Shown piece by piece: positions 1 through 64,000 of a DNA stretch of 64,000 nt; position 1 is the first letter of the stretch, and each line of letters starts with the position of its first letter. Both the position numbers and the translations under genes were made by a program. Location of the stretch: the NCBI RefSeq assembly GCF_947631165.1, contig NZ_CANRKH010000004.1, positions 1 through 64,000 of the forward strand, given 5' to 3'. Origin of the DNA: an uncultured Dysosmobacter sp. Lineage in GTDB: Bacteria > Bacillota > Clostridia > Oscillospirales > Oscillospiraceae. The notes under the pieces are model-generated. The model was not told the DNA's origin and searched no databases. It saw only the letters and a program-made list of their open reading frames with translations.

Positions 1-515
1 AGACCGTCTAAATAGTACCCCAAAATCTTCGCTTCAAATTCGGACAACTGTTTCCGGACACCGGATAAGAGGGCTGCCGTGTGCTCCCTGTCCACCAGGA
101 GGTCTTCAGGATCGCGCTGCGCCAAATTATTGGTACCAGAGGTGTAGGAATGACTGCCAAATTCGGGAGTATCCAGAGAAACCGACTGATTGAGCGCTTT
201 GTGCTTATCCCGCGACATATCGCGGAGAACGGAATACAGCCGGTTGCGTATACAAGTTTCTGCAAAGGTCCGGAAAGCAGTCTCCTTAGAGGCGTCGTAT
301 TCCCGGACGGCACGGATGAGACCTACCATTCCCTCCTGGATCAAATCTTCGCTGTCACCACCGATCAGAAAGAAGGGCCTGGCACAGGTGCGGACAAACC
401 GACGATACCGTGTGACGAGCGTTTCCTCCGCCATCCGGTCTCCGGAAACCGCCAAAGCACACAGCACTTCATCGGAAAGCTGCTCAGGAAAATGATCCTC
501 ATTGCATTTGTACAT
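1..515 (-). CDS. sigH: RNA polymerase sigma-H factor (Spo0H), 3' end cut by window edge
   Basis: Sigma factor that switches on early sporulation and stationary-phase genes. The reverse strand reads MYKCNEDHFPEQLSDEVL and then shows region 2 of sigma-70 (FLIGGDSEDLIQEGMVGLIRA, followed by FRTFAETCIRNRL) and a linker with SVSLDTP, as in SigH. About 171 codons are present; the region 4 helix-turn-helix lies beyond the edge. The only in-frame ATG is 5 nt downstream of a TATAAT box and has no SD, so the mRNA is probably leaderless. It was missed as a closed ORF because no stop lies inside the window. Confidence 0.9.
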   Translation of the reverse strand, partial: MYKCNEDHFPEQLSDEVLCALAVSGDRMAEETLVTRYRRFVRTCARPFFLIGGDSEDLIQEGMVGLIRAVREYDASKETAFRTFAETCIRNRLYSVLRDMSRDKHKALNQSVSLDTPEFGSHSYTSGTNNLAQRDPEDLLVDREHTAALLSGVRKQLSEFEAKILGYYLDG

Positions 516-520
516 ATCGT

Positions 521-550
521 ATTATACCCGTCTATTCATTGAAATGTCAA
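521..550 (-). promoter_or_regulatory. sigma-A promoter of sigH
   Basis: TTGACA (545-550), 18-nt spacer, TATAAT (521-526), both perfect consensus. The expected transcription start falls on or next to the A of the sigH ATG at 515. Confidence 0.75.
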
Positions 551-644
551 GCAAATTATTGAATCTGCGGAAAAAAAGCCAGAAATTTTTTCGGAATTTT
601 ATAAAAACCGTCGAAAAATCCCTCTTTTTTCCCTCCGGCGCCGC

Positions 645-1727
645 TCACAGGCTCAATTGTTCCATGGGCGGGGCGGCATCCAAACCACCGGGGATGGGCT
701 TGTGGAGGTGCTGATATGCCTTCTGGGTCACACACCGGCCCCGGGGCGTCCGGGTCAGGAATCCCAGCTGCATCAAATACGGCTCGTAGACATCCTCCAG
801 CGTGATGGCTTCCTCACCAATGGTGGCGGCCAGAGTCTCCAGGCCCACGGGGCCGCCGTTGTAATTCTCAATGATGGCCCCCAGCATCCGCCGGTCCACC
901 GGGTCCAGGCCCAGGTAGTCGATCTCCAGGGCGCACAGCGCCTCATCCGCCACGTCCTTGGTGATGACGCCGTTGGCCTTCACCTGGGCGAAGTCCCGGA
1001 CCCGGCGGAGCATCCGGTTGGCGATTCGGGGCGTGCCCCGGCTGCGGCGGGCGATCTCATAGGCACCCTCCGGCACGATATCCACATTCAGGATACCGGC
1101 ACTTCTCGTGACGATCTTTGCCAGTTCCTCCGGGGTATACAGTTCCAGCCGCAGCGTCACGCCGAAGCGGTCCCGCAGGGGCGCGGACAGCTGGCCCGCC
1201 CGAGTGGTGGCGCCGATGAGGGTAAATTGGGGCAGGTCCAAGCGGATGGAATTGGCTGACGGCCCCTTGCCCACAATGATGTCCAGGGCGTAGTCCTCCA
1301 TGGCAGGGTACAGGATCTCCTCCACAGAGCGGTTCAGCCGGTGGATCTCGTCCACAAAGAGAATGTCCCCCTCGTTCAGGTTGGTCAAAAGAGCCGCCAG
1401 GTCGCCGGGCTTTTCGATGGCAGGGCCGGAGGTGATGCGGATATTCACGCCCATCTCCTGGGCGATGATGCCTGCCAGCGTCGTTTTGCCCAGGCCCGGG
1501 GGGCCGTGGAGCAGCACGTGGTCCAGGGCCTCCTCCCGCTTTTGAGCCGCAGCGATGAAGATGGCCAGGTTGTCCTTGGCCTTCTCCTGGCCGATGTACT
1601 CCCGCAAAGTCTTAGGCCGCAGCGACCCCTCCTGGGCGTCCTCCTGGAGGAAGGTCTTGGCCACGATGGGCTCCTCGTAGATATCATTTCCAAAGTCGAT
1701 GCTCAAACGATGTTCACTCCCCCGCAT
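645..1727 (-). CDS. ruvB: Holliday junction branch-migration ATPase RuvB
   Basis: AAA+ motor that drives branch migration of Holliday junctions with RuvA. Walker A ([12 protein letters not shown]), Walker B (FVDEIHRL), sensor I (GATTRAG) and the C-terminal winged helix ([22 protein letters not shown]) are visible. 360 aa from the ATG. That ATG has no SD and overlaps the upstream ORF by 14 nt; an in-frame TTG at 1706 sits 10 nt after GGGGGAG and is an alternative start. It is separated from ruvA by three unrelated genes, which is unusual because ruvA and ruvB are normally adjacent. Confidence 0.97.
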
Positions 1728-1959
1728 TTGCGTCTGTCAAATTCCTCAGTATTTCCTCACCGATCTGAATGGCCGCCTCCAGCGTGGAGGCAAAGTGCGC
1801 GCCGTCCCGGATGTCCGCATACCAGGATTCTCCTGGGTAAAATCCATCTGTCTGAAAATACTGGCCCCAGATCTCATAAAGGCCGTCTCTCCGTTCTACC
1901 ACTTCAAAGCGCGCGCTGCGGTCCCGGGAAGTTCCAGTATAGACCACGGGCTCTCTCAT
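1714..1959 (-). CDS. Small hypothetical protein in the ruvA-ruvB interval
   Basis: 81 aa starting [13 protein letters not shown], with AGAGGGG about 12 nt upstream of the ATG. I do not recognise a family. It is acidic, rich in aromatic residues ([20 protein letters not shown]) and ends in a helix ([14 protein letters not shown]). It follows the Imm26-like gene by 26 nt and its last codons overlap ruvB, so it is co-transcribed. By position it may belong to the immunity-type module; that is inference. Confidence 0.6.
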
Positions 1960-1985
1960 CACACAGCACCAATCCCCTCTGGCAG

Positions 1986-3107
1986 CTAACAGATGTGCAG
2001 GTCCTCCGGCCTCAGGCCGAACTGGGCGCACACGCGCTTCAATTGCTCCCGGTATGCCGGGTTCCGCAGGTCACAGCGCAGATAGTAACGCTCCGGCGTT
2101 TTATCCCACAAGGGGGCGTTACTGCCGGCGGCGATGCAGGCCTCCCAATCGGCCCGGTCCATGTGAAGGCCGCCGATCCCGTTGTTGCGGAAGCCTCCGC
2201 AGCCCTCCGGGATTTCCGCCTCCTCCAGCTCCCGGAACAGGGGGCCGCATTGCAGCAGTACCTTCTTTTTTCCAAAGTCCAGCGCGGAGATGCTGGCGCC
2301 GTACATGATGGGAAAATCCAGCTCGCTGTCCTCCAGAGGCAGATTCCCCACGATGGGAAATTCTCCATAATACAGGTCGTTGTCCATCATGTACTGGGAC
2401 GGCAGGGCGGGCAGCTTTCGCAGCTCCTCCACCGGCAGGCTGGGATCATCGGTGATCAGGTGGTACACCTTCACGATCACAGGCCGGGTCATGAGAATAT
2501 TCCAGCAGGGCTGGCATTTGCTCAGCCGGTAGAAGTCCAGCAGGACACGACCATAGCCATATTGCCGCCGTCCCACGGAAAAACGGAAGAAGTCCCCCTC
2601 CCGGAATTTGACGTGCTGCCGCTTCTCCCGAAGAAAGCCGGCCAGCGCCGCCATGTCCTCTGGGGTCGTCTCCGCCGACCAGCAGTCCAGCCATGCAGTG
2701 AAATCCGAAAAGGTCTTGGGCCGTTCCGTCTCGTAAACATTGGAATAATAGGTCCGCTCCGTGTCCAGATTTACCAGGGATATGAAACCCCGCTCTCCTG
2801 ACCAGGAGAAGCGCATCCCCAGGGGCCTCCGCTCCGTCAGGGTCACAGCGGACAGCTTTTTGGGCTTTCCCCTGGCCGTTCTGGGCAGGAGCAGCGTCCG
2901 GTCCTCCGCCGTCTTCTCGCAGTAGGCAGACTCCTGATAGGAGTCAGGTCCCACCTGCACCGCCTTGCGGATCACCGGACCGTCAAAGCAGGCCCAGGTC
3001 TCAAAGCCGGTGTCATAGGGGGAGTTCTTTAACTGCACCCACTCCCAGCCCGGCTCCACGATGGTCAGGCCCAAACAGGCCCGCTGTTCATTGGTCAGCT
3101 GAAACAC
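1986..3107 (-). CDS. Imm26-like immunity-type protein
   Basis: 373 aa. The middle part GDFFRFSVGRRQYGYGRVLL (around residues 190-210) matches the signature of Immunity protein 26 domains, which protect against polymorphic toxins. The C-terminal half (PIVGNLPLEDSELDFPI) resembles Imm26 family members carrying a second domain. The start chosen is GTG, preceded by AAAGGAG at 8-nt spacing; an ATG 45 nt upstream has no SD. Neighbours are a SUFU-domain gene upstream and a small ORF downstream. No toxin gene is present nearby, so it may be an orphan immunity gene. Family call is from memory of the motif. Confidence 0.65.
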   Translation of the reverse strand: MFQLTNEQRACLGLTIVEPGWEWVQLKNSPYDTGFETWACFDGPVIRKAVQVGPDSYQESAYCEKTAEDRTLLLPRTARGKPKKLSAVTLTERRPLGMRFSWSGERGFISLVNLDTERTYYSNVYETERPKTFSDFTAWLDCWSAETTPEDMAALAGFLREKRQHVKFREGDFFRFSVGRRQYGYGRVLLDFYRLSKCQPCWNILMTRPVIVKVYHLITDDPSLPVEELRKLPALPSQYMMDNDLYYGEFPIVGNLPLEDSELDFPIMYGASISALDFGKKKVLLQCGPLFRELEEAEIPEGCGGFRNNGIGGLHMDRADWEACIAAGSNAPLWDKTPERYYLRCDLRNPAYREQLKRVCAQFGLRPEDLHIC

Positions 3108-3169
3108 GGCGCGCTCCTTTCCGCGGCAAAGGGCGGTCCCTCCCTCGGCCACAGGTATCTTGAAACTCC

Positions 3170-3820
3170 TTATAGTACGCTGTCCCGGGTGTAATCGGTC
3201 ACATCCCCGATCATTTCCACCAGATCTCGGACCCGAAGTTTTTTGTCCATAATGGCCTTCAGCTCTGTGTCCGTGGCCCCGATCAGTTTCACGAAATCCA
3301 CCTTGCCGTTGGGGGTGTCGATGGTCCCGGCCTCATCCAGAGCGGTGACAAAACCGGTGATCTTGGATCTCTGATTGACGTCGATGCCGGTGGTCTGGCC
3401 GGTGTAGATGTATTCGTCTGGGAAGAACTGCTCTCCCTTTTCAAAGGTGAGTCGGGCCAGATCGTTGAAGATCCGCACGATGCACCGCTGCTCCTGCAGC
3501 TCGTCCCCCATCCCCTCCTTGCGCAGCTTCAGGGTGAACTCCAGGCCAAAGCCACTGTACTCCGGGTCCTTGCCCTCCTTCTCATACAGGTCGGACAGGC
3601 CGTAGGTGACGAAGTGAAAGCAGTCCCCGCCGTCGTAGGCGCTGACGCCCTGGAGAGGGTCCGGACCGCCCAGCCGCCAGGGGATCAGGCATCCGAAGTG
3701 CCTGGGGCTCTCCTGGCCAGGGTACAGTTTGTCAAAGGCAGCGGTGATGGCATCCCAGCCCACAGGGTCAGGAAGCTCCTCGTGATTTCTCTTTTCTGAC
3801 ATATTTTCCAATGTACTCAT
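3170..3820 (-). CDS. Suppressor-of-fused (SUFU) domain protein
   Basis: 216 aa. HFGCLIPWRLGGPDPLQGVSAY (residues about 41-62), then FHFVTYGLSDLYEKE and GFGLEFTLKLR are typical of bacterial SUFU domains, which occur in polymorphic-toxin immunity loci. The start has AGGAGGAG upstream. It lies 15 nt downstream of ruvA on the same strand and 62 nt before the Imm26-like gene. A role in toxin immunity is inferred from the family, not shown here. Confidence 0.8.
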   Translation of the reverse strand: MSTLENMSEKRNHEELPDPVGWDAITAAFDKLYPGQESPRHFGCLIPWRLGGPDPLQGVSAYDGGDCFHFVTYGLSDLYEKEGKDPEYSGFGLEFTLKLRKEGMGDELQEQRCIVRIFNDLARLTFEKGEQFFPDEYIYTGQTTGIDVNQRSKITGFVTALDEAGTIDTPNGKVDFVKLIGATDTELKAIMDKKLRVRDLVEMIGDVTDYTRDSVL

Positions 3821-3835
3821 CCAGACTCCTCCTAA

Positions 3836-4441
3836 TCACTTCACCATCTTTTTGAGAGCCTGCCGGATGATCTCCTCCAAGGGCAGGTTCTCTACATCCA
3901 CGCCTTTGAGGGCTATGGAAACCTCCTGGCTGGAATAACCCAGTACCGCCAAGGCCTGGGCGGCTTCTGTTGCCTTGTTTGTAAAGGCTGGAACATTCAC
4001 AGACACGCCGCCAGAGAAATCCAGGCCGGTGGCAGCAGACGCCTTGGCCATCTTGTCCTTCAGCTCCAGAATGATCCGCTGGGCGATCTTTTTGCCGATG
4101 CCCGGGGCGGCGGTGAGGGTCTTGGTATCCTCCGTCACGATGGCCATGGCCAAACTCTCTGGCGTGGTGGAGGACAGAATGGCCAGCGCCGCCTTGGGAC
4201 CGACGCCGGACACGCCGATCAGCAGTTTGAAGCTGTTCAGCTCATTTTGAGTGGCAAAACCGTACAGCTCAAAGATATCCTCCGCCACGTTCAGATAGGT
4301 GTACAGCCTCCCCCGCTGGCCTTTTTTCAGGCTGGCTAAGGTGTGGTTCGTGGTCTTACAGGCATAGCCCACCCCGCCGCAATCAATGACCGCCAGATAA
4401 GGCAGAAGCTCCGCCACGGTACCGTCCAAATAGTAGAACAT
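3836..4441 (-). CDS. ruvA: Holliday junction DNA-binding subunit RuvA
   Basis: 201 aa, normal family length, beginning MFYYLDGTVAELLPYLAVID (OB fold). Two helix-hairpin-helix motifs follow (LIGVSGVGPKAALAIL and TAAPGIGKKIAQRI), and domain III is at the C-terminus (EAAQALAVLGYSSQE). The start is fixed by GGAGGG 7 nt upstream; the longer reading frame runs into the intergenic repeat. It recognises four-way junctions and loads RuvB. It follows ruvC after a 125-nt repeat-filled gap. Confidence 0.97.
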   Translation of the reverse strand: MFYYLDGTVAELLPYLAVIDCGGVGYACKTTNHTLASLKKGQRGRLYTYLNVAEDIFELYGFATQNELNSFKLLIGVSGVGPKAALAILSSTTPESLAMAIVTEDTKTLTAAPGIGKKIAQRIILELKDKMAKASAATGLDFSGGVSVNVPAFTNKATEAAQALAVLGYSSQEVSIALKGVDVENLPLEEIIRQALKKMVK

Positions 4442-4457
4442 AAATCCCTCCGCAAAC

Positions 4458-4560
4458 AAAAGATATGAGATAAACGAAAGAAAAGATATGAGGTAAAAGA
4501 TAGGAGATATACAGCGCTGCTGGAAGATATATCTTTTATCTCTTATCTTTGTCTTTAATC
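4458..4560. repeat. Intergenic inverted repeat, GATAAGAGATAAA family, copy 1
   Basis: AT-rich purine-strand left arm (repeated AAGATATGAGATAAA-like units) and a pyrimidine right arm (ATCTTTTATCTCTTATCTTT) around a GC-rich centre (CAGCGCTGCTGG). The same units recur at 26152-26221. It lies between ruvC and ruvA and would fold into a long imperfect hairpin in the ruv transcript. Confidence 0.7.
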
Positions 4561-4566
4561 TAAAAT

Positions 4567-5076
4567 TCACACGGTTTCCTTCACATCCCCCTGCTGCGGC
4601 AGACGGGATGTGAAACTCCTTGCGTGGCATAGCGCCAAGGCCAGCGCGTCCGCAGCGTCGTCAGGCCGGGGGACGGACTTCAGCTTCAACAGCCGCTTCG
4701 TCATGTCCATCACCTGGCGCTTCTCCGCCTTGCCGTAGCCCGTTACCGCCAACTTTACCTGGGAGGGGGTGTACTCATGGAGGGGGACACTGCACTTCTC
4801 AGCGGCGTACAGCAGGACCCCCCTGCCATGGGCCACAGCGATGCCGGTGGTGATGTTGGTGTTGAAGAACAGCTCCTCGATGGCGATAACGTCTGGCTTC
4901 AATTGGCCGATCAGGTCCTCCATGTCCGTGCCGATCTGGTACAGCCTCCGACTGAGGGGCAGTCCCGCCGGAGTGGTGATGGCCCCGTAGGTCACCATAT
5001 GGACTTGTGCCCGCTCCGCCTCGATCAGGCCGAAGCCAATGGTAGCGAAGCCGGGATCGATGCCCAAAATGCGCAT
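4567..5076 (-). CDS. ruvC: Crossover junction endodeoxyribonuclease RuvC
   Basis: 169 aa. Resolves Holliday junctions by dual nicking. The acidic catalytic residues are visible: Asp in ILGIDPGFATIG (D7), Glu in IAIEELFF, and the Asp pair in RPDDAADALALAL. The start ATG is preceded by GGAAGGGGCG; the longer frame has no support. First gene of the ruv operon, with a promoter 32 nt upstream. Confidence 0.97.
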   Translation of the reverse strand: MRILGIDPGFATIGFGLIEAERAQVHMVTYGAITTPAGLPLSRRLYQIGTDMEDLIGQLKPDVIAIEELFFNTNITTGIAVAHGRGVLLYAAEKCSVPLHEYTPSQVKLAVTGYGKAEKRQVMDMTKRLLKLKSVPRPDDAADALALALCHARSFTSRLPQQGDVKETV

Positions 5077-5107
5077 AATACGCCCCTTCCCTATTAGATA
5101 CATAGCC

Positions 5108-5136
5108 AGTATACCAAATCCTTTCAGAAAGCGCAA
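5108..5136 (-). promoter_or_regulatory. sigma-A promoter of the ruvC operon
   Basis: TTGCGC (5131-5136), 17-nt spacer, TATACT (5108-5113), upstream of ruvC. The same TTGCGC/17/TA(T/C)A(C/A)T arrangement precedes nth and trpS in this window. Confidence 0.65.
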
Positions 5137-5176
5137 GCCGTGAAAGCAAGAAATGCGAACAAATGTACGAAATACG

Positions 5177-5204
5177 AAAAGGCCACCCAAACAGGTGGCC
5201 TTTT
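5177..5204 (-). terminator. Terminator of the ECF sigma/anti-sigma operon
   Basis: Perfect 11-bp stem AAAAGGCCACC / GGTGGCCTTTT with a 6-nt loop, 12 nt after the stop of the DUF4179 gene. The stem itself ends in a T-run on either strand. Confidence 0.75.
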
Positions 5205-5216
5205 GTGCGGTTTCCG

Positions 5217-6611
5217 CTATTTGATGGGGATAACGACGGGCGTTTCAAATTGCGTGGTATGGCTGAACAAAGGCTCCAGATACGCCGTGTCGCCATGGTA
5301 GTCTGCCAGTGGGAATTCAGCGGTGAATACGCTGCCGTCATCCACCTGCTCTCCTGTGGCAGGGTCCTCATATCCATAGGTGCTGCTCTCCCAGGTGATA
5401 TCGTGTTCCTGTCCCGCCTCGTCCCAGAAGGTGTGCTGGAACAGGCCGAACATGGTGTTCTCTCCCTTGATCCCGGCCAGGAAGGAGACGATCCAGCCGC
5501 CGGACAGCTCCTCCGCCTTCAAAAAGCGGATGTCCTCCGGCAGATTTTCCGCCATGCCCTGCCGCAGATCCAGCCGGACCCGGGGCGCTGACTTGTCCAG
5601 CCACTCCGCCTTGGTAATGTGGAGGGTCAGACGCTGGCTGTTTTCAAAATAGGGGCTGTCCAACCAGATGGTGGAATCGTCGCTGCCGCCGGTCATGCCG
5701 GTAGACAGGATGCCGTTGGTAGCGGGCCGGAACTGATGTCCCCTTTCATCCTCCATATAGAACTCCAGTCCAGTGAGCCACGCGTTATTGTTCGGGTCTG
5801 TGCGGACATTCAACCGCATATGGGTTGGATAAACCTCCGCCTCTGTGATGGAGACTGTGCGGCCATCCAATTGGAACTCGGTGTCTACCGGGAACAGCTC
5901 CCCCTTAGCGGTGAAAGCGGGGTCCAGTTCCAGGGGGAAGGTAAACTCCGCCAGATACTCCGGGTCGCTGCCGGTGGGAGCGAAAGGGTCCTTCTCTTCA
6001 GCTTGGGCCGGTAACGCCGGTTCCTCACCGCTGTGTCCGGCGTAAACTTTTATCTGGAAATCCAGTGTTTTCGGGATATCCCGTTCGATGAAATCCATTC
6101 GGGCGGACCGCAGTTCACCGTTCGGTGTTCCGAAGGAGCCGCTGCTGGTGGTATAGCCTCCCGGTTCTCCCGGCAGGCTGGCATGACACTCCGCCTCCAG
6201 TTGGGGATAGTGCCGGGAATCCAGGGTGTAATAGATATTGAGCTGCTTCATGTCAACAATGACGTATTCCACAGTGGCCGTAATACCGTTAACGGACTGG
6301 CTCTGCCCGATAGGCTGCACATAGTCATTTTCCACCGCGGCAGAGAGGGACGGCGACCACGCCACGGCCTTGGCCAGTTCCCGCAGCACCGGCACGTTTC
6401 CGCAGGCTCGGGCAAAGGGAATGGACAGATTCACCAGCAGCACGAAGCATGCAAAGCAGGTAGCCAGACTACCGGCGGAAATCCCCCAGGCCCACCGCTT
6501 TTTTTGTGAAGTTTTTTCCCTTGTCAGTGCTCTTGACACTGTATATTCCAGCGCCGCCGGAACCGCTTCCAGCTCGGTGAGCAGCGCTTTGTATTCCTCA
6601 TTTCGGGTCAT
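5217..6611 (-). CDS. DUF4179-type membrane anti-sigma factor
   Basis: 464 aa beginning MTRNEEYKALLTELEAVP. A short cytoplasmic N-terminus is followed by one membrane segment (about residues 42-62, GSLATCFACFVLLVNLSIPFA) and a large extracellular part with the DUF4179-like region (NGITATVEYVIVDMKQLNIYYTL) and a beta-rich C-terminus. Its ATG overlaps the stop of the preceding ECF sigma gene (ATGA), the usual sign of a coupled sigma/anti-sigma pair. It likely holds that sigma factor inactive until an envelope signal arrives. The signal is unknown. Confidence 0.85.
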   Translation of the reverse strand: MTRNEEYKALLTELEAVPAALEYTVSRALTREKTSQKKRWAWGISAGSLATCFACFVLLVNLSIPFARACGNVPVLRELAKAVAWSPSLSAAVENDYVQPIGQSQSVNGITATVEYVIVDMKQLNIYYTLDSRHYPQLEAECHASLPGEPGGYTTSSGSFGTPNGELRSARMDFIERDIPKTLDFQIKVYAGHSGEEPALPAQAEEKDPFAPTGSDPEYLAEFTFPLELDPAFTAKGELFPVDTEFQLDGRTVSITEAEVYPTHMRLNVRTDPNNNAWLTGLEFYMEDERGHQFRPATNGILSTGMTGGSDDSTIWLDSPYFENSQRLTLHITKAEWLDKSAPRVRLDLRQGMAENLPEDIRFLKAEELSGGWIVSFLAGIKGENTMFGLFQHTFWDEAGQEHDITWESSTYGYEDPATGEQVDDGSVFTAEFPLADYHGDTAYLEPLFSHTTQFETPVVIPIK

Positions 6612-7078
6612 GATATCTCCTCCCCCAATTCCAGCCGCAGCAATTGCAAGGCCTTTCTCTGCCGGGTCGCTGCGGTGCCCTGGGGAATGTCCAGAGCGGC
6701 GGCGGTCTCCGCCTGGGTGTATCCGGCGAAAAATCGCAGGATCACCACCAGACGCAGCTCCTCCGGCAGGCGGCGGACAGCCTCCTTCAGCGGCAGGGCA
6801 TCGTAAGCGTCCGGCCCAGCGGCCTCCGGAATGGCCTCCTCCCCTGCCAAACGTTTCCGGCGGCGCAGTTCCCGGTGGCATTCGTTGATCAGGATGCGGG
6901 TCAGCCAGGTCTCAAAAAACTCCGGCTCCCGGAGCTTTTTCAAAGCCCGCAAAGCTTGGTAAACTGCCTCGTCTACCGCCTCCAGGGCGTCGGCATCGCT
7001 GCCCAGGTACAGGTAAGCGGTCCGGTACAGCCGGGTCTTGACCGCTTCTGTCCGGGCGGCGAATTCGTCCTTGTCCAT
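6608..7078 (-). CDS. ECF-type RNA polymerase sigma factor
   Basis: 156 aa. Region 2 (LYRTAYLYLGSDADALEAVDEAVYQAL, then FETWLTRILINECHRELRRRKR) and region 4 (LPEELRLVVILRFFAGYTQAETAAALDIPQGTAATRQRKAL) are clear. Such factors of the SigV/SigM type respond to cell-envelope stress. Translationally coupled to the DUF4179 anti-sigma gene. Preceded by GGAGGGCGCCT before the ATG. I did not find a convincing ECF autoregulatory promoter. Confidence 0.93.
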   Translation of the reverse strand: MDKDEFAARTEAVKTRLYRTAYLYLGSDADALEAVDEAVYQALRALKKLREPEFFETWLTRILINECHRELRRRKRLAGEEAIPEAAGPDAYDALPLKEAVRRLPEELRLVVILRFFAGYTQAETAAALDIPQGTAATRQRKALQLLRLELGEEIS

Positions 7079-7148
7079 AGGCGCCCTCCTTCCGTGTTTC
7101 TGTACATTAGAGTCTTTAGGCAGCTATTTTGTTTTCCCAAATCAAGAA

Positions 7149-7258
7149 AAAATTAGAAATGAGGAATGAGAAATTAGGAATGGAAGGATTCCGCCGTTGG
7201 CGGAATCAATCAAAATCTGTTCGGTTCCGCCAGGCACCAAACTTTCTAATTCCTCATT
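7149..7258. repeat. Intergenic inverted repeat, TTAGGAATGAGGAATGAG family, copy 1
   Basis: Units AATTAGAAATGAGGAATGAG and AAATTAGGAATG at the left and the inverted half CTAATTCCTCATTA at the right, bracketing a perfect hairpin GATTCCGCC-GTT-GGCGGAATC. A related unit occurs at 12790-12826. It occupies most of the gap between xerD and the ECF sigma gene, where no ORF is supported. Confidence 0.7.
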
Positions 7259-7290
7259 AAAAAAATCAGCACGATTTTCACCGTGCTGAT
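7258..7290 (-). terminator. Terminator of the spoIIM-xerD operon
   Basis: Stem ATCAGCACG / CGTGCTGAT with an 8-nt loop, followed on the minus strand by seven T residues. It begins 4 nt after the xerD stop. Confidence 0.88.
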
Positions 7291-7293
7291 CGT

Positions 7294-8160
7294 TTACGCT
7301 CTTGGGTGCGCTTTTTGATAGACGTCCTTCAGCTGCCGCTTCACCACATGGGTGTAGATCTGGGTCGACGAGATGTCCGCATGGCCCAGCATCTCCTGAA
7401 TGGACCGCAGGTCCGCGCCGTTTTCCAGCAGGTGGACGGCAAAGGAGTGGCGCAGGGTGTGGGGAGTGATGTCCTTCTCGATACCTGCCTTCTCCTGATA
7501 ATACTTGATGATCTTCCAGAAGCCCTGACGGCTCATGCGCTCGCCGTTCATGTTGACGAACAGGGCCGTCTCCTCCTCGTCCGCCAGCTGGGGCCGGATA
7601 TTCCGCACATAGTCCTGCAATGCCTTCACCGCGGTGTGGTACAAGGGGATGATCCGCTCCTTACCCTTGCTCTCACACCGGATAAAACTAGCCGCCAGAT
7701 TCAGGTCGTCCATGTCCAGAGAGATCAGCTCGCTGACCCGGATGCCGGTGGCATACAGCAGCTCCAGCATGGCATGATCCCGGAAGCCCTTGGCGTCCAC
7801 GCACTGGGGCTGCTCCAAAAACAGCTCTACTTCCTTGGCGGTGAGGATCTCCGGGTATTTTCGTTCCACTTTCGCGGCAGCCACGCCCCGAGTGGGATTT
7901 TCCCGAACGAAGCCGTCCGCCAGCAGGAAGTTGTAAAAGGACTTCACAGAGGCCAAAAACCGGGTCACAGAGGCGGCGGACTTCCCGCGGCTCTGCATCC
8001 AGCTCATGTAATCCCGCACCTGCTCCTGGGTCACGTCCCGCAGATCACAATCCAGATGCGCGGCAAACTGCCGTACATCCCGCAGATAGGAACTGACTGT
8101 GTTCTGGGATGCCTTTTTTTCATCCGCCAGATAGGCCCCATAACGGTCGATATCATCCAT
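7294..8160 (-). CDS. xerD: Tyrosine recombinase XerD
   Basis: 288 aa. SAM-like N-terminal domain (NTVSSYLRDVRQFAAHL), then a catalytic domain with Arg in LYATGIRVSELISL, the HTLRHSF box, HxxH-type GHADISS and the tyrosine in STQIYTHV. It resolves chromosome dimers with XerC at dif and also fits XerD by its place next to spoIIM, a conserved Firmicutes pairing. AAGGAGGGACTGAC precedes the ATG. Confidence 0.93.
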   Translation of the reverse strand: MDDIDRYGAYLADEKKASQNTVSSYLRDVRQFAAHLDCDLRDVTQEQVRDYMSWMQSRGKSAASVTRFLASVKSFYNFLLADGFVRENPTRGVAAAKVERKYPEILTAKEVELFLEQPQCVDAKGFRDHAMLELLYATGIRVSELISLDMDDLNLAASFIRCESKGKERIIPLYHTAVKALQDYVRNIRPQLADEEETALFVNMNGERMSRQGFWKIIKYYQEKAGIEKDITPHTLRHSFAVHLLENGADLRSIQEMLGHADISSTQIYTHVVKRQLKDVYQKAHPRA

Positions 8161-8183
8161 GTCAGTCCCTCCTTACTCTCATA

Positions 8184-8801
8184 TCACGGGAACAGCCGTC
8201 CCAAAGCCAGCCGCAGCAGCGGCGGCGAGATCGCCAGATCTGCACCCACAGCCACCACCAGCACGCCGCAGCAGACAAACACTGTCATCCACCAATCCCG
8301 GCCATAGACCACCGGTGCGCGTCCTCTCCCAAGGGAAATAGCAGCCAGGGACATAGACCGCCCCCAAGCCGACGACGCCAACAGGAAAAAGACCGGCAGC
8401 GTCACCGCACACCGCAGACCGAACACTGCCAAGGCCAGCAGTACGCCGTCTCCGCCGAAGGCCGCTGTAAAGCAGCACACAGAAAAGGACAAAAACGTCC
8501 CAAACACAACGGCTGTACACGGCAGCAGCACCGCGCCGATAGATGCGAAGCCCAGCAGAAACGCCAGCAGCGGATAACGAAAATACAGGATCAAACAAGA
8601 CAGCCCCGTCTCCGCAGAGTTCCCGCCCTCCAAGGCCAGGTAGTCTGACAAGTACCGCTTCAGCTCGTCGCCAGTGGCGTCCGGTACTCGACCGGCCAAG
8701 ACCTGTCCCAAAACCACGCCACAGAAAAAGCACAATGCCAATAAAAAAAGGCGGGGCAGGGCCGTCGGCCCCCCCTGGGAAAGCCTGTGATGTGTTTTCA
8801 A
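8184..8801 (-). CDS. spoIIM: Stage II sporulation protein M
   Basis: 205 aa, with about five hydrophobic segments (residues 17-35, 69-90, 92-115, 119-143 and 169-193). SpoIIM forms the DMP complex with SpoIID and SpoIIP that thins septal peptidoglycan during engulfment. The start is TTG, preceded by GAGGTGAGG at 4-nt spacing. Upstream is a sigma-E-type promoter, consistent with mother-cell expression; xerD follows after 23 nt. Confidence 0.88.
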   Translation of the reverse strand: MKTHHRLSQGGPTALPRLFLLALCFFCGVVLGQVLAGRVPDATGDELKRYLSDYLALEGGNSAETGLSCLILYFRYPLLAFLLGFASIGAVLLPCTAVVFGTFLSFSVCCFTAAFGGDGVLLALAVFGLRCAVTLPVFFLLASSAWGRSMSLAAISLGRGRAPVVYGRDWWMTVFVCCGVLVVAVGADLAISPPLLRLALGRLFP

Positions 8802-8819
8802 ACCGCCTCACCTCGGGAC

Positions 8820-8849
8820 ATCCTATGTGGCACTCGGCGGTTTTATGAC
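8820..8849 (-). promoter_or_regulatory. sigma-E-type promoter of spoIIM
   Basis: GTCATA (8844-8849), 16 nt after the ATA, then CATAGGAT (8820-8827). This is the ATA-N16-CATAnnnT geometry of mother-cell sigma-E promoters and is spaced identically to the element before spoIIIAA in this window. The predicted start lies just before the spoIIM SD. Confidence 0.65.
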
Positions 8850-9040
8850 CCGTTGACATAAACGCTTTACGTCTCTCATCATAGTCCTTTCTTCCAAATT
8901 TATCAAGGAATTTACGGGAAAAAGAAGTTTTTTGTCAGTTATGTCAAAATTTTATGTAAACATTATTATGTAAACTATATTAACCATGTGGCAGAGCAGT
9001 GCCGCCGAGGCCCTTTGCAAGTCAATATCTGGGGTCTTTC
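8850..9040. other. Intergenic region, no gene recognised
   Basis: AT-rich stretch without a supported ORF. The only structure seen is a direct repeat, TTATGTAAAC at 8952-8961 and 8966-8975 (14-bp period). No SCIFF peptide gene was found, although that gene often sits near TIGR04086-family genes in Clostridia. Confidence 0.4.
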
Positions 9041-9042
9041 AG

Positions 9043-9109
9043 AAAAAGAGCGCCCCATATCTGCCGCTTTTCTCCCCGCAAGTGGGGATGCCGGCACATA
9101 AGAGCGCTC
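9043..9109 (-). terminator. Large multi-stem terminator after the TIGR04086 gene
   Basis: On the minus strand an outer stem GAGCGC/GCGCTC encloses GCCG/CGGC and an inner CCCC-ACTTG-(C)GGGG hairpin, and the structure is followed directly by TTTTT. It begins 25 nt past the stop codon. Confidence 0.6.
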
Positions 9110-9133
9110 AAATTCAAAAACAAGTGGTAATTT

Positions 9134-9553
9134 TCAATTTTTGTGGAAATCCACAATTGACTTCCCTGCCCTTCTGGGCTTCCGTTTCCTTCTGCCCCCC
9201 AGCAGGCCAGCTAGCAGGCCCCCGGCCAGAGCGCACAGGAGCAGTCCTCCGCTTCGGCCTGTGTAGGCCACATTCTGCCACACGCCGAATCCCACCGCCA
9301 GCAGGACCAGGATGAAGCAGCCCACTGGCAGCAGCGCGGCTGGCAAGGTCCCGATGTTCATCCGCCGGGCCGAGACCAGTCCCCCGCTGAATGTCGCCGC
9401 CGCGCACAGGCCCGCCACCGCGGGGAAGGCAGCACTCTCCGGCAGCGTTCCCCGCACCAGCAGCCAGGCAAGCGCCAGCAGTCCCAACAGATATACTCCC
9501 AGAGCCAGCGCCGTTCCCAGAAGAGGCCCTGTCTCCTTCCTCTTTTTAGCCAT
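9134..9553 (-). CDS. TIGR04086-family membrane protein
   Basis: 139 aa with four hydrophobic segments (about residues 11-33, 42-63, 70-92 and 101-119) and a basic tail (GGRRKRKPRRAGK). The family is defined by this topology and by its location beside yajC in Clostridia; function unknown. GGGGAGG at 7-nt spacing supports the start. It lies 66 nt downstream of yajC in the same direction. Confidence 0.7.
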   Translation of the reverse strand: MAKKRKETGPLLGTALALGVYLLGLLALAWLLVRGTLPESAAFPAVAGLCAAATFSGGLVSARRMNIGTLPAALLPVGCFILVLLAVGFGVWQNVAYTGRSGGLLLCALAGGLLAGLLGGRRKRKPRRAGKSIVDFHKN

Positions 9554-9619
9554 GAAAAAACCTCCCCTGCAACATGCTGCTAGAGCATATTCCAGGGAAG
9601 GTCTCTTTATGAATCCAGT

Positions 9620-9967
9620 TTACTTCTCCTCAGCCTCGTCAGCAGGCTCGGTAGGCTCTTCGGGCAGCGCCTCTTCCTTGCCCTTCTTCTCCTCCGGCTG
9701 CTCGCTGCTCTGAACGCCCACAGTGGACACAGCCCACTTGGTCAGTTCCATGCGAACACGGTCCTCGCTGGTCTCAATAATGATGGTGTCCTTATTGACC
9801 ATCACGATCTTGCCCACGATACCGCCAATGGAGGTGATGACATCGCCTTTCTTCAGGCTGTCCCGCATCTCCTGAGCCTTCTTCTTCCGCTTGTTTTCAG
9901 GCCGGATCATCATGAAGTACATGATGAGCATGAAAACGACCAGCATAATCAAAAAACTAGCATCCAT
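9620..9967 (-). CDS. yajC: Preprotein translocase accessory subunit YajC
   Basis: 115 aa. One N-terminal membrane span (FLIMLVVFMLIMYFMMIRP), then the basic stretch NKRKKKAQEMRDSLKKGDVITSIGGIVGK characteristic of YajC, and an acidic tail (QPEEKKGKEEALPEEPTEPADEAEEK). Works with SecDF at the Sec translocon. Its promoter is immediately upstream, so it starts a unit with the TIGR04086 gene. Confidence 0.93.
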   Translation of the reverse strand: MDASFLIMLVVFMLIMYFMMIRPENKRKKKAQEMRDSLKKGDVITSIGGIVGKIVMVNKDTIIIETSEDRVRMELTKWAVSTVGVQSSEQPEEKKGKEEALPEEPTEPADEAEEK

Positions 9968-10009
9968 ATTGACTGAACTCCTTTTCCTCTGTAAATTCAG
10001 AATAATACC

Positions 10010-10037
10010 ATTATATCAGACAATAACAGTTTTGCAA
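10010..10037 (-). promoter_or_regulatory. sigma-A promoter of yajC
   Basis: TTGCAA (10032-10037), 16-nt spacer, TATAAT (10010-10015), 43 nt upstream of the yajC ATG. Confidence 0.65.
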
Positions 10038-10079
10038 GAACTTTCTTTTTTGCCGTCAGGCCGTGCAGGTCCGCGCCTT

Positions 10080-11213
10080 TCATACCCGTTCCTCCAGCCG
10101 TCCGCTGTATCGGGCGCGGAAGTCCGCAAAGGCCCCTTCGTCCAGGGCCTGCCGGATCTTGGTCATCAGATCGTTGTAGAAATACAGGTTATGGAGCACC
10201 GCCAGCCGCAATGCCAGCACCTCGTCCGCCTTGAACAGGTGCCGCAGATAGGCCCGGGAATAGTTCCGGCAGGCGGGACAGTGACAGCTCTCGCTGATGG
10301 GCCGCTCATCAGCGGCGTACTTCTCGTTGAGGATGTTTACCGTGCCCTCCCAGGTGAAGAGCTTGCCGTGGCGGCCGTTGCGGGAAGGCATCACGCAGTC
10401 GAAGAAGTCCACACCCCGGCTGACAGCCTCGATGATATTGCTGGGAGTTCCCACGCCCATGAGATACCGGGGCTTGTCCTCCGGCAGCTCCGGGGCAACC
10501 ACGTCGATCATCTCATACATCACCTCGGCAGGCTCCCCTACCGCCAGTCCTCCAATGGCGTAGCCATCGCAGTCCAGTTTCGCGATCTCCCGGGCGTGCC
10601 AGGCCCGGAGGTCAGGGAAGGTCGCACCCTGGTTGATTCCAAAGAGCATCTGGCCCGGATTCACCGTATCCGGAAGACCGTTGAGCCGGTCATGCTCCAG
10701 TTTACACCGCTCCAGCCAGCGGAGAGTCCTCTCAACCGAAGCCTTGGCATACTCGTAGCGAGCAGGATTTTCCACACATTCGTCAAAAGCCATGGCGATA
10801 TCGCTGCCCAGATTGGACTGGATCTGCATGGATTCCTCAGGCCCCATGAAGATCTTGCGGCCGTCGATGTGGCTGGCGAAATAGACGCCCTCTTCCTTGA
10901 TTTTCCGCAGAGACGCCAGGGAAAACACCTGGAACCCGCCGGAGTCCGTCAGGATGGGGCCGTCCCAGTTCATGAACTTATGGAGGCCGCCCAGCTGCCG
11001 CACCAGCTTGTCGCCGGGGCGCAGGTGGAGGTGATAGGTGTTGCTCAGCTCGATCTGGCAGCCCACCTCCTTCAGGTCCTGGGCGGACACGCCACCCTTG
11101 ATGGCCGCCTGGGTGCCCACGTTCATAAAAACAGGGGTCTGGACCACGCCGCCATGGGCGCAGGAAAACTGGCCGCGCCGTGCGCGGCCCTCGGTCTTGA
11201 GAACTTTGAACAT
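10080..11213 (-). CDS. tgt: tRNA-guanine transglycosylase
   Basis: 377 aa from MFKVLKTEGRARRGQFSC. Exchanges guanine-34 for the preQ1 base in GUN-anticodon tRNAs. DSGGFQVFSL carries the first catalytic Asp, GGLAVGEP the substrate-binding loop, DCVMPSRNGRHG the nucleophile Asp region, and CHCPACRNYSRAYLRHLF the zinc ligands. The start with AGAGG upstream was preferred to the ATG 12 nt earlier, which lacks an SD. It works with queA, from which it is separated by a regulator/small-ORF module. Confidence 0.97.
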   Translation of the reverse strand: MFKVLKTEGRARRGQFSCAHGGVVQTPVFMNVGTQAAIKGGVSAQDLKEVGCQIELSNTYHLHLRPGDKLVRQLGGLHKFMNWDGPILTDSGGFQVFSLASLRKIKEEGVYFASHIDGRKIFMGPEESMQIQSNLGSDIAMAFDECVENPARYEYAKASVERTLRWLERCKLEHDRLNGLPDTVNPGQMLFGINQGATFPDLRAWHAREIAKLDCDGYAIGGLAVGEPAEVMYEMIDVVAPELPEDKPRYLMGVGTPSNIIEAVSRGVDFFDCVMPSRNGRHGKLFTWEGTVNILNEKYAADERPISESCHCPACRNYSRAYLRHLFKADEVLALRLAVLHNLYFYNDLMTKIRQALDEGAFADFRARYSGRLEERV

Positions 11214-11253
11214 ATTTCCTCTCATTTCTTACTGATTTGATGCGGTACGTCTT

Positions 11254-11460
11254 TCAGCGCTTTTCCGTCCGCCCCGCCAGATAGTCCAGAGACACGCCGA
11301 AATGATCCGCCAGGGCAATGAAAGTATCCAGACTTGGCTGATGTTCGCCAGACTCCAGATATTGATAAGGCCGCTCCCGGATACCGATAGCAGCAGCAAC
11401 CTGCTTTTGCGTTTCTCCCCGTTCCTTGCGTAGTTCCTTTAATTTTTCACTCAGTCCCAT
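11254..11460 (-). CDS. XRE-family helix-turn-helix regulator
   Basis: 68 aa, MGLSEKLKELRKERGETQKQVAAAIGIRERPYQYLESGEHQPSLDTFIALADHFGVSLDYLAGRTEKR in outline: a single Cro/C1-type HTH filling the whole protein (recognition helix around RERPYQYLESG). AAGGGGGC precedes the start. It is divergent from a 71-residue ORF, and two identical inverted repeats lie in the shared 85-nt region; they are likely its operators. Confidence 0.9.
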   Translation of the reverse strand: MGLSEKLKELRKERGETQKQVAAAIGIRERPYQYLESGEHQPSLDTFIALADHFGVSLDYLAGRTEKR

Positions 11461-11470
11461 AATTGCCCCC

Positions 11471-11499
11471 TTGACACGCTTATTTGAGCGTGATACACT
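11471..11499 (+). promoter_or_regulatory. sigma-A promoter of the 71-aa gene, overlapped by operator 1
   Basis: TTGACA (11471-11476), 17-nt spacer, TACACT (11494-11499). The inverted repeat CACGCT-N6-AGCGTG (11475-11492) covers the end of the -35 box and the spacer, so a bound repressor would exclude RNA polymerase. Confidence 0.75.
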
Positions 11500-11512
11500 A
11501 TCCTTACATCGC

Positions 11513-11528
11513 ACGCTTTATATAGCGT
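11513..11528. promoter_or_regulatory. Operator 2, same half-sites as operator 1
   Basis: ACGCT-TTATAT-AGCGT: identical ACGCT/AGCGT arms and identical 6-bp spacing to the repeat at 11475-11492, with centres 37 bp apart. It lies between the predicted transcription start and the ribosome-binding site of the 71-aa gene. Confidence 0.65.
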
Positions 11529-11545
11529 TTGAAAGGAGTTTTTCT

Positions 11546-11761
11546 ATGTCGGACTTTATGAAGTGGCTCTATATCCACTACATCAAACCCTATCTGGACA
11601 CCGTGCCGCAGGACGACTACTTCTTCTGGCTCTCGCTCATGGACAGCGTAATGACCCCGGACATGCGGGAGAAATTTGAAAAATGCCAGGAATTTGCCGC
11701 CATTCACGCCTTTTTGCTGGGGCTTCGCACCGGACAAGGTCTGCCCGTTCCTATGAAATAA
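11546..11761 (+). CDS. Small hypothetical protein under XRE control
   Basis: 71 aa, [19 protein letters not shown] followed by [16 protein letters not shown] and [18 protein letters not shown]. No family recognised. GAAAGGAG at 7-nt spacing and a near-consensus promoter support expression. Aromatic-rich and probably helical; a toxin or phage-type accessory role is possible but only inferred from the divergent single-HTH regulator. Its 3' end overlaps the 3' end of queA by 11 nt on the opposite strand. Confidence 0.75.
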
Positions 11762-12776
11762 ACATGGCGTCGCCAAAACTGAAGAACCGGTATTTTTCCC
11801 GCACGGCCTCCTGATAAGCATCCAGAATACGCTCCCGTCCGGCAAAGGCGGACACCAGCATGATGAGGGTGCTCTCCGGCAGGTGGAAATTGGTCACCAA
11901 ACCATCCATCACCTTGAATTTGTATCCCGGGTAGATATAGATGCTGGTCCACCCCGCTTTGGCCTCCATGGTGCCGTCGTCATTGGCCCAGGATTCCAGC
12001 GTCCGGCAGGAAGTGGTCCCCACGCAGATGCAGCGTCCGCCGCTGGCCCTGGTGCGATTGATCAGATCTGCCGTCTCCTGAGAGATGACGCAGTATTCGC
12101 TGTGCATTTCATGATCTGTAATGTTTTCTTCCTTTACAGGGCGGAAGGTCCCAAGGCCAACGTGCAGCGTCACATAGCCGATGCCGACGCCCTTGGCCGC
12201 GATCTTTTCCAGCAGCTCAGGGGTAAAGTGCAGACCGGCCGTGGGGGCAGCAGCACTGCCCAGGACCTTGGAGTAAACGGTCTGATACCGCTCCTGGTCC
12301 TGCAGCTCCTCCTTGATGTAAGGCGGCAGAGGCATCTTGCCCAGCCGCTCCAACACCTCCAGGAAGATCCCCTCATAGTTGAAACGGACCAGTCGGTTTC
12401 CGTCCTCCACTTCGCCCACTACTTCCGCCGTCAGCTCTCCGTCTCCGAAGGACAGTTTCGCTCCCGTGCGCATTTTCCGTCCGGGCCGGACAAGGCATTC
12501 CCAGGTCTTGTCTCCCCTATCGATCAGCAGCAGCACCTCGCAGGCGCCGCCGCCCGGCAGCCGCTGGCCCAGGAGCCGCGCCGGAAGGACCCGGGAATCG
12601 TTCAGGATCAGGCAGTCACCGGGATTCAAAAAGTCCGGCAGCTCATAAAAGTGGTGGTGCGTCACCGCGCCCGTATTCCGGTCCAGGGTCATCAGGCGGG
12701 AAGCGTCCCGCTTTTCAATGGGCGTTTGGGCGATCAGTTCCGGTGGAAGCTCATAGTAAAAGTCGCTTGTTTTCAT
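11751..12776 (-). CDS. queA: S-adenosylmethionine:tRNA ribosyltransferase-isomerase
   Basis: 341 aa starting [19 protein letters not shown], the invariant QueA N-terminus; [30 protein letters not shown] and [17 protein letters not shown] are family motifs. It transfers the ribosyl part of SAM to preQ1-tRNA to make epoxyqueuosine. GGGG upstream of the ATG. Same direction as tgt downstream. Confidence 0.97.
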
Positions 12777-12789
12777 AGTAACCCCGCTA

Positions 12790-12826
12790 ACAATTAGGAA
12801 TGAGGAATGAGAAATTGGGAATTGCC
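12790..12826. repeat. TTAGGAATGAGGAATGAG-family repeat, copy 2 (partial)
   Basis: AATTAGGAATGAGGAATGAG followed by AAATTGGGAATT, matching the left arm of the repeat at 7149-7258. It lies between the SpoIID-like gene and queA; no inverted partner is evident here. Confidence 0.65.
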
Positions 12827-12837
12827 CTATTCCTGAT

Positions 12838-14490
12838 TCAATAGATTTCAATGTCTGTGTAATAAAATTCCAGGATCTCCAGATAGTCATAGCACGCTTC
12901 CGCCATGGCTTTAGCCCCGTACTGGCTCATGCCCACGTTGTGGCCGCTGCCGGTGCCGGTGATCGTGAAGCTGTCTGTCCCGGCGGACGAAGGCCTTGCC
13001 GTGGAGCCGCCGGCCGACACTGTGGAGGTGCCGGAGGAGGAGATCACGGAGACCGCGCCGCCATCCAGAGATGTGATCTTACCGCCGCCGGAGATCACAG
13101 CCACTCCGTCCAGAGAGGACAGACTGTCCCCAGAACTGTTGACGTAGACGCTTCCGCCGGAGACCGGCCCGCCGCCGTTGATGGAAAACCGCAGGCTCTT
13201 GACAGACTTATTGTAGGTACTGCTGTAAAAAATCGTCCGGCAGGTGTCGCCGGTGACGGTCTTTGTGCCGCCTGTCCCCTCAAAAATCACCTTTTTCACG
13301 TTGCCCATGGGGGTGTATTCCGAGACGTACACATTTTTCACTGTACCGACATCGTAGCCCTTCTGCTGAAGGATCCAGCTCAGCTCCGAGGCGGAATAGG
13401 TGACGGACCAGGTGTAGTTGGGGATGCTGATCCTTGCCTCATAGGGATCTTCCTTCCCCTGCAGATATCCCTTGGCCGTTCCCCACACATTGACGCAGTC
13501 CTCCGTGGCGCCGCCGTTGGAGGAGTGGTACACCGGGTCCTGGACCAGATAGCCGTCATAGTACAGCTTCTCCCCCGCTGTCTCATCCACCGCCTGGTCG
13601 CTGGCGGTGGAGGCCTGGCTGCGGCCGTTGTACACCTGGCAGTCGCTGGTGGCACACACGTCGATGTTGTAGGCGGTATGCTTGCTGGTGCGGCAGGCAT
13701 AGGTCCGGGCGCAGACCGCCTGGGCCTTCAGCGCCTCCAGAGGCCAGCTCCCGCTCATTTCCGAGGGGATGACGCCCTTCACATAATCCTCCAGGCTCAC
13801 CATGTTCACCACGCTGAGGTTCCCTCCAGTGACCCGGGGATAGGAAAATCCTCCCGCGTAGCGGTAGCCCTTGAACCAGGTGACCGGCTCCCCGCCCTGG
13901 CCGTCCGGCAAGACCCCCAGGTCCAAAATGCCGCTGCAGTCGAATTCAAAAATAACGTCCGTGGTCTTGGTCACCGTCACCATCACGCCAGTGGAAGAGG
14001 ACTGGACCGCGTATCCATCCAGATCTGCCGCCGCGTCCTCCGCTTCAGAGCGGGAATCATAGCAGCCGACCCGAACTACATATTCCCAATCGATCCAGGC
14101 AGGATACCCGCCCTGTTCCCAAGCTGCTTCCTGTGCCTCCTCGAAATCCCGGAAGCCGTCCAGCTCCACATGCCACGCCCCCATATGCCGGAAGCCGCCG
14201 GAGGGCGGGGCAGCGGAATAAGTCCCGCTGGTACTCATATAGATATCACCAGCGGCGGTCATGGAGATGGTCCGTTCGTCCGTCCAGCCCAAGGACGTGA
14301 AATCTCCGTCCTCATAATAGCCAAATTCGTAGCCGCTGCCCTCCGCGTTTTCCAGATTGGCGGAAAACAGAGCCGTGGAGCCATACCGAAGTCCGACCCG
14401 CACGGTTTCCAGCTCTTCCGCAGAGGCGGAAACGGCGGTCAAAGCGAAAAATGTCACAACAATAAATGCAGTCCACAGTATTTTTTTCAT
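12838..14490 (-). CDS. SpoIID/LytB-domain secreted protein
   Basis: 550 aa. Signal peptide ([24 protein letters not shown]), a SPOR-like segment ([21 protein letters not shown], about residues 135-155), then the SpoIID amidase-enhancer/lytic domain ([29 protein letters not shown], about residues 240-268) and C-terminal [16 protein letters not shown]. SpoIID proteins cleave denuded glycan during engulfment. It is longer than canonical SpoIID (about 340 aa) and may be a paralogue. GGGAGG supports the start. Confidence 0.85.
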
Positions 14491-14513
14491 GGAACCTCCC
14501 AATACCGGCAGTC

Positions 14514-14542
14514 TTGACGGAAGCTGCAAAGCGTGCTATCAT
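14514..14542 (+). promoter_or_regulatory. sigma-A promoter of asd
   Basis: TTGACG (14514-14519), 17-nt spacer, TATCAT (14537-14542). It leaves a leader of about 145 nt containing a GAAACAC/GTGTTTC hairpin; I could not match this leader to a known lysine riboswitch. Confidence 0.55.
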
Positions 14543-14693
14543 ACATCAAGAAAACAAATGTCCGTGTCAGAAACACATGCGACGTGTTTCCCATATGGAG
14601 AACATTATAGTATAAATGGCCCGAACATTCAACTAAAAATGATGGGACCGGACAATTTTTTGCCTGCCGCTCCCAAAACAGGAGGAACGACCT

Positions 14694-15785
14694 ATGAAAC
14701 AGTACAAAGTCGGCATCATCGGCTGCACCGGCATGGTGGGCCAGCGGTTCATCACACTGATGGAGAACCACCCCTGGTTCCAGCTCACTGCCATCGCGGC
14801 CAGCGCCCGCAGCGCCGGAAAGACCTATGAAGAGGCGGTGGAAGGCCGCTGGGCTATGGACCTTCCCCTGCCGGAGGAGGCCAAAAAGCTGGTGGTGCTG
14901 GATGCCGAGGCCGACGCTGAGAAGCTGGCCGGAATGGTGGATTTCTGCTTCTGCGCCGTGGATATGAAAAAAGAGGATATCCGCGCTTTGGAGGAGAAAT
15001 ACGCCAAACTGGAATGTCCCATCGTCTCCAATAACTCCGCCCACCGCTGGACCGACGACGTGCCCATGGTGGTGCCGGAGATCAACGCCGATCACATTCA
15101 GATCATCGAATCCCAGCGCAAGCGTCTGGGGACCAAGCGGGGCTTCATCGCCGTGAAGAGCAACTGCTCGCTCCAGAGCTACGTTCCCGCTCTGCACCCC
15201 CTGAGAAAGTATGGATTGGAACAGGTCCTGGTCTGCACCTATCAAGCCATCTCCGGTGCGGGAAAGACCTTCCAGCGCTGGCCTGAAATGGTGGATAACT
15301 GCATCCCCTACATCGGCGGCGAAGAGGAGAAGAGCGAGCAGGAGCCGCTGAAGCTGTGGGGCCATATCGAGAACGGCAAAATCGTCAAGGCAGCAGGTCC
15401 CTCTATCACCGCCCAGTGCTTCCGGGTCGCCTGTCAGGACGGCCACATGGCGGCCGTGTTCATGAAGTTTGCTGAGGGGCAGAAGCCCTCTATGGAACAG
15501 ATCAAGGCTGACTGGGCCGCTTTCCGCGGTCCCGCCCAGGAGCTGGACCTCCCCTCCGCCCCCAAGCAGTTCCTGCACTATTTTGAGGAGGAAAACCGCC
15601 CTCAGACCCGGCTGGACCGGAACCTGGAGCATGGCATGGCAGTCTCCATCGGCCGCCTGCGCCCAGACACCCAGTATGACTACAAATTTGCCTGCCTGAG
15701 CCACAACACCCTCCGGGGCGCCGCCGGCGGCGCGGTGCTGCTGGCAGAGCTGCTGTGCGCCAAGGGATACATCACAGCCAAATAA
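14694..15785 (+). CDS. asd: Aspartate-semialdehyde dehydrogenase
   Basis: 363 aa. NAD(P)-binding GIIGCTGMVGQRF at the N-terminus; catalytic cysteine in AVKSNCSLQSYVPAL; QAISGAG follows. Reduces aspartyl-4-phosphate to aspartate semialdehyde for lysine/DAP, threonine and methionine. Sequence type is the archaeal/fungal-like branch (SNNSAHRW, LRPDTQYDYKF) rather than the E. coli type. AGGAGG precedes the ATG; terminator follows at 15804; dapA is next. Confidence 0.96.
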   Translation: MKQYKVGIIGCTGMVGQRFITLMENHPWFQLTAIAASARSAGKTYEEAVEGRWAMDLPLPEEAKKLVVLDAEADAEKLAGMVDFCFCAVDMKKEDIRALEEKYAKLECPIVSNNSAHRWTDDVPMVVPEINADHIQIIESQRKRLGTKRGFIAVKSNCSLQSYVPALHPLRKYGLEQVLVCTYQAISGAGKTFQRWPEMVDNCIPYIGGEEEKSEQEPLKLWGHIENGKIVKAAGPSITAQCFRVACQDGHMAAVFMKFAEGQKPSMEQIKADWAAFRGPAQELDLPSAPKQFLHYFEEENRPQTRLDRNLEHGMAVSIGRLRPDTQYDYKFACLSHNTLRGAAGGAVLLAELLCAKGYITAK

Positions 15786-15803
15786 GCTCCAATAAAATAC
15801 CTG

Positions 15804-15841
15804 AAAAAGTGTGGGCGTCTAAAGGAACGTCCACTCTTTTT
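15804..15841 (+). terminator. Terminator after asd
   Basis: AAAAAG-GTGGGCGT stem pairing with ACGTCCAC-(T)CTTTTT, one G-U pair, ending in a T-run 18 nt after the asd stop. Confidence 0.8.
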
Positions 15842-15969
15842 CTCATGGGCTGCATAATTGGACATGTTTTGCATGTTTTACCGCATATTTTTACCTTATC
15901 GCGCATAAAGTGATACTGTATTCTGGTAACAGGCCCTTGACCTGTCCCCACAGAACAGGAGGTACTGAT

Positions 15970-16860
15970 ATGCGAAAGCCAATTTTCACCGGCTCCGGCG
16001 TGGCCATTGTGACCCCCTTCAACCGTGAGACCGTGGACTTTACGACCCTGCGGAAGCTCCTGGACTTTCAATTGGAAAACGGCACCGACGCCGTTATTGT
16101 CTGCGGCACCACCGGCGAGGCCTCCACCATGACCTACCATGAGCGGATGCGGACCATTGAGGTCTGTGTGGAGCATGTGGCGGGCCGGGTCCCGGTCATT
16201 GCCGGCAGCGGATCCAACTCCACGGAGATCTCGATGACGCTTTCCAAAGACGCGGAGCGAGCCGGAGCGGACGGCCTGCTTCTCGTAACGCCATATTACA
16301 ACAAGGCGACCCAAATGGGCCTGATCCGCCATTACAACATCATCGCCGACGCGGTGTCCATTCCATGCATCCTGTATAACGTCCCGTCCCGCACTGGGGT
16401 TCATATTACGGCAGAGACTTACGCGGAGCTGGCGAAGAACCCCAATATCAACGGCGTCAAGGAGGCCAGCGGGAACCTGGGCGTCATCCAGCGGACCCGG
16501 AACCTCTGTCCCGAGGATTTTTATATCTGGTCCGGCAATGACGACGAGACTGTGACCATCTGCGCGCTGGGAGGCGTGGGAGTTATCTCCGTAGCTGCCA
16601 ATATTATCCCCGCCCAGATGCACGCTCTGGTAAAGCTGTGTCAGGAAAATGACTTTGCCTCCGCTGGAAAGCTGCAATTGTACTTAAAGGAGCTTTGCGA
16701 CGCCATGTTCTGTGAGGTAAATCCCATCCCAGTGAAAACGGCTCTGAACCTATTGGGCTGGGAGGCTGGAGCGCTGCGGCTTCCATTGTGCGAGCCAAGC
16801 AAACCAAACCTGGAGCGGATCAAAAACATCCTCATAAAATACGGCCTTCTCCCTTGTTAA
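15970..16860 (+). CDS. dapA: 4-hydroxy-tetrahydrodipicolinate synthase
   Basis: 296 aa. CGTTGEASTM, LLVTPYYNKATQMG, the Schiff-base lysine in INGVKEASGNLG and YIWSGNDDE mark DapA. Condenses aspartate semialdehyde with pyruvate, the step after asd, so the pair feeds DAP for the wall and dipicolinate for spores. AGGAGG at 7-nt spacing fixes the start; the frame extends 20 codons upstream without support. Confidence 0.97.
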   Translation: MRKPIFTGSGVAIVTPFNRETVDFTTLRKLLDFQLENGTDAVIVCGTTGEASTMTYHERMRTIEVCVEHVAGRVPVIAGSGSNSTEISMTLSKDAERAGADGLLLVTPYYNKATQMGLIRHYNIIADAVSIPCILYNVPSRTGVHITAETYAELAKNPNINGVKEASGNLGVIQRTRNLCPEDFYIWSGNDDETVTICALGGVGVISVAANIIPAQMHALVKLCQENDFASAGKLQLYLKELCDAMFCEVNPIPVKTALNLLGWEAGALRLPLCEPSKPNLERIKNILIKYGLLPC

Positions 16861-16894
16861 AAAACCGCCCATGCCTCAGCATGGGCGGTTTTTT
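16859..16894 (+). terminator. Terminator after dapA, probably bidirectional
   Basis: AAAAAACCGCCCATGC / GCATGGGCGGTTTTTT with a CTCA loop; perfect 16-bp inverted repeat overlapping the dapA stop codon. It may also serve the convergent MFS gene. Confidence 0.92.
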
Positions 16895-16993
16895 GCAGAT
16901 GTGTTTCAGGGAGGCAGAACACAGGGCTATTCTCAATGGGTATCTGCCTTATTGGCAGTCTCTTTGATATTATTTTAGGTATAGCCGCAGTGT

Positions 16994-18223
16994 TCAAACG
17001 CTTGTCATGGCATTCCGGCGGGCACCCTTTCTGCGGAGGCATCCGCCTGTGCCAGTCAGAGCCAAAAGCAGTCCAGCCGCCGACAGCGCCAGCCAAAGCA
17101 GCGGCAGGGCGATCCAGCCAAAGCGGTTCAGCAACACGCCCAACAGGCCGGACATGATGGAAGCGCCTACATATGTGGAGAAATCAAATGTGCCTACCAG
17201 TGTGGACACGATATTCCGCCCGGAAAAATACAGGGGCAGATAAGAGATCATGTACCAGTTGCTGGCATTGATGACCGCGATCAGTCCGGCGATCAGCAGA
17301 ACTGTGAAAAAGGCTGTGTGCCGGCTGGTCAGGACCAGCGTCCCCGCAATGCCGCAGGCCAGCGTCAGCATGGCGATCATGGCAGTGCGGACATTTTCCC
17401 GAAATACCGCCAAAACAGCTCGGGCCAGGAACACGCCCGCCAGTTTGGCGAAGGGGATCAGCACCAGAAGCAAGAGTGACTGCTCTCCCAGATTCAGCAC
17501 GCTGGTGAAGATCAGCGGCAGCCAGAACACCGCACCTTCTTGGATAGCACCCACTACCATGCAGAGAAGGCAGATGAAATAAAGCTGATCCTCAGCAAAT
17601 TCCCGGGCCACCTCTCTCAGCGGCGGCGTGGGCCTGCGGCCGGCAGAAGATGCCTGAAAGGGCAGTTTTTTGGAGAGGACATACCATGGCAGCGCCAGAG
17701 CCAGCGCGATCACGCCCGGGATCAGGAAATACGGCCGGAAGCTGAGAGTTTGCAGCATGCTGCTCAGCACGACCCAGGACAGCAGATAGCCTGTTACGGA
17801 ACAGGTAGACATGATGGTGGAGACATTTTTTCGTTGCTCTTCCTTTGAATAAACAGACAGCAGCCGCAGCAGTGTGCTCCAGAACATGGACTGGCAAAAG
17901 CCATTCAGCCCCCACAGCAGGAAAAACAGAGATCCGCTGCTTTGCAGGCCAATGATCAAATTGATGCCGCCGGTCATGACCAGCGCCAGCATCAAAAAGC
18001 GGTGTGGGTTCACCCGGTCCCCGATGGCGCCGTTCAGCAGCTGGCCCACGGCATAGGTAACAAAATATACGGAGCTGGCGGCACCCAGATATTCCACACT
18101 GACGCCCAGTCCTACCGCCAGCTTGTCCAGCACGGTGGACAGGTTCACCCGGCAGAGATAGGCCGTCATATAAGTCATCCAGGACAGCAGAAGCACTGTC
18201 CGCAAGACTCGTTTTTGCTCCAT
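16994..18223 (-). CDS. MFS transporter, organophosphate:phosphate antiporter-like
   Basis: 409 aa with about 12 membrane segments. YLCRVNLSTVLDKLAV, SSVYFVTYAVGQLLNGAIGDRVNPHRFL and GLNGFCQSMFWSTLLRLLSVYSKEEQRKNVSTIMS resemble the UhpC/GlpT (OPA) group of the major facilitator superfamily. Substrate cannot be told from sequence. Start ATG has GAGAGGAG and AGAAGG upstream. It follows the RpiR-type regulator by 14 nt, so it is likely under its control; a sugar-phosphate substrate would fit. Confidence 0.82.
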   Translation of the reverse strand: MEQKRVLRTVLLLSWMTYMTAYLCRVNLSTVLDKLAVGLGVSVEYLGAASSVYFVTYAVGQLLNGAIGDRVNPHRFLMLALVMTGGINLIIGLQSSGSLFFLLWGLNGFCQSMFWSTLLRLLSVYSKEEQRKNVSTIMSTCSVTGYLLSWVVLSSMLQTLSFRPYFLIPGVIALALALPWYVLSKKLPFQASSAGRRPTPPLREVAREFAEDQLYFICLLCMVVGAIQEGAVFWLPLIFTSVLNLGEQSLLLLVLIPFAKLAGVFLARAVLAVFRENVRTAMIAMLTLACGIAGTLVLTSRHTAFFTVLLIAGLIAVINASNWYMISYLPLYFSGRNIVSTLVGTFDFSTYVGASIMSGLLGVLLNRFGWIALPLLWLALSAAGLLLALTGTGGCLRRKGARRNAMTSV

Positions 18224-18237
18224 CCTTCTCGCTCCTC

Positions 18238-19086
18238 TCAGCGTGGGCGGCGATGCCGCATCAGCTGCAAATTGACCTGTTCCTCCCGCTCCATCGCCGC
18301 TGTGCCTCCCTGTGCGCTGATATAGGCGCACAGACCGTCCAGCACCAGCAGATGGGTCAGGCGGGAGATCGACGCTTCTTCGTGGCGCTCCGCCTCTTTG
18401 GAGAACGTCACCAGTGCTGTGTCACACAACCCAGCCAAAGTACTCTCCGCATAGGAGGTGATGCAGATGGTCTTTGCCTTCCGCCGCTTGGCAAGGCTCA
18501 TGGCCTGAAGGACCTCCATCGTCTGACCGGAATGGGAGATCGCCAGGGCCACGCAGCCGCTGTCCAGCTGTGAAGCAGCGATACTCAGCGTCAGATAATC
18601 CGGCACCGCATAAGCGGGAAGGCCGATCCGCATGAAATGAAGATAGGCATCCTGCGCCATCAGAGCAGAATCTCCAGCGCCATAAATGTCGATACGTTTG
18701 GCGCTCATGAGCAGGTCCGCCGCGATCATCAGCTCTGAAGCCTGCAGTGCCTGTCCGGTCTTTTGAAACGCGTCCACCGCGTTGCCCATCACCTTCTGCA
18801 TGGCAGACCATGGATTATCCTCCCTGCTCACACTGCCGAAGGAAAAGCCCTTGAAGCTGTCGCTCTCCCGGGCCAGGGCAATCTTCAGAGCACTGAAACC
18901 CCGCATTCCCAAACGGCCAGAAAAATTGATGACGCTGCCCTCGGACACGCCGGCCAGAGACGCCAGATGCGCTACTGTCATGTTTGTGACCTTCACAGGG
19001 TCCTGCAAAATAACATCCGCGATCCGTTTTTCCACAGTGGACATCTTAGAATAGCTGTTTTGGATGCGCTCTACCACCATTGCCAT
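18238..19086 (-). CDS. RpiR-family transcriptional regulator
   Basis: 282 aa. N-terminal HTH_6 domain (VERIQNSYSKMSTVEKRIADVILQDP, TVAHLASLAGVSEGSVINFSGRLGMRGFSALKIALA) and a C-terminal SIS sugar-phosphate-binding domain (IDIYGAGDSALMAQDAYLHFMRIG, VALAISHSGQTMEVLQAM). GGAAGGG precedes the ATG. In an operon with the MFS transporter and divergent from the TAXI-TRAP genes; an inverted repeat at the TAXI transcription start is a candidate site. Confidence 0.92.
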   Translation of the reverse strand: MAMVVERIQNSYSKMSTVEKRIADVILQDPVKVTNMTVAHLASLAGVSEGSVINFSGRLGMRGFSALKIALARESDSFKGFSFGSVSREDNPWSAMQKVMGNAVDAFQKTGQALQASELMIAADLLMSAKRIDIYGAGDSALMAQDAYLHFMRIGLPAYAVPDYLTLSIAASQLDSGCVALAISHSGQTMEVLQAMSLAKRRKAKTICITSYAESTLAGLCDTALVTFSKEAERHEEASISRLTHLLVLDGLCAYISAQGGTAAMEREEQVNLQLMRHRRPR

Positions 19087-19284
19087 CCGCTCCCTTCCTT
19101 TTGAGTGAGTATATACCTTTTTTTGAAAAATACAATGAGTAAAATTTAAAAATATAGACAAATTTTCGATGTAATGATTGAATGAAATTTAATTTAAGCC
19201 ATTTTATATCAGAATCGTAAATTTTGCAAAAAAATCTTGTTAAATCTAATGCGTGGAAATCTTGACGATTTTTTAGTATAATGA

Positions 19285-19322
19285 TTTTGCTTATTGTTGC
19301 ATTTTTTTGCAAATAAGCAAAA
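19285..19322. promoter_or_regulatory. Inverted repeat at the TAXI-TRAP transcription start
   Basis: TTTTGCTTAT / ATAAGCAAAA perfect arms with an inner TTGCA/TGCAA pair. A TGGAAA-N17-TATAAT promoter (10-box 19278-19283) places the start just inside the left arm. Either a repressor operator (the divergent RpiR protein is a candidate) or a 5' mRNA hairpin. Confidence 0.55.
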
Positions 19323-19348
19323 CTCATATTTTTACTGGAGGAAATCGT

Positions 19349-20391
19349 ATGAAAAAGTTTTTATCTCTGCTGCTGACCCTTCTGCTGGTCCTGTCCATGA
19401 CCGCTTGCGGCGGCAAGAAAGCGGAAGAACCCGCAGACACGAAGGAACCTGATACCCAGACCGCTGAGCCTGCCGCCCCCGCCGAGAGCGAACCCACCTT
19501 CTCCGGCAGTTATCTGGTGGGCACCGGCTCCGCCACCGGCAACTACTACAACTTCGGCAACGCCATGTGCACCGTCATCAACAACGTCACCGGCGCTAAC
19601 ATGACCGTCAACGCCACCGGCGGCTCCACCGAGAACGCCCGCCTGCTGGTGCCGCTGAAAACGAGTTCGCCCTGATCCAGTCTGACGTTTACAGCTATGC
19701 CCACGCGGGCATTGAGCTGTTTGACGGCGATCCCATCACCAACTTCCAGGCCGTCACCGCCTGCTATCCCGAGATGGTGCAGATCGTGGTCCGGAAGGAC
19801 AGCGGCATCAGCTCCGTGGCTGACATGGCCGGTAAGAACATCTGCGTCGGCGCCGTCGGCTCCGGCTATGAGGTCGCTGCCCGTCAGATCCTGGGCGCTT
19901 ACGACATGAGCTATGACGACATCAACGAGACCTTCGCCGACCAGTCCACCGCCAAGAACGGCATCCAGGACGGCACCTTCGACGCCATGTTCATGTGCTC
20001 CGGTTATCCCAACGCCAATGTCACCGAGCTGTCCCTGAACGGCAACATTGAGGTCCTGACCATCGACGACGAGCACCTGAACAAGCTGCTGGAGGCGTAT
20101 CCCTTCTATTCCGCCTTCACCACCGAGACCGACGAATACAACCTGGGCCACGAGGTCACCTCTGTGGCTGTCAAGTCCATGCTGGTCTGCCTCGATACCT
20201 TCTCTGAGGACGAGATCTACGCTCTGACCAAGGCTATCTATGAGAACCTGGGCGACATCCAGGAGATCAACGCCAAGGGCAACTACATGAGCCTGGAAAG
20301 CGCCCTGAGCGGCATCCCCAGCGACCTGCATCCTGGCGCCATGAAGTATTATGAGGAGCAGGGCGTTGAGATCCCCGACTATCTGAAGTAA
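19349..20391 (+). pseudogene. TAXI-family TRAP solute-binding protein, frameshifted
   Basis: Two collinear reading frames. The first encodes a lipoprotein signal (LVLSMTACGG lipobox) and the N-terminal lobe (GSYLVGTGSATGNYYNFGNAM, ATGGSTENARLLV) and stops at 19675. The second continues in frame +1 lower with ENEFALIQSDVYSYAHAG and runs to PDYLK, stop 20391. Homologues read through here, so one base (probably a G in CTGCTGGTGCC, near 19654) is missing. Full product would be about 347 aa. SD TGGAGG is intact and the permease gene downstream is intact, so this is either a recent mutation, a sequencing error or a recoding site. Confidence 0.85.
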
Positions 20392-20406
20392 GTCTTTTGC
20401 ACCGAA

Positions 20407-20445
20407 CAGGCAGGACAGAGCGCTGTTTTGTCCTGCCTGTTTCTT
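20407..20445 (+). terminator. Attenuating hairpin between TAXI receptor and permease genes
   Basis: CAGGCAGGACA / TGTCCTGCCTG, perfect 11-bp stem, 11-nt loop, then TTTCTT. Typical position for a partial terminator that keeps permease levels below those of the binding protein. Confidence 0.65.
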
Positions 20446-20469
20446 ACCAAACTTACAAGGAGAGACGGT

Positions 20470-22413
20470 ATGGCCTTTTTTAAGAAACAACAGACTCCTC
20501 CGGAAGAAGTGGATCTGTCCGCCATCGACCGTGAGTCAAAATACAAGATTTTTTCACCCCGCGGGGAGAAGATCCTTCAGGTCGTTCTGACGGTCTTTGC
20601 CCTGTTTCAGCTGTACGCTTCCATTTCCAACAAGGTCCCTCTGCAGATCCTGCGCTATACCCACCTGGGCTTTGCTATCTGCCTGGCATTTCTGATCTAT
20701 CCCGCTACCAAAAACGCGGACCGCAAAAAGCTGCCTTGGTATGACTGTGTCCTGGCTGCGCTGTTCGCCTGCGTGATCGGATACTTCATCCTCAACTATA
20801 AGGGCCTGCAGTTCCGCGCCGGCGCTTATACGATGATGGACACCATCATGGCTGGTCTCGGCATCCTGCTGGTCCTGTGCGCCTGCTGGCGCGTGGTGGG
20901 GCCTCCCATCGTCATCATCGCCTCCTGCTTCTTTGTTTACGGCATGGTTGGCAAGTACATGGGCAGTTTCCTTCAGCACCGCGGCTTCGCCTTGAAGCGG
21001 ATCATAACCCACCTGTTCATCACCACAGAGGGCGTCATCGGCAATCCCCTGGGCGTCTGCTCCACGTACATTTTCCTGTTCATCCTGTTCGGTGCCTTCC
21101 TGGAAAAGACCGGCATCGGTCAATTCTTTATTGATCTGGCCAACTCTCTGGCCGGCTGGGCGGCCGGCGGCCCCGCTAAGGTAGCTGTTCTTTCCTCCGC
21201 ACTGCAGGGGACCGTTTCCGGTTCCTCCGTGTCCAACACGGTGTCCACCGGGTCCTTTACCATTCCTCTGATGAAATCCTTGGGCTACACGCCTGAGTTT
21301 GCCGGCGCTGTGGAAGCTGCCGCCTCTACCGGCGGTCAGATCATGCCGCCGGTCATGGGCTCCGCCGCCTTCCTGATCTCTGAATCCTGCGGTGTCCCCT
21401 ACCGGGAGCTGATGCTCATCGCCGTAATTCCCGCCGCGCTGTACTTCATCGGCATTTGGATCAGCGTCCATCTGGAGGCAAAGCGCCTGGGCCTGAAGGG
21501 AACGCCCCGCAGCGAGCTTCCCAAGCTGTGGCCGCTGATCCGGGACAAGGGCCATCTGCTCCTGCCGCTGATCGCCATTATCTACCTGATGGTGTCCGGC
21601 TTCACCGTGACCCGCTCCGCCCTGATCGGCTGCCTGGTCTGCATCATCGTCCCCTATCTGCGCAAGGGTACCCACGTTCCCTTCCGGCAGATCTTCACCG
21701 CTCTGCCCCAGGCCGCCCGCAATGTGGTCTCCGTGGCCACCGCCTGCTCTACCGCCGGCATCATCATCGGCATGGTGACGCTGACTGGTCTGGGCCAGCG
21801 CATCGGCGCCGGCATTTTCGATCTGGTGGGCAACAACGTATTCCTGGCTCTGGTGTGCGCCATGTTCACCTCCCTGATCCTGGGCATGGGTGTCTCCACC
21901 ACCTCCAACTACCTGATCACCTCCACCATCGCGGCGCCTATTCTGATCAAGGCCGGCATTCCCATGCTGGCGTCTCACATGTTCTGCTTCTATTTCGGCA
22001 TTGTGGCCGACATCACCCCGCCTGTGGCCCTGGCCGCTTATGCCGGCTCCGCCATCGCCAAGGGCAACGCCTTCAAAACCGGCGTCAACGCCACAAAGCT
22101 GGCCATCGCGGCTTTCCTGATACCCTATATGTTTGCGCTGAATCCCAAAATGATCATGATCGGCGGCTCCTTCCTGGAGGCCCTGCCCATGATCATCACC
22201 GCCATCATCGGCCTGGTGGGCATCGGCGCTGGCTTTATCGGTTATCTGAACGGTCCCGTGAATCCCCTGATGCGCCTGGTCTCTCTGGCCGGCGGCCTCT
22301 GCCTGGTGATTCCCGGCACCTTTACCGATATCCTGGGCATCGCCCTGGTCCTGCTGGTTTACTTCACCAATCGGATCTCCAGCAGGTCTAAGCCTGCCGC
22401 AGTCAGCAAATGA
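20470..22413 (+). CDS. TRAP transporter fused permease (DctQM-type, TAXI system)
   Basis: 647 aa, AAGGAG before the ATG. N-terminal four-helix DctQ-like part (about residues 30-190), then the large DctM-like part with VAVLSSALQGTVSGSSVSNTVSTGSFTIPLMKSLGY, AASTGGQIMPPVMGSAAFLI, a loop with a repeat of the same fold (ILGMGVSTTSNYLITSTIAAPIL, FGIVADITPPVALAAYAGSAIA). This is the fused permease that pairs with TAXI receptors for sodium-driven uptake of carboxylates. Substrate unknown. The partner receptor gene is broken. Confidence 0.93.
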   Translation: MAFFKKQQTPPEEVDLSAIDRESKYKIFSPRGEKILQVVLTVFALFQLYASISNKVPLQILRYTHLGFAICLAFLIYPATKNADRKKLPWYDCVLAALFACVIGYFILNYKGLQFRAGAYTMMDTIMAGLGILLVLCACWRVVGPPIVIIASCFFVYGMVGKYMGSFLQHRGFALKRIITHLFITTEGVIGNPLGVCSTYIFLFILFGAFLEKTGIGQFFIDLANSLAGWAAGGPAKVAVLSSALQGTVSGSSVSNTVSTGSFTIPLMKSLGYTPEFAGAVEAAASTGGQIMPPVMGSAAFLISESCGVPYRELMLIAVIPAALYFIGIWISVHLEAKRLGLKGTPRSELPKLWPLIRDKGHLLLPLIAIIYLMVSGFTVTRSALIGCLVCIIVPYLRKGTHVPFRQIFTALPQAARNVVSVATACSTAGIIIGMVTLTGLGQRIGAGIFDLVGNNVFLALVCAMFTSLILGMGVSTTSNYLITSTIAAPILIKAGIPMLASHMFCFYFGIVADITPPVALAAYAGSAIAKGNAFKTGVNATKLAIAAFLIPYMFALNPKMIMIGGSFLEALPMIITAIIGLVGIGAGFIGYLNGPVNPLMRLVSLAGGLCLVIPGTFTDILGIALVLLVYFTNRISSRSKPAAVSK

Positions 22414-22419
22414 TCCATT

Positions 22420-22462
22420 AAAAAACATCCCCGCTGTGGTTCCACAGCGGGGATGCCTTTTT
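22420..22462 (+). terminator. Terminator after the TRAP permease, probably bidirectional
   Basis: CATCCCCGCTGTGG / CCACAGCGGGGATG with a 2-nt loop, then CCTTTTT; an A-run on the other side allows it to serve the convergent YcxB-like gene too. Confidence 0.9.
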
Positions 22463-22997
22463 ATCGTCTTTTTTCAAATCTGGAGCTGAATCGGTCTTCC
22501 AGCCGCTCCCGGAAGTTTTTCCGCAAGGCCAGACGCTGCTGCTCTGTTAAGCTGCGGTGCGGCAGCAGATAGACCTGCTGGCTGTCCACATAGATCAGAA
22601 ACAGCTGGCTCAGCTCAAATACGCAGGCCAACTGATTCACCTGCTTGGTGATATCCACCTTCCTCGCGGGAATCTGGATACGGATACGATGGCTCTCCAG
22701 CGTCATGACATAGCGGCTGCCGATAAGGCAGCCCGGTGCCCGGAGGCTCCGGCGGATATTCCGCTCTGTTCCGGCCAGCAGCAGCAGGCCCCAGACCAGA
22801 TAAGCCGCTGCCAGGAACAGCACCAAATAGTTCCCCGGTCCCAGGCCCATCTGCATCCCGATGGCATAGAGGACCCCTACAGCCAGCACAACAAACATGA
22901 TCTGCAGCGGGCGGCGGTGCCGCAGAAAAGTACCGAAATAAAACGCCTTTCGGAAATCGCCCACCGTGACCTCAAATTCCGCTTGAATCTTCTCCAT
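22461..22997 (-). CDS. YcxB-like membrane protein
   Basis: 178 aa. Two adjacent membrane segments (residues about 32-48 and 57-76), preceded by a short N-terminal strand (EFEVTVGDFRKAFYF) and followed by a soluble part with LAGTERNIRRSL and a C-terminal basic helix. Layout and the motif IQIPARKVDITKQVNQLACVFELSQLFLIYVDSQQVYLLPHRSLT fit the YcxB-like group, whose function is unknown. ATG with GAGGG at 5 nt preferred over the upstream TTG. Confidence 0.65.
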   Translation of the reverse strand: MEKIQAEFEVTVGDFRKAFYFGTFLRHRRPLQIMFVVLAVGVLYAIGMQMGLGPGNYLVLFLAAAYLVWGLLLLAGTERNIRRSLRAPGCLIGSRYVMTLESHRIRIQIPARKVDITKQVNQLACVFELSQLFLIYVDSQQVYLLPHRSLTEQQRLALRKNFRERLEDRFSSRFEKRR

Positions 22998-23159
22998 ATC
23001 GTCCCTCAACTGACCCGGAACGCACTCGTCCCGCTTGCTGCTCTGATTATACGACAGAATGCGGCTTTGCGCAAGAGGATCGTCAGATCAGGCGGCCCGC
23101 AAATGCCAGTAATGCGCCTTCTGCTCTTTGTAACGCTTCCAGGATACTGGAATATGACA

Positions 23160-23190
23160 CAGCCGCCTGAAAAATTTTTTCGGGCGGCTG
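23160..23190 (-). terminator. Hairpin after the secreted-protein gene
   Basis: CAGCCGCC / GGCGGCTG with a 15-nt AT-rich loop, 12 nt downstream of the stop; a short AT-rich tail follows on both strands. Confidence 0.6.
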
Positions 23191-23201
23191 ATTTTATGAG
23201 G

Positions 23202-24356
23202 TCATTCCCTCTGATAATCCTCCAAAGCCCTTTCCAGGGCCGGGAGGTCGCTGTAGTCCGTGTCCTCCGGCAGCAGCTCTCCCCAGGTGGTATCCACCAG
23301 CACCTGGGCGCTGTCCAGATACCCGTGGACCTGGTGCAGGAATGCGGCGATGGACTTTACATCAAAGCTCTTGTGTATGGGACTGCCGAAGTTGATGTCA
23401 AACTCTACGCCGTTCTCCTGATAGACCACCGGCTCCCCGTCGCCGCCCAGCGAAAACACACGGTACTGGTACGTACAATAGCCCTGTCCCATGTATGGGC
23501 AGTACTGAAGCAGGTAATCCCGGCCATCCAGCTTTAACGCGTACAGAGAGTTGATCCCGGCATGGTAATCCGCCGCGGTCTCCAACCAAAGCAGGGTGCC
23601 GTCTGCCCTTGTGACCTGTACCTCATACCAGGCCGCTCGGTCCCCCTCCGGCTCCCAGACCGTCACCAGCTCCGTGGTCTCAGCCACTCCGTCGTGGTCA
23701 AAGTCATAGCTCTCGGACAGGAGCGACCGGGTCTGCTCCAGAACAGAGCCGGTCAGCAGCCCCTCCTCCATTCGTAGGGAGCAGCGGTAGGTGTGGACCT
23801 CCTCCCCGTCGCCGCCCCGGCCCACGGTCAAAAGCAGGTGGTAGGTCTCCTCCGGGACCGCCCGGTTCCGCTCCCAGTGCCCCCAGTCCTCCGGCAGGAA
23901 GGTATACTCCGGGATGGGGGAGCCGTCTGGCAGGGTGAAGTCCCAGCTGGTCCAGGTGTCTGTCTCAAAAAGTCTTACGTAGCTCCAGGTACGGCCCCCG
24001 TAGGACAGGGCCAGAAATTTGCCGTCCGGCGACCACAGGGCGGATTGTGAAACATAGCCCATGTCCTCCCAAAGGACCTGGCCGGTAGCAGTGTTCACCA
24101 CCTGGAGCTTTTCCGGCGTCACCACGCCGCTGACATAGTGCTGGCTCTCCCCCACGGTCCGCACTTCAAACCTGCCGTTGGGAGAGGTCCCCTCCCCCTC
24201 CAGTTCCGCTACCGGCGTTGCGGCCAGCAGCTCTGCATACGCCTTCTCCGTCTGGGCCGCCTCCCGCTGCCGGGCCGCCGCGGGCTGGGCCGCGAGGATC
24301 GTTCCCGCCGTCAGCGCCAGCAGGATCAGCGCCCCCAAAAGCTGTTGTTTCTGCAT
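23202..24356 (-). CDS. Secreted hypothetical protein with propeller-like repeats
   Basis: 384 aa. N-terminal signal or anchor (QQLLGALILLALTAGTILAAQPAAA), then beta-rich sequence with ALWSPDGKFLALSYGG and RTWSYVRLFE resembling WD40/TolB-type blades, and an acidic stretch DFDHDGVAET reminiscent of a dockerin/EF-hand-like calcium loop. Family not recognised. GGGGTGG before the ATG, good promoter upstream, single-gene unit. Confidence 0.72.
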   Translation of the reverse strand: MQKQQLLGALILLALTAGTILAAQPAAARQREAAQTEKAYAELLAATPVAELEGEGTSPNGRFEVRTVGESQHYVSGVVTPEKLQVVNTATGQVLWEDMGYVSQSALWSPDGKFLALSYGGRTWSYVRLFETDTWTSWDFTLPDGSPIPEYTFLPEDWGHWERNRAVPEETYHLLLTVGRGGDGEEVHTYRCSLRMEEGLLTGSVLEQTRSLLSESYDFDHDGVAETTELVTVWEPEGDRAAWYEVQVTRADGTLLWLETAADYHAGINSLYALKLDGRDYLLQYCPYMGQGYCTYQYRVFSLGGDGEPVVYQENGVEFDINFGSPIHKSFDVKSIAAFLHQVHGYLDSAQVLVDTTWGELLPEDTDYSDLPALERALEDYQRE

Positions 24357-24386
24357 AAAATACCACCCCTGTACCGGAATACACAC

Positions 24387-24415
24387 AGTATAACGATGGC
24401 AAAATCTGATATCAA
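24387..24415 (-). promoter_or_regulatory. sigma-A promoter of the secreted-protein gene
   Basis: TTGATA (24410-24415), 17-nt spacer, TATACT (24387-24392), 30 nt upstream of the ATG. Confidence 0.7.
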
Positions 24416-24445
24416 CTACAAAACGATGACAAGCGGTTACAAATT

Positions 24446-24476
24446 GGAAACAGACGGCTGACAGCCGCCTGTTTCC
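24446..24476 (-). terminator. Hairpin after the ABC-F gene
   Basis: 14-bp stem GGAAACAGGCGGCT / AGCCGTCTGTTTCC with a 3-nt loop and one G-U pair; no T-run follows, so termination efficiency is uncertain. Confidence 0.5.
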
Positions 24477-24506
24477 AAGGGAAAAACCTTTATTTTATGA
24501 TCTTTT

Positions 24507-26117
24507 TCAAGCCATCCGCTCCCGGCGGAAGGCGATATAGTCCTCATAGGTCCCCATCTTATCAATGAGCTTTCCGCTTTCAAATTCCATGATTCGGTTG
24601 GCCACAGTCTGAACGAATTCATGGTCATGGCTGGCAAACAGCACCACGCCCTTGAAGTCGATGAGGCCGTTGTTGACGGCAGTGATGGATTCCAGATCCA
24701 GGTGATTGGTGGGCTGGTCCAGCACCAGCACGTTGGAGCCGTACAGCATCATCCGGGACAGCATACACCGCACCTTCTCGCCGCCGGAGAGGACCTTCAC
24801 CGGCTTGAACACATCGTCGCCGGAGAACAGCATCCGGCCCAGGAAAGAGCGCTTGAAGGACTCCGTTCCCTCTTCGGCGTTATCCGCCGTGTACTGGCCC
24901 AGCCAGTCCACCAGGTTCAGGTCGCAGCCATTGAAAAAAGCGGAGTTGTCCAAAGGAAAATAACTGGTGGTGATGGTGGTGCCCCACTTGTAGCTGCCCT
25001 CGTCCGGCTCCAGCTCCCCCATGATGATCTTGAAGAGGGTCGTCTTGGCGATCTCATCCTCGCCTACAAAGGCGATCTTGTCCCCTTTGTTGACCCGAAA
25101 GCTGACATTGTCCAGCACCTTGCGGCCGTCCACGGTCTTGCTCAGATTTTCAACGGTCAAGATCTCCTTGCCGCACTCCCGGTCCATTTTGAAGCCCACG
25201 AAGGGATACCGCCGGGAGGACGCGGGCATCTCCTCTACCGTCAGCTTGTCCAAGAGCTTGCGGCGGGCGGTGGCCTGCTTGCTCTTGGACTTGTTGGCGG
25301 AGAAGCGCTGGATGAAGAGCTGCAATTCCTTGATCTTATCCTCGTTCCGCCGGTTCTGATCCCGGATCATCTTCTGGACCATCTGGCTGGACTCGTACCA
25401 GAACTCGTAGTTGCCCACGTACATCCTGATCTGGCCGTAGTCCACGTCCACAATGTTGGTGCAGACCGTATTCAGGAAGTGGCGGTCGTGGCTGACCACC
25501 AGGGTCAGTGCCTCGCAGTCCATCAAAAAGTCCTCCAGCCACTCGATGGCCTGGATGTCCAGATGGTTTGTCGGCTCGTCCAGCAGGATGATGTCCGGTT
25601 TGCCGAACAGCGCCTGGGCCAGCAGCACCTTCACCTTCTCCTTGGCGGTGAGGGCGGACATCTCGCTGTACAAAATGTCGCCCCTGAGACCCAGGCCCTG
25701 GATGAGCCGGGAGACGTCGCTCTCGGCCTCCCAGCCGCCCATCTCGGCAAACTCCGCCTCCAGCTCAGAGGCTTTCACGCCGTCCTCGTCGGTGAAGTCC
25801 TCCTTTTCATACAGAGCGTCCTTCTCCTTCATCACATCGTACAGATGCTGGTTTCCCAGAATAACGGTGTCCAGCACGGTATACGCATCATATTGGAAAT
25901 GGTCCTGCTTCAGGATGGACATGCGGTCCTCCTTGGAGATGACCACCTCGCCAGTGGTAGGCTCCAGGTCGCCGGAGAGAATACGGAGGAAGGTAGATTT
26001 GCCCGCCCCATTGGCGCCGATGATCCCGTAGCAGTTGCCGGGAATAAATTTCAGGTCCACATGCTTGAACAGCGTCTGACCGGAAAAGTTCATGCTGATG
26101 TCGTTGACTGTGATCAT
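24507..26117 (-). CDS. ABC-F family ATPase (ribosome-associated type)
   Basis: 536 aa, two ABC domains without membrane parts. Domain 1: Walker A GANGAGKSTF, Walker B IILLDEPTNHLD, but a degenerate signature (SALTAKEKVKVLLAQ instead of LSGGQ). Linker of about 80 residues rich in charge (KIKELQLFIQRFSANKSKSKQATARRK). Domain 2: Walker A GEDEIAKTTLF, intact signature VLSGGEKVRCML, Walker B VLVLDQPTNHLD (Gln for Glu). YbiT-like arrangement. Such proteins act on the ribosomal E-site. AAAGGA precedes the ATG. Confidence 0.93.
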   Translation of the reverse strand: MITVNDISMNFSGQTLFKHVDLKFIPGNCYGIIGANGAGKSTFLRILSGDLEPTTGEVVISKEDRMSILKQDHFQYDAYTVLDTVILGNQHLYDVMKEKDALYEKEDFTDEDGVKASELEAEFAEMGGWEAESDVSRLIQGLGLRGDILYSEMSALTAKEKVKVLLAQALFGKPDIILLDEPTNHLDIQAIEWLEDFLMDCEALTLVVSHDRHFLNTVCTNIVDVDYGQIRMYVGNYEFWYESSQMVQKMIRDQNRRNEDKIKELQLFIQRFSANKSKSKQATARRKLLDKLTVEEMPASSRRYPFVGFKMDRECGKEILTVENLSKTVDGRKVLDNVSFRVNKGDKIAFVGEDEIAKTTLFKIIMGELEPDEGSYKWGTTITTSYFPLDNSAFFNGCDLNLVDWLGQYTADNAEEGTESFKRSFLGRMLFSGDDVFKPVKVLSGGEKVRCMLSRMMLYGSNVLVLDQPTNHLDLESITAVNNGLIDFKGVVLFASHDHEFVQTVANRIMEFESGKLIDKMGTYEDYIAFRRERMA

Positions 26118-26151
26118 ACTGTTTCCTTTCTGTATATCATAGAGTTGAAAC

Positions 26152-26221
26152 AAGATAAGAGATAAAGGATAAGAGATAAGAGATATCCTTTCCTCTGAAA
26201 GTTATCTTTTATCTCTTATCC
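26152..26221. repeat. Intergenic inverted repeat, GATAAGAGATAAA family, copy 2
   Basis: Left arm AAGATAAGAGATAAAGGATAAG..., right arm TTATCTTTTATCTCTTATCC; the arms are inverted copies around TCCTTTCCTCTGAAAG. Same units as at 4458-4560. A small GCCGC-AAA-GCGGC hairpin follows at 26231. It separates tyrS from the ABC-F gene. Confidence 0.7.
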
Positions 26222-26252
26222 AGCTATCCAGCCGCAAAGCGGCGATGATCTT

Positions 26253-27479
26253 TTATTTGACGTAGGCCCTGTGGAATACCTTTTTGCCCTTCTTGATGAC
26301 CACGCCGTCGCCCTGGAAGTCCGCCTGGTCAAAGGTCACGTCGATAGAGGCCACCTTGCGCTCGTTCACCGTCACGCCGCCCTGCTGGATGAGCCGCCGG
26401 GCCTCACCGTTAGAGGCGCACAGGCCGCAGGCCACCAACAGGCCGATGACTCCGATAGCGCCGTTTTCAAATTTGTCGGCAGGCAGCTCTGTGGCGGGCA
26501 TATTAGAGGTGTCGCCGCTGCCGGAGAACAAACCCCGGGCAGTCTCCTGGGCCTTGACCGCCTCCTCCTCGCCATGGACAAGCTTGGTCAGCTCATAGGC
26601 CAGGATCTCCTTGGCCCGGTTCAGCTGGCTGCCCTCCCACTTGTCCATCTCATCGATCTGCTCCAAAGGCAGGAAGGTCAGCATCCGGATGCACTTGAGC
26701 ACGTCGGCGTCCTCGATGTTCCTCCAGTACTGATAGAACTCGTAGGGCGGGGTCTTGTTGGGGTCCAGCCATACGGCGCCCTTGGCGGTCTTGCCCATCT
26801 TCTTGCCCTCGGAAGTCAGCAGCAGGGTGATGGTCATAGCGTGAGCGTCCTTTCCCAGCTTGCGGCGGATCAGCTCCGTGCCCCCCAGCATGTTGCTCCA
26901 CTGGTCGTTGCCGCCGAACTGCATGTTGCATCCGTATTCCTGATACAGGTGGTAGAAGTCATAGGACTGCATGGGCATATAGTTGAACTCCAGGAAGCTG
27001 AGGCCCTTCTCCATCCGCTGCTTGAAGCACTCGGCCCGCAGCATGTTGTTCACGGAGAAGCAGGCGCCGATATCCCGGATGAAATCCACATAGTTCAGGT
27101 TCAGCAGCCAGTCGGCGTTATTGACCATCATGGCCTTGCCCTCGCCGAACTCGATGAACCGCTCCATTTGCTTCTTGAAGCATTCGCTGTTGTGCTGGAT
27201 GGTCTCCCGAGTCATCATGGAGCGCATGTCAGTACGGCCGGAGGGATCGCCGATCATGGCGGTGCCGCCGCCGATCAGGGCGATAGGCCGGTTGCCCGCC
27301 ATCTGGAGCCGCTTCATCAGGCACAGGGCCATGAAGTGGCCCACATGGAGGCTGTCGGCGGTGGGGTCAAAGCCGATATAAAAGACCGCCTTGCCCTCGT
27401 TGACCAGCTTCCGGATCTCCTCCTCGTCGGTGACCTGGGCGATAAGGCCCCGGGCCTTCAGTTCTTCATAGATCTGCAT
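26253..27479 (-). CDS. tyrS: Tyrosyl-tRNA synthetase
   Basis: 408 aa starting MQIYEELKARGLIAQVTDEE. Class I motif in PTADSLHVGHFMAL, LIGGGTAMIGDPSGR, signature GKKMGKTAKGAVWL in place of KMSKS, and a C-terminal S4 RNA-binding domain (NGEARRLIQQGGVTVNERKV). AAGGAG precedes the ATG. Expression is set by the Tyr T-box upstream. Confidence 0.97.
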   Translation of the reverse strand: MQIYEELKARGLIAQVTDEEEIRKLVNEGKAVFYIGFDPTADSLHVGHFMALCLMKRLQMAGNRPIALIGGGTAMIGDPSGRTDMRSMMTRETIQHNSECFKKQMERFIEFGEGKAMMVNNADWLLNLNYVDFIRDIGACFSVNNMLRAECFKQRMEKGLSFLEFNYMPMQSYDFYHLYQEYGCNMQFGGNDQWSNMLGGTELIRRKLGKDAHAMTITLLLTSEGKKMGKTAKGAVWLDPNKTPPYEFYQYWRNIEDADVLKCIRMLTFLPLEQIDEMDKWEGSQLNRAKEILAYELTKLVHGEEEAVKAQETARGLFSGSGDTSNMPATELPADKFENGAIGVIGLLVACGLCASNGEARRLIQQGGVTVNERKVASIDVTFDQADFQGDGVVIKKGKKVFHRAYVK

Positions 27480-27489
27480 ACTTGTTATC

Positions 27490-27790
27490 TCCTTATTTTC
27501 AATGTTCGGGACAGAGAAAAAACGCCCTCCGTCCCTTTGGGACAGAGGGCGAAAGCATTTCGCGGTACCACCTCTGGTTCGCGCCGTCCTCACGAGCGGC
27601 GCCTCAAGCCGTGCCAACACACGGCAGCGCGGTAACGGGCGCACCCGGAGCACGCCTACTGGGCAAAAGCCGTTTGGGTGCCAGCTCCACGGTGTATTCG
27701 CCGCAGGTCCCTCTCCCCTTTCCACCGTCCAGGGGCTCTCTTGGCAGGTCCGCTCCGGTTACTCCTCCGCTTCCTCGCTGTATGCAGTGT
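27490..27790 (-). promoter_or_regulatory. T-box leader of tyrS, tyrosine-specific
   Basis: The T-box sequence AGGTGGTACCGCG is at 27561-27573 and the specifier loop GAATACACC gives UAC (Tyr) at 27694-27696, matching the downstream gene. Stem I carries the GA-rich and AGAGA-type conserved bulges. The terminator stem CGCCCTCTGTCC / GGACGGAGGGCG and T-run are at 27515-27551. Uncharged tRNA-Tyr favours the antiterminator and read-through. Confidence 0.93.
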
Positions 27791-27792
27791 GT

Positions 27793-27821
27793 ATTGTAGC
27801 CGATTTATTGAGAATTGTCAA
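27793..27821 (-). promoter_or_regulatory. sigma-A promoter of the tyrS T-box leader
   Basis: TTGACA (27816-27821), 17-nt spacer, TACAAT (27793-27798). Confidence 0.85.
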
Positions 27822-27859
27822 CTGAATTTGGGAAAACAACGTGATTTTATGCGTATGTG

Positions 27860-28006
27860 TCAGTCATCTTCTGTTTCCGCCTCACAGTAGATGTCCTCCG
27901 CATCCTGCATGGCGCCCTGCAGGATCTCATAAGTCCTGGCATTTTCGGGGAATGGCGGCAGCGCCTCCAGCGCGTCCTCCAGTTTTTCAAACAGCGCCAG
28001 GTACAT
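27860..28006 (-). CDS. Small acidic protein, 48 residues
   Basis: Reads MYLALFEKLEDALEALPPF, then PENARTYEILQGAMQDAEDI and YCEAETEDD. Not recognised; helical and acidic. The codons immediately upstream are a possible seven-codon leader (MEMKGPD, stop 10 nt before this ATG), preceded by GGGGATC; AAAGGA inside the leader could serve as SD. Divergent from the RHH gene. Codon bias matches neighbours, but evidence for translation is modest. Confidence 0.5.
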   Translation of the reverse strand: MYLALFEKLEDALEALPPFPENARTYEILQGAMQDAEDIYCEAETEDD

Positions 28007-28073
28007 TTTCTTCTAATCCGGTCCTTTCATTTCCATGATCCCCAATCCTTTCGTACTAATAGTGCATACATAT

Positions 28074-28099
28074 TGCGTGCATTTTTGCATAATAACGCA
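28074..28099. promoter_or_regulatory. Inverted TGCGT/ACGCA repeats in the divergent intergenic region
   Basis: TGCGT (28074-28078) and ACGCA (28095-28099) enclose TGCAT/ATGCA-type inner repeats, with a further TGCATACA to the left. Candidate operator for the adjacent RHH protein. Confidence 0.4.
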
Positions 28100-28145
28100 T
28101 TTTGTACTTAAAATCAACTTATAAATAGTTTGATTGGAGTACAAT

Positions 28146-28334
28146 ATGAAAAAGAAATATGAAAAGCACCTAGGCATTCGGCTGGACAATGAGGCCCATG
28201 ACAAAATCTTTTATATTGCCGAGTATGAGGGTCGTAGCGGAAGCGCACAGGTCCTCTATCTGATCCGCCGGTGCATTGTCGAATTCGAAAAAGAACACGG
28301 CAAAATCGAACTCAACAAAGAAGAAAACGGCTGA
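28146..28334 (+). CDS. Ribbon-helix-helix (Arc-type) DNA-binding protein
   Basis: 62 aa, MKKKYEKHLGIRLDNEAHDK then IFYIAEYEGRSGSAQVLYLIRRCIVEFEKEHG: beta strand (KHLGIRLD), two helices and a turn with GRSGSAQVL, as in Arc/MetJ-like repressors. GGAG precedes the ATG; the upstream TTG in frame is not needed. The stop codon lies inside its terminator stem. Confidence 0.75.
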   Translation: MKKKYEKHLGIRLDNEAHDKIFYIAEYEGRSGSAQVLYLIRRCIVEFEKEHGKIELNKEENG

Positions 28335-28352
28335 CGAATGTCAGCCGTTTTC
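28323..28352 (+). terminator. Terminator between RHH gene and recN (convergent)
   Basis: GAAAACGGCTGAC / GTCAGCCGTTTTC, perfect 13-bp stem with a 4-nt loop; A- and T-rich ends let it act on both strands. Confidence 0.85.
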
Positions 28353-28363
28353 TTGATCTCTCC

Positions 28364-30046
28364 TCACAGCGTCCGCCGGTAGGCCTCCGCCTCGTCCAGC
28401 AGCTCCCCGGCGCTCTCCAGCAGTGCCTCCGTCACCTTGCTGCCGCCGGTGATCCGAGCCAGCTCCGCCTTGCGGCGCTCCCGGTCCAGCTGGACAACAC
28501 GTGTAAAGGTTCTCCCCTTGCTCTCCCCCTTCTCCACAGAGAAGTGGGTGTCCGCCATGGCAGCCAGCTGGGGCAGATGGGTCACGCACAGTACCTGCTT
28601 GCGGCGGCTGACCTGGGCCAGCTTCTCCGCCACCTTCTGGGCCGCCCGGCCGGACACGCCGGTGTCCACCTCATCGAACACCAAAGTGGCGATGGCCTCC
28701 TGCTCCGCCAGCACGTTTTTCAGTGCCAGCATGATCCGGGCCAGCTCGCCACCGGAGGCGATCTTGGCGATGGGCCGCAGGTCCTCCCCCACGTTGGCGG
28801 ACATCAGAAAGCGAATGGCATCCAAGCCGTCGGGAGACGGATCCTTTTCCTCGAACTGGATGGCGAAGCGGACCCGATGCATATCCAGGTCCCGCAGCTC
28901 TGCTTGGATCCGCGATTCCAGGACCTTGGCGGCTGCCTGCCGGGCGGCAGTCAGAGTATTTCCTGTTTCCCGGACGGCCTGTTCCGCCTTTTTCAGCTTC
29001 CCTTCCAGCAGAAGGAGCGTGCTGTCCGCCGTCTCGATGGCGTCCAGCTCGGCGCGGCACTTGTCCAGATAGGTCAGCATGTCCTCCACAGTGGCCCCAT
29101 ACTTCTTTTTCAACCGGTACAGCTGGTCGGACCGGCTCTCCACTGCGTCCAGCTCAGCAGGCGAAAAATCAAATTCCGCCCGCTTGTCCCGGATGGTATC
29201 CGCAAGGTCATATGCTTCACACCGCAGTTCTCCCAGCCGTTTGAACAACTCCATCAGGTCGTCGCCCAGGGTCCGGATGCCCGACAGCGCCTCTTCCGCG
29301 TCCCGGAGCTGGTCCACAGCCCCGGCACTCTCCTCTCCGCCGCTGAGGCAATAGTCCGCGCCGGAGAGAGCTGAGAGATACTTCTCGCCGTTCCGCAGGA
29401 GATTCCGGCGGGCGGTCAGCTCCTCCTCCTCGCCGGGGACCAGCTCCGCCCGTTCCAGCTCGCCGATCTGGAAGCGGAGGCTGTCCACACGGCGGGCCTT
29501 TTTTGCCTCGTCCATTTCCAGCGCCCGGATCTGGGCCTTCAGCTCCGTCATGACGGCGTAAGCCGCCTGATAGGCCGCCAAAGGGGCCTCCGTCCGCCCG
29601 AAGCGGTCCAGGTAGGTGCCGTGCTGCTCCTCGTCCAAGAGCTGCTGGCCGTCGTGCTGGCCGTGGATGTTCAGCAGCTCCCCGCCGATCTGCCGCAGCT
29701 GGCTGACAGTGATGGGCCGTCCATTCGCCCGGCAGATGTTCTTTCCATCGCTGCCGATCTCCCGCTGAAGCAGCAGCTCCCCATTCTCGTCCGGGACCAC
29801 GCCGTTTTCCGCCAGTCCCGGCTGGTCCTGAGACACACCAGAAAATGCGGCGCTGACAAACGCCTTGTCCGCGCCGGTCCGGATCAGATCCCGGGAGGTC
29901 CGCCCCCCCAGCACCGCGCCCATGGCGTCGATGACGATGGACTTGCCCGCGCCGGTCTCGCCGGTGAGGGCGTTGAAGCCCGGGCGAAACTGGATATCCG
30001 CCTGCTCGATCACGGCGATATTTTCAATGTGAAGCAGTTCCAGCAT
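28364..30046 (-). CDS. recN: DNA repair protein RecN
   Basis: 560 aa. SMC-like ATPase: MLELLHIENIAVIEQADIQF, Walker A TGETGAGKSIVIDAMGAVLG, central coiled coil (about residues 160-370), signature GGELARIMLALK, Walker B TLVFDEVDTGVSG, and GRAAQKVAEKL. Acts at double-strand breaks. AAAGGAG before the ATG. Last gene of the OLE/isoprenoid cluster here, downstream of argR. Confidence 0.96.
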   Translation of the reverse strand: MLELLHIENIAVIEQADIQFRPGFNALTGETGAGKSIVIDAMGAVLGGRTSRDLIRTGADKAFVSAAFSGVSQDQPGLAENGVVPDENGELLLQREIGSDGKNICRANGRPITVSQLRQIGGELLNIHGQHDGQQLLDEEQHGTYLDRFGRTEAPLAAYQAAYAVMTELKAQIRALEMDEAKKARRVDSLRFQIGELERAELVPGEEEELTARRNLLRNGEKYLSALSGADYCLSGGEESAGAVDQLRDAEEALSGIRTLGDDLMELFKRLGELRCEAYDLADTIRDKRAEFDFSPAELDAVESRSDQLYRLKKKYGATVEDMLTYLDKCRAELDAIETADSTLLLLEGKLKKAEQAVRETGNTLTAARQAAAKVLESRIQAELRDLDMHRVRFAIQFEEKDPSPDGLDAIRFLMSANVGEDLRPIAKIASGGELARIMLALKNVLAEQEAIATLVFDEVDTGVSGRAAQKVAEKLAQVSRRKQVLCVTHLPQLAAMADTHFSVEKGESKGRTFTRVVQLDRERRKAELARITGGSKVTEALLESAGELLDEAEAYRRTL

Positions 30047-30107
30047 AGGAATACTCCTTTCCCGCAATAGCCGCCGAATAACTAAAAAAATCTGTAATTT
30101 CTCTCAT

Positions 30108-30255
30108 CGCTTTGTCAAAGGCAAAGCGAATATCATCCAATTATTTTCGCCGCGACATGCGCGTGGCGAAAATACCCTGATTTAGCCGCCTTGGGCGGCG
30201 TTCACCAGTCCGCAAGACTGGTGGGGAGGTTAGGAGGGGAGCCTGCTCCCCTCCT
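30108..30255. repeat. Array of five consecutive hairpins between argR and recN
   Basis: In order: CGCTTTG/CAAAGCG (30108-30128); TATTTTCGCC/GGCGAAAATA with inner GCG/CGC (30142-30174); GCCGCC-TTG-GGCGGC (30185-30199); CACCAGTC/GACTGGTG (30203-30223); AGGAGGGGAGC/GCTCCCCTCCT with a 2-nt loop (30232-30255). All are perfect. No ORF. Could be a mobile intergenic repeat, a processing/termination region or a structured RNA. Confidence 0.65.
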
Positions 30256-30261
30256 AGCATT

Positions 30262-30711
30262 TTACAGCATCTCTTTGATCTCCTCGCAGAAGATCGCCGC
30301 GGATTCCGTGTCCCGCATCAGCAAAAACGCCGTGTCGTCCCCTGCAAGCGATCCAACCATATACCCGATATCCATATTATCCAGCGCCGCGGCGGCGGCG
30401 TTGGCAAGACCCGGCATCGTTTTCAGCACCACGATGTTCTGCGCGTAGGCAATGCTGGTGATGCTCTCCCGGAAGATGGTCCGCAGCTTCTCCGCGAAGT
30501 TCAGCTTGGTCCGGTTGCCGGACACAGCATATTTGTACGCTCCCTGGCCCATAGGCTCCTTGATAAGGTGCATCTGCTTGATGTCCCGGGAAATGGTCGC
30601 CTGGGTGCTGGTAATGCCCCGCTCCTGGAGCCGGACCAGTAGCTGCTCCTGGGTCTCGATATTTTCCTGGGAAATGATATCCAAAATCATGGATTGACGG
30701 TCATTTTTCAT
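30262..30711 (-). CDS. argR: Arginine repressor ArgR/AhrC
   Basis: 149 aa. N-terminal winged helix (LDIISQENIETQEQLLVRLQERGITSTQATISRDIKQMHLIK) and C-terminal hexamerisation/arginine-binding domain (TMPGLANAAAAALDNMDIGYMVGSLAGDDTAFLLM). Start overlaps the nadK stop (ATGA) with GGGAGG upstream. Location between nadK and recN is the conserved Firmicutes order. Confidence 0.96.
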   Translation of the reverse strand: MKNDRQSMILDIISQENIETQEQLLVRLQERGITSTQATISRDIKQMHLIKEPMGQGAYKYAVSGNRTKLNFAEKLRTIFRESITSIAYAQNIVVLKTMPGLANAAAAALDNMDIGYMVGSLAGDDTAFLLMRDTESAAIFCEEIKEML

Positions 30712-31580
30712 CGCTCAAATCCTCCCGGCAGCATTTTTTGGGCAAATATTTCGCAAAAGCTCTTCTCAGTCAGGCGGACCAGCCGCAGCGCGTACTTGCT
30801 GCGCCGGATCTGGACCTTATCATCGGAGCGGAGGGCGAAGGCCCGGCTCTCGTCCACGCAGAGATATACCGGCTTTCGGCCATTGCGCTCCAGCTCCACC
30901 GTCAGCACATGCTCCGGAGACAGAACATACGAGGAAAAGCGCATGTTGTGGATACAGATGGGACAGACCACCATGGTCTGGGCCACCGGCTCTACCACCG
31001 GACCGCCGGCGGACAGAGAATAGGCCGTGGATCCGGTAGGCGTGGAAACGATGACGCCATCGCCGGCAATATCCGCCAGATGGCGGCCGTCGGAGGAGAT
31101 TTTCAAGTGAATGACGTGGGAGATGGGTCCCTCCCGGATGACGGCCTCGTTCAATCCAAGATTGGTGTAGATCTGCCGCCCCTCACGGAATACGGCCACG
31201 TCCAGCATCATCCGCTGCTCCGTTTCAAATTCCCAATCTTTCAGCTTCCGCAGCGTTTCCAGCTCTCCGGCCTCCAGCTCCGCCACGAAACCCAGTCCGC
31301 CCATGTTGATGCCCAGCACCGGAATCTTGTGCAGCGCCGCCAGCTTGGCCAGATGCAGAATAGTTCCATCGCCGCCGAAGGTGATGAGCAGGTCAGCGTC
31401 CTTCAGTTCCTGGGGCAGGGGCCGCACATCATAGTGGGCAAATGCCCCCTCCTTCTGGTCCTTGAAGGGTGAGCACACCACGGTTTGAAAGCCCAGCTCC
31501 CGGAGGATCTTCTCCGCCGCCCGGGTCGCGGTCATGCCCTGATCCCGATTGGGATTGGGACACAAAATGATCTTTTTCAT
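30708..31580 (-). CDS. nadK: NAD kinase
   Basis: 290 aa. LLITFGGDGTILHLAK holds the GGDG motif with the catalytic Asp; VLGINMGGLGFVAEL and GDGVIVSTPTGSTAYSLSAGG are family signatures. Makes NADP from NAD and ATP. Overlaps tlyA by 4 nt and argR by 4 nt, so it is translationally coupled on both sides. Confidence 0.97.
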   Translation of the reverse strand: MKKIILCPNPNRDQGMTATRAAEKILRELGFQTVVCSPFKDQKEGAFAHYDVRPLPQELKDADLLITFGGDGTILHLAKLAALHKIPVLGINMGGLGFVAELEAGELETLRKLKDWEFETEQRMMLDVAVFREGRQIYTNLGLNEAVIREGPISHVIHLKISSDGRHLADIAGDGVIVSTPTGSTAYSLSAGGPVVEPVAQTMVVCPICIHNMRFSSYVLSPEHVLTVELERNGRKPVYLCVDESRAFALRSDDKVQIRRSKYALRLVRLTEKSFCEIFAQKMLPGGFER

Positions 31581-32392
31581 GCCTCTCCGCTCTCCTTCAA
31601 TACACGGTGGGATTCCTCCACCAAAGCGTTCAGATCAAAGGTCTCCTCCCGCCAAGGGTTCTTTTCCAAATATCCCAGATATTCAATGTTCCCTTCCGGT
31701 CCCCGGATGGGAGAATACGTCATTCCAAGTACTGTAAAGCCGGAATACTTTGCATGTTCCAGAAAGTGCTCCAACACCTCCAGATGGACAGCTGGGTCCC
31801 GGACAACGCCCTTTTTGCCTACCTTTTCCCGGCCCGCTTCAAACTGTGGTTTGATCAGACAGGCCACATGGCCGCCGTTCTTCAGGATACCGCAGACGGA
31901 GGGCAGGATCAATTTCAAAGAGATGAAGCTGACATCTATGGACGCAAAATCCAGTTCCTCCGGCACTTGCTCATGGGTCAGATACCGGGCGTTGGTCCGC
32001 TCCAAGCAGACGACCCGGGGGTCCTCCCGCAGCTTCCATGCCAGTTGGCCATAGCCCACATCCACGGCGTAGACTTTGGCCGCGCCGTTTTGCAGCATAC
32101 AGTCCGTAAAACCGCCGGTGGAGGCACCGATATCACCGCAGACTGCCCCATCCAGGCGAACGGGAAAGACCGCCATGGCCTTTTCCAGCTTCAAACCGCC
32201 CCGGCTGACGTATTTCAGCGCATTTCCCCGGATCTCGATCTCCGCATCGTTGGAAATGGCAGTGCCGGGCTTGTCAATCCTCTGGCCCTTCACGAAAACC
32301 AGGCCGCTCATGATGGTGGCCTGTGCCTTCTGGCGGCTCTCCTGCAGGCCCCGCTCCACCAGGAGCACATCCAGCCGTGTTTTATTCGCCAT
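31577..32392 (-). CDS. tlyA: TlyA-family rRNA 2'-O-methyltransferase
   Basis: 271 aa. S4 domain at the N-terminus (TRLDVLLVERGLQESRQKAQATIMSGLVFVKGQRI), then an FtsJ-like SAM-binding domain (GDIGASTGGFTDCMLQNGAAKVYAVDVG) with catalytic lysine region ACLIKPQFEAGREKVGKKG. Methylates rRNA cytidines in characterised members. Overlaps the end of dxs by 11 nt. Confidence 0.95.
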   Translation of the reverse strand: MANKTRLDVLLVERGLQESRQKAQATIMSGLVFVKGQRIDKPGTAISNDAEIEIRGNALKYVSRGGLKLEKAMAVFPVRLDGAVCGDIGASTGGFTDCMLQNGAAKVYAVDVGYGQLAWKLREDPRVVCLERTNARYLTHEQVPEELDFASIDVSFISLKLILPSVCGILKNGGHVACLIKPQFEAGREKVGKKGVVRDPAVHLEVLEHFLEHAKYSGFTVLGMTYSPIRGPEGNIEYLGYLEKNPWREETFDLNALVEESHRVLKESGEA

Positions 32393-34244
32393 GGGTCACC
32401 GCCTCCCGTACAGCCTCCGCTATGGCGGCGGCGTCCAGGCCAAAGCTGTGTTCCAGCTCTGCCACGCTGCCCTCCGGGGCAAAGGTCTTTCCAAGATTTT
32501 TCAGGATCAGCCGTTTGGGCGCCCGGCCATGCTCCGCCAGAATGGCGGCCAGCCGCTGCCCCACGCAGCCCGCGCCGAAGGAATCCTCCAGCACCAGCAG
32601 AAGCTCCCGATCCCCCAGCATCTGACAAACCGTCTCATGGTCCAGCGGCGAGATCCGGTTCAGCTTCACGACCTCCGTCTGGATGCCGTCGGCCTCCAGC
32701 AGCCGAGCAGCCTCCAGCAGATGATTGACCAATATGCCGTAGCCGGCAAGAGTCAAGCCCCCGGTCCCGGACCGCAGGGAGACCATGGGCCTGTCCGAGC
32801 GATCCCCCCGAAAGGTCCCTTCCCCGCCCCGGGGATACCGGACCGCCACCGGGCCATTCAATTCAAACAGCGCCTGCCGCAGCATGGACCGCAGTTCCGC
32901 AAAGCTGGCGGGACACAGCACTGTGAAGCCGGGGATGGTGCATAGAAACAGCGGATCGAAACAGCCGTGGTGGGTCTCACCGTCGGCGCCCACCAGCCCC
33001 GCCCGGTCCACCGCCAGCACCACATGGAGCCGCTCAAGGGCCACATCGTGGATCAGCATGTCATAGCTTCGCTGCAAAAAAGTGGAGTACACCGCGAACA
33101 CCGGCAGCAATCCCTGACTGGCCATGCCCGCCGCCATGGAAACGCCGTGTCCCTCAGCAATGGCCACGTCGAAGAAACGGTCCGGAAAATGCTTCGCAAA
33201 GCCTGTCAGGCCGGTGCCGTCGGCCATGGCGGCGGTAATGGCGCAGACACGCGGGTCACCGGCGGCGCAGTCTGTCAGCGTTTTCCCGAACACGGAGGAG
33301 AAGGTCTCCGCATCTCTCTTTTTCGCCAGGCCTGTCACTGGATCAAAGGGGCCAATGCCGTGGAACCGACCGGGATCCCGCTCCGCGAAGGAGTAGCCCT
33401 TCCCCTTTACTGTGTTGACATGGACCACCACCGGACACCGCAGCTCCCTGGCCCAAGTCAGCGTGTCGCACAGCCGCTGGATGTCATGGCCGTCCACCGG
33501 CCCCAAATAAGTGAAGCCCATATCCTCAAACAGGGTGCTCCCAGGCCAAAGCGCTTTTTTCAGAGAGGTCTTGACCTGATGGCTGAAGCGGTAAAGGGGA
33601 TGCTTCGCAGGGTCCTTTCCGAACAGGCTTCGGTACCATTTTTTGAAGTGATAGTAGGCCGGCTTGCTCCGCAGGCGGCTCAGATGCCCCGGCATGGCCC
33701 CCACGTTTGGATTGATGGACATGCCGTTGTCATTCAAAATCACGATCAGCGGTTCACGGGAAGCTCCAGCGTTGTTCAGACCCTCGTAGGCAAGCCCGCC
33801 GGTGAGCGCGCCGTCACCGATCAGCGCCAGGACGCTGTATTCAATGTTCTGTAAAGTTCTTGCCCTTGCCATTCCAAGCGCCACCGAAACAGAATTAGAA
33901 GCATGTCCGGCAATAAAAGCGTCATGGCCGCTCTCGTAAGGCTTTGGGAAACCGGACAGGCCGCCAAACTGACGGAGCGTGGAAAACAGTTCCTGCCGCC
34001 CGGTGAGGGCCTTGTGGACGTAGCATTGATGTCCCACGTCGAATACCAGCCGGTCCTGGCTGGTGTCAAATACCCGGTGGATAGCCACTGTCAGCTCGAC
34101 CGCTCCCAAATTGGAGGCCAGATGGCCGCCGGTCTGGGAGACGTTGTCTATGAGAAACTCCCGCAGTTCCTGGCAGAGGCGGGGAAGTTCTTCCTTTCCC
34201 AGCGCCTTTACATCGGCGGGAGAGTGGATGGATTCCAATATCAT
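32382..34244 (-). CDS. dxs: 1-deoxy-D-xylulose-5-phosphate synthase
   Basis: 620 aa. GHASNSVSVALGMARAR, thiamine-diphosphate motif GDGALTGGLAYEGLNNAG, HVNTVKGKGYSFAE, and the transketolase pyrimidine domain with AEGHGVSMAAGMASQG. First step of the MEP isoprenoid pathway; pairs functionally with ispA upstream. AAAGGCG before the ATG; 13 nt downstream of oapA. Confidence 0.97.
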   Translation of the reverse strand: MILESIHSPADVKALGKEELPRLCQELREFLIDNVSQTGGHLASNLGAVELTVAIHRVFDTSQDRLVFDVGHQCYVHKALTGRQELFSTLRQFGGLSGFPKPYESGHDAFIAGHASNSVSVALGMARARTLQNIEYSVLALIGDGALTGGLAYEGLNNAGASREPLIVILNDNGMSINPNVGAMPGHLSRLRSKPAYYHFKKWYRSLFGKDPAKHPLYRFSHQVKTSLKKALWPGSTLFEDMGFTYLGPVDGHDIQRLCDTLTWARELRCPVVVHVNTVKGKGYSFAERDPGRFHGIGPFDPVTGLAKKRDAETFSSVFGKTLTDCAAGDPRVCAITAAMADGTGLTGFAKHFPDRFFDVAIAEGHGVSMAAGMASQGLLPVFAVYSTFLQRSYDMLIHDVALERLHVVLAVDRAGLVGADGETHHGCFDPLFLCTIPGFTVLCPASFAELRSMLRQALFELNGPVAVRYPRGGEGTFRGDRSDRPMVSLRSGTGGLTLAGYGILVNHLLEAARLLEADGIQTEVVKLNRISPLDHETVCQMLGDRELLLVLEDSFGAGCVGQRLAAILAEHGRAPKRLILKNLGKTFAPEGSVAELEHSFGLDAAAIAEAVREAVTHGE

Positions 34245-34257
34245 ATGAGACGCCTTT

Positions 34258-34818
34258 CTATCCCCGATGGAAAATGTGCAGGAAACGCCCCGCCCAATAC
34301 ACCACCTTGGTACTCTGTTTCATGGCAAACGTTTTGGACAACGCCTTACCGCCAATGGTCAAGCCAGACACCAAGGCGGTAACGCCCACGGAAATCAAAA
34401 CATTTCGCGTATTCAAAGCATTTTGAAGCTGGGTCACGATCACCGCGCCGGTAGCGCCTGAGACGATCCCGCAGATATCTCCCACCACATCGTTGCAGAC
34501 ACTGGAAACATGACTGGCATTTCGCAGCAGGTACAGGGATTCCTTAGCGCCCTTCTCCTTATGGGCTGCCATGGAATGAAAGGGTTTCGGATCTGCCGCT
34601 GTGGTAGCGACGCCGATCACATCGAACACGATGCCAAGACCAATAAACAGGGATAAAATCAAAACAGCGACTACCACGCCCGCGCCATCCAGCATTGACT
34701 GAGATGCCAGAGATAATGCTGCGGACAGGGAGACCGCCATCAAAAAGACCGTCAAGGCCCACCGATATTGGGAGGATTCGCCGCCCCTCTTCTCTTTTCC
34801 ACTTTGCTGTTTTTTCAA
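34258..34818 (-). CDS. oapA: OLE-associated membrane protein OapA
   Basis: 186 aa starting at TTG (KKQQSGKEKRGG), with GGAGG 7 nt upstream. Two N-terminal membrane segments (about residues 20-40 and 46-66), then a soluble loop, then NDVVGDICGIVSGATGAVIV (DxxxD motif) and a further hydrophobic stretch. OapA proteins are DUF21/CorB-like membrane proteins that bind OLE RNA; they are recognised here by size, DxxxD motif and position directly after a large non-coding region and before dxs. Lacks CBS domains, so it is not a CorB transporter. Family assignment is from memory. Confidence 0.75.
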   Translation of the reverse strand: MKKQQSGKEKRGGESSQYRWALTVFLMAVSLSAALSLASQSMLDGAGVVVAVLILSLFIGLGIVFDVIGVATTAADPKPFHSMAAHKEKGAKESLYLLRNASHVSSVCNDVVGDICGIVSGATGAVIVTQLQNALNTRNVLISVGVTALVSGLTIGGKALSKTFAMKQSTKVVYWAGRFLHIFHRG

Positions 34819-34829
34819 ACAAATACCTC

Positions 34830-35515
34830 CATAGAGGATAAACGTAAGTATGCTAAGCCAGCGGCGGCAGGAAAAGTAAATCTTACGGCTTAGGTACGGG
34901 TTGGATTTCCCCACGAAGCACCTCTCGTTGCCGATGGAGGCGGTTCCCCGTTCGGCTCCGCAGTACCGTGTTGCCATCGGCACTACCCGATTGCCACTTA
35001 GTCCGCACTGCAATCCTTTTCCTGCCCGGTCAAGACAGCCTAGGTGATTTCCACCACAGTCCGTCCGCTTCTTTAGCCTCTTTTGCAGAACGGGTTTCAA
35101 AGGGCGATCGCAGTCAGTCGCTCTGGCCAGAGCTGCTCGCTGCGTTGATCCCTCATCCACCCGCCCCACGCAAGGCAGGCTACGTCTGCACACAGCGTTA
35201 CGGCCCTGCTGGACCGATGCACCGCATTGCAGGTTCACAATCTGCTTCGTACGCGGGCCGGAAATACCACAACGGGAGTACGTCCGCGCACAAGAGCAGG
35301 TCTCCACAGAAACAGGGTCGGGTCAAACATGCCATTGTTCATCGCCCTGAGTCCGCAAGCGCGCGCAGCGCGCTTCCCCCCAGCACCCACCCAAGACTGG
35401 GCGTATCAAGCAGGCACCAGAGGTTTCATCGATGTGCCCTTCAGAGGATTTTTAGGCCCTCCCTCGGAAACGGCAGATCTGACTAGAATACTGCGCCGCC
35501 GCTTAGCGTGATATA
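34830..35515 (-). ncRNA. ole: OLE RNA (ornate, large, extremophilic)
   Basis: About 690 nt without a supported ORF, GC-rich and full of stems, transcribed toward oapA. It has its own promoter (35525-35553). Near the 5' end GGCACATCGATGAAACCTC...GGTGCC forms a hairpin; near the 3' end CTAAGCC/GGCTTAG closes a stem (34852-34894). OLE RNAs of about 610 nt lie immediately upstream of oapA in the nusB/xse/ispA/dxs/recN cluster, exactly this setting. Ends are approximate. A search with the Rfam OLE model (RF01071) would settle it. Confidence 0.78.
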
Positions 35516-35524
35516 GTATAGCAC

Positions 35525-35553
35525 GAATATTCCGAATATACAATATTTTCTGT
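35525..35553 (-). promoter_or_regulatory. sigma-A promoter of the OLE RNA
   Basis: TTGTAT (35548-35553), 17-nt spacer, TATACT (35525-35530). The surrounding 60 bp are sharply AT-rich. Confidence 0.65.
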
Positions 35554-35597
35554 ATATACAAACTGTGAATTTTTTTGACTCGCTGGACGGCATCTGA

Positions 35598-35629
35598 AAA
35601 GAACAGCCGGGTCCCTTGGGACCCGACTG
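35598..35629 (-). terminator. Terminator of the surface-protein operon
   Basis: CAGTCGGGTCCC-AA-GGGACCCGGCTG, followed on the minus strand by TTCTTTTC; 31 nt after the stop codon. Confidence 0.85.
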
Positions 35630-35659
35630 CTTTTGTTGGAATGGGATCGACTGTACGGC

Positions 35660-38600
35660 TCACGCCTCCCCGCGCTTTTTCAGCAGGGCCAGAACAGCCA
35701 AGCCGCAGGCGGACAGCAGGAGGGCCGCCCACCAGACTATGGAGTTGTCGCCGGTGGCGGGAGGATAAGTGCCCTGCTGGGGAACGCCCGGCTGTGGAAG
35801 GTCCAGCGTGGGGTCGCCGGGCTCATCGGGCGTATCCGGAGTGTCCGGCGGAGGGGGCGGGGGATCGTCCGGGTCGTCGGAATCGTCCGGCGGCGGAGGG
35901 GGATCATCCGGGTCGTCGGGCGGAGGCTCCGGGGGATCGTCGGGATCATCGGGCTCATCTGGATCGTCATCCTTATAGTTCTTAAAAATCGCTTCCGCGA
36001 TATCGCCCGCAGGGATCGTCCCCGTATCTCCCTTTGCGGTCACATCATAGCCACCATTGCCGCTCTCTTTCACTGAGTAGCCAATATCCTTCGGCAGGCC
36101 GGTGGCTGTGGCGCTCTGACCGTGCTTCAGCTCAAAGACGGCTTCGCCCTTTTCAAAGGCCATATCGCCAAATTTGCCGCTGACGGACTTGTCGTCCAGC
36201 GTTACGGTGAAGGTGAACCGCTTGCTTCTGCTGGCCCCGCTGCCGGAGACGGTCTTGGAAACGGTCAGGCCGCCTGTTTGCGGATCATAGGTGTTGGTGA
36301 TCGTGATGGAGATCGTGTGATTTGCTTCATCCACTACGGCTTCGGAATATGTAGTTTGGAAATCTCCCGATATGGTTTCCTCCACTACTGTGTAGCTCGC
36401 AGCCGGGGCAGGCAGGCCGGTAAACTCTGCCGTCCAGCTGTTCTCTTCGTTCAAGACTACGGAATCCAGCCTCGTGTCCCCTGCCATCAAGTACACCGTG
36501 ATCGCGACCTGTCTGTTCTCCGGCGTGGTGCTCCAATCCTTTTTGACAGTGAGGGTATAAGTCTCATCTGGCCTGCCGATGATGAGGTTTCCGTTGGTGC
36601 CTATACCGCCGCCCCGGGAGGCACTGTTGCCGGTGATAGTCAGCTTCGCGGCGGCCTGGGCCGCAGCTTCCGCTTCATCGGTCACAACATTTTTCAGGGC
36701 AGTAAAGCCGGTCATATTCTCCGTGTTTGTGCAAAGCTCCTTGTAATTGTCTCCATGGCGGGATGTTGTGCCGTCCGGTGCGCCCAGGCCGAGCCCTGCG
36801 GTGTGGTCAGCTCCGGGCTCCAGCCAAGTGATGCCGCCGTCTTTATAATAGTGATTGAGTCCGCCGCCCAGCATCCTTTGATACAGGGTCATGGTCGAAG
36901 CAGTCCCTAAAGAAGCTACAAATGCGATATCATCTCCGGCCTGACTCGGCGTTTTGGCTCCACCTGCTCCTTGCGCGTCATTGTCATAAACGGCTCCGCC
37001 GTCCGTCACATAAACCTTGATATCCCCGGTCCGACAGGCCCAGATGCCGCCGCCGAGCGCAGAAGCCGTGTTTCCTGTGACAAGTGTATTCTCCAGGTAA
37101 AGTGTTATGCCCTTCTGCACGTAAATACCGCCGCCAAATCCATAAGGATCTCTGACGCTGTTTTGAGAGATTTCACCCGCCGTTATTTGATAGCTGCCCG
37201 CAGGTGTGTCCTCCTGACCCATGTAAATACCGCCGCCCAAATATGGAGCGATGTTCCCGGTGATCGTTCCGCCTGACATGGAAAACGTTTGGATTTTTTG
37301 CAAAAACACACCGCCGCCGTTCGCCATATTGCCGGTGGCCGTACAGCGGGAGATTTCTCCGTCCTGCAATGCAAACGTCTTGCCTTCACGGAAAAACACG
37401 CCGCCGCCCTGAAGAGCTGTGCAGTCCGTGATTACTCCGCCGTTCATTGTTAGTTCGGCCTCGGAACCATTCACGAAAACGCCGCCGCCATGTGTTGCAG
37501 CTGTGCAGTTATTAATGGCTCCCTCTTCTTCAATATTCAGCTTGCCCGAGCCAACTACGCCGCCGCCAAATTGAGCCTCGCAATGGCTGATGGTTCCCTT
37601 GAGGGTCACAGTGGCGTCCTCCGCGTAAATACCGCCGCCATTGTTGTCAGGCGCTTTGCATCTGGTGATCTCGCCGCCGTTCATGGTAAAGGTCGCATCG
37701 GCTCCTTTCACCCAAACACCGCCGCCGTTGGAGACCGTAGTTCCTCCTTCCACACGTCCGCAATCGGAGATTGTGCCGTCATTCATGGTAAAGCGATTAT
37801 GATCCTCCATATAAACGCCGCCACCGCCAAATTTGGCGGTGCATCCAGTGATGGTGCCGCCGTTCATAGTAAAGGAGTTCTCACCATTTCTCATGTAAAC
37901 GCCGCCGCCAACATTGGATGTGCAGGCTGAAATGGTACCGCCGTTCATTACAAATGCAGCACTGGACATCAGGGCGACGCCGCCGCCATTATAAATGGCC
38001 TCACATTTCGTAATTGAGCCGCCGTTCATGACAAAGCGGGAATTTGTTCCGCTCAGGTAGACGCCGCCGCCTTGTCCTCTTTGGCCGTCTTGATTATCAA
38101 CCTTGCCGCCTGTGATTTCACCATCGTTCATGATAAAAGTGGAACTATCCACCCAAACATTCCGCGCCTTAGAATCAACGTTAGAATCAACGTTAGAATC
38201 AACGTTGATTGTGCCGCCGTTCATGGTGAATTCGCCTCCGTATGTGAGGCAAACAACGCCGTGCGTCATATTGGCAGCGCTGCTCTTCAATTCGCCGCTG
38301 TTTAACACAAAGGAGCTGCCGTCGTTGCTGCAATTGACCAGACAGCGCACACTTTCTGCGCTTTCCGCAATGAGAGTCAGGGTATTCACATCGTCCCCTA
38401 ACGTTCCAATGGTCAACGACCCGCCGCCATAAATATTAAAACCGATCCTCTTCCCATCCACAGAAGAAAAGGTGATGGTATGCGTTCCATTGGATGTTAA
38501 AATGATTTCCTTATTTGTGACAATTTCTCTGGTTAAGCGCAAGTCGGCATTGATCTGAATCGTAGTAGGTGCATCCGGCGAAGCATTCTTAATCGCTGCT

Positions 38601-39013
38601 GCCAATCCATCAGCGGTATCAACTTCGATTACATTGCTTGCATCCAATGATGCCCCATTTTCCGGTTCTTCCTCTGGTTCCAGGACGCACTCGCCCTCGT
38701 GGCCGTCCGGCAGGGTGCAGCCGGCAGTCTTTGTGCAGAGCGCTTCCCCCGGCGCAGGGTCTGCGATCATTTCCTCATTCCTGGTATCTGCCGGGTCCAG
38801 GACGCACTCGCCCTCATGCCCAGCGGGCAGCGTACAGCCCTCTGTCAATGTGCAGGTCTCCGGAGACGTTTCACCTTCCGGCTCCTGCACGATATTCTCC
38901 GCAGGCGCGGTTATTTCTTGCTCATTGTCCGCGTCCTCTGCCGCCAAGGCCTTCACTGGCAAACCAGCCAGCAGGCAAAGCGCCAGCAAACTTGCGAATA
39001 TCCGTCTTTTCAT
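35660..39013 (-). CDS. Large wall-anchored surface protein (adhesin-like) with beta-helix and Cna-B domains
   Basis: 1117 aa. Signal peptide (MKRRIFASLLALCLLAGLPVKALA); two GCTLPxGHEGECVL repeats (about residues 60-110); a long right-handed beta-helix region with recurring (F/L)xMNGGxIxxCxAxxxGGGVY units (about residues 230-750); two Cna-B-type domains (YTLTVKKDWSTTPENRQV and GGLTVSKTVSGSGASRSKRF); an Asp/Pro-rich wall spacer (DDPDEPDDPDDPPEPPP...); and a sorting signal of PPATGDNS, hydrophobic span and KKRGEA. GGAGGGG fixes the start. It is the last gene of an island and probably under an invertible promoter. Confidence 0.93.
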   Translation of the reverse strand: MKRRIFASLLALCLLAGLPVKALAAEDADNEQEITAPAENIVQEPEGETSPETCTLTEGCTLPAGHEGECVLDPADTRNEEMIADPAPGEALCTKTAGCTLPDGHEGECVLEPEEEPENGASLDASNVIEVDTADGLAAAIKNASPDAPTTIQINADLRLTREIVTNKEIILTSNGTHTITFSSVDGKRIGFNIYGGGSLTIGTLGDDVNTLTLIAESAESVRCLVNCSNDGSSFVLNSGELKSSAANMTHGVVCLTYGGEFTMNGGTINVDSNVDSNVDSKARNVWVDSSTFIMNDGEITGGKVDNQDGQRGQGGGVYLSGTNSRFVMNGGSITKCEAIYNGGGVALMSSAAFVMNGGTISACTSNVGGGVYMRNGENSFTMNGGTITGCTAKFGGGGVYMEDHNRFTMNDGTISDCGRVEGGTTVSNGGGVWVKGADATFTMNGGEITRCKAPDNNGGGIYAEDATVTLKGTISHCEAQFGGGVVGSGKLNIEEEGAINNCTAATHGGGVFVNGSEAELTMNGGVITDCTALQGGGVFFREGKTFALQDGEISRCTATGNMANGGGVFLQKIQTFSMSGGTITGNIAPYLGGGIYMGQEDTPAGSYQITAGEISQNSVRDPYGFGGGIYVQKGITLYLENTLVTGNTASALGGGIWACRTGDIKVYVTDGGAVYDNDAQGAGGAKTPSQAGDDIAFVASLGTASTMTLYQRMLGGGLNHYYKDGGITWLEPGADHTAGLGLGAPDGTTSRHGDNYKELCTNTENMTGFTALKNVVTDEAEAAAQAAAKLTITGNSASRGGGIGTNGNLIIGRPDETYTLTVKKDWSTTPENRQVAITVYLMAGDTRLDSVVLNEENSWTAEFTGLPAPAASYTVVEETISGDFQTTYSEAVVDEANHTISITITNTYDPQTGGLTVSKTVSGSGASRSKRFTFTVTLDDKSVSGKFGDMAFEKGEAVFELKHGQSATATGLPKDIGYSVKESGNGGYDVTAKGDTGTIPAGDIAEAIFKNYKDDDPDEPDDPDDPPEPPPDDPDDPPPPPDDSDDPDDPPPPPPDTPDTPDEPGDPTLDLPQPGVPQQGTYPPATGDNSIVWWAALLLSACGLAVLALLKKRGEA
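38169..38204. repeat. In-frame 12-bp tandem repeat, three copies
   Basis: TTAGAATCAACG three times, encoding (NVDS)3 in the beta-helix region of the surface protein. Slippage would change length by four residues without loss of frame. Confidence 0.85.
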
Positions 39014-39130
39014 GTATTTCCCCTCCGATTTTCTCTCCATGTTTTGGGGCACGGGCCCCTGAAATTTCTATGCGTTCCGCTGTCAAGTAATGCCGTGCCG
39101 AGCGGCGGAGTCTGTCCTCTCCAGGGTGGG

Positions 39131-39691
39131 CTATCCATCGCCTTTTGCCTCCACAACTTCCAGGATCATGCGGGTCAGCTCCAAGGCACTGCGAAAGCTG
39201 GCGCGCCCTCCCTCCACAAACTCAAGGATTCCCTGCATGGAGGCGTTCTGCCGCGCGTACACCCGCAGCTGGAAAGTGGCCAGCTTTCCCCGTATCGTTT
39301 GCAGATGCTGGGGCTTCAGAGCGGGCATGTGCCGGTCCGGAAAAGCGGCTTTGGACGTCTCTTCCTGATCTGACTCCAATAATGTCCGAGGCCGGTTCCA
39401 CCGCTGCGCAAGGCCGGTCTCATCCAGAATAGACTCGACCTGAAACAGCATTTGATCCAGGCTGTGGAAAATCCGGGCATAGGAATAACAGTAAGTGTAT
39501 AAACGGCCCGCAGCCAGTCTGTTCTGAAAGCTGTCCACACAGATGAGCATCGTATGGCAGTAATCCGGCCATAGTCCGCCGCCCCTGGCGTTGTTTGCCG
39601 CGTTTGTGGGGAGGCTATGATCCGCTGCTTCGATCGTATTTTTGATCTGTACCACCTCCTTATAAAAAAGTGTACATTTATGAAATTTCAT
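39131..39691 (-). CDS. Hypothetical protein upstream of the surface-protein gene, start uncertain
   Basis: 186 aa from the ATG at 39691. A largely helical C-terminal half contains LYTYCYSYARIFHSLDQMLFQVESIL and GILEFVEGGRASFRSALELTRMILEVVEA. No family recognised. The start is unclear: a perfect AAGGAGG (39655-39661) is followed at 8 nt by ATC (39644-39646, giving IKNTIEAADHS), with no ATG/GTG/TTG at that distance, and the ATG used here lies inside the invertible segment. It is 117 nt upstream of the surface protein and probably co-transcribed. Confidence 0.6.
   Translation of the reverse strand: MKFHKCTLFYKEVVQIKNTIEAADHSLPTNAANNARGGGLWPDYCHTMLICVDSFQNRLAAGRLYTYCYSYARIFHSLDQMLFQVESILDETGLAQRWNRPRTLLESDQEETSKAAFPDRHMPALKPQHLQTIRGKLATFQLRVYARQNASMQGILEFVEGGRASFRSALELTRMILEVVEAKGDG
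39660..39685. repeat. Left recombination site of the invertible segment
   Basis: AAAAGT-GT-ACATTT core (39666-39679) with the asymmetric dinucleotide GT at 39672-39673. The 11-nt AAAAAGTGTAC is repeated exactly in inverted orientation at 39785-39795; extended arms agree over about 23-24 nt. Confidence 0.75.
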
Positions 39692-39788
39692 GTTTGCTAT
39701 ACATAATGGAAAAAAGGTGTTGAAAGAATGGAAAATTTTGTGTATAATACAAGTGAATCTTGCTAAAAATAAAAATTTGTAAAAGTAC
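39672..39788. other. Candidate invertible promoter segment (phase switch)
   Basis: 117 bp bounded by inverted crossover-like sites and containing one strong promoter. As sequenced the promoter points right, away from the surface-protein operon and against the recombinase gene (OFF). Inversion would move the -10 box to about 39712-39717 on the minus strand, putting a transcript start about 45 nt upstream of the AAGGAGG site of the operon (ON). The only adjacent recombinase gene begins 26 bp beyond the right site. Confidence 0.75.
39720..39748 (+). promoter_or_regulatory. Promoter inside the invertible segment
   Basis: TTGAAA (39720-39725), exactly 17-nt spacer, TATAAT (39743-39748). It faces the 3' end of the convergent recombinase gene and has no plus-strand gene to serve in this orientation. 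Confidence 0.85.
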
Positions 39789-39799
39789 ACTTTTTCGAA
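39776..39799. repeat. Right recombination site of the invertible segment
   Basis: AAAAGT-AC-ACTTTT, a perfect 6-bp-armed palindrome around the dinucleotide AC (39787-39788), extendable to 11-bp arms with 9 matches (TTTGTAAAAGT / ACTTTTTCGAA). Two-base asymmetric centres are the hallmark of small serine recombinase sites. Confidence 0.75.
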
Positions 39800-39813
39800 C
39801 CGCAGGGCTACTG

Positions 39814-40479
<666 letters not shown>

Positions 40480-40611
40480 CTATACCAGCGGCAGCGCGGA
40501 GGCTTTTCTTTTCCTGCCAAGTTCCCTCCGTGACAAAGAGCGGTTATCTGCCAGCAGCTCAAGATCCCCTGAAAAAACATGTTGTCCTTTGTTCATCGTG
40601 GGTATATATAG

Positions 40612-40645
40612 AAAAAGACCAGTTCGATCTGAACTGGTCTTTTTT
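40612..40645 (-). terminator. Terminator of the asp23-nusB-xseAB-ispA operon
   Basis: AAAAAGACCAGTTC / GAACTGGTCTTTTT with a 5-nt loop and T6; it closes the operon 40 nt after the ispA stop and so separates it from the island. Confidence 0.92.
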
Positions 40646-40684
40646 CGTGATCTGCTTTATTGAGGGAATGATCGCATATCTTTA

Positions 40685-41587
40685 TTAATTGTTTCGCTCT
40701 GCCAGACTGTCCGCCAGGGCAGCGAGAAATTCCGTGCCGCCGCGCCACTTCCCCTTCTCCAGCGCAGCTTTGGCCTTAGCCGTGTAGTCCAGCACCCGGC
40801 GGCCGCACTCCTCCAGGCCCAGCAGCGTCACATAGGTGGATTTCTCATTAGAGGCGTCGGAACCGATGGGCTTGCCAAATTCCTCGGCGCTGCCGATCAC
40901 GTCCAGCATGTCGTCCCGGATCTGAAAGGCCAGGCCCAGATTTGTGGCATAATCCCGGGCGGCGTCCATGCAGCTGCCGTCCACCGACCGGCGGCCTAGG
41001 GACGCGGCGACCCCCATCATGCAGGCCGCCCGCAGCAAGGCCCCGGTCTTTTTATCGTTAATGGCCGTCAGCTCTTCGGCGGTGTGGATCACCTTACCGT
41101 CGCCAATGGTGTCGTAATACTGTCCGCCGCACATGCCCGCTTCGCCAGCGGCCTTTGCCAGGAGCAGCGCCGCCGTCGCACGGGAAGCTCCGCCGCCGTG
41201 CCGCCACTTCCCTTCCGCGGAGAGCACCGTCTCGAAGGCCGCCGCCTGTAATGCGTCCCCTGCCAAGGTCGCTACACACTCGCCGAATACCTTGTGATTG
41301 GTGGGCTTGCCCCGGCGCAGGTCATCGTTGTCCATGCAGGGCAGGTCATCATGGATCAGGGAATAGGTGTGGAGCATCTCCACGCCGCAGCCAAAATCCA
41401 GCGCCTCCTCCATGGTCCCGCCTGCCGCCTCGCAGAACTTCATGCAGAGAATAGGACGGATGCGCTTGCCTCCGGCCAGCAGGCTGTACCGCATGGCGCT
41501 TTGCAGATCATCTCCGGGGAAATATTCTGCCAGCCGCGCCTCCACCATCCGGCGGGCCGATTCCATCTGCTGTGCAAACAGTTCCAT
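40685..41587 (-). CDS. ispA: Polyprenyl (farnesyl/geranyl) diphosphate synthase
   Basis: 300 aa. LLAGGKRIRPILCM, first Asp-rich motif LIHDDLPCMDNDDLRRGKPT and second motif GLAFQIRDDMLDVIG. Builds C10-C15 prenyl diphosphates from MEP-pathway products. AGGAGG before the ATG; starts 1 nt after the xseB stop. Confidence 0.95.
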   Translation of the reverse strand: MELFAQQMESARRMVEARLAEYFPGDDLQSAMRYSLLAGGKRIRPILCMKFCEAAGGTMEEALDFGCGVEMLHTYSLIHDDLPCMDNDDLRRGKPTNHKVFGECVATLAGDALQAAAFETVLSAEGKWRHGGGASRATAALLLAKAAGEAGMCGGQYYDTIGDGKVIHTAEELTAINDKKTGALLRAACMMGVAASLGRRSVDGSCMDAARDYATNLGLAFQIRDDMLDVIGSAEEFGKPIGSDASNEKSTYVTLLGLEECGRRVLDYTAKAKAALEKGKWRGGTEFLAALADSLAERNN

Positions 41588-41588
41588 G

Positions 41589-41825
41589 TCAATCCTCCTG
41601 TGCCTCGAAGGGCAGCTCCACTGGCGCGCCGTCGGCACCCTTCATCAGCTTCACCACCTGCTGCTCCGCCTGGTCCAGCTGCTTCTGGCAGGCGGCGATC
41701 AGCTTCGTTCCCTCTTCGAACAGCGCCAGGGAGTCCGCCAATTGGGCGTCGCCCTTTTCCAGGGCCGCCACGATCTCCTCCAGCCGGGCAAGCTGCTGCT
41801 CAAACGTCAACTTTTTCGCGCTCAT
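41589..41825 (-). CDS. xseB: Exodeoxyribonuclease VII small subunit
   Basis: 78 aa, usual size. LTFEQQLARLEEIVAALEKGDAQLADSLALFEEGTKLIAACQKQLDQAEQQV is the two-helix family pattern. Start overlaps the xseA stop (ATGA). Confidence 0.96.
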   Translation of the reverse strand: MSAKKLTFEQQLARLEEIVAALEKGDAQLADSLALFEEGTKLIAACQKQLDQAEQQVVKLMKGADGAPVELPFEAQED

Positions 41826-43039
41826 GTTTTCTTCTCCTTTCCAAACGGCTCGTCCACTGTGCAGGTAAAGCCGCCCTCCCCCAGCGTCACGGACACCCGT
41901 TCTCCGGCTGTCACTTCCCGATAGCTTTTCAAAATCTGCCCATCGCCGTTTTGAGCCATAGCGTAGCCCCGCCCCAGCACTTTCAAAGGGCTCATAGCGT
42001 CCAGGGCCGCCGCCAAGGCGGAAAACTGCTGCCGCTTCCGGGCCGTCTGGGCCGCCGACAGATCAGAGAGCCGCTGCTGGACATGGACCAGTTCCATCCG
42101 CTTGTCCTGCACATAGGCCAGGTGATCGGTCATCACACGCTTTTGTGCCAAAGCCTCCAGCCGCTGGCGCATGGCCTCCAGCCGGGCCGTCTCGCTCTGC
42201 TCCATCCGCTCTCCCGTGCCATGGAGCCACCGCCGCAGCTCTACCTGATCCGGCACGGCGATCTCCGCAGCGTTGGAGGGGGTGCTGGCCCGAGCGTCCG
42301 CCACGAAATCAGAGATGGTCACATCCGGCTCATGGCCCACGGCGGAGATAACGGGCGTTTCACAATCATAGATGGCTCGGGCGACCCGCTCGTCGTTGAA
42401 GGCCCACAGGTCTTCCATGGAGCCGCCGCCCCGGCCGGTGATGATGACGTCGCCGATCTTCCACCGGTCGGCGTACCGGATGGCTCCGGCGATCTCCGGC
42501 GGAGCCTCCGCGCCCTGGACCCGCACCGGCAGCAGAAGCACCTTAGCGATGGGATACCGCCGGCGCAGGATGCGGATCATGTCGTGGACCGCCGCCCCCG
42601 CTGAGGAGGTAACAATGGCGATCCGCTCCGGATAAGCGGGCAGGGGCTTCTTGTGGTCCGGGTCGAACAGGCCCTCGGCATACAGTTTGGCCTTCAGCTG
42701 TTCAAAAGCCGCCGCTAGGTCTCCGACCCCCTCCGGCGTCAGCGTATCACAGTAGAGCTGGTAAGCACCGTCCCGTGGAAACACGGAGACCCGGCCCGTG
42801 ACCAGCACCTTCATACCGTTCTCCGGCCGGAACCGCAGCCGCATAGCAGAGCCTTTGAACATGACGCAGCGCAAAGCCCCTTCCGGGTCCTTCAGGGTGA
42901 AATAGTGATGGCCAGAGGGGTATATCTTATAGTTGGACAGCTCGCCCCGAACACAGATGTTCCGCAGCATCGGCTCGTTGTCCAGCAGCAGCTTCACCAG
43001 CTGGTTCACCTCGGCCACGGTGAAAATATGCTTTTCCAC
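41822..43039 (-). CDS. xseA: Exodeoxyribonuclease VII large subunit
   Basis: 405 aa from GTG (VEKHIFTVAEVNQLVKLLL), with AGGAGG 6 nt upstream. OB domain (NICVRGELSNYKIYPSGHHYFTLKD), catalytic domain with RIAIVTSSAGAAVHDMI and DVIITGRGGGSMEDLWAFNDE, then VISAVGHEPDVTISDFVADARASTPSNAAE, and a C-terminal coiled coil. Degrades single-stranded DNA with XseB. Confidence 0.96.
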   Translation of the reverse strand: MEKHIFTVAEVNQLVKLLLDNEPMLRNICVRGELSNYKIYPSGHHYFTLKDPEGALRCVMFKGSAMRLRFRPENGMKVLVTGRVSVFPRDGAYQLYCDTLTPEGVGDLAAAFEQLKAKLYAEGLFDPDHKKPLPAYPERIAIVTSSAGAAVHDMIRILRRRYPIAKVLLLPVRVQGAEAPPEIAGAIRYADRWKIGDVIITGRGGGSMEDLWAFNDERVARAIYDCETPVISAVGHEPDVTISDFVADARASTPSNAAEIAVPDQVELRRWLHGTGERMEQSETARLEAMRQRLEALAQKRVMTDHLAYVQDKRMELVHVQQRLSDLSAAQTARKRQQFSALAAALDAMSPLKVLGRGYAMAQNGDGQILKSYREVTAGERVSVTLGEGGFTCTVDEPFGKEKKT

Positions 43040-43120
43040 AGAGGTCCTCCTAACACGCAAGTACAAAGACAGAGCCGGACAGGGAGCGGCTCCGCCGCCC
43101 TGTCCCGCTCTGTTGGCTCT

Positions 43121-43570
43121 TTATTCCCCGATCTCCTGCCGCACGAAGCTGCCAAGGATGCCGTTGATAAACTTCACCGTTTCCGGCGTCTCGTATTTCT
43201 TGGCGATCTCCACCGCCTCGTTGATGGCGGCACCGTCGGGGATGTCCGGCATATACAGCACTTCGTACATGCACACCCGCATAATAGCAGAGGCCACCAG
43301 CGGGATCCGGGCAAAGCTCCAGCCTTTGGCATATTTGGCAATGTATCCGTCCAGCTCCGCCGCGTGCTCGGCCACGCCCCGCACCAGCCGGCGGATGTAG
43401 TCCGCCTGCTTGGCGTTGGGGGCCTCCTGATAAATGGAGTCCTCCTCCGCTAAAGCGGCAAAGCTGTCAGCCGTCAGGCGCTCATCCAGCAGAGCGTCGA
43501 CGGTTTTGTCGGTAAAGCTCAACTCATAGGAGAGATGGATGGCGATCTCCCGCGCGGTGTTCCGTACCAT
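43121..43570 (-). CDS. nusB: Transcription antitermination factor NusB
   Basis: 149 aa, all-helical; TAREIAIHLSYELSF, WSFARIPLVASAIMRVCMYEVLYMPDIPDGAAINEAVEIAKKYETPETVKFINGILGSFV is the NusB C-terminal signature. Acts with NusE/S10 in rRNA antitermination. AAAGGA upstream. Confidence 0.95.
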   Translation of the reverse strand: MVRNTAREIAIHLSYELSFTDKTVDALLDERLTADSFAALAEEDSIYQEAPNAKQADYIRRLVRGVAEHAAELDGYIAKYAKGWSFARIPLVASAIMRVCMYEVLYMPDIPDGAAINEAVEIAKKYETPETVKFINGILGSFVRQEIGE

Positions 43571-43605
43571 AATGCAATTCGTCCTTTTCTCTCTCGTTCA
43601 CTGGA

Positions 43606-43983
43606 TCAGGCCAGAGTCACGCCGCCCACATGAATGTTGACGGCCTCCACGGGACAACCGGTCATGGCTTCCACCGCAGAAGAGACCGCCTTCTGGGCGT
43701 TCTCCGCCACCTCGGGAATGGGATGGCCGTATTCCACCGTCAGATACAGGTCCAGCACCATGGCAGCGCCGGTCATGTCGATCTTTACGCCCTTGATGCT
43801 CTTCTGGGCGTTTTTCTTGTTGGTCATTAGGTCGGTGACGCTGCCGCCCATACTGGTCATCATGCCGGACACGCCCTCTACCTCCCGGACGGCCCCCACA
43901 GCGATGGCGGCGATGACCTCCTCAGAGATGTTGATGCTCCCGTTCTCCTCCGGCAGCGTCATGTATTCCTTGCTTTCGGCCAT
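43606..43983 (-). CDS. Asp23/Gls24 family envelope stress protein
   Basis: 125 aa. INISEEVIAAIAVGAVREVEGVSGM, VKIDMTGAAMVLDLYLTVEYGHPIPEVAENAQKAVSSAVEAMTGCPVEAVNIHVGGV are the family pattern (YqhY-like, next to nusB as in Bacillus). AAGGAG at 7 nt. First gene after the operon promoter. Confidence 0.95.
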   Translation of the reverse strand: MAESKEYMTLPEENGSINISEEVIAAIAVGAVREVEGVSGMMTSMGGSVTDLMTNKKNAQKSIKGVKIDMTGAAMVLDLYLTVEYGHPIPEVAENAQKAVSSAVEAMTGCPVEAVNIHVGGVTLA

Positions 43984-44053
43984 TGTGATTCTCCTTATCC
44001 GTGATATCCTTGGTAATTGGGGCCAGCGCCCCGCTTCCGCATACTTATGATGT

Positions 44054-44082
44054 ATTTTACCATGGTATCCCGCAAATTACAA
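44054..44082 (-). promoter_or_regulatory. sigma-A promoter of the asp23-nusB-xse-ispA operon
   Basis: TTGTAA (44077-44082), 17-nt spacer, TAAAAT (44054-44059), just after the spoIIIAH stop. The leader contains a small GGGGC-GCTG-GCCCC hairpin (44019-44032). Confidence 0.6.
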
Positions 44083-44085
44083 CAG

Positions 44086-44637
44086 CTAATTTGCCGTCAT
44101 GATCTTGATGCCGCTGGCGGGCAGGCCTGTTTCCGACATGGCGATGTCGGTGATGCGGGCCACATCCTCCGCTGTCAGCTCCCCGCTCTCCGTGGATACC
44201 ACTACACTCATGCTGCCGTCGCTCATAAACGCCACACAGTCCTGATATCCCTTGGCTCCCACCAGGTTCTCCACCTGGGCCTCCTGCAGGGTATAGGCCG
44301 CCAGCACCTGGATGCTCTCGCTGGCCTCATTGGCCACGCTCTGGTCCGCGTCCTCCTGGGCTGCTGCCTCCTGCAAGAGCGATATCGCGTTGTCCCTGGC
44401 CTGCTGGCGAGTCAGCCGGGCAGAGGCAAAGTAGTCCTCGCCGTCGTACACCGCTGTCTCATCCACAGCGCCTTCCTCCTGGCCAGACACAAGAGCCGCC
44501 TCCCCCAGGATCTTCGTGCCCGCTTCCTCGGCCTCCCGCACCGCCTCCTGGCTGGAGTATTTCCAGTTCAATCCTACCGCCGCACACACCAAGATCGCCA
44601 TCGTGGCCACCACCGCATTTCGCTTCCATCTAGTCAT
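44086..44637 (-). CDS. spoIIIAH: Stage III sporulation protein AH
   Basis: 183 aa starting MTRWKRNAVVATMAILVCAAVGLNW (single membrane anchor), linker, then the YscJ/FliF-like ring domain at the C-terminus (VENLVGAKGYQDCVAFMSDG, VVVSTESGELTAEDVARITDIAMSETGLPASGIKIM). Binds forespore SpoIIQ to form the feeding channel. GGAGGAATCAT precedes the ATG. Last gene of the spoIIIA operon. Confidence 0.93.
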   Translation of the reverse strand: MTRWKRNAVVATMAILVCAAVGLNWKYSSQEAVREAEEAGTKILGEAALVSGQEEGAVDETAVYDGEDYFASARLTRQQARDNAISLLQEAAAQEDADQSVANEASESIQVLAAYTLQEAQVENLVGAKGYQDCVAFMSDGSMSVVVSTESGELTAEDVARITDIAMSETGLPASGIKIMTAN

Positions 44638-44657
44638 ATGATTCCTCCTCCAAATGA

Positions 44658-45155
44658 TCACTGCCATTCTGCCACTGTGATGCGGCCGGCGGAAAGGCCG
44701 GTCAGCGCCGCCACCGCCTCCGTCACCGCCAGCTTCACCTCTGCCCTGCCGCCGCCCTGGCACACCACCAGGGCGCCACGATAGGTGGGATACTGATTTT
44801 GTATCACCACCACCTGGTCGCCGGAGCCGCCGTCCACCAGCACGGTTTCGGAGCGGCGGGAATAGTCCGCCGGCGCCTTGGTGTCGCCGCTGTATGTCAG
44901 CTCCGTGTCCTGAGCCAGCTGCCGCTGTCCGTCGCTCTCCAAAGTCAGCATCACTTTCACCTGGCCCACACCGCTCATGGACCCCAGGATCTCGGCGATC
45001 TCCGTCTGGATATCCCGCATCTCCTGCTCTTTCCAGGATGGCCCCGTATCGCCGCTCCCATCGGGCCACAGCAGCAGCCCAACGCCCACCAGCACCACCA
45101 GTGCCGCGCATTTGTACCTGTCCCATAGCTTTCTCGCTCCTTCAGTTTTCTTCAT
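44658..45155 (-). CDS. spoIIIAG: Stage III sporulation protein AG
   Basis: 165 aa. One membrane span (CAALVVLVGVGLLLWP), then a ring-building domain (EIAEILGSMSGVGQVKVMLTLESDG, YRGALVVCQGGGRAEVKLAVTEAVAALTGLSAGRITV). Overlaps spoIIIAF by 14 nt. Confidence 0.93.
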   Translation of the reverse strand: MKKTEGARKLWDRYKCAALVVLVGVGLLLWPDGSGDTGPSWKEQEMRDIQTEIAEILGSMSGVGQVKVMLTLESDGQRQLAQDTELTYSGDTKAPADYSRRSETVLVDGGSGDQVVVIQNQYPTYRGALVVCQGGGRAEVKLAVTEAVAALTGLSAGRITVAEWQ

Positions 45156-45612
45156 GCCAAACCTGCCTCTCCCGGGAGATGCCCAGATCCCGTTCCATAT
45201 ACGCCGCCAGCTCCTCGCTCCGCTGTCCCTCCAAGTGGACGGCGGCAGGGATGGGGATGCCTTCCGGCCCCGGTTCTGTCTCGACCCGCGCTGTCACGCT
45301 CAGGTCCAGAGACGCCGCTTTGTCCGATATATATGCGGCTGTCCGCTCCGCTATGAGCGACTCCAGCTCCTCTTTTTTCACTTCCTCCAGCTCCTGCCGC
45401 CGCTGTTCCACAGCGGCCTCATAGTCCCCCAGGTCCAACCGCTCCAGCTCGACTCCCAGTACCGGCCGCAACATCACCGCCAGCAGAAGCAGGCCGCCGG
45501 TAAAGGCCGCGATCCGCCGCGCCGTCCCATCAGGGAGCAGGGTCTGGACGGCGGACAGCAGGATCGACGATGCCACGATGGCGGTGAGCCACTCACGTAC
45601 CGCCCCGATCAT
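45142..45612 (-). CDS. spoIIIAF: Stage III sporulation protein AF
   Basis: 156 aa starting MIGAVREWLTAIVASSILLS: two membrane spans (about residues 9-25 and 35-53), coiled coil (YEAAVEQRRQELEEVKKEELESLI), and a soluble ring-like domain. ATG overlaps the spoIIIAE stop. A longer same-frame extension reads through spoIIIAE in another frame and is not real. Confidence 0.92.
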   Translation of the reverse strand: MIGAVREWLTAIVASSILLSAVQTLLPDGTARRIAAFTGGLLLLAVMLRPVLGVELERLDLGDYEAAVEQRRQELEEVKKEELESLIAERTAAYISDKAASLDLSVTARVETEPGPEGIPIPAAVHLEGQRSEELAAYMERDLGISRERQVWHEEN

Positions 45613-46682
45613 GGCATCACCGCCGCCACGGAGGAAATGATGGAGATCAGGAGCACCAGGGCGCAGCTTCCAGTCATCCCCAATACCAGTCCGAAGGCTC
45701 CCCCCAGTCCGTCGATGAGCTTGCAGAGTCCCGGCGCTCCTACAACGGCGGCTAATGCCGCCGTCAGCTTGTACAGCAGGTACTGGATTCCCAGCTGCAA
45801 AAAGGGATAGGCACAGGCCGCTAGAATGGCCAGCATCCCGAACAGGCCCACAGTGCTTTTCAACATCCCCGCTCCGGCAAGCACGGTCTCCGCCGCCTCG
45901 GAGATGACCCCTCCCACCACTGGCACCGCGCCGGAGATGGCGGCCTTGGTCAACTTGACCGCGGCCCCATCCACGGTGCCGGAGACGACCCGTGCCATGG
46001 ACAGATACCCGGTGAACAGAAGCAATCCGGCAGTCAGCAGCCAGGATATTCCCTTTTTCAAGCCCTCCGCCAAAACGCCCAGCCGGTTTTCCGGCAGACA
46101 GCTGGCGGCGGTCAGGACCCCGATGTAGAGATAGACAAGCGGCAGCAGCAGACCGTCGATCAATTGCAGCAGCAGGTCCGCCGCGAACACGGCCGCCACC
46201 TGGTGAAAGGCGGCGGTGGTCACCGCGCCGCTGGCGGCCGTGGCCGCTGCCAAAGTGGGCAGCAGCGCCTGAGAGAACAGGTGCAGCTGGTCGATGGTCT
46301 CCGCTCCCAGGCCGATCAGCGTGTCCAAGCTGCCCGCCGTGGCCATCGTCACCGACAGCGCCCCCACCATGGGCAGAAACGCCGTCCTGCCGCCGGCGCT
46401 TTGGGAAAAGCCGTCCACCGCGCCGCACAGTACCACCACCAGCAGCACCGAGGCAGCTCCCTTGACCCGCTGCCGGAGCACAGTCCCCACCTGGCCGCTG
46501 ACTGCTTCCAAAATGCGGTCCACACCGCCGGAAAAGCCCTGGACGCCGGAAAAGTCCGCATCCTCCAGCAGTTCCTCCGCCCCTCTGGGCAGGGCTTCTG
46601 TCAGTTCCTCCGGCACCTCCGCCGCCCGGGCAGAGACGGTAAGAGCCGCCGCCGCCAGCAGACATATGATCGCTCGTTTCAT
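45609..46682 (-). CDS. spoIIIAE: Stage III sporulation protein AE
   Basis: 357 aa starting MKRAIICLLAAAALTVSARAAE (signal peptide), followed by about eight hydrophobic segments; SQSAGGRTAFLPMVGALSVTMATAGSLDTLIGLG and LLLPLVYLYIGVLTAASCLPENRLGVLAEGLKKGISWLL match the family. Integral membrane subunit of the SpoIIIA-IIQ channel. Start overlaps the spoIIIAD stop. Confidence 0.93.
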   Translation of the reverse strand: MKRAIICLLAAAALTVSARAAEVPEELTEALPRGAEELLEDADFSGVQGFSGGVDRILEAVSGQVGTVLRQRVKGAASVLLVVVLCGAVDGFSQSAGGRTAFLPMVGALSVTMATAGSLDTLIGLGAETIDQLHLFSQALLPTLAAATAASGAVTTAAFHQVAAVFAADLLLQLIDGLLLPLVYLYIGVLTAASCLPENRLGVLAEGLKKGISWLLTAGLLLFTGYLSMARVVSGTVDGAAVKLTKAAISGAVPVVGGVISEAAETVLAGAGMLKSTVGLFGMLAILAACAYPFLQLGIQYLLYKLTAALAAVVGAPGLCKLIDGLGGAFGLVLGMTGSCALVLLISIISSVAAVMP

Positions 46683-47074
46683 CCCATCAACTCCAACAGC
46701 ATGGACAGCACCGCCCGCAGCAGCGGCAGGGACACCAGCAGCGCACACACCGCTCCCGCCGTCTCCACCGCCGCGGCCAAAGCCGATTCCCCGGCATCCC
46801 GGCAGAGGCTGGCCCCCACTTTTACCACCAGGGCGATGCCCACAGTTTTATACAGCGGCAGAAACAGCGCCGGATCGACACCGCTCCCCTCCGTCAACTC
46901 CCGTAAAAGCTCCGCCGCTTCCCCAAGGGCCTCTGTCAAAAACAGCGCCGCAGCCCCAATGGCCGCCACTGCCAGCAGCAGCGCCCATTCCGGCGTGCTC
47001 CGTTTCAGGATCAGCGCCAATAGCGCACTGACCACACAGAGGACCGTCACCTGCACCGCCGCTTCCACGGTCAA
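46679..47074 (-). CDS. spoIIIAD: Stage III sporulation protein AD
   Basis: 131 aa, four membrane segments; LALILKRSTPEWALLLAVAA and FLPLYKTVGIALVVKVGASLCRDAGESALAAAVETAGAV are typical. Start TTG (or the GTG two codons on) overlaps the spoIIIAC stop. Confidence 0.92.
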   Translation of the reverse strand: MTVEAAVQVTVLCVVSALLALILKRSTPEWALLLAVAAIGAAALFLTEALGEAAELLRELTEGSGVDPALFLPLYKTVGIALVVKVGASLCRDAGESALAAAVETAGAVCALLVSLPLLRAVLSMLLELMG

Positions 47075-47265
47075 AAACGGAACAGGGTCTTGATGAGGTC
47101 GAACAGATCGCTGATCTCCTGCACCAGGATCATCAGCACCACCACCAGCCCCGCCAGTGTCGTCATCATTGCCTGTTCCTCCCGGCCGGAGCGGATCAGC
47201 AGCTGATTCAGCACCGCCACCAGGATGCCGATGGCGGCTATTTTGAAGATCAGATCCACATCCAT
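47071..47265 (-). CDS. spoIIIAC: Stage III sporulation protein AC
   Basis: 64 aa: MDVDLIFKIAAIGILVAVLN, then QLLIRSGREEQAMMTTLAGL and a second membrane span. Small two-span subunit, usual size. GGAGAAGTGCGT precedes the ATG; the longer frame upstream lies inside spoIIIAB. Confidence 0.93.
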   Translation of the reverse strand: MDVDLIFKIAAIGILVAVLNQLLIRSGREEQAMMTTLAGLVVVLMILVQEISDLFDLIKTLFRF

Positions 47266-47288
47266 ACGCACTTCTCCTATGTTGATTT

Positions 47289-47780
47289 TCAGATCAGCAG
47301 GATCACCAGCAGCGCAGCGGCGGAAAAGCAGAGCGCAGTAGCCCGCTGGTCCTCCGACTGCCGCCGCTTGTCCTGCTCCTCTCCGCTTCGGGCCAGTGCG
47401 GAGGCCGTTAAGGCGATGGCACCCCGCACCTGCTCCTCGTCGCCCCGCAGCTCCAAGGCGGCAAGGCATCTCTTGTCCGCCTCCGCCAGGGGCAGGTCTC
47501 CCGCCGCCTGCCGCCATGCCCGCGACACATCCTCTCCCTGGGCCGCCGCCTGGGCGGCTGTCCGGAACAGCGCTGCCGCGTCAGGTCCGCAGTCCGCCGC
47601 CGCCTGCTCCAACAGGTCCGGCAGCATCGTGCGGGCCTGACGGATCTCCTCATCCATCCGCCGCAGCGCCGTCAGGATATCCGACAGCGTCTGCCGCCGC
47701 CTTCGCCGCTCCGCCAGACGGGCCCAGCGGGCCAGTCCGCTGCCAGCCAGGATGCACAGGCTCCCCACCAGCTTCACCAT
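47289..47780 (-). CDS. spoIIIAB: Stage III sporulation protein AB
   Basis: 163 aa. N-terminal membrane segment (LVGSLCILAGSGLARWA), long helical domain with LSDILTALRRMDEEIRQARTMLPDLLEQAA, and a C-terminal span (ALCFSAAALLVILLI). Resembles GspF-type proteins. ATG overlaps the spoIIIAA stop. Confidence 0.92.
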   Translation of the reverse strand: MVKLVGSLCILAGSGLARWARLAERRRRRQTLSDILTALRRMDEEIRQARTMLPDLLEQAAADCGPDAAALFRTAAQAAAQGEDVSRAWRQAAGDLPLAEADKRCLAALELRGDEEQVRGAIALTASALARSGEEQDKRRQSEDQRATALCFSAAALLVILLI

Positions 47781-48688
47781 GGCAGCTCTTCCACCTCATA
47801 GCGCCGCTCTCCCGCCGCTGTGGTGATGCACACCGCCAGGCGAAACACCCGCTCCTCCAACAGCTGGCGGTACAGAGGCTTTTCCGCCAGCTCCGCTGTG
47901 TTTCCGGCGTGGATGGTGGCAAGCAGCCCAACGCCGCAGCCCGCCGCCAGCACCATCGCCCTGATATCCTCCCGCAGCGTGATCTCGTCCACAGCAATGA
48001 TCTGGGGATTCATGGCTCGCAGCACCATAGGGATACCCAGTGCTTTGGGACAAGCATCCAGTACATCGGTGCACGGCCCCACATCCATCTGCGGCTCCCC
48101 ATGGTGGACCACCGCCACCTCTCCCCGCTCGTCGATGAGGGCGATCCGCTGGGGCGGACGTTCTGCCTCACCCAGGGACAGGCAGCGCACCATGTCCCGC
48201 AGCAACGTGGTCTTGCCGCCCCCCGGCGGCGAGAGGATCAGCGTGCTGGCAAAGCGCCCTTCCGGAAACAGATTGGGGGCCAGCGGCTCCGCCACACCCC
48301 GCCGCTCCCGGGCGATGCGGATGGCGGCGGATGAAAAGCCCTTCAGATTGGTGTTTGCACCCTCCTTCATCACCACCGTGCCGCACAGGCCGACCCGGAA
48401 GCCGCCCCGAACGGACAGATAGCCCTCCCGCAGCGTCTCTGCCGCGGCGTAGCGGGAAAACTCCGTGGCCAGATCGCAGAGCGTTTCCAGCTCCTCCGGC
48501 TCTACTACGGCATCCAACGGCAGTTCCCCATCCGGCAGCAGCACTGTCATGGGGCGGCCAGCCCGCAGGCGAAATTCTTCCACAGCCGCCTTCCGCTCCG
48601 GCGGCAGAGCCATGGCCAGCCGCCGCAGACGGTTGGGCAGCACGGCGGCGGCTTCCTCATAGCGCAAAATATCCTGGTCCTTTCCCAA
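47774..48688 (-). CDS. spoIIIAA: Stage III sporulation protein AA (ATPase)
   Basis: 304 aa from TTG (GKDQDILRYEEAAAVLPN), with GGGAGGGAG 6 nt upstream. Walker A SPPGGGKTTLLRDM, DERGEVAVVHHGEPQMDVG, Walker B QIIAVDEIT, and HAGNTAEL. Secretion-type ATPase of the feeding tube. A GTG 33 nt upstream overlaps the -10 box of the sigma-E-type promoter and cannot be the start. Confidence 0.94.
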   Translation of the reverse strand: MGKDQDILRYEEAAAVLPNRLRRLAMALPPERKAAVEEFRLRAGRPMTVLLPDGELPLDAVVEPEELETLCDLATEFSRYAAAETLREGYLSVRGGFRVGLCGTVVMKEGANTNLKGFSSAAIRIARERRGVAEPLAPNLFPEGRFASTLILSPPGGGKTTLLRDMVRCLSLGEAERPPQRIALIDERGEVAVVHHGEPQMDVGPCTDVLDACPKALGIPMVLRAMNPQIIAVDEITLREDIRAMVLAAGCGVGLLATIHAGNTAELAEKPLYRQLLEERVFRLAVCITTAAGERRYEVEELPW

Positions 48689-48719
48689 GCGCGTCTCCCT
48701 CCCGTTCTTTAACTGTTCC

Positions 48720-48749
48720 ACTGTATGACGGCTCGTCCTTCTCTATGAC
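48720..48749 (-). promoter_or_regulatory. sigma-E-type promoter of the spoIIIA operon
   Basis: GTCATA (48744-48749), 16 nt after the ATA, then CATACAGT (48720-48727). Matches the mother-cell sigma-E consensus and is spaced exactly as the spoIIM element. Confidence 0.78.
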
Positions 48750-48809
48750 GGTCTGTCCCACAAAAATTTCCGCCAGCCTAATCTAAGTGAACAAAGAGTA
48801 TCAGACGTG

Positions 48810-48853
48810 AAAACAGGCCGCGTGAGGAACTGTATCCTCACGCGGCCTGTTTT
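48810..48853 (-). terminator. Terminator of the valS operon
   Basis: AAAACAGGCCGCGTGAGGA / TCCTCACGCGGCCTGTTTT, perfect 19-bp stem, 6-nt loop, T-run; likely bidirectional. Confidence 0.93.
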
Positions 48854-48885
48854 TATTTTCTATAAAGTGATTTATCTTTATGGCA

Positions 48886-51522
48886 TCATGCCTGCATTGC
48901 CTTGGCGGATTCCTCCAGCTTGGTGATCAGTTCCTGATACTTGGCAGCCTTCTCCCGCTCCGCATTGACCACCGCCTCGGGGGCGCGGGAAGTGAACTTT
49001 TCGTTGGAGAGCTTCTGCTCCACGATCCGCAGGCCATTCCGGGCCTTCTCCAGCTCCTTCTGGATGCGGTCCAGCTCGGCGGCCATGTCCACCAGCTCGC
49101 TCAGGGGCATATAGGCCGTAGCGTTGTGGGTCACCACGGACACCTGCTTGCTGACGTCGGCGGGGGCCGCTTTGGCGAAGGTCACCTCGCTGGCGTAGGC
49201 CAGGCGCTGGATAAAGTGCAGGCCCTGCCGGTAGATCTCCGGCGTGGTGGTGACCAACAGCACCTCCGCCTTCTTGGAGGGCGGCACGTTCATCTCCGCC
49301 CGGCGAGCGCGGATAGCCTTGATCGTATCCATCACCGCCTCTATGGCAGCCTCTTCTTCGGGGAAACTCAGGGCCTCCTGATACTCCGGCCACTGGGACT
49401 TCATGATGAAATCGCCCTCATGAGGCAGTGCCTGGAAGATCTCCTCGGTGATGAAGGGCATGAAGGGATGCAGCAGCTTCAAAAGGTCAGTCAGCACATA
49501 ACAAAGCACGTTCTGGGCCACCAGCTTGGCGTTCTCGTCCTGGCCGTTCAGCCGGGTCTTGGTCAGTTCGATATACCAGTCGCAATAGGTATCCCACAGG
49601 AAGTCGTAGACCTTGGCAGAGGCCACGCCGATTTCATAGGCGTCCAGGTTCTCAGTGACCTCCTTCACCAGTGTGTTCAGCTTGCTGAGGACCCATTTGT
49701 CCTCCGGAGCCAACTGGTCCGCCGCGGGCAGCTCGCAGTGATCGATGGTCAGGTTCATCATGACAAAGCGGCTGGCGTTCCAGACCTTGTTGGCGAAGTT
49801 CCGCATGGCCTCGCACTTCTCGGTGTAGAAGCGCATGTCGTTGCCGGGGCTGTTGCCGGTGATGAGGTTGAAGCGCAGAGCGTCAGCGCCATATTTCTCA
49901 GCGATCTCCAGAGGATCGATGCCGTTGCCCAGGGACTTGGACATTTTGCGGCCCTTGTCATCCCGCACCAGGCCATGGATCAGGACCGTGCGGAAGGGGA
50001 TCTGCTTCATCTGCTCACAGCCGGAGAAGATCATCCGAGCGACCCAGAAGAAGATGATGTCGTAGCCGGTGATCATGACGGAGGTGGGATAATAATAGGC
50101 CAGGTCCTCGGTCTTTTCCGGCCAGCCCAGGGTCGAGAAGGGCCACAGGGCGGAGGAGAACCAGGTATCCAGCACGTCGGGGTCCCGGGTCAGATGGGCG
50201 GAACCGCACTTTTCGCACTTGGTGGGGTCCTCCCGGCTGACATTGATGTGGCCGCAGTCGTCACAGTACCAAGCGGGGATCTGGTGGCCCCACCACAATT
50301 GGCGGGAGATGCACCAGTCGTGGACGTTCTCCATCCAGTTGGTGTAGGTCTTGGCGAACCGCTCCGGGACGAATTTCACTTCGCCGTCCCGCACAACCCG
50401 CAGGGCCTCCTTGGCCAGAGGCTCCATCTTCACGAACCACTGGGCGGAGATTAGCGGCTCCACGTCGTTATGGCAGCGGTAGCAGGTGCCAACGTTGTGA
50501 TTGTAAGGCTCGGTCTTGACCAGATAGCCCTGCTCCTCCAGGTCCTTCACGATGGCCTTGCGGCACTCGTAGCGGTCCATACCGTTATAGGGGCCGCCAT
50601 TCTCGTTGATCCTGCCATTGTCATCAATGACCCGGATAATCTCCAGGTTGTGGCGCTGGCCTACCTCGAAGTCATTGGGGTCGTGGGCGGGGGTCATCTT
50701 CACGGCGCCGGTGCCGAAGCCGATCTCGCAGTACTCGTCTCCCACGATGGGGATCTCCCGGTTCATGATAGGCAGGATGCAGGTCTTACCGATGAGGTGC
50801 TTGAACTTCTCATCCTCCGGATTCACCGCCACTCCGGTATCGCCCATCATGGTCTCAGGACGGGTGGTGGCCACCACGATGTCGCCGGAGCCGTCGGAGA
50901 GCGGATAGCGGACGTACCACAGGTGGCCGGGCTTGTCCTGATATTCCACCTCCGCGTCGGAGAGGGCCGTCACGCAGTGGGGGCACCAGTTGATGATGCG
51001 GCTGCCCTTGTAGATGAGGCCCTTGTCATACAGCTCGCAGAAGGTCTCCCGGACAGCCTTGGAAAGGCCCTCGTCCATGGTGAAACGGGAGCGGCTCCAG
51101 TCACAGGAGATACCCATCTTTTTCTGCTGCTGAACGATGCGGTTTCCGTACTTCTCCTTCCACTCCCAGACGCGCTCCAGGAACTTTTCACGGCCCAGGT
51201 CATAGCGGGTCTTTCCCTCCTTGACCCGCAGGTCCTCCTCCACCTTCACCTGCGTGGAAATGCCTGCGTGGTCCACGCCGGGGACCCACAACGCCTCATA
51301 GCCCTGCATCCGCTTGAAACGGATCAGGATGTCCTGAAGGGTTGAGTCCATGGCGTGGCCCATGTGGAGCTGACCGGTGACGTTGGGTGGCGGCATGACG
51401 ATGGAGAAGGGTTTTTTCTCCGGGTCGGGGGTGCTGGCAAAGCAGTCGTTGTCCTCCCACATCTGATAGATGCGGGACTCCACCTGCTGGGGTTCATACA
51501 CCTTTGGCAGTTCTTTGTTCAT
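48886..51522 (-). CDS. valS: Valyl-tRNA synthetase
   Basis: 878 aa. HIGH motif in [16 protein letters not shown], zinc-site region [43 protein letters not shown] in [16 protein letters not shown], anticodon domain and C-terminal coiled coil ([31 protein letters not shown]). AGGAGAATCAACAC precedes the ATG. Transcribed from the Val T-box through the MmcQ/YjbR gene. Confidence 0.98.
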
Positions 51523-51534
51523 GTGTTGATTCTC

Positions 51535-51966
51535 CTATCTTTTGAACTTTTGTTCTGATTCTGATTCGGCAGCTGAGCCTGTCTTCCGCGCACACCGCCT
51601 GCCGTGGTCCGCCAGATCGTAACTCATATCCAGCAAGGGCGCCAATTCCTCCATGGAAACCGAGCCATCCAGCAGGACGGTGATCCAGCTGGTCTTATTC
51701 ATGTGATAGGCCGGAAGAAAGCCCCTGTTTTCCCGGAGGCTCCCAGCCAGTTTCGGGTCGCATTTGATGTCCAGAATGTCGACGCTCTCTTCTCCATTCA
51801 AACCAAACCTGTTCCGGGGAACATCCATCAGGACCGCAAACCATTTTCGGTTATTTTGTCTGCGGAAAACCGCATAGGCCGGATATTTCGCCCACAGGTG
51901 CTCCGGCACCGCCGCGTACCGGCTTTCGATATATTGTGAAACATTTTCCCGGCGCGCCATCTCCAT
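51535..51966 (-). CDS. MmcQ/YjbR family protein
   Basis: 143 aa. VSQYIESRYAAVPEHLWAKYPAYAVFRRQNNRKWFAVLMDV, LDIKCDPKLAGSLRENRGFLPAYHMNKTSWITVLLDGSV and the helical end fit the family (CyaY-like DNA-binding fold). The function is unknown. GGAGG lies 9 nt before this ATG; a GTG one codon earlier is also possible. It sits between the valine T-box and valS, with 12 nt to valS, so it responds to valine starvation too. Confidence 0.88.
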   Translation of the reverse strand: MEMARRENVSQYIESRYAAVPEHLWAKYPAYAVFRRQNNRKWFAVLMDVPRNRFGLNGEESVDILDIKCDPKLAGSLRENRGFLPAYHMNKTSWITVLLDGSVSMEELAPLLDMSYDLADHGRRCARKTGSAAESESEQKFKR

Positions 51967-51988
51967 CACATATCACCTCCCGGTCAAA

Positions 51989-52253
51989 TAAAAACGCCCT
52001 GAGCCTTTCGGCTCAGGGCGAACAGTTCTGTCCGTGGTACCACCTGGATTCGGGAATATCCCGCGCTCATGGGCGCCTGGACGCCCTTCCCCGGTAACGG
52101 AGGGATCACCGTTGAAACCTACTGCATTTTCAGTCCAATGCTCCGGGACGACTTCCCCAGCCGCTTCACGGGAACTCTCACCATCCGTTCCCTCTCTTGG
52201 CTTCCACTGACCAGGTACTGCTTCCCATCCTCGCAGTTTCCAATATACCTTGA
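51989..52253 (-). promoter_or_regulatory. T-box leader, valine-specific
   Basis: T-box sequence AGGTGGTACCACG at 52033-52045; specifier loop GGGGAAGTCGTCCC with GUC (Val) at 52150-52152; stem I with AGAGAGGGAAC...GTTCCC distal helix; terminator CGCCCTGAGC / GCTCAGGGCG plus T-run at 51989-52020. The downstream genes are MmcQ/YjbR and valS. Confidence 0.92.
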
Positions 52254-52254
52254 T

Positions 52255-52283
52255 AGTATAGTATACCCGGTTTGGATTGTCAA
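52255..52283 (-). promoter_or_regulatory. sigma-A promoter of the valine T-box operon
   Basis: TTGACA (52278-52283), 17-nt spacer, TATACT (52255-52260). Confidence 0.85.
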
Positions 52284-52285
52284 GC

Positions 52286-52984
52286 TCAGGATAACCGTAA
52301 AATCTCTTTTTTCAGTCTGGAAATAATGCGTTTTTCCAGCCGAGAGATGTAGCTCTGGGAGATGCCCAGCTGGTCCGCCACTTCCTTTTGGGTCTGCTCC
52401 CTGCCGCCCCCCAGTCCGAAACGCATGGTGACGATCTGCTTCTCCCGGGGAGACAGGACGCTGATAGCCGCCGCCAGCAGGCTGCGGTCCACGTCCTCCT
52501 CAATGGGGCGCATCACCACGTCGGCGTCGGTCCCCAGCACATCCGACAGCAGCAGCTCATTGCCGTCCCAATCTGTGTTGAGCGGCTCGTCAAAGGAGAC
52601 CTCTCCCCTGCGGTTAGCGTTTTTCCGCAGATACATCAAGATCTCATTTTCAATACACCGGGAGGCATAGGTAGCCAGCTTGATGTTCTTGTCCGCACGG
52701 TAGGTCCCCACCGCCTTGATGAGGCCGATGGTTCCGATGGAGATCAGGTCCTCGATGTTGATGCCCGTGTTCTCAAACCGCCGGGCAATGTACACCACCA
52801 GCCGCAGATTATGCTCGATCAGCTCCTTACGGGCGCTCTCTTCGTCCAGCCGCTCCAGCAGCTCCGCCTCCCGCTCCCGGGTCAGAGGCGGCGGCAGGGT
52901 ATCGCTGCCGCCGATGTAGTGGACGCCCTCCTGAGGCAGCAAGCGGTCCAGCAGCCATCGCAGGACCATTCGAAAAATCAGCAT
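52286..52984 (-). CDS. sigE: Sporulation sigma factor E (pro-sigma-E)
   Basis: 232 aa starting [35 protein letters not shown], which carries the membrane-associated pro-sequence cleaved by SpoIIGA. Region 2 ([53 protein letters not shown]) and region 4 ([43 protein letters not shown]). AAAGGAG at 8 nt. Directs mother-cell genes such as spoIIIA and spoIIM. Confidence 0.96.
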
Positions 52985-53852
52985 AGCGTTTTCTCCTTTC
53001 CCCGCCCCACAGGGCCGCATATCCATCTCCCAGCGCCGTTGGCGACAGGGCTGCTGCCAGACCGGGATAGGCGGTCCCGGCGATCTCCGTCCACTCTGTC
53101 CGTAAAGTAAGCAGAAGCCCCCCTCCAGTTCCTACCGCCTGATAGGTCAGCAGCCGGGGCCGCAGCTCCGGCGCCGCTGATCGGAGAGGCTCCAGCAGCT
53201 CCGCCGGACATCGAAGCCTCTCCGGCGTCAGCAAGTGCCGCAGCTCTACGGACAGAATACCGTCTAATGCGCCGGGAGCCAGTACCAGCACCGGCTGTCC
53301 CCCCACCGGGTCCCGGAGGCCGCAGCCGCTGTCCCACAAAGCCGTCAGTTCCGCGCACCGCCCACCAATGCGGATCCGCACCGGCAGAAGCTGGCCGCTG
53401 ATGCCCTGCCGCATGGCTGCCCGAAACACCACGGTCAGCACCAGGTAGGCAGAAGTAGCGGCGATCAGAAGCACTTTTGCATCCACATTGGTGTAAAAAA
53501 CGCCGTTTACCACCGGCACGCCGCCTCCTGCCAGCAGGCCTAGGGCCAGCACGCAGCCTGCCATGGCGCAGGATACCGCCAACAGCAACAGCGTCAGCCG
53601 CAGCAGCCGTTCCTCCCCGCCGTAGGCCAACAAAGCCATCAGAACGCCTGCCGCCAGCTTGACGGCGGGATGGGTCAGAAATCCACAGCCCGGCAGGAAC
53701 GCCGCCACCGCGTACACGCCTCCCGCCAGAGCCGCCAGCAGGTAGCGTCTTCGCCGCAGGGGCCTGCCTGCCAGCCGCGCAGCGGCCAGCAGCAGCAGGT
53801 AATCCATGACCGTGTTCAGAACGAACACGCTGTCTATGTACACCACCGTCAC
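52827..53852 (-). CDS. spoIIGA: Sigma-E processing protease SpoIIGA
   Basis: 341 aa. Five to six N-terminal membrane segments (first 140 residues), then an aspartic-protease-like domain with the active motif [19 protein letters not shown]. Cleaves pro-sigma-E at the septum. GTG start with GGGAGG at 7 nt. Odd: no stop at the usual place (after [12 protein letters not shown]); the frame runs 158 nt into sigE, adding a low-complexity tail ([22 protein letters not shown]). The tail may be real, or a frameshift in a G-rich run may have removed the normal stop. Confidence 0.92.
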
Positions 53853-53876
53853 GGCCCCGCCTCCCTTTCAGGCAGT

Positions 53877-53911
53877 ATTATAGGGCAAGCCGGCGGGAAA
53901 AGCCGTCGCAA
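53877..53911 (-). promoter_or_regulatory. spoIIG-type promoter with long spacer
   Basis: TATAAT (53877-53882) has no -35 box at 17 nt; TTGCGA (53906-53911) lies 23 nt upstream. The Bacillus spoIIG promoter also has an overlong spacer and needs Spo0A. I did not find a clear Spo0A box. Confidence 0.45.
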
Positions 53912-53923
53912 AAGGGAGGCGAG

Positions 53924-53953
53924 CAAAAAAGAAGCCCGCCTTCTCAGGCGGGC
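53924..53953 (-). terminator. Terminator of the DUF951/membrane-peptide operon
   Basis: GCCCGCC-TGAGAA-GGCGGGC followed by TTCTTTTTT on the minus strand. Confidence 0.9.
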
Positions 53954-53969
53954 GTTCCATGCGCACATA

Positions 53970-54062
53970 TCATACATAGGGTACGATCATTGAGGCAACC
54001 AAAGCCACGATCATCACCACTACCAAGGTCAAGGCGATGACCCGTGTCGCCTTTTTGTTCAT
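53970..54062 (-). CDS. 30-residue membrane peptide coupled to the DUF951 gene
   Basis: MNKKATRVIALTLVVVMIVA then LVASMIVPYV. A short basic N-terminus is followed by one hydrophobic span filling the rest. Its ATG overlaps the stop of the DUF951 gene (ATGA) and GGAGGGG lies 5 nt upstream; a strong terminator follows 17 nt after its stop. Function unknown. Too short for most gene callers. Confidence 0.75.
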   Translation of the reverse strand: MNKKATRVIALTLVVVMIVALVASMIVPYV

Positions 54063-54250
54063 TTCGTCCCCTCCTCCGTCAAGATCTTGCGGATGCTCTT
54101 CTCCGCCTTGCTGCGGGGAACCATCAGCTCATGGCCGCAGCCCAGGCATTTCAGCTTGATGTCCATCCCGACCCGCAGGATCTCCCACTGGGTGCTGCCG
54201 CAGGGATGGGGCTTTTTCAATTCCACTTTATCGTGCAGATGCAGTTCCAT
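54059..54250 (-). CDS. DUF951 family protein
   Basis: 63 aa. LHDKVELKKPHPCGSTQWEI, then VGMDIKLKCLGCGHELMVPRSKAEKSIRKI: the conserved CGS...KCxxCG...R pattern, probably a zinc or nucleic-acid-binding small protein. AGGAGG 5 nt before the ATG. Upstream partner of the 30-residue membrane peptide. Confidence 0.93.
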   Translation of the reverse strand: MELHLHDKVELKKPHPCGSTQWEILRVGMDIKLKCLGCGHELMVPRSKAEKSIRKILTEEGTK

Positions 54251-54335
54251 GGCGACCTCCTGTCAATCCAAGCTTTTCCAATGCATATAGTAGTCTATCA
54301 ACGCCGTTTCCACGGCAGATAGGATGGGACCCATA

Positions 54336-55265
54336 ATGCCGGAAAACAACCTATTTCCCCCGGAAGGGCTGCGCCCTCCCACAAAATATACCCTTGCGGA
54401 CCTGAAGCGTGCCGCCGACAGCGGCCAGATCCTGGAGGGCGTCGTCCAGCGGTGCGACACGGAACACACCCTGCACCTCTCCCTGAACGGTGTGGCCGCC
54501 CAAATGCCCCGCCAGGAGGTCACCGCCCCCTGGATCAACGGCGCTAGCCGGGATATTGCCGTTCTGTCAAGAGTTGGCAAGCAGATATGCTTTACAGTTT
54601 CCAGCGTGCAGTCCGACGAAAAAGGCGCGCCGGTGGCTCTGCTGTCCCGGCGGGCGGTTCAGGAGCGGGCTATGGGGTACTTTTTGGAGCACCTGCGGCC
54701 AGGCGCGGTCCTCACCTGCCGGATCACGCGCCTGGAATCCTTTGGCGCTTTTGTAGACATCGGCTGCGGCATCGTAGCCATGCTCCCTGTTGAACGGATG
54801 TCCGTCTCCCGCGTCTGTCATGCCAAAGAGCGGTTTCGGGAGGGACAGAAGCTGCTGGCGGCAGTTTGGACCATAGACCGGGAACGCCGCCGGATCACCT
54901 TGACCCACCGGGAGCTGTTGGGTACCTGGATGGAAAACGCCAGTCGCTTCGCTCCCGGTGAAACGGTGCGTGGGATCGTCCGCAGTGTGAAGGACTATGG
55001 CAGCTTCATTGAGCTGTCCCCCAATCTGTCCGGGCTGGCAGACGCTCGGGAAGGACTGTCTCCCGGAGACGGCGTATCTATCTTTATCAAGAGCATCCGC
55101 CCGGACCGGATGAAGATCAAACTCCAGGTCATCGAAAAACTGCCGCCGCTGGCAGTGCCGGAGCCTCTGCGATATCAGATCACTGACGGGACCTTGGACC
55201 GGTGGGTCTACTCGCCGCCCAACTACGAAAAGGAGCCGGTGGAGACAGATTTCACTTGCCTTTGA
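54336..55265 (+). CDS. S1 RNA-binding domain protein (RpsA-like)
   Basis: 309 aa. Three S1-type segments: residues about 28-100 (GQILEGVVQRCDTEHTLHLSLNGV), about 118-190 (GAVLTCRITRLESFGAFVDIGCGIVAMLPVERMSVSRV) and about 200-265 (GETVRGIVRSVKDYGSFIELSPNLSGLADARE). Likely binds mRNA or ribosomes; an ortholog of the short Firmicutes RpsA. Start chosen with AGGATGGG upstream; an ATG 12 nt earlier is possible. The 3' end overlaps rarA (opposite strand) by 14 nt. Confidence 0.88.
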   Translation: MPENNLFPPEGLRPPTKYTLADLKRAADSGQILEGVVQRCDTEHTLHLSLNGVAAQMPRQEVTAPWINGASRDIAVLSRVGKQICFTVSSVQSDEKGAPVALLSRRAVQERAMGYFLEHLRPGAVLTCRITRLESFGAFVDIGCGIVAMLPVERMSVSRVCHAKERFREGQKLLAAVWTIDRERRRITLTHRELLGTWMENASRFAPGETVRGIVRSVKDYGSFIELSPNLSGLADAREGLSPGDGVSIFIKSIRPDRMKIKLQVIEKLPPLAVPEPLRYQITDGTLDRWVYSPPNYEKEPVETDFTCL

Positions 55266-56514
55266 TCTTCTCCCAATAGGCCTTGGCGGCCTGTTCTGTT
55301 TTGTTGTCGCCCCACTGGTAGTAGCAGACGTCTTTCAAAATGTCCGGCAGGTATTGCTGCTCCACCCAATGTCCGGCAAAATTATGGGGATAGAGATAGC
55401 CCTGCTCCCGCTCCATGCCAGCGGAGTCGGCGTGAACATTTTGCAGCTCCCGAGGCACATCTCCGGTTCGGCCCGCCCGCACATCCGCCCAGGCAGCGGC
55501 GATACCTGCGGAAACACTGTTGGACTTGGGGGCCGTAGCCAGCAGAACTGCCGCCTGAGCCAGCGGCAGCTGTGCCTCCGGCAGCCCCAACTGCATGGCG
55601 GTATCCACGCAAGCCTTCACAATGGAGACCGCCTGGGGATATGCCATGCCCACATCCTCGCTGGCGGAGCACAGCAGGCGGCGGCAGGGCGTGATCAGAT
55701 CTCCCGCCTCCAGGAACCGCGCCAGATAATGGAGGGCCGCGTCAGGGTCGCTGCCCCGCAGGGACTTCATCAGAGCAGAAGCCAGATCATACATGGCGTC
55801 GCCGCCCTTGTCATACCGCATGGCGCTGCGCTGCGCCACCTGAGAAGCGTCATTCCTTGTCAAAAACAGCTTGCCCTTTATTGGCACTGCCGCCTGACAC
55901 AGCAGCTCCACGGCATTGATGGCCTTCCGCACGTCGCCGCCGCAGGCGGTGGCGATCTGCAGCGGGACCCCTTCCTCCCAGTCCAGCGGAAGCTGGCTCC
56001 GTTCCTGCTGGATCTTCAGCGCCCGCAGAACGGCGGCTTCCGCCTCTCTGGCCGTCACTGCTTTGAACTCGAACACCGTGCTGCGGGACAGCAGGGCGCC
56101 GTATACATAGAAATAGGGATTCTCCGTCGTGGAGGCGATCAGCGTCAGCTTGCCGTTTTCCATGAATTCCAGCAGGCTCTGCTGCTGTTTCTTGTTGAAA
56201 TACTGGATCTCGTCCAGATACAGCAGTACGCCGCCAGGGGCCAGCAGGGTTCCCACATCGGCGATGATATCCTTGATGTCCTGCAAGGTCGCCGTGGTGG
56301 CGTTCAGCCGGTACAGTGTCTTATTGGTCCTTTCCGCAATGATGTTGGCGATGGTGGTCTTGCCGGTGCCGGAGGGACCGTAGAACACCAGATTGGCGTC
56401 TGTCCCGCTTTCGATCAGCCGCCGGAGCACCGCGCCGGGGGCCAGAAGGTGGCGCTGTCCCACCACTTCCTCTAAAGTTTTTGGGCGGATCTCATCCGCC
56501 AAAGGCCGCTGCAT
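55252..56514 (-). CDS. rarA: Replication-associated recombination ATPase RarA/MgsA
   Basis: 420 aa. PLADEIRPKTLEEVVGQRHLLAPG, Walker A FYGPSGTGKTTIANI, Walker B LYLDEIQYFNKKQQQSLLEF, sensor ASTTENPYFYV, and the MgsA C-terminal domain (KSLRGSDPDAALHYLARFLEAGD, RRLLCSASEDVGMAYPQA). Acts at stalled replication forks. Confidence 0.96.
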   Translation of the reverse strand: MQRPLADEIRPKTLEEVVGQRHLLAPGAVLRRLIESGTDANLVFYGPSGTGKTTIANIIAERTNKTLYRLNATTATLQDIKDIIADVGTLLAPGGVLLYLDEIQYFNKKQQQSLLEFMENGKLTLIASTTENPYFYVYGALLSRSTVFEFKAVTAREAEAAVLRALKIQQERSQLPLDWEEGVPLQIATACGGDVRKAINAVELLCQAAVPIKGKLFLTRNDASQVAQRSAMRYDKGGDAMYDLASALMKSLRGSDPDAALHYLARFLEAGDLITPCRRLLCSASEDVGMAYPQAVSIVKACVDTAMQLGLPEAQLPLAQAAVLLATAPKSNSVSAGIAAAWADVRAGRTGDVPRELQNVHADSAGMEREQGYLYPHNFAGHWVEQQYLPDILKDVCYYQWGDNKTEQAAKAYWEKIKGK

Positions 56515-56547
56515 GGCGCACGCTCCTCTCTTGCTGTCTGATTTTAC

Positions 56548-56576
56548 ATTGTATCACAGTCCAAATGAGATTTCCA
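56548..56576 (-). promoter_or_regulatory. Promoter of rarA
   Basis: TGGAAA (56571-56576), 17-nt spacer, TACAAT (56548-56553) with a TG-type extended -10. Confidence 0.55.
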
Positions 56577-56602
56577 CGCTTATTTCCAAAAAACGCCGCG
56601 CC

Positions 56603-56631
56603 TTGCGCTCACTCTTCTGCCGTGTTATACT
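56603..56631 (+). promoter_or_regulatory. sigma-A promoter of nth
   Basis: TTGCGC (56603-56608), 17-nt spacer, TATACT (56626-56631). Confidence 0.65.
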
Positions 56632-56738
56632 GGCAGGCAGAAGAATGGAAGGTCCGCTGAAAAATCCCGCCGTTTCGCAAAATTCCCCCTCCCCAAACGT
56701 CGGATTTTGTGGTATCCTGTCAGCAAGAGGTGAATGCC

Positions 56739-57377
56739 ATGAAATCCAAAGCCGCTGTCAAGCGGATCATTGAAACGCTGAAGGGCATCTATCCCGACGC
56801 CCTTTGCTCCCTGCAATACGAAAAGGACTATGAGCTTTTGTTTGCCGTGCGGCTCTCCGCCCAGTGTACCGATGAGCGGGTCAACAAGGTGACTCCAGCG
56901 CTGTATGAGCGCTTCCCGACCCTGGAGAGCTTCGCGGAAGCCGATCCCCGGGAGGTGGGCGAATACATCCACTCCTGCGGCTTTTACAACGGCAAAGCCC
57001 GGGATATCGTGGCCTGCGCCCAGCAGCTCTTGGAAAAGCACGGCGGCAAAGTCCCCGGCACCATGGAGGAGCTGACCGCTCTTCCCGGCGTGGGCCGCAA
57101 GACCGCCAATCTGATCCTGGGCGATATCTTCGGTCAGGAGGGCTATGTCTGCGACACCCACTGCATCCGTATCACCGGACGGCTGGGCATCACTGACGGT
57201 TCCAAGGATCCCCTTCAGGTGGAAAAACAGCTCCGCCAGGTCATCCCGCCCAAGGAATCCAGCAATTTCTGCCACCGCATGGTGCTGTTCGGCCGGGACA
57301 CCTGCTCCGCCAGAAGCCCCAGGTGCGAGGGCTGCCCCCTGATAAAGGACTGCGACACCGGCAAGGCCGTCAAATAA
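56739..57377 (+). CDS. nth: Endonuclease III
   Basis: 212 aa. HhH motif with catalytic lysine in LPGVGRKTANLIL, catalytic Asp in VCDTHCIRITGRLG, and the iron-sulfur ligands CSARSPRCEGCPLIKDC (C-X6-C-X2-C-X5-C). Removes oxidised pyrimidines and nicks the abasic site. GAGGTG at 9 nt before the ATG. Confidence 0.97.
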   Translation: MKSKAAVKRIIETLKGIYPDALCSLQYEKDYELLFAVRLSAQCTDERVNKVTPALYERFPTLESFAEADPREVGEYIHSCGFYNGKARDIVACAQQLLEKHGGKVPGTMEELTALPGVGRKTANLILGDIFGQEGYVCDTHCIRITGRLGITDGSKDPLQVEKQLRQVIPPKESSNFCHRMVLFGRDTCSARSPRCEGCPLIKDCDTGKAVK

Positions 57378-57390
57378 AAGATATTTTCCG

Positions 57391-57420
57391 TGCCTGCGTC
57401 AATACGCAGGCACTTTTTTG
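57391..57420 (+). terminator. Terminator after nth
   Basis: GTGCCTGCGT-CAAT-ACGCAGGCAC followed by T6. Confidence 0.93.
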
Positions 57421-57471
57421 CCCCGCCAATCATATACTGGCCTGTAACCCGTTCGACAGGAGGAGATGTCC

Positions 57472-57729
57472 ATGGATGAAAAAATGGCGCGGATGGTCCA
57501 GCAGCTTCAGGGCAATCCGGCCGCCTTGCAGGCATTGATGCAGTCCCGGGACGGGCAGGCCCTGATGGGGCTGCTGACCCAGAAGGACCGGGGAGCCGGA
57601 TTGCAGCGGGCCATCCGCTCCGCCATGCAGGGCGACACGGCGGAAATGGCGAAGCTGGTGGAGCAGGTGACAAAAAGCCCGGGCGGCGCGGAACTGGTGG
57701 CGCGGATCAACCAGGCAGTCCAGAAATAA
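57472..57729 (+). CDS. Small hypothetical protein, first of a trio
   Basis: 85 aa, MDEKMARMVQQLQGNPAALQ then ALMQSRDGQALMGLLTQKD. Helical, no membrane span. The start with AGGAGG at 8 nt was preferred to the ATG two codons earlier. The NPxAxxQxMQ-type segment recurs in the next gene, so the two may be distant paralogues. Family not recognised; probably conserved in related gut Clostridia. Confidence 0.75.
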   Translation: MDEKMARMVQQLQGNPAALQALMQSRDGQALMGLLTQKDRGAGLQRAIRSAMQGDTAEMAKLVEQVTKSPGGAELVARINQAVQK

Positions 57730-57744
57730 AAAGGAGCGGGGCGC

Positions 57745-58104
57745 ATGGAGGGATTTGACGAAAAACTGAACAGCCTGCTGTCCAACCCGGACGCCATGGC
57801 CCAGATCATGCAGATGGCCCAGTCCCTCTCCGGCGGCCAAGAAGCGCCGCCGGGACCGTCCCCCGCTCCCCCGCCGCCAGCGCCCTCCGGCAGTCCCTTC
57901 CAGGGCTTCGGAGGAGACCCCAAGCTGCTTGCCAAGCTCCTGCCCCTGGTCCAGGAGCTTGGCGGGGATTCCAACGCCCGCCAGCTGCTTTACGCTCTGC
58001 GCCCTTATTTGAAGGAAGAACGGCAGGCGAAGGTGGAACGTGCGCTCCAATTGGCGCGGCTGTTCCATCTGGGAAAGAAATTTCTGGCGGACTGGGAGGG
58101 CTGA
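57745..58104 (+). CDS. Small hypothetical protein, second of a trio
   Basis: 119 aa. N-terminal helix FDEKLNSLLSNPDAMAQIMQMAQSL, a Pro-rich linker (PPGPSPAPPPPAPSGSP), and a C-terminal helical part ending ERALQLARLFHLGKKFLADWEG. 15 nt after the previous gene. Role unknown; the linker and paired helices suggest a scaffold-type protein. Confidence 0.72.
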   Translation: MEGFDEKLNSLLSNPDAMAQIMQMAQSLSGGQEAPPGPSPAPPPPAPSGSPFQGFGGDPKLLAKLLPLVQELGGDSNARQLLYALRPYLKEERQAKVERALQLARLFHLGKKFLADWEG

Positions 58105-58107
58105 GGT

Positions 58108-58425
58108 ATGTATAACCGCTATATCCGGAGCGGCGACGGCGGCTACACCCGCGTCCAGCAGGAGGACCCGCCGTCCCAGGAGCGTAGTCCCCCGCCCCAT
58201 CCGCCAGCGGCTGACGAGTCCAATGAGTCCAACTGCGGCAGCCGCACTGGACCGCCGCGTTTTTCTGACGGGCTTTCCGGCTTTCTGCGGCACCTGCTGG
58301 ATCAGTTCCACCTGGACAGCGTGGACACCGGCGACCTGCTGCTGTTGGTCCTGCTGTACTTCCTCTTCCGGGAAAACGCCGACGAGGAGCTGCTGGTGGC
58401 CCTTGGATTGCTGCTGATCCTGTAA
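58108..58425 (+). CDS. Small hypothetical protein, third of a trio, C-terminal hydrophobic
   Basis: 105 aa. Polar, Pro-rich N-terminal half (DPPSQERSPPPHPPAADES), then FLRHLLDQFHLDSVDTGDLLLLVLLYFLFRENADEELLVALGLLLIL, a segment seen in small membrane-associated Clostridial proteins. Starts 3 nt after the previous stop; same operon, closed by a strong terminator. Confidence 0.72.
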   Translation: MYNRYIRSGDGGYTRVQQEDPPSQERSPPPHPPAADESNESNCGSRTGPPRFSDGLSGFLRHLLDQFHLDSVDTGDLLLLVLLYFLFRENADEELLVALGLLLIL

Positions 58426-58432
58426 AACACAG

Positions 58433-58466
58433 AAAGGGCGGAGCGCAATGCGCTCCGCCCTTTTTT
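58433..58466 (+). terminator. Terminator of the small-gene trio
   Basis: AAAGGGCGGAGCGC-AAT-GCGCTCCGCCCTTT and T6; overlaps the 3' end of the convergent gene by one base and may serve both. Confidence 0.92.
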
Positions 58467-59203
58467 CAAGTCTCCAGGACCGTTCCGTCCGGCAGGGTAA
58501 AGGCTGCCGGCTCCGTCTGGTCCACCGTAGGGGCACCCATGCGGTAGACGGTCTCCCTGTTCAGCAGCTTTTCCGCCGCCACCAGCAGCCCAGTGTCCAC
58601 ACTGACCCAGTAGCGGAGGGCATAGCCTGCCTCGTCCGCCGCTGTCTCCACATAGATGCACCGCAGCCCCAAGGTCGAGCGGTAATCCGCCGCCGTGATG
58701 GTCTCCGCGTCCAACGCCAGGATATCCTCATAGGTAGGGATGGACTGCTCATTGTCCGCCGTAATGCCGCCTGCCGGGGCGGTATAGACCTTCTCCTCGT
58801 TGTTGTACCAGATATAGGCAGCGTCCTCTCCGGTAACGGTGTGGCGGACCCGGCCATCCGGCATGGCCCGGTCAACGCGGGTCCATCCGCCGCTGACCGA
58901 TACCGTCAGCTCATAGGTCCCGCTGCCGCCTTCCCAGAACTGCTCAATGGTAACGGTGCGGCTGTAAGTCTCCGGCCGGGCCAGGGTCTCGACGGCGGCC
59001 TGCACGGTCTCCGGCGTAACCGCCACCACCGTCAGCACATCGCCGGACACGGCGGGGTCCTCCTCCGCCGCCTGGGCGGGATCGTCCGGTGCGGGCAGCG
59101 TGATGTGGGAGGTCCTGCGAAGCGTTCCCCCCAGCATAAAAGCCGCCGCCAGCATGGTCAGGACGATAAAGCCCCAGGTGATCCACTTCAGGCTCCGTTT
59201 CAC
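58466..59203 (-). CDS. Membrane-anchored hypothetical protein
   Basis: 245 aa from GTG (KRSLKWITWGFIVLTMLAAAFMLGG), with GGGAGG upstream. One N-terminal span, then an extracellular beta-rich part (YSRTVTIEQFWEGGSGTYELTVSVSGGWTRVDRAMPDG), resembling outer-membrane-carrier-like domains in shape only. Not recognised. Last gene of the trpS-tagO-mnaA unit. Confidence 0.75.
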   Translation of the reverse strand: MKRSLKWITWGFIVLTMLAAAFMLGGTLRRTSHITLPAPDDPAQAAEEDPAVSGDVLTVVAVTPETVQAAVETLARPETYSRTVTIEQFWEGGSGTYELTVSVSGGWTRVDRAMPDGRVRHTVTGEDAAYIWYNNEEKVYTAPAGGITADNEQSIPTYEDILALDAETITAADYRSTLGLRCIYVETAADEAGYALRYWVSVDTGLLVAAEKLLNRETVYRMGAPTVDQTEPAAFTLPDGTVLET

Positions 59204-59236
59204 CGCATCAGCCTCCCTTCTCCAGTCGGCTCCTCC

Positions 59237-60382
59237 TCAGACCTGGTGATCCGCGGGCCGCTCTCCCCGGCCGAAGTACCACAAAATCGCATCGGCGATG
59301 CGGCAGCAGGCGTGGCCGTCGCCGTAGGGGTTCACCGCGTGAGCCATTTTGGCGTAGGCGGCCCTGTCCCGGATCAGCCGCTCCGCCATGGTGACGATAT
59401 CATCCTGCACCACGCCGCAGAGCTTCACTGTGCCGGCCTCCACGGCCTCCGGCCGCTCCGTCTCCCGGCGCATCACCAAAACAGGCTTACCCAGAGCGGG
59501 CGCCTCCTCCTGAAGGCCGCCGGAATCCGTCAGCACCAGATAGCACCGGGCCATCAGATTATGCATTTCGTCGGCGGGCAGCGGGTCGATCAGATGGACC
59601 CGGGGCGCTCCCCGGAGATAAGCGTCCACCGCCTCCCGGACCACCGGGCTGAGGTGGACAGGATACACCAGCTCCACATCCGGGTTCTGCTCCGCGATCT
59701 GCCGCAGGGCCAGCATGATGTTCCGCATCGGCTCGCCGTAATTTTCCCGCCGGTGGCAGGTGACGAGAATGATCTTTTTCTCCCCGTAGGGCAGGCGGTT
59801 CAGTTCTTCCACATCGAATCGGTAGTCCTGCCGGACAGTGGTTTGCAGCGCGTCGATGACCGTATTGCCGGTGATGAACAGGCCATCGGTGACGCCTTCC
59901 TTCAGAAGGTTGTTTTTGTTGTTCACTGTAGGGCAGAAATACAGTTCCGCAATGGAAGAGACCAGCTTCCGGTTCATTTCCTCTGGAAAGGGAGAATACT
60001 TGTCATATGTTCTCAGACCGGCCTCCACATGGCCTACAGGCACCTGATGATAGAAAGCGGACAGTGCCCCGGCAAAGGTGGTGGAGGTGTCTCCATGGAC
60101 CAGGATCATATCCGGTTTCAAGGCGTCGATGGCGTTGTCCATGCCCATCAGGCACTTGCTGGTGATGGAGGACAGCGTCTGCCGGGGAGCCATGATGTCC
60201 AGATCCCAGTCGGGCTTGACCCCAAAGACCTCCAGCACGCTGTCCAGCATCTGACGGTGCTGGGCCGTCACGCAGCACAGGCTCTCGATCTCCGGCCTGG
60301 AGGCCAGTTCCTTCACCAGGGGACACATTTTGATGGCCTCCGGCCGGGTCCCGAACACACTCATAACACGGAGCTTTTCCAT
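59237..60382 (-). CDS. wecB: UDP-N-acetylglucosamine 2-epimerase (non-hydrolysing)
   Basis: 381 aa. VFGTRPEAIKMCPLVKEL, QHRQMLDSVLEVF, HGDTSTTFAGALSAFYHQVPVGHVEAGLRT and TDSGGLQEEAPALGKPVLVMR are signatures. Makes UDP-ManNAc for wall polymers (also called mnaA). ATG directly follows the stop of the glycosyltransferase gene; the two act together on undecaprenyl-linked sugar. Confidence 0.96.
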   Translation of the reverse strand: MEKLRVMSVFGTRPEAIKMCPLVKELASRPEIESLCCVTAQHRQMLDSVLEVFGVKPDWDLDIMAPRQTLSSITSKCLMGMDNAIDALKPDMILVHGDTSTTFAGALSAFYHQVPVGHVEAGLRTYDKYSPFPEEMNRKLVSSIAELYFCPTVNNKNNLLKEGVTDGLFITGNTVIDALQTTVRQDYRFDVEELNRLPYGEKKIILVTCHRRENYGEPMRNIMLALRQIAEQNPDVELVYPVHLSPVVREAVDAYLRGAPRVHLIDPLPADEMHNLMARCYLVLTDSGGLQEEAPALGKPVLVMRRETERPEAVEAGTVKLCGVVQDDIVTMAERLIRDRAAYAKMAHAVNPYGDGHACCRIADAILWYFGRGERPADHQV

Positions 60383-61507
60383 TTACGCATCCTCGTCTTT
60401 CTTCTCTTCATGGTGCAAACCGTCCCGCAGCTCCTCCAGCTCCTCTTTCAGCTCTTCCTTGACCTCCTTGGGGAAAACGACCCGGGCGGCCACCACCGCC
60501 ACAATGCAAAGCGCCAGGAAGAACAGCATGGCCCGCTGCTCGCCGCCGGTGGTCAGCACCACGGCGGAAAGGCCCAGGATAGCGGAGATAACGTACAGCG
60601 TCGCCACCGCCTGTTTCTGGTTCAGACCCATGTCGATCAGCCGGTGGTGGATGTGGCCCCGGTCCGCGTGCATGGGGCTTTGTCCGTGGGCAATGCGCCG
60701 GATAAAGGCAAAAGTCGTGTCAAAGATCGGCAGGCCGAGGATCAAAAACGGCACCACGAAGGAGATCACGGCGTAGTACTTGAACAGGCCCTGAATGGAC
60801 ATAGTGGCCAGGATATAGCCCAGGAAGGTGGCGCCGGTATCCCCCATGAACATCTTGGCGGGATTCAGGTTATAGGGCATAAAGCCCACGCAGGCCCCCA
60901 CCAGCGCCGCCATGACGATGGCCACCTGCGCCTCGGAATACAGCAGAGCAATAACCAGCATGGTGGTGGCGGAAATGGCGGAAACGCCGTTGGCCAGGCC
61001 GTCCAGGCCGTCGATCAGGTTCACGGAATTGGTGATGGCCACGATCCAGATCACGGTAAAGGGTATCGACAAGCCCCCCAGGACCCAATATAGCTTGTCC
61101 GAAAAAATATTGGGGTTGGAAAAGGCCAGGATGGTGACGCCGTTCATAGCGGGGATCAGGGCCGCGACGATCTGGACCACGAATTTCAGCATGGCGGGCA
61201 GGGCCATGATGTCGTCCACCACGCCCAGCACCACGATGATCACGGCCCCCAGCAGGATGCTCTGCATCTGCTGGTTGCCCCGGATGTTCACGAACAGCAA
61301 AATACTGACCATGAAGCCGATGAAAATGGCCAGACCGCCCAGCCGCGGGATGGGGACCTTATGCATCCGGCGGGCGTCCTTGGGTACGTCGATAGCGCCC
61401 ACCTTATAGGCGAAGGTCTTGACCACCGGCGTCATCAGGAAGCTGATGACCAGCGCCGCCAGCAGCGCCAGCACCACATAGGCCACCAGCTGATTGTCTA
61501 CTACCAT
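60383..61507 (-). CDS. MraY/WecA/TagO-family glycosyl-1-phosphate transferase
   Basis: 374 aa, about ten membrane spans. VPKDARRMHKVPIPRLGGLAIF, VVLGVVDDIMALPAMLKF, NSVNLIDGLDGLANGVSAIS, MFMGDTGATFLGY and HADRGHIHHRLIDMG are the catalytic motifs. Transfers GlcNAc-1-phosphate to undecaprenyl phosphate, starting teichoic-acid-like polymers. Start with GGAGG at 5 nt chosen over an in-frame TTG. Confidence 0.95.
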   Translation of the reverse strand: MVVDNQLVAYVVLALLAALVISFLMTPVVKTFAYKVGAIDVPKDARRMHKVPIPRLGGLAIFIGFMVSILLFVNIRGNQQMQSILLGAVIIVVLGVVDDIMALPAMLKFVVQIVAALIPAMNGVTILAFSNPNIFSDKLYWVLGGLSIPFTVIWIVAITNSVNLIDGLDGLANGVSAISATTMLVIALLYSEAQVAIVMAALVGACVGFMPYNLNPAKMFMGDTGATFLGYILATMSIQGLFKYYAVISFVVPFLILGLPIFDTTFAFIRRIAHGQSPMHADRGHIHHRLIDMGLNQKQAVATLYVISAILGLSAVVLTTGGEQRAMLFFLALCIVAVVAARVVFPKEVKEELKEELEELRDGLHHEEKKDEDA

Positions 61508-61518
61508 GTCGGCCTCCG

Positions 61519-62520
61519 TCAACGGGCGATGAAACCCACTTTGCGCTGCACCTTGGACAGCGTTTTGCGAGCCAGATACTGCGCCCGCTGGGCGCCGTCC
61601 CGATAGATGCCCTCCAGATACGCCTTGTCGCCCATCAGGCGCTCCGCTTCCTCCCGGATGGGACGCATCAGCTCGATGACCGCGTCTCCCACAGCAGGCT
61701 TGAACACGCCGTAGCCCTGACCGGCGAACTCCGCCTCGGCCTCCTCCAAGGTCTTGCCAGTGGCGGCGCAGTAGATGGTCAACAGATTGCTGACGCCGGG
61801 CTTGTTCTCTCTATCGTATCGTACAGCGGTCTCGCTGTCCGTGACGGCCCGCTTGAACTTGCGCTGAATGACCTCCGGCTGATCCATGATATAGACGCAG
61901 CCCTCAGGGTCGGACTTGCTCATCTTGTTGTCGGGGTTGCCCAGGCTCATGATGCGGGCGCCCATCTTGGGAATGAACGCCTCCGGCAGAACGAAGGTCT
62001 CGCCGTAGACGCCGTTGAAGCGCTGGCCGATATCCCGGGTCAGCTCCACATGCTGCCGCTGGTCCTCGCCCACCGGCACCAGGTTCGCCTGATACAGCAG
62101 GATATCCGCCGCCATCAGCACGGGATAGGTGAACAATCCGGCGGTGATATTGTCGGCGTGCTGCTGGGCCTTCTGCTTGAACTGGGTCATGCGGCTCAGC
62201 TCACCGAACTGAGTATAGCAGCCCAGGATCCAGCTCAGCTCCGCGTGCTGGGGCACATGGCTCTGGATGAAGAGAATGCTCTTCTGCGGGTCCAGGCCGC
62301 AGGCAATGTATTGGGCAAGCTGAGCCAGCGCCCGGCGGCGCAGCTCGGCGGGGTCCTGCCGCACGGTGATGGCGTGCATATCCACGATGCAGTAGAGGCA
62401 GTCATATTCATCCTGCAGCGCGACCCAGTTTTTGATAGCGCCCATATAAGAGCCCAGAGTCAACTCACCGCTGGGCTGGATGCCGCTGAAAATTCTCTTT
62501 TTCTGTACGTTGTTTTCCAT
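61519..62520 (-). CDS. trpS: Tryptophanyl-tRNA synthetase
   Basis: 333 aa. RIFSGIQPSGELTLGSYMGAI (HIGH-type), YPVLMAADILLYQANLVPVGEDQRQH, and KMSKSDP. GAGGTG 7 nt upstream of the ATG. No T-box is present here, unlike tyrS and valS; the leader has only a GCCGCC/GGCGGC hairpin. Confidence 0.97.
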   Translation of the reverse strand: MENNVQKKRIFSGIQPSGELTLGSYMGAIKNWVALQDEYDCLYCIVDMHAITVRQDPAELRRRALAQLAQYIACGLDPQKSILFIQSHVPQHAELSWILGCYTQFGELSRMTQFKQKAQQHADNITAGLFTYPVLMAADILLYQANLVPVGEDQRQHVELTRDIGQRFNGVYGETFVLPEAFIPKMGARIMSLGNPDNKMSKSDPEGCVYIMDQPEVIQRKFKRAVTDSETAVRYDRENKPGVSNLLTIYCAATGKTLEEAEAEFAGQGYGVFKPAVGDAVIELMRPIREEAERLMGDKAYLEGIYRDGAQRAQYLARKTLSKVQRKVGFIAR

Positions 62521-62580
62521 AACTCGCACCTCAATTCTCACTACCGCCGCCAAAAGACCCTAAGGCGGCAATTATTTGTT

Positions 62581-62609
62581 ATTGTAGCACGGAATCAGGA
62601 AAAGCGCAA
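62581..62609 (-). promoter_or_regulatory. sigma-A promoter of trpS
   Basis: TTGCGC (62604-62609), 17-nt spacer, TACAAT (62581-62586), 60 nt upstream of the trpS ATG. Confidence 0.65.
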
Positions 62610-62699
62610 TCCGCTCTTGAGAGGAAATATGCGCTCACCGGCTTTTATTTTCTGTCAATCTCACAAAGACATCTATACGCTGTGTCCACTGAGAATCAA

Positions 62700-62732
62700 A
62701 GTCCCCCGGCACGATTTTTGTGCTGGGGGACT
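62700..62732 (-). terminator. Terminator of the LysE exporter gene
   Basis: AGTCCCCC-GCAC / GTGC-GGGGGACT stem with one G-T pair and a 7-nt loop, followed by TTTGATT; 7 nt after the stop. Confidence 0.75.
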
Positions 62733-62739
62733 CTTCGCA

Positions 62740-63333
62740 TCAATGGGGCCAGACCAGGCTGACCGCGCATAGGACCAGCGCCGCCGCCATGGCGATATCC
62801 ACCGCCCGCCTGTGTCCGTCCAGGAGCTTTTGCAATGACGCCCCCGCCAGCAGCCACACCAGATTGGCTACCGGGCCTGTAAACGGCAGAAACAGCCCCA
62901 CAGCCAGCAAGCGCCAGAAGGAATCCGTATAGGGCAGCACATAAGAGGCCAGCGCTGTCAGGCAGAATACCATGACCTTCACGTTGGTCAGCTGCACCAG
63001 TAATCCCGTGCGGAAGCTAGGCGCCGCCGGGTCCCGCTCCGCTCCGCCGCCGGAGGACCGCAGCATGTGCCAGGCCATCCACAGGATGTACGCCGCCCCG
63101 ATCCAGGACAGGACCCCCACATATCGATCCAGCACCGCGCCGAGCAGACAGGTCACTGCCACCGCTCCCATGGACACGATGAAAAAGCCGGCGAACAAGC
63201 CGCGCCACTGCCGCAGAGCCGGTCCCTTTCCGTACCGCAGGGCAGCGGACAGGGAGCATAGGTTCGCCGGTCCCGGCGTAATGCCGCAGACATAGCAATA
63301 GGTCAAAAACGCTGGAAACAGAGACACCGGCAT
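62740..63333 (-). CDS. LysE/RhtB-family amino-acid exporter
   Basis: 197 aa starting MPVSLFPAFLTYCYVCGITPGPANLCSLSAALRYG; ITPGPANL is the family signature. About six membrane spans. Exports amino acids or related metabolites; substrate unknown. Divergent from a LysR gene 110 nt away, the classic regulator/exporter pairing. Confidence 0.9.
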   Translation of the reverse strand: MPVSLFPAFLTYCYVCGITPGPANLCSLSAALRYGKGPALRQWRGLFAGFFIVSMGAVAVTCLLGAVLDRYVGVLSWIGAAYILWMAWHMLRSSGGGAERDPAAPSFRTGLLVQLTNVKVMVFCLTALASYVLPYTDSFWRLLAVGLFLPFTGPVANLVWLLAGASLQKLLDGHRRAVDIAMAAALVLCAVSLVWPH

Positions 63334-63443
63334 ATGACACACATCCTTCCGCTTGATATTTGCATCATAACAGGCTATCATATATTTGAAAAGCGAAAGT
63401 TTTTGAACTGTTATATTAATAAAATCGATAGGTCGTGACCAGA

Positions 63444-64000
63444 ATGGAATTGAAGAATCTCCTCACATTTCAGGCCGTGGTGGATCAGGGCAGCTATCAG
63501 AAGGCCGCCCAAGCTCTGGGTTACACCCAGTCCACAGTAACGGTCCATATCCAGCGGCTGGAAGAGGAACTGGGCGTCCCCCTCTTTCAGAAATCAGGAC
63601 GCCGGATGGTGCTGACCCAGACCGGGGAACAGGCTCTCTCCCAGGCCCGGGAGCTGCTGCTGGCGGCGGACCGGCTCTCCGCTCTGGGGCGGAACGGCAC
63701 AGCTCCCGCAGGAACGCTTCGGGTCGATATGGCGGAAACACTCCTTTGCTACCGGATGCAGCCGGTCATCCGGGCCTTTCGGGAGCAGGCGCCCCAGGTG
63801 CGGCTCATCATCCGCAGCTGCAACTGCCGCCAGATCTCGGAAAACATCCGCACTGGTGCCTGTGATCTTGGCGTGGGCTATGACATGGACTGGGATCGGG
63901 AGGTATTGGAGATCGAACCGCTGGGAGAGGCGGAGATCATCCTGCTGGCAGCGCCGGACTTCGCATATCCAGACCTCTCCACGCCTGGACAGCGCATCCC
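63444..64000 (+). CDS. LysR-family transcriptional regulator, 3' end cut by window edge
   Basis: 185 codons present. MELKNLLTFQAVVDQGSYQK, then AAQALGYTQSTVTVHIQRLEEELGVPLFQKSGRRMVLTQTGE: LysR winged HTH; the effector-binding domain begins at GTLRVDMAETL. Divergent from the LysE-type exporter and likely its activator. SD weak (AGGTCGTGACCAGA). AT-rich intergenic region with T-N11-A-type sequence but no unique site. Confidence 0.93.
   Translation, partial: MELKNLLTFQAVVDQGSYQKAAQALGYTQSTVTVHIQRLEEELGVPLFQKSGRRMVLTQTGEQALSQARELLLAADRLSALGRNGTAPAGTLRVDMAETLLCYRMQPVIRAFREQAPQVRLIIRSCNCRQISENIRTGACDLGVGYDMDWDREVLEIEPLGEAEIILLAAPDFAYPDLSTPGQRI

What the first reader, a model, noticed from the sequence alone, without database searches (positions are those of the whole stretch)
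39660..39800. Invertible promoter: candidate phase-variation switch upstream of a surface-protein operon
Directly visible: two inverted sites sharing the exact 11-mer AAAAAGTGTAC, each with AAAAGT-type arms around an asymmetric dinucleotide (GT at 39672-39673, AC at 39787-39788), as expected for small serine recombinases; a near-consensus promoter (TTGAAA-17-TATAAT) between them that has no gene to drive in its current direction; a perfect AAGGAGG just outside the left site; and a serine recombinase gene 26 bp beyond the right site. Inversion would place the transcription start about 45 nt upstream of the AAGGAGG site. Inference: the operon encoding the adhesin-like protein is switched ON/OFF, and the sequenced state is OFF.
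Basis: partly seen in the sequence, partly recalled or inferred. Interest (0 to 1): 0.95.

Follow-up and report, generated by a model that had tools for sequence, protein, structure and literature searches.

The report
Self-flipping promoter beside its recombinase
A gut Clostridia bacterium carries a short stretch of DNA that a neighbouring enzyme very probably flips back and forth, turning a surface-protein gene on or off; relatives carry the same cassette in front of many different genes, and some of them are caught in the flipped state.

Summary
The window cannot itself be shown to flip, but relatives do. Of 170 distinct loci with a related serine recombinase and enough downstream DNA, 107 have an inverted pair in the same place, usually 26-bp sites with a GT core. 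Eleven of 15 chosen pairs of related loci have collinear flanks but an inverted segment, one with 121 of 121 bases identical; only 4 of these 11 carry a clear promoter. The promoter lies at a fixed distance from the core (mode 38 nt; window 38): 52 loci point at the recombinase, 4 away, 41 undecided. Cargo varies: surface proteins, TnpB-like proteins, DNA methylases, flagellins. In the window the cassette is inserted between ispA and the OLE RNA. Best reading: a modular, OFF-biased invertible promoter. I infer that the OFF-state promoter makes antisense RNA to its own recombinase. Weak point: no canonical start codon follows the AAGGAGG.

The parts
39814..40416 (-). serine recombinase, resolvase/invertase type (ORF opens at 40476; likely start ATG at 40416 behind AGGGAGG)
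   Evidence: Pfam Resolvase E 2.7e-30; PDB sequence matches Sin, gamma-delta resolvase and DNA invertase; start
39775..39800 (-). recombinase-proximal crossover site (26 bp, core dinucleotide AC on + = GT on minus, at 39787-39788)
39660..39685 (+). distal crossover site, inverted (26 bp, core GT at 39672-39673)
39674..39786 (.). invertible segment between the two core dinucleotides
   Evidence: boundaries by analogy with the inverted pairs
39720..39748 (+). sigma-A-type promoter TTGAAA-17-TATAAT, pointing at the recombinase (OFF for the operon); end of -10 is 38 nt from the core, the commonest distance in the family
39655..39661 (-). AAGGAGG ribosome-binding-type sequence just outside the distal core; the codon at usual spacing is ATC
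39131..39652 (-). first operon gene, P0002 (173 codons in frame; start codon uncertain; no Pfam or NCBIfam family)
35660..39013 (-). surface protein P0003: signal-peptide-like start, Cna_B, DUF7601, PPATGD sorting-type tail
40611..40645 (.). hairpin with U-runs on both strands: likely terminator of the ispA operon and, on the + strand, possibly of an antisense transcript crossing the recombinase
   Evidence: fold z -5.3 and -7.2; not listed by the stricter scan
35577..40684 (-). whole inserted cassette (recombinase, switch, P0002, P0003) between ispA and the OLE RNA; ends approximate
   Evidence: absent from 10 relatives in which ispA is followed directly by OLE-side DNA

Best explanation
The region is a self-contained invertible-promoter cassette. 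The serine recombinase just upstream cuts at the GT core of two inverted 26-bp sites and flips the roughly 115 bp between them. As sequenced, the sigma-A promoter points at the recombinase, so the P0002-P0003 surface operon is OFF; after inversion the same promoter reads into the operon (ON). Shown by comparison: the layout recurs, inversions between such sites have occurred in relatives, the promoter sits at a fixed distance from the core, the assembled state is strongly biased to OFF, and the same recombinase family fronts very different cargo genes. Inferred: that this copy is active; that the OFF bias arises because the OFF-state promoter makes antisense RNA across its own recombinase gene, lowering recombinase and stabilising OFF, much as fimE is controlled by the fim switch of E. 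coli (recalled); and that P0003 works in adhesion.
For: Sites, promoter and recombinase confirmed and above chance. Inverted repeats of score 15 or more follow the recombinase in 71 of 146 distinct loci, against 2 of 133, 0 of 136 and 0 of 146 in controls; in the wider set 107 of 170 have a pair of the right size and place. Core GT in 89 of 107, and both sites share the core dinucleotide in 104 of 107, with a centre-finding rule that favours such cores. Natural inversions: 11 of 15 chosen pairs; in L171/L181 121 of 121 bases are inverted inside flanks of 95-98% identity, and the outer half-sites stay while the inner ones swap. Promoter toward the recombinase 52, away 4, undecided 41 of 97; end of -10 lies 36-40 nt from the core in 41 of those 52, window 38. 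No + strand terminator met the criteria between this promoter and 41000, and a strong hairpin lies beyond the recombinase gene.
Against: No reads, second strain or experiment for this locus. In 86 genomes of the genus the window's switch DNA finds only itself and three matches of 29-41 nt, so its flipping is inferred from the family. 63 of 170 related recombinases show no such pair. Of the 11 inverted pairs only 4 carry a clear promoter (L075/L199, L153/L154, L231/L197, L082/L221); the other 7 have TnpB-like, flagellin or unclassed cargo, and 18 of 18 TnpB-cargo loci on the tree are undecided for promoter direction. The first gene lacks a canonical start codon. Antisense control has no direct evidence: a weak 5-bp hairpin followed by a U-run lies right at the recombinase's 3' end on the antisense strand (fold of 39755-39830), and a lax scan without a control found terminator-like places near the recombinase end in 10 of 52 loci and inside the gene in 39 of 52.
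Confidence: 0.86

Rival explanations
1. A switch that is now locked: the sites and recombinase are recent descendants of a working module but no longer recombine here, and the operon stays OFF or uses another promoter.
For: Only one orientation is seen for this locus; the first gene has lost or never had a canonical start codon; no close relative of the segment was found in the genus.
Against: Recombinase ORF without internal stops, both sites keep matching GT cores and a strong promoter stands at the family's commonest distance.
Confidence: 0.1
2. The recombinase is a resolvase or the transposase of a mobile element, and the paired sites are its resolution or end sites; inversion is incidental.
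For: The closest solved relatives are Sin and gamma-delta resolvases; the cassette is an insertion absent from relatives; 19 of 76 tallied cargo proteins are TnpB-like.
Against: The sites are inverted, not direct; they bound segments found inverted in relatives with collinear flanks; a promoter sits at fixed distance in many segments.
Confidence: 0.06
3. The promoter's main job is antisense or regulatory RNA against the recombinase, and inversion to drive the cargo is rare or unimportant.
For: 52 to 4 bias toward the recombinase; 7 of the 11 inverted pairs lack a clear promoter.
Against: Co-directional cargo starts close behind the distal site in many loci (that call looked at one strand only); relatives with a promoter are caught in the other state.
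Confidence: 0.12

Closest known systems
fim switch of E. coli (fimE-fimS-fimA)
   Same: Invertible promoter in front of a surface operon; when OFF the promoter points the other way, and FimE and FimB flip it (passages of PMC2845655). That fimE lies just upstream, that the OFF promoter reads into it, and orientational control of fimE are recalled.
   Different: fim has two recombinases of the tyrosine type (recalled); here there is one serine recombinase, with GT-core sites and a segment of about 115 bp.
Invertible promoters of Bacteroidales, Mpi-type serine invertase
   Same: Promoter inversion upstream of surface loci by a small serine recombinase (recalled); weak NCBIfam match to the Mpi family, 42.5 bits against a cut-off of 272.
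   Different: Mpi acts on many promoters at a distance (recalled); here the own genome gives one match to this recombinase and one exact site pair.
Hin/Gin DNA invertases
   Same: 26-bp sites with a two-base core (recalled for Hin/Gin); a DNA invertase is among the solved relatives.
   Different: They need a Fis-bound enhancer (recalled); none was looked for here. Resolvase Sin scores higher.
Clostridial invertons (inverton group 139 in hCom2; C. difficile switches)
   Same: Clostridia hosts; for C. difficile, flagellar and surface genes.
   Different: Group 139 (32 of 33 from Clostridia) is linked to tyrosine-type recombinases (PMC11892184 section 8). The C. difficile flagellar switch uses RecV (abstracts); cwpV's recombinase and RecV's class are recalled.

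Membership tests
Serine recombinases of the resolvase/invertase group | N-terminal resolvase catalytic domain with RVS and DRLGR motifs | tested here: met
   Pfam Resolvase E 2.7e-30; motifs visible (motif names recalled)
Serine recombinases of the resolvase/invertase group | Small protein with C-terminal DNA-binding HTH | tested here: inconclusive
   About 200 aa with a C-terminal tail, but no HTH family scored
Phase-variable invertible promoter | Inverted sites flanking a promoter next to an operon | tested here: met
Phase-variable invertible promoter | Both orientations of this locus occur | not testable with these tools
   No reads or second strain. Relatives: 11 of 15 chosen pairs inverted, 4 of them with a clear promoter
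Phase-variable invertible promoter | Orientation-dependent expression | not testable with these tools
   no RNA data
Hin/Gin family DNA invertases | Fis-bound recombinational enhancer | not tested
   no search was made
Mpi-type master DNA invertase | Score above the NCBIfam cut-off and many target promoters | tested here: not met
   42.5 against 272 bits; one exact site pair in the genome
IS607-type transposase | Score above the NCBIfam cut-off | tested here: not met
   21.7 against 110 bits

The most novel reading that the evidence does not exclude
A widespread family of cut-and-paste phase-variation cassettes in Oscillospiraceae- and Lachnospiraceae-type gut bacteria: one serine recombinase with its own invertible promoter at a fixed spacing, inserted in front of unrelated cargo (surface proteins, restriction methylases, flagellins, TnpB-like RNA-guided proteins), and made OFF-biased by antisense transcription of its own recombinase in the OFF state.
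Probability: 0.3. Interest if true: 0.8.

Novelty: new variant of a known kind. Interest (0 to 1): 0.62.

Why it matters
Invertible promoters are best mapped in Bacteroidales (general knowledge). Here a serine-recombinase class in gut Clostridia can be recognised from sequence alone: 117 of 300 genomes drawn from the family have the recombinase at E 1e-20 or better, and it fronts surface, restriction-methylase and TnpB-type genes. The fixed geometry gives a rule for finding such switches, and the 52 to 4 OFF bias is a direct test case for how one recombinase can make a two-way switch lean one way.

Tried and rejected
Resolvase or transposon-end reading of the site pair: rejected as the main reading because relatives show inversion with collinear flanks. 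Trans-acting control of further sites in the own genome: no second match to the recombinase at E 0.001 and no further exact site. A conserved operon including the switch: rejected, since P0003 at E 1e-60 matches one other genome of 85 in the genus and there only residues 792-1016 (G050), and P0002 relatives mostly stand behind other DNA: 10 of 26 have two GTAAC words 12 nt apart upstream. Phage carriage: 12 recombinase relatives in viral contigs, 9 with DNA behind the gene, 3 of these with a switch-type repeat (L328, L329, L331); not followed further. Papers: the 2019 Science paper on invertible promoters is not held, so my knowledge of it is recall. The passages of PMC8777976 that I saw said nothing on fimE antisense, and PMC10939037 had none of the five terms asked. 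No paper describing this serine class in Oscillospiraceae was seen in the listings of ten searches of an open-licence library.

Full report
Observation. The repeat scores 19; none of 1000 composition-matched shuffles and no other of 277 tiles of the window reaches that. The site word occurs exactly twice in 3.16 Mb of the own genome, here, and this genome gives one match to the recombinase at E 0.001.

The protein parts. P0001 is a resolvase-type serine recombinase, closest in the PDB by sequence to Sin, then gamma-delta resolvase and a DNA invertase. P0003 has a signal-peptide-like start, Cna_B and DUF7601 domains and a PPATGD sorting-type tail. P0002 matches no Pfam or NCBIfam family at E 0.1. 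Its relatives occur in 30 of 86 genomes of the genus. Of 26 such loci re-found, I count by eye 16 whose next gene has a signal-peptide-like start. At the usual distance behind AAGGAGG stands ATC; the first canonical start in frame is ATG at 39550, 35 codons in, which would cut off part of the stretch that relatives match. How the first gene is translated is therefore open.

Where the cassette sits. The OLE RNA (407 bits) lies at 34845-35515, followed by a gene I take for OapA (recalled) and dxs. In 10 of 29 relatives examined (L243, L245-L250, L260, L265, L268) ispA is followed within about 80 nt by OLE-side DNA, and window 35577 to about 40685 is extra; L241 has ispA followed by dxs. In the other 18 nothing of OLE, P0001 or P0002 was found in the DNA held, which reaches at most 1.5 kb past ispA; what stands there was not looked at.

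The family. Of 300 genomes drawn evenly from the family, 117 have a relative of P0001 at E 1e-20 or better; in the genus 36 of 86 at 1e-40. I fetched 94 of the places listed, 80 loci from named genomes, 29 further short genus loci and 20 more regions, 18 of them at genus recombinases. In a first set of 146 distinct loci with at least 420 nt downstream, inverted repeats of score 12 or more follow the recombinase in 96, against 15 of 133 upstream, 13 of 136 further downstream and 10 of 146 shuffled controls; at 15 or more the counts are 71 against 2, 0 and 0. In the enlarged set (225 matches, 188 distinct, 170 long enough) 107 have a repeat of the right size and place; 63 do not. The site consensus is TTTTGAAAAAGT-GT-ACTTTTTCGAAA, with GT at the centre in 89 of 107 and the same core in both sites in 104 of 107. 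The centre was chosen by a rule that favours such cores, so these counts lean that way.

Natural inversions. I compared 15 pairs chosen from the segment matches. Eleven have collinear flanks and an inverted segment ending at the sites, three keep the same orientation (L080/L187, L231/L235, L085/L238), and one is complex (L151/L155). L171 and L181 are the sharpest: 121 of 121 bases inverted, flanks 95-98% identical, with outer half-sites kept and inner half-sites exchanged. This is what reciprocal recombination at the core predicts. But only 4 of the 11 (L075/L199, L153/L154, L231/L197, L082/L221) carry a clear promoter; five have TnpB-like cargo, one flagellin and one unclassed.

Promoter and bias. 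A first crude scan gave 40 segments with the better promoter toward the recombinase, 10 away, 46 undecided. A matrix scan of 107 segments gave 45 against 10, where Markov shuffles give about 6 and 6. In 40 of those 45 the -10 box ends 40-58 nt from the outer end of the repeat. Requiring that position in 97 loci with a recognisable core (10 dropped), 52 point at the recombinase, 4 away and 41 are undecided; the distance from the end of -10 to the core is 38 nt in 21 and 36-40 nt in 41 of the 52; the window has 38. The position window was set after seeing the data, on promoters most of which pointed at the recombinase, and related loci are not independent, so the binomial values printed overstate certainty. 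Without the position rule 45 to 10 remains. Relatives with 85% identical DNA over 901 nt are found in opposite states (L075 and L199), so the bias is not simply descent.

How it may lean OFF. In the OFF state the promoter reads into the 3' end of its own recombinase gene; the proximal repeat commonly starts 5-20 nt past the stop codon (commonest values). In the window no + strand terminator met the criteria between the promoter and 41000, though a weak 5-bp hairpin with a U-run lies at the recombinase's 3' end, and a strong hairpin with U-runs on both strands stands beyond the gene. Antisense RNA would lower recombinase in OFF and not in ON, which would favour OFF. Orientational control of fimE in E. 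coli is a precedent (recalled; the library showed only the reference). A lax scan for antisense terminators gave 10 of 52 near the recombinase end and 39 of 52 inside it, with no control, and does not settle it.

Cargo. One search took, on one strand only, the longest ORF starting within 700 nt of the distal site in 90 loci. I scanned 76 of these (14 left out as short, cut, doubtful in frame or close copies): 19 TnpB-like, 10 with SLH domains, 7 Eco57I methylases, 3 flagellins, 3 SPFH proteins and others. On a quick tree of 88 recombinases, with 35 of 85 inner branches poorly supported, surface cargo needs 18 changes against 20.0 when shuffled (as low in 78 of 500), so it is hardly clustered; TnpB needs 6 against 16.8 and restriction methylases 7 against 8.7. 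All classes together need 32 against 46.4 (as low in 0 of 200), so cargo as a whole does follow the tree in part. Cargo classes there are sorted by short sequence words, and 34 of 88 remain 'other'. TnpB-cargo segments invert (L171/L181) but show no clear sigma-A promoter, so their control is unexplained.

Known or new. Invertible promoters are a known kind. A survey of 1837 invertons in a defined gut community finds its most significant invertase link between a group of 33 invertons (32 from Clostridia) and tyrosine-type recombinases (PMC11892184, passages and section 8). I saw no description of this serine class in the listings of ten searches of an open-licence library, which misses most subscription papers. 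I call it a new variant of a known kind.

Noticed in passing
34845-35515 (-): OLE RNA (RF01071, 407 bits) downstream of the cassette; the insertion separates it from ispA, which it directly follows in 10 of 29 relatives examined.
   Followed up: partly
L171, L181, L165, L183 and similar loci: TnpB/Cas12f-like genes are the first gene behind an inverted pair in 19 of 76 scanned loci, without a clear promoter in the segment. Phase-variable RNA-guided proteins would be new to me.
   Followed up: partly
L095, L108, L109: Flagellin genes stand behind the switch; L095 and L109 differ by inversion.
   Followed up: partly
L075, L078, L085, L091, L159, L164: DNA methylases of restriction systems as cargo (Eco57I type by Pfam for L085, L091, L159 and L164; L075 and L078 look alike by eye).
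   Followed up: partly
L086: An rRNA adenine dimethylase-type gene (Erm-like by eye) lies first behind a switch, 235 nt away.
   Followed up: no
L009, L010, L014, L015, L016, L022, L024, L026, L027, L030: P0002-family genes without the switch have two GTAAC words 12 nt apart upstream (10 of 26 loci), likely a regulator site; a -10-like box follows in the six of these that were printed.
   Followed up: partly
4459-4550 and 26154-26221: Two dispersed inverted repeats sharing a TATCTTTTATCTCTTATC-type sequence, perhaps a small repeat family.
   Followed up: no
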